7,305 bases of DNA from contig CAMLEX010000241.1 in assembly GCA_946479055.1 (NCBI GenBank), positions 1 through 7,305 on the forward strand, read 5' to 3'. Below the pieces are notes generated by a model. The model saw nothing but the letters and a program-made list of their open reading frames with translations, ran no database searches and was not told the origin of the DNA. This DNA comes from an uncultured Bacteroidota bacterium (GTDB lineage: Bacteria; Bacteroidota; Bacteroidia; Chitinophagales; Chitinophagaceae). This document shows, piece by piece, positions 1 through 7,305 of this stretch (position 1 is the first letter of the stretch; every line of letters starts with the position of its first letter). The position numbers and the translations under genes are program-made.

Positions 1-47
1 GACCACCGAGATCTACACTCTTTCCCTACACGACGCTCTTCCGATCT
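1..47 (+). other. Illumina sequencing adapter (contamination)
   Basis: These 47 bases match the 3' part of the standard Illumina P5/TruSeq universal adapter, including the ACACTCTTTCCCTACACGAC core and the terminal GCTCTTCCGATCT. Only the first 11 bases of the 58-base adapter are missing. They are not genomic and mark a true contig end. Read on the minus strand they encode the known artefact peptide IGRASCRERV followed by a TAG stop at 15-13, which gives the adjoining hydrolase gene a false C-terminus. The genome begins at about base 48. Confidence 0.98.
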
Positions 48-48
48 T

Positions 49-2220
49 ATAAAATGTTCTAAAAGGCTTTTTTTTGATTCTTAACTTACCACCTTGTTCT
101 GCGGTAATTGTTACTTGTGATGGCACACCGTTCTCTCTCTCGGCACTGACCAGGAAAGCTCCCGGCGCTCTTAAGGTTTTGAATGAAACATTTTTCCAGC
201 TGTCGGGCATTGCAGGAAATAGTTCAATTACTCCATTACGGGTTTGCAATAACAATTCATGTACGCCCTGTGCAAAAGCAAAATTGCCTTCCAGCGTAAA
301 TGGCCGGTATGTAAAGGAGGAATACTCACCACCTTTCTGATCACCATTCAGATGAAAACTATTGGGTGAACAAAAATTGGAAGCAAATATTTGTAATTGT
401 TTTACTGCTTTATCCGCTTGTCTCGCTCTTGCATAAATTGACGCCATCCAGCTGAATGAATAGCCGCACCACTGCTTTGTACCTTTTTCTTCAATTTGTT
501 GTATAGATTTTTCAATTATTGTTTTATCCTTTTCATTATCACTATCCAGAATACATAGGGGGTAAATAGCCATATAAGGAGACATATGCCTGTGTGAAGC
601 ATCTAAATTCTGGCCGGGTGCAACAGTAAGACCAGTTTCATTTGTATCCAGCTCCGGAAGTGTCATTTCCATACCGATCCATTCATTGGGTCTCCTGTCG
701 CAAGCAGTCGCTGCTACTTCAGTTCCAAAATCATAAAAACCTTTGATCAACGAGAGATCATAATTGGTCATGTTACTAAACCATGCTTTGATGCTATTAT
801 CGTTGTACTCGGGGCTTGAACTCAACTGTAGTTTAGCCTTATTATTTTTGTCTCTTTCGTTGTTCAGCATCTCAGCTATATATCTTTCAACTTCATTTAA
901 ATAGACATAGCATTTTTCTTTTAAAAAATTTTTGTCCATGCTATACTTCCACTGCCAGTAAAAATGTTGTGCTAACCATGCGGCAGTTGTCGGCGACATT
1001 GAATATTGTATCCAACCTCCCATTTCTTTACCACTGATTGTTGTTACTCCGGGAACATTTAATCCATCTATACCGAAATATCGTTTCGTCCAATCTTTAT
1101 TTACATCTTTTACTTTCCAAAGCCAATTGGTATAGGATGAAGTAAGATCAAGATGATTGCCTGTATAACCGGGCCAGTAACTTAATTGTGTATTCAAATC
1201 ATGATGAAAATCACCTTTCCAGGGTGGCAGGTTGCCGTTATCGGCTGTCCATATTGCCTGTAAAGAAATGGGTGGTGTATTGCTTCTTGCTACGCAGGCA
1301 AACTTGTACATTTCAAGATAGTATTGCTTTTCCAATTGCTTATCCGGCAATGATACAGATGAACGGCTCCAGTAATCATTCCACCATTTACTATGTGATG
1401 GCCAACCGGTTGGTTCTTTTACTTTAAAATCGGGATCCTGTAATTGAGCCTTGTTATTATTTGTAATAGTCCATTGACCGATCAATTTATTACCCGGCAG
1501 CTCGTACCATTTCACTAACACTTCATAATAGTTTCCTTTCCACGTGGGCTGGTGATACCGGATACTATTATGTGTTCTTGTTATTACTCCTTTTTTATAA
1601 CCCAATCTTTCCAATCCGATGCCTTCAACACTATTACCAGTTGTTCCGGTTTTTCCTGTATTATAATCAGGGATGATCATTTCAGGAGTTATATTTAACT
1701 GCGGAATATTTTCAAAACCAAAATATCCTATATTGTTAGTAGCATGAATATAATTCCTGAATACAATTCCATTCTCAAATTTGATCTCCGATAATCCTGT
1801 TTTAATATCAAGTTCATTTGAAATAACTTTCCCGATTTTTACCAGGTCAAATTCCAATGCCGCTCCGGGAATTTTAGTAGGGGCCGGATATTTTTCATAC
1901 GGCTCGTCTCCAACTTTCTGTACAGTATCATATTGCCCTTTCTTTACCTGGTTTACCACCCAGCTAAATTTTAATTTATCAATTTCAGGCATAGGCCGAT
2001 CGTCCCAAAGATCAACCCGATCCAAAGACAGTCTTATTTTATTATTTTTTTGCCATATTAAGGCTCCGATCCAGCCATTTCCTAATGGAATGGCTTCATC
2101 CCAGCGTTTAGCCAATGAATCAAAAACAAGATTATGTTCTGCTTTGGGCTGAGCCTGTAAACAATAGCAATTAAAAAAAACAATTGCTATAATCGAATAT
2201 AGAGTCCTGTTGATTGGCAT
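49..2220 (-). CDS. Secreted GH95-like glycoside hydrolase, 3' end missing
   Basis: Seen: 724 genuine codons. ATG at 2220 is preferred over an in-frame TTG at 2241, because it lies 1 nt after the upstream stop and begins a Sec signal peptide (MPINRTLYSIIAIVFFNCYC, cleavage near residue 24). Residues 46-49 (LGNG) and the following strand-rich part look like the GH95 N-terminal domain. An (alpha/alpha)6 barrel of the GH95 type follows, with WTADNGNLPPWKGD (331-344 region), DLNTQLSYW from 341, SPEY from 469, HRHMSPY from 543 and FTLEGNF from 641, then a beta-rich C-terminal domain. Known: GH95 enzymes are mostly inverting alpha-L-fucosidases, with some L-galactosidases. Aligned by motif, the general acid Glu is kept (E471) and one of the two Asn is kept (N343), but the other Asn is D341 and the Asp that activates them is E644, so fucosidase activity should not be assumed. 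Inferred: periplasmic or surface glycosidase, cotranscribed with the cytochrome gene. The true C-terminus is unknown; everything after Y724 comes from adapter. Confidence 0.85.
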
Positions 2221-2221
2221 T

Positions 2222-3628
2222 TTATTTTTTTGGTGGTTCAACTTCTGTTGTATCTGTCGCCAGTGTTTTAACTACATATTTTCCTGAGTCTATACTCGTA
2301 GCAGGAAATGTTTTTTTCAAAATGATCCAGTCTTTATCGATCACCCCGGTATGATAGAGATACAAATTTTTCAAACTTTTTAATTTATTCAACTGAAGTA
2401 TTCCTTGTGCAGAAACTTTTGTACCCACCAAATTCAATGATTGCAATTGTTGCAACGATTGCAGTTTTGTCAATCCCTTGTCGGTGATATTGGTGTTTCT
2501 AAGGTTTAAACGTGTAAGTGTTGAAAGCTTTGCAATTTCATCCATTGCCTCATCGCTGATAGCAGCATTATCAAGTTTTAACCAAACTATTTGTTTCTTT
2601 AAAGGTTCCAGTAATTTCACTAATGTATCGGCGGCCGGACCTGCTGTAACAAAACTGATGGATAAATAATTACTGTTTTTTGCCACAGGGATCACTACCA
2701 CTCCCGCATCTTTTAAACGCTTAACACTGGCTTCATCAGGTTTTACCACGGGAACACCAGGTACATCTGTTATCGCATTTTCTAGATCTGAGGAACCGGA
2801 TTGCAATGCCAGCAAAACAGGTTTTATCTTTTCTGTCTGCGGCAGGTCTTTTACTTTCTTGTTGAAATCAGCGCCGGTATTGATCCACCAATGCAATAAA
2901 GAAATTTCGCCGGGTGTCAACTGTTTTTTTTCTTTTGGCGGCATATGATCTTCATCACTCAATGGTAGCAGCATTCGTTCAATCATTTCGCTTTCATCCG
3001 CTTTTCCGGCTTCAATGACCTTACCATCTTTTCCACCTTTTAAAATATATTCCTGCTGATCTAAGCGAAGTTTACCTTTTTGTTTATTGGCTCCATGACA
3101 GTTATAGCATTTTGCCTGCAACAATGGTTGCACCACATCAGCATACAAAGTTGCTTCCTGGATATTGGGAATAGGTTTCATGACTACTCCTTTTTCATCT
3201 TCACTGTTTAAGCCTTCAGTGAGATAATCCGAACCATGTGTTAATGATCCACCTAAATGACCTGTTATAGTTATAAGAACGGTAATGCCAAAAGAAAATA
3301 GACGGGCAGCTTTTTCTCCAATTGATAATTTATACAATAGGTATAATACTAACGAAGCAATTGCTACAAAAATTCCCATCCACTGATGACGGCCTACCAA
3401 TTGCCCATCATAATCACCACTAAGAGAAAGCATATAACCACTGATACAGGAAAGCGCAGCGCCTATTACTCCCCAAAAAAACATCACAGGAATAGCTGGT
3501 TGTAAAACAGTAAACCTGTTGTTAATAGTAAGGATCTGGAAGAAACAGGCCAATAGTAAAATACCAATGGGTAAATGAACAAGCACCGGGTGAAATCGAC
3601 CGATAAGATCAGGAATGGATAGAAGCAT
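2222..3628 (-). CDS. DUF2231 membrane / planctomycete-type cytochrome c / LRR protein
   Basis: 468 aa, ATG at 3628, no Shine-Dalgarno visible. Domains in order: four predicted membrane helices (about 15-35, 46-67, 84-101, 111-128) with RFHPVLVHLPIG at 11-22, typical of DUF2231; a c-type cytochrome domain of the planctomycete type (PSCyt1-like) at about 160-255, with heme motif CYNCH at 174-178, LRLD at 187-190 and a likely distal Met ligand M229 in HMPP; then leucine-rich repeats at about 347-445 (WLKLDNAAISDEAMDEIAKL, LTRLNLRNTNITDKGLTKL, LQSLNLVGTKVSAQGI). The C-terminus is a short charged tail. Inferred: anchored in the inner membrane with the heme domain and repeats in the periplasm, passing electrons from a periplasmic oxidation, the LRR part perhaps binding a partner. 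The substrate is unknown. The stop TAA is followed after 1 nt by the ATG of the GH95-like gene, so the two are an operon. Its 5' leader is occupied by the AGCT repeat array from 7 nt upstream of the ATG. Confidence 0.9.
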   Translation of the reverse strand: MLLSIPDLIGRFHPVLVHLPIGILLLACFFQILTINNRFTVLQPAIPVMFFWGVIGAALSCISGYMLSLSGDYDGQLVGRHQWMGIFVAIASLVLYLLYKLSIGEKAARLFSFGITVLITITGHLGGSLTHGSDYLTEGLNSEDEKGVVMKPIPNIQEATLYADVVQPLLQAKCYNCHGANKQKGKLRLDQQEYILKGGKDGKVIEAGKADESEMIERMLLPLSDEDHMPPKEKKQLTPGEISLLHWWINTGADFNKKVKDLPQTEKIKPVLLALQSGSSDLENAITDVPGVPVVKPDEASVKRLKDAGVVVIPVAKNSNYLSISFVTAGPAADTLVKLLEPLKKQIVWLKLDNAAISDEAMDEIAKLSTLTRLNLRNTNITDKGLTKLQSLQQLQSLNLVGTKVSAQGILQLNKLKSLKNLYLYHTGVIDKDWIILKKTFPATSIDSGKYVVKTLATDTTEVEPPKK

Positions 3629-3635
3629 AATGTGA

Positions 3636-3670
3636 AAGCTATGAGCTTTGAGCTGCGAGCTATGAAACTT
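3636..3670 (+). repeat. Left 7-nt AGCT repeat array (5 units, GAGCTNN)
   Basis: Read on the plus strand, five consecutive 7-nt units: AAGCTAT, GAGCTTT, GAGCTGC, GAGCTAT and degenerate GAAACTT. The first units also form a perfect 6-bp hairpin (AAAGCT-ATG-AGCTTT, 3635-3649). It is the mirror of the array at 4088-4122, with a shared perfect 13-nt inverted match TGAGCTGCGAGCT (3649-3661 against 4090-4102). It lies between the cytochrome gene's start codon and the end of the four-helix-bundle gene. Confidence 0.85.
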
Positions 3671-3689
3671 ACAGATTCAAAGAGAGTTT

Positions 3690-4043
3690 TTATTTATTAA
3701 GTTTAGTCATAAAGCTTATAAGCATCTTTTGTTCTTCATCAATACCTTTCAGCATTTCATTCCTCAGTCCTCTCTCTCCATAATTTACAGCTTCAGCGAT
3801 TAATAATTGGGTTTCTAATTCAAATGTTGAGCCTAATGAAATTTCAATAAGACGATTATAGTCTTTTTCGCTGCTTCTGCTACTTCCTTCAGCTATATTA
3901 GAAGGAAAGGAAATGGCAGCTTTTGTAATCTGGGAAGAGATGCCATATTTTTCTTCTCTTGGAAAGGTAGAAATGAGCTTAAAAGAATTAACTGCAATTT
4001 GAAATCCTTTCTGCCAGATTTTTAGTTCTTTAAAATTTCTCAT
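3690..4043 (-). CDS. Four-helix-bundle protein (23S rRNA intervening-sequence / S23 type)
   Basis: 117 aa, ATG at 4043. The sequence carries the family signature of PF05635-type proteins: FKELKIWQKG at 4-13, FPREEKYGISSQITKAAISF from 27, SNIAEGSSR at 48-56, and LGSTFELETQL at 70-80. The length is typical, so the gene looks intact. Known: this family was first seen inside intervening sequences of 23S rRNA genes; orphan copies are very common in Bacteroidota, and the fold is shared with Avd of diversity-generating retroelements, which binds nucleic acid and a reverse transcriptase. The function of orphan copies is not established. No rRNA or reverse transcriptase is seen here. It is unrelated by function to its operon neighbours and sits between inverted AGCT arrays. 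A weak Bacteroidota-type promoter may lie upstream on the minus strand (TTTG near 4089-4086, then TACACTTC near 4064-4057 after 21 nt), which would let it be expressed alone; that is uncertain. Confidence 0.9.
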   Translation of the reverse strand: MRNFKELKIWQKGFQIAVNSFKLISTFPREEKYGISSQITKAAISFPSNIAEGSSRSSEKDYNRLIEISLGSTFELETQLLIAEAVNYGERGLRNEMLKGIDEEQKMLISFMTKLNK

Positions 4044-4087
4044 GAATAAAGTTTTCGAAGTGTAATAATTACGGTTTTAAACGACCA

Positions 4088-4122
4088 AAAGCTCGCAGCT
4101 CATAACTCAAGGGTCACAGCTA
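4088..4122 (-). repeat. Right 7-nt AGCT repeat array (5 units, GAGCTNN on minus strand)
   Basis: Read on the minus strand from 4122 to 4088: TAGCTGT, GACCCTT, GAGTTAT, GAGCTGC, GAGCTTT. The orientation is opposite to the array at 3636-3670, with a perfect 13-nt inverted match. The outermost unit begins with the TAG stop codon of the TIM-barrel gene. The two middle-outer units are the most degenerate. Confidence 0.85.
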
Positions 4123-5052
4123 CACTCCATATCTTTTTCTAAGCAATTTCATCATATGCACATTGATAGCCCATTGATCCGCTACAGGCTGTTTGGTATA
4201 TGGCAATGTCGGCATATAGTCGGGCGGGCCAAATTCGGTAAGGATCGTCATCCGTTCTCCGTTCTTCTTTTTTCTTTCAGCTACTTTATCCCACCAATCG
4301 AAATGTTGTTTTACTGCGGCTTCCCATTCCGGTGCACGAGGATCGTTTACCTGCGGCCCTTCCGGGTGACCGATACGGGCATGAATATGTTCTGTTCTTT
4401 CCAATGCCATGTCGACCGTTTCTTTCTGATCGGCTAACATACTCTCGTGTACATTGCACCAATGAGATACATCGAAAGTGAGTTTTAACTGCGGATGTTT
4501 CTCCATGTGCTGCCTTGTTACATGCGCCGCAAACATAATCCTTGACCTATGTGTTTCATGACAAATAGTAATACCGGTTTCTTTTGAAAGCTGCGTGGTA
4601 TGATCGATGAAGGATTTGTTTTGCTCAAAGCTCAAATGATCCCTTCCTGAATGGCAATTAATATAAAGTGGTTTTTGAAACTTATTAGTTGCAGCCTCTG
4701 TTGTCACTTTTTTAAAAAATTCAAGGTGTTCTTTCCAGTCAGGTTGGTAACCGCCACACAAGAAACCAACATCCAATGAATGCTTTTTCAAAGCTGCAAA
4801 TAATTCCTGTTGCCCACTTGCATCCCCGGGCCACCATATTTCCATTCCATCATAACCTTCTTTTTTTGCTGCGGCGCAAAATTGATCGGTTGTACCTTCA
4901 AAGCCCCAGTTGGTGGCCAATATTTTTAATTCAAAGTTTTTATTCACGATGGCAGATTTATATGGTGTTGCAAAAATGTCTAATGAAGAAAATAATAAGG
5001 CAGTGGTTGCAGTAGCAGTTGTTTGAAGAAAATTTCTCCTGTTTTGATTCAT
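4120..5052 (-). CDS. Exported TIM-barrel protein, sugar phosphate isomerase/epimerase family
   Basis: 310 aa from the ATG at 5052, chosen over an in-frame TTG at 5061 because MNQNRRNFLQTT is a standard leader start. R5-R6 followed by NFLQ is a twin-arginine motif, with a hydrophobic stretch to about residue 28, so export by Tat to the periplasm is likely. The rest is a xylose-isomerase-like / AP endonuclease 2-type TIM barrel: YDGMEIWWPGD from 67, YINCHSG from 130, ICHETHRSR from 163, LTFDVSHW from 191, HIHARIGHPEG from 222 and LTEFGPPDY from 271. Expected metal ligands are E166, D194, H224 and E273; all are present, so it is probably an active metalloenzyme. Known: close relatives act as sugar isomerases, epimerases or 3-keto-sugar hydratases; the substrate cannot be told from sequence. 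Inferred: acts on sugars released by the neighbouring hydrolase. Separated from the DUF1501 gene by 293 bp of repeats and from the cytochrome gene by the inserted cassette. Confidence 0.9.
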   Translation of the reverse strand: MNQNRRNFLQTTATATTALLFSSLDIFATPYKSAIVNKNFELKILATNWGFEGTTDQFCAAAKKEGYDGMEIWWPGDASGQQELFAALKKHSLDVGFLCGGYQPDWKEHLEFFKKVTTEAATNKFQKPLYINCHSGRDHLSFEQNKSFIDHTTQLSKETGITICHETHRSRIMFAAHVTRQHMEKHPQLKLTFDVSHWCNVHESMLADQKETVDMALERTEHIHARIGHPEGPQVNDPRAPEWEAAVKQHFDWWDKVAERKKKNGERMTILTEFGPPDYMPTLPYTKQPVADQWAINVHMMKLLRKRYGV

Positions 5053-5094
5053 AAGGGACAATAGAATTAATATAATTTAAGTTCTTCTATAATA

Positions 5095-5130
5095 TTGTTG
5101 AGTAGCGAACAGAACCCTGAAGAGTGCGAC
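5095..5130 (+). repeat. Dispersed intergenic repeat, partial copy A
   Basis: 36 bp that match the reverse complement of 6906-6941 at 32 of 36 positions, and the first 25 bases of the core (5097-5121) match copy B (5178-5202) at 20 of 25, all five differences being transitions. Homology stops abruptly after 5130, so this is a truncated copy. It lies in the 293-bp gap between the DUF1501 and TIM-barrel genes, 81 bp before copy B in the same orientation. Confidence 0.8.
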
Positions 5131-5165
5131 CCTTCCACTTCGCAAGCTCAGTGTTCTGGGTAAAC

Positions 5166-5214
5166 TGCGACGCTTTTGCTGAGTAATGAACGGAACCTTG
5201 AACGAAGCGTCGCA
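5166..5214. other. 10-bp perfect inverted repeat (hairpin)
   Basis: TGCGACGCTT at 5166-5175 pairs perfectly with AAGCGTCGCA at 5205-5214 around a 29-nt loop that contains most of repeat copy B. No T-run follows on either strand, so it is not a standard intrinsic terminator, though it could protect the 3' end of the DUF1501 transcript. It overlaps copy B and may be part of that element's structure. Confidence 0.6.
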
Positions 5215-5239
5215 ACAGACGATCCTAGTAGCAATACAG
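5176..5239 (+). repeat. Dispersed intergenic repeat, full copy B (64 bp)
   Basis: 64 bp that align without a gap to the reverse complement of 6878-6941, 47 of 64 bases identical. The best-kept block is CGCAACAGACGAT (5211-5223). Copies B and C stand in inverted orientation on either side of the DUF1501 gene. It contains no coding sequence that I recognise; the family name, if it has one, is not known to me. Confidence 0.8.
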
Positions 5240-5306
5240 CCGGGCTCACCTACCTCACCCTCTTTTATCCTTCTTTTCTCCTCGACGCCATAATAAATTT
5301 GTTCAT

Positions 5307-5342
5307 CCATTTCCCAAAAATCCTATCAATCCCACAAATCCC
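5307..5342 (-). repeat. 9-nt-periodic GGGATT array (4 units)
   Basis: Read on the minus strand from 5342: GGGATTTGT, GGGATTGAT, AGGATTTTT, GGGAAATGG, four units of 9 nt with progressive decay. It begins 4 nt after the stop codon of the DUF1501 gene. With a G-triplet every 9 nt it is distinct from the 7-nt AGCT arrays. Similar AT-rich GGATT strings are familiar between Bacteroidota genes, but I cannot name a function. The remaining gap (5240-5306) shows no gene or structure. Confidence 0.7.
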
Positions 5343-5345
5343 AGT

Positions 5346-6854
5346 TCAGACAATTATATCCTGTATCACTTTACCCGCTACATCCGTCAATCGGAACGGT
5401 CTTCCCTGGAACGGATACGTGAACTCCTCATGATTAAACCCTAACTGATTCAATATAGTCGCCTGGATATCATGTGCATCAACTTTACCACTGACAGCGG
5501 TATAACCTATCTTATCAGTTTCGCCATGTGTATATCCCTTTTTAATACCACCACCCGCCATCCAGATAGTGAATGCTTCGGTGTGATGATCTCTACCTTT
5601 GAATGGATTCTGCACACCATTACGATTTTCCATCATCGGCGTACGGCCAAACTCAGCTCCCCATACCACCAATGTTTCTTCCAGCAGACCTCTTTGTTTC
5701 AGATCAAGCAGCAAAGCGGTAACTGGTTTATCAACACTCCGGTATTTATTAATGATACCAACATTCAATGCGTTGCTGGCACTATCACCATGTGCATCCC
5801 ATCCCCAGTCGAACAACTGCACATAGCGTACACCTTTTTCTACCAGTTTTCTTGCCAATAAAACGTTGTTAGCAAAACATGCTTTACCCGGTTTTGTACC
5901 ATACATTTCGTGAATATATTCCGGCTCATCATTAATGTTCATTACTTCCGGCGCTGTTATCTGCATCCGGTAGGCCATTTCATATTGTGAGATGCGAGAT
6001 AAAATTTCGGGATCATTATATTCTTCATATTCCTGCTGGTTGGCTTTATTGATTGCATCAATGGATGCTTTGCGCAGGTTGCGGCTCATACCATCGGGAT
6101 CATTGATAAATAAAACAGGGTCGCCTTCGCTACGGCATTGCACACCCTGGTACACCGAAGGCAAAAATCCACTGCCCCAAACACTCTTACCCGCATCCGG
6201 AAAACTGCCACCGCTTGTCAGTACAACAAAGCCCGGGAGATTTTGATTTTCTGTTCCTAAACCATAGGTGACCCAACTACCCATACTTGGTCTTCCCAAT
6301 CTTGGAGCACCAGTATGCATTAATAATTGTGCAGGCGCATGATTGAACTGGTCTGTTGTTACCGCTTTTAAAAAAGTTATTTCATCTGCAACAGTAGATA
6401 AGTGCGGCAGGTTCTCACTTATCCAGGCGCCGCTTTGTCCACGTTGTGAAAATTTTGCCTGTGGCCCCAGCATTTTTGGCACACCCCTGATAAAAGCGAA
6501 TTGTTTTCCTTCCAGAAAAGATTGAGGACAATCTTGTCCATCCATTTTAGCCAACTCCGGTTTGTAATCAAACAATTCAAATTGTGATGGCGCACCAGCC
6601 ATATGCAGGTAAATCACACTTCTTGCTTTGCCAACAAATGGCGGCGACTTTGGTAATAATGGATGCGCCGGATCAAATGTTATAGATGCAGGAGCAGTCG
6701 ATCCTCTGCCACAACTGCCCAGCAAGGAGCCCATTGCCAATGCACCCAATCCCATCGCACTTTCTTTTAAAAAATGCCGGCGTGTATGCATGCGCCTCAC
6801 TGCGTCTTCCGCCTCTTTCAGCAAACGCTGATCATGCAATTCTTTTTGTGTCAT
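5346..6854 (-). CDS. DUF1501 domain protein, Tat-exported, alkaline-phosphatase-like fold
   Basis: 502 aa, ATG at 6854, no Shine-Dalgarno. N-terminal features: a 24-residue polar stretch, then TRRHFLKESAMG (24-35), a twin-arginine motif with hydrophobic segment, and LGSC at 45-48 that could serve as a lipobox, so it may be a Tat-exported lipoprotein. The DUF1501 core runs from about 77 (ARSVIYLHMAGAPSQFELFD) to the end, with DWGWDAHGD at 349-357, WGAEFGRTP at 398-406, GRDHH at 420-424 and DAHDIQATILNQLG at 459-472. These Asp/His/Glu motifs sit where the alkaline-phosphatase superfamily binds metal. Length is typical and nothing is broken. Known: DUF1501 genes usually sit next to a DUF1549/DUF1553 cytochrome gene in planctomycetes, verrucomicrobia and Bacteroidota; biochemical function is not settled. 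Here no such partner lies within 451 bp upstream. The gene is flanked by inverted copies of a 64-bp repeat. Probably its own transcript. Confidence 0.93.
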   Translation of the reverse strand: MTQKELHDQRLLKEAEDAVRRMHTRRHFLKESAMGLGALAMGSLLGSCGRGSTAPASITFDPAHPLLPKSPPFVGKARSVIYLHMAGAPSQFELFDYKPELAKMDGQDCPQSFLEGKQFAFIRGVPKMLGPQAKFSQRGQSGAWISENLPHLSTVADEITFLKAVTTDQFNHAPAQLLMHTGAPRLGRPSMGSWVTYGLGTENQNLPGFVVLTSGGSFPDAGKSVWGSGFLPSVYQGVQCRSEGDPVLFINDPDGMSRNLRKASIDAINKANQQEYEEYNDPEILSRISQYEMAYRMQITAPEVMNINDEPEYIHEMYGTKPGKACFANNVLLARKLVEKGVRYVQLFDWGWDAHGDSASNALNVGIINKYRSVDKPVTALLLDLKQRGLLEETLVVWGAEFGRTPMMENRNGVQNPFKGRDHHTEAFTIWMAGGGIKKGYTHGETDKIGYTAVSGKVDAHDIQATILNQLGFNHEEFTYPFQGRPFRLTDVAGKVIQDIIV

Positions 6855-6877
6855 ACATAATTATTTTATGTTACCAA

Positions 6878-6941
6878 CTGTAGTACTACTTTCATCGTCT
6901 GTTGCGTCGCACTTTTCATCGTTCTGTTCGCTATTCAACAA
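6878..6941 (-). repeat. Dispersed intergenic repeat, full copy C (64 bp)
   Basis: On the minus strand it aligns without a gap to copy B (5176-5239) at 47 of 64 positions and, over its first 36 bases, to copy A at 32 of 36. It starts 23 bp upstream of the DUF1501 start codon, so it occupies the place where a promoter or 5' leader would be. I see no clear Bacteroidota -7/-33 promoter between it and the ATG. Confidence 0.8.
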
Positions 6942-6980
6942 CCCACACCGGTCGTTTTATATTTTAGTCGCCTATATTCG

Positions 6981-6996
6981 CCCCTCCTGGGAGGGG
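6981..6996. repeat. GC-rich perfect palindrome (7-bp stem)
   Basis: CCCCTCCTGGGAGGGG: a 7-bp stem closing on 2 nt, or 6 bp on a 4-nt loop. The flanks repeat TATATTCG (6973-6980 and 7005-7012). No T-run follows, so a terminator call is weak. Strings of this kind recur between Bacteroidota genes. Confidence 0.6.
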
Positions 6997-7069
6997 ATGC
7001 GGTTTATATTCGGCGGCCTCACCCTTCTTCTCCCTCTCCTTGCTTCCTGCTTCGCTTGCTCTCAGTCAC

Positions 7070-7133
7070 AATGAAGGGAGTGGGAGGAGTGCTGCAACTC
7101 TTTAATGATGTTCAGAACTACTCCCTCGTCATT
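7070..7133. repeat. Long-loop inverted repeat (7+5 bp stem)
   Basis: AATGA then AGGGAGT (7070-7081) pairs with ACTCCCT, a 2-nt CG bulge, then TCATT (7120-7133): 12 pairs around a 38-nt loop. Its role is unknown; it could be the terminal inverted repeat of a small decayed element. Confidence 0.5.
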
Positions 7134-7153
7134 ATTTCTCTTCTCAGCATTTG

Positions 7154-7183
7154 CGGATACACTGATTGTTATCAGCATTTCCG
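7154..7183. repeat. Symmetric two-stem hairpin and 28-nt-spaced direct repeat
   Basis: CGGA-4 nt-CTGAT-TGTT-ATCAG-4 nt-TCCG forms a hairpin with a symmetric 4x4 internal loop. Overlapping it, TCAGCATTTGCGGA (7144-7157) and TCAGCATTTCCGAA (7172-7185) are direct repeats, 12 of 14 identical, 28 nt apart. This may be an RNA structure or a protein-binding site; there is no adjoining gene to decide. Confidence 0.45.
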
Positions 7184-7305
7184 AAAAGCGTGGGCTGCGC
7201 TCTGGTGGCTTCGCCTATCGGGGGAAGTCGGAAGGGGGCCGGATCGGGGTTATAGCTTCCTCATCTTAATATTCTTAAACCATACTCCACTCCCATGATC
7301 CTGTA

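Follow-up and report, generated by a model that had tools for sequence, protein, structure and literature searches.

The window, a 7,305-nt stretch of DNA from an uncultured bacterium of the Chitinophagaceae, contains five long open reading frames that Pfam assigns to GH95, PSCyt1, an IVP/S23 four-helix-bundle protein (IVP hereafter), a TIM barrel, and DUF1501. The IVP gene occupies the spacer between two genes of one operon and is enclosed by two inverted arrays of short repeats. The features are as follows:

3629..4119, minus strand: the whole cassette, a 491-nt spacer separating two operon genes
3690..4043, minus strand: IVP/S23 four-helix-bundle gene, 117 aa (PF05635, E 9.7e-31; TIGR02436, 'four helix bundle protein')
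3637..3665, unstranded: 3'-side array arm, C-rich on the strand of the gene, four exact AGCTNNG units with a 7-nt period
4090..4122, unstranded: 5'-side array arm, G-rich on the strand of the gene, three exact and two degenerate units
4120..5061, minus strand: upstream operon gene, xylose-isomerase-like TIM barrel (PF01261), also a neighbour in relatives
2222..3628, minus strand: downstream operon gene with a PSCyt1 domain, a neighbour in relatives as well
5346..6854, minus strand: DUF1501 gene, upstream in the shared gene order (from Pfam and relatives)

On the plus strand, AGCT occurs in the left arm at 3637, 3644, 3651, and 3658 (TRF reports the row 3637-3665), and in the right arm at 4090, 4097, and 4118, with two degenerate units in between. 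The final AGCT of the 5'-side arm (4118-4121) overlaps the TAG stop codon of the upstream gene (4120-4122). The original prediction described two arrays of five GAGCTNN units each; the inverted 7-nt arrays are present as described, but the left one holds four exact units and the right one only three exact units out of five. The perfect 13-nt core that it attributed to both arrays was recovered as TGAGCTGCGAGCT at 3649-3661, with its reverse complement at 4090-4102. An inverted-repeat search delimited the arms as 3642-3661 and 4090-4109 (20 nt, 90% complementary); the inverted-repeat score of the flanks is 15.0.

For the window IVP, Pfam returned only PF05635, with no catalytic or nuclease domain, and some other enzyme would have to perform the chemistry of any movement. 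The protein has structural kin in PDB entries 2gsc (E 1.1e-18) and 2rld (E 0.0089), and IVPs at the same site in relatives are 82%, 75%, and 74% identical to it. No relative of it was confirmed in viral contigs, and Rfam gave no match above gathering at window positions 3500-4250. In the downstream gene, matches to DUF2231 and to leucine-rich repeats fall below curated cut-offs. A second inverted pair (5095-5130 and 6906-6941; 36 nt, 89% complementary) lies in the spacers flanking the DUF1501 gene and is perhaps another dispersed repeat family. The first 47 nt of the window resemble an Illumina sequencing adapter; if so, the last residues of the GH95 reading frame at the contig end would be adapter and not gene.

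Framed IVP genes and dispersed arrays

The flanks of other IVP genes were surveyed using relatives. From 244 deduplicated genes in 247 sequences, 207 IVPs of 95-220 aa were retained, the window included, while genes outside this length or with flanks shorter than 200 nt were left out; as controls we used 2620 windows of equal geometry taken from these sequences, none of them closer than 400 nt to an IVP hit. An inverted-repeat score of at least 15, taken as the best between the 200-nt flanks, was reached by 126 of 207 IVPs and by 3 of 2620 controls. Periodicity of 7 nt in both flanks was found for 81 IVPs and 2 controls, periodicity of 8 nt for 21 IVPs and 5 controls, and any other period around IVPs occurred 0 to 5 times, the multiple 14 excepted. 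Some IVPs have an array without an inverted repeat (38/207) or an inverted repeat without an array (23/207), and 30 of 207 have neither an inverted repeat (score at least 14) nor a periodic array (score at least 10). The arrays have a median length of about 4.4 units. Read on the coding strand, 103 of 119 upstream arrays are G-rich and 85 of 108 downstream arrays are C-rich. In a sample of 11 of 27 cyanobacterial plasmid records, 7 of 11 IVPs scored at least 15 for inverted repeats and all 11 had a 7-nt array (score at least 10) on at least one side. The original prediction proposed that arrays be sought around other orphan PF05635 genes, and 126 of 207 copies do carry them. The array-framed IVP cassette is real and general, and the window copy belongs to a large family in which an IVP/S23 gene is bracketed by two inverted arrays, each of about 4-5 units; the period is most commonly 7 nt, with 8 nt in some lineages and rarely 9 nt.

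PF05635 is frequent in the sampled groups and often multicopy. In four taxonomic draws it was present in 45/60, 40/41, 35/59, and 25/59 genomes, and 3 to 16 matches per genome were counted in 10 genomes that had been reached via loci chosen for holding an IVP, as against none in 14 control genomes.

Arrays also occur away from IVP genes. The AGCT pattern was counted in 16 genomes that were chosen and not drawn at random, one array giving several hits. The counts (reversed control in brackets) were 455 (39) in G251, 239 (13) in G371, 207 (21) in G459, 137 (4) in G380, 70 (0) in G065, 40 (0) in G017, and 18 (0) in G326, and 0 to 8 hits were found in the other nine. Where an IVP reaches 60% identity to that of the window, hits were present in 7/7 genomes, and where none does, in 4/9, again among chosen genomes. 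In three genomes with 70-207 hits the best IVP is at most 40% identical to that of the window, and one of these three, G065, carries a further IVP whose arm is AGCT-like.

In contiguous samples of G065, G251, and G037, arrays of 7 or 8 nt are the main tandem repeats of spacers, with 92 intergenic arrays in 200 kb, 22 in 400 kb, and 10 in 200 kb, respectively, and an inverted partner lies within 700 nt for 26/92, 3/22, and 8/10 of them. Within spacers of co-directional genes, 55 arrays point inward like cassette arms, that is, G-rich nearer the stop and C-rich nearer the start, and 21 are placed otherwise. We compared the arms of IVPs scoring at least 14 with arrays more than 1 kb from any IVP; one of the four IVPs of G251 (L384) had no such arm. 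In G065, 7/7 own arms match dispersed arrays (43/96 arrays covered), compared with 49/163 foreign arms, and in G251 the figures are 3/3 own arms (15/27 covered) and 12/167 foreign arms. In G037 only 2/10 own arms match (3/8 covered), with 4/160 foreign arms. Some of the foreign arms derive from relatives that share the IVP lineage, such as the G459 arms in G251.

Occupancy of single spacers and copies at unrelated sites

Genes for DUF1501, TIM barrel, and PSCyt1 follow one another repeatedly in the bacterial family, and a homologue of the TIM barrel gene was found in 105 of 294 genomes. We surveyed the 30 best loci of the 105 genomes with a match, leaving out two (L253 and L259) with no PSCyt1 neighbour. 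The TIM barrel and PSCyt1 genes are adjacent in 29 rows including the window, which comprise 5 cassettes (the window, L247, L252, L255, and L275), 1 decayed cassette (L268), 4 pairs of inverted arrays without a gene (L260, L262, L270, and L271), and 19 others. Nine of the latter have spacers of at most 34 nt, among them L272, in which the two reading frames overlap as aligned, and ten have spacers of 57-323 nt, including one with a different 7-nt array (L265) and one with a short AGCT-like piece (L257). Since nine of the 24 rows without an intact IVP have a spacer of at most 34 nt, the cassette separates genes that are otherwise adjacent, in agreement with the earlier view of the gene as an interruption of a contiguous operon, and the empty-site comparison called for at the outset found the cassette at 5 of 29 rows, hence not fixed. 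The accompanying term 'non-autonomous' fits the array-only copies and is here limited to them. In a tree of the TIM proteins the states of the site are as scattered as shuffled labels, and a single clade for the window-site IVPs, as one insertion followed by losses would give, is compatible with the data (p-AU 0.09).

The spacer between purK and purE was surveyed in the same way within one genus. Among 58 matching genomes the 30 best loci were read, L175 was added, and one locus (L425) with no purK neighbour was left out. The 30 rows comprise 8 cassettes, 4 array-only hairpins of various units (L420, L426, L432, and L434), 2 without a spacer (L433 and L435), and 16 others, which have other repeats, another insert, or a plain spacer. 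Seven of the IVP rows have the unit GTTCATR and one, L175, has GTCATTR. The L175 IVP is 31-38% identical to those at the same site in L177, L052, and L147, and 75% identical to that of L182 elsewhere, which speaks for an independent insertion at purK-purE. Among the other rows, a palindromic repeat, GTCATTGCGAGG..., replaces the cassette in L413, L415-L417, L422, L423, and L428, and a different, coding-looking insert of 545-677 nt is found in L419, L421, L427, L430, and L431. Such variety suggests an insertion hot spot between purK and purE. Inspection by eye revealed no target-site duplication at either site, but the spacers of relatives have diverged too far for a clear view.

Copies at unrelated sites match from array to array. 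The contigs L219 and L243 belong to one genome and share a 453-nt stretch of 87% identity that begins 45 nt before the start codon and ends 51 nt after the stop codon; the remaining matches are confined to the arrays. Likewise, L190 and L193 from different genomes have an array-bounded match of 84%, and such matches within genomes were found for L075/L076 (83%), L027/L036 (73%), and L183/L186 (70%). Mobility as an array-bounded unit is well supported by these alignments, and the proposal of an array-delimited mobile cassette is borne out by a spacer that is occupied, decayed, array-only, or empty in relatives and by copies at unrelated sites whose similarity ends in the arrays. Ratios of dN/dS for the IVP are 0.04-0.25 in 9 of 11 pairs, two further pairs being saturated; judged by these ratios, the protein is under purifying selection.

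Repeat unit and protein lineage

The repeat units vary by locus and include GGTNATG, GTTTCNG, GTATCAA, TTAGCNN, GAGCTNN, and many more. The IVP of L001, 68% identical to that of the window, has an arm of the TTAGCNN type. AGCT had been put forward as a sequence that the bundle protein possibly recognises, a view that does not extend to the family, where the 7- or 8-nt unit is particular to the IVP lineage. Among 126 IVPs, units match across loci in all 12 pairs above 80% protein identity and in 81% of the 43 pairs with 65-80%; the share falls to 14% (73 pairs) at 55-65% identity and to 0-2% of those sampled below 55% (a sample of 400 pairs in the four lowest identity classes). A second comparison used 149 of 220 IVPs (score at least 14) at loci with at least 550 nt on each side and was split by site. 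At unrelated sites a unit is common to 18/21 pairs at 70% amino acid identity or more, 25/62 at 60-70%, and 12/258 at 50-60%, and at the same site to 28/30, 12/18, and 6/36 pairs, respectively. Because similar IVPs at unrelated sites share a unit, unit and protein are co-inherited even when the cassette lies elsewhere, while both drift. An exception is the pair L175/L182, whose IVPs are 75% identical while their units differ (7-nt GTCATTR at purK-purE and an 8-nt unit in L182). On these comparisons the link of unit to protein lineage is well supported.

To our knowledge, PF05635 has no established function. A testable rule, one protein lineage to one repeat unit, ties this orphan family to dispersed heptamers, and the link may explain both the orphan protein and the repeats. 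Many naturally varied pairs of protein and repeat are available for working out the recognition. In the open-licence literature, we found no report that ties S23/IVP to dispersed heptamers.

Known systems and competing explanations

The intervening sequence in the 23S rRNA gene of Coxiella burnetii, which carries an S23 reading frame and has been termed a selfish element, has three, or in some strains two, tandem heptamers (GACAGAT) immediately ahead of the S23 start codon, together with a 28-bp terminal stem, and its S23 reading frame is described as undergoing reductive evolution (PMC4990558, accessible portion). The window cassette resembles it in holding an S23/IVP reading frame of PF05635, which is optional in intervening sequences, and in having complementary ends able to form a stem; it differs in lying between protein genes and not inside 23S rRNA. 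The Coxiella element thus has the plan of the cassette, in an rRNA gene. The accessible portion of that report does not link the heptamers to the S23 protein or to dispersed arrays, as is done here. Among the fetched loci, four 15-nt 23S motifs gave no exact match that would place an IVP inside 23S rRNA. Intervening sequences with S23 would gain relatives outside rRNA.

A second parallel is provided by the RAYT genes, each of which encodes a tyrosine transposase and lies between inverted copies of a palindromic repeat, the REP. RAYTs co-evolve with their REPs, whose number they track, and gene-free repeats are non-autonomous derivatives (PMC2817692). Similarly, the IVP gene lies between two inverted repeat copies (in the window and for 126/207 IVPs), the repeat is dispersed in host genomes (in relatives, weakly in G037), and repeat and IVP co-evolve. 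Since gene-free copies persist in spacers as array hairpins or single arms, the layout is like that of RAYT and REP. The IVP has PF05635 only and no Y1 tyrosine transposase, and its arms, unlike REPs, are tandem arrays of 7-8 nt that are often non-palindromic and have, by eye, no GTAG-type head. Two other systems share single traits. MITEs are short, have inverted ends and gene-free copies, and lie in spacers; the cassette, in contrast, ends in tandem arrays whose letters differ per lineage and has no transposase. Avd of diversity-generating retroelements is a four-helix bundle, as is the IVP, and forms a ring of five, but no reverse transcriptase was found by Pfam among the five long reading frames of the window.

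Dispersed heptamers have been recorded without an established cause as far as the accessible parts of two reports go (PMC4692102, PMC4679880), namely GGGAATC in Xanthomonas and GGGGA(C/T)T in Nostoc (PMC4692102), and TAACTGA in Beggiatoaceae, cyanobacteria, and Bacteroidota (PMC4679880). Those of Xanthomonas mostly come about four per array, are mostly intergenic and often in convergent pairs, and are nearly always nearer the 5' neighbour gene (PMC4692102, same parts). The arrays described here share the 7-nt unit with these families and, as far as the same parts describe Xanthomonas, array size and placement as well. The terms 'four helix', 'S23', and 'intervening (sequence)' are absent from the available texts of both reports, and Xanthomonas campestris encodes an IVP (PDB 2gsc, XCC0516). 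Among 285 IVPs, none was flanked by pairs of GGGAATC, GGGGACT, or GGGGATT, and TAACTGA-like pairs flanked five, of which L319 had them on both sides. In the L319 genome the TAACTGA pattern gave 2 hits against 30 for the reversed control, and in three other genomes 1, 2, and 1 hits. With this pair search and these counts, a link of the present IVPs to the published units was not established.

In our view the window probably carries a single copy of a small, widespread mobile cassette with the layout of RAYT and REP, a protein that is not a transposase, and kinship to 23S rRNA intervening sequences. We infer that the IVP binds or moves its unit. PDB entries 2gsc and 2rld contain five chains each, presumably a ring, and the match between ring size and the 4-5 units of an array is suggestive only; Q38, S45, A51, E52, R56, and E75 are invariant in 14 aligned IVPs. 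In the reading that we favour, the IVP, probably as a ring of five, would recognise its own array on DNA, perhaps with about one unit per subunit, and through this recognition, with a host or other enzyme, array-bounded segments would be copied into spacers. Sense insertions in operons may then be kept because the cassette is read from the promoter of the operon, and 23S rRNA intervening sequences with S23 would be a branch of the same element residing in rRNA genes. More tentatively, and in our opinion with somewhat less than an even chance of being right, S23/IVP could be the specificity protein of a new mobile system, in which a five-membered helical ring reads a lineage-specific tandem unit of 7-8 nt and drives the copying of any array-framed segment. 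The dispersed heptamers in Bacteroidota and in cyanobacteria, and possibly those in Xanthomonas and Beggiatoaceae too, would thereby be explained, with S23-bearing rRNA intervening sequences as the rRNA-inserted branch.

Both neighbours were read for 128 of the 130 IVPs with the highest inverted-repeat scores; of these 128, 105 run in the same direction as both neighbours and 6 run against both. Such a ratio is far from even for an inserted element, but the excess over ordinary genes is moderate, as control gene triplets gave 138 and 23 of 251 (82% versus 55% co-directional). The neighbour pairs include, to judge from their sequences, purK-purE, metH-metF, sdhA-sdhB, argC-argD, and pyrR-pyrB. 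On cyanobacterial plasmids, an IVP gene flanked by long 7-nt arrays is found in a CRISPR operon, where it separates cas6 from cas4 (L397 and L399), and in L396 the plasmid copy is antisense to the two ribonucleotide reductase genes of one operon between which it lies.

The orientation bias would also suit a regulator acting on RNA, in which the IVP ring binds the units in mRNA, or RNase III cuts the paired arms, so that the cassette is a post-transcriptional switch of its operon and the dispersed arrays are its regulon. TRAP, which binds its triplet array in mRNA, offers a parallel. Purifying selection on the IVP is compatible with such a role, and the Coxiella intervening sequence is cut by RNase III at the start of the first heptamer (PMC4990558, accessible portion). 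In predicted folds, at least half of the left arm pairs with the right arm in 46 of 60 transcripts sampled from 148 eligible ones, but such pairing would be expected of any inverted repeat. Arms maintained for pairing in RNA would be expected to favour G-U among their mismatches, but no such bias was seen (136 versus 123, p 0.46, 165 loci), which favours recognition of the unit on DNA, and the window transcript folds with a z of only -1.57, with 6 of 100 shuffles as good. On these two results the RNA hairpin, which the original prediction had also considered as a target, was rejected as a selected feature. It would also be odd for the regulator of a given operon that the same spacer is empty, array-only, or occupied by an unrelated unit in relatives. 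For these reasons we regard regulation through RNA as unlikely.

Alternatively, the repeats might be passive, with arrays that arise by replication slippage or recombination and spread by themselves, and IVP genes that are framed only as passengers recombining between arrays. Gene-free arrays are indeed more numerous than IVPs (200 kb of G065 contain 92 intergenic arrays, and the whole genome has 7 IVP matches), and the three genomes rich in AGCT arrays without a close relative of the window IVP would be accounted for. Passengers, however, would not retain one unit per protein lineage at unrelated sites, nor be under purifying selection; framing is rare away from IVPs (3/2620 windows), and periods besides 7-9 nt and their multiples are rare around them. 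This explanation is therefore quite improbable. Chance, in the form of a plain spacer in which AGCT happens to recur on both sides of an orphan gene, can be dismissed, as the survey (126/207 IVPs versus 3/2620 controls) refutes it. AGCT is self-complementary and gains some inverted matches for free, but this does not hold for many other units.

Two minor observations concern the arrays themselves. Between 1.0 and 1.4 Mb of G251 (L337-L356), eight intergenic tandem segments have a period of 11 and lie outside the 7/8-nt system, and near position 1500 of L298 an AGCT array lies within an open reading frame and not in a spacer.
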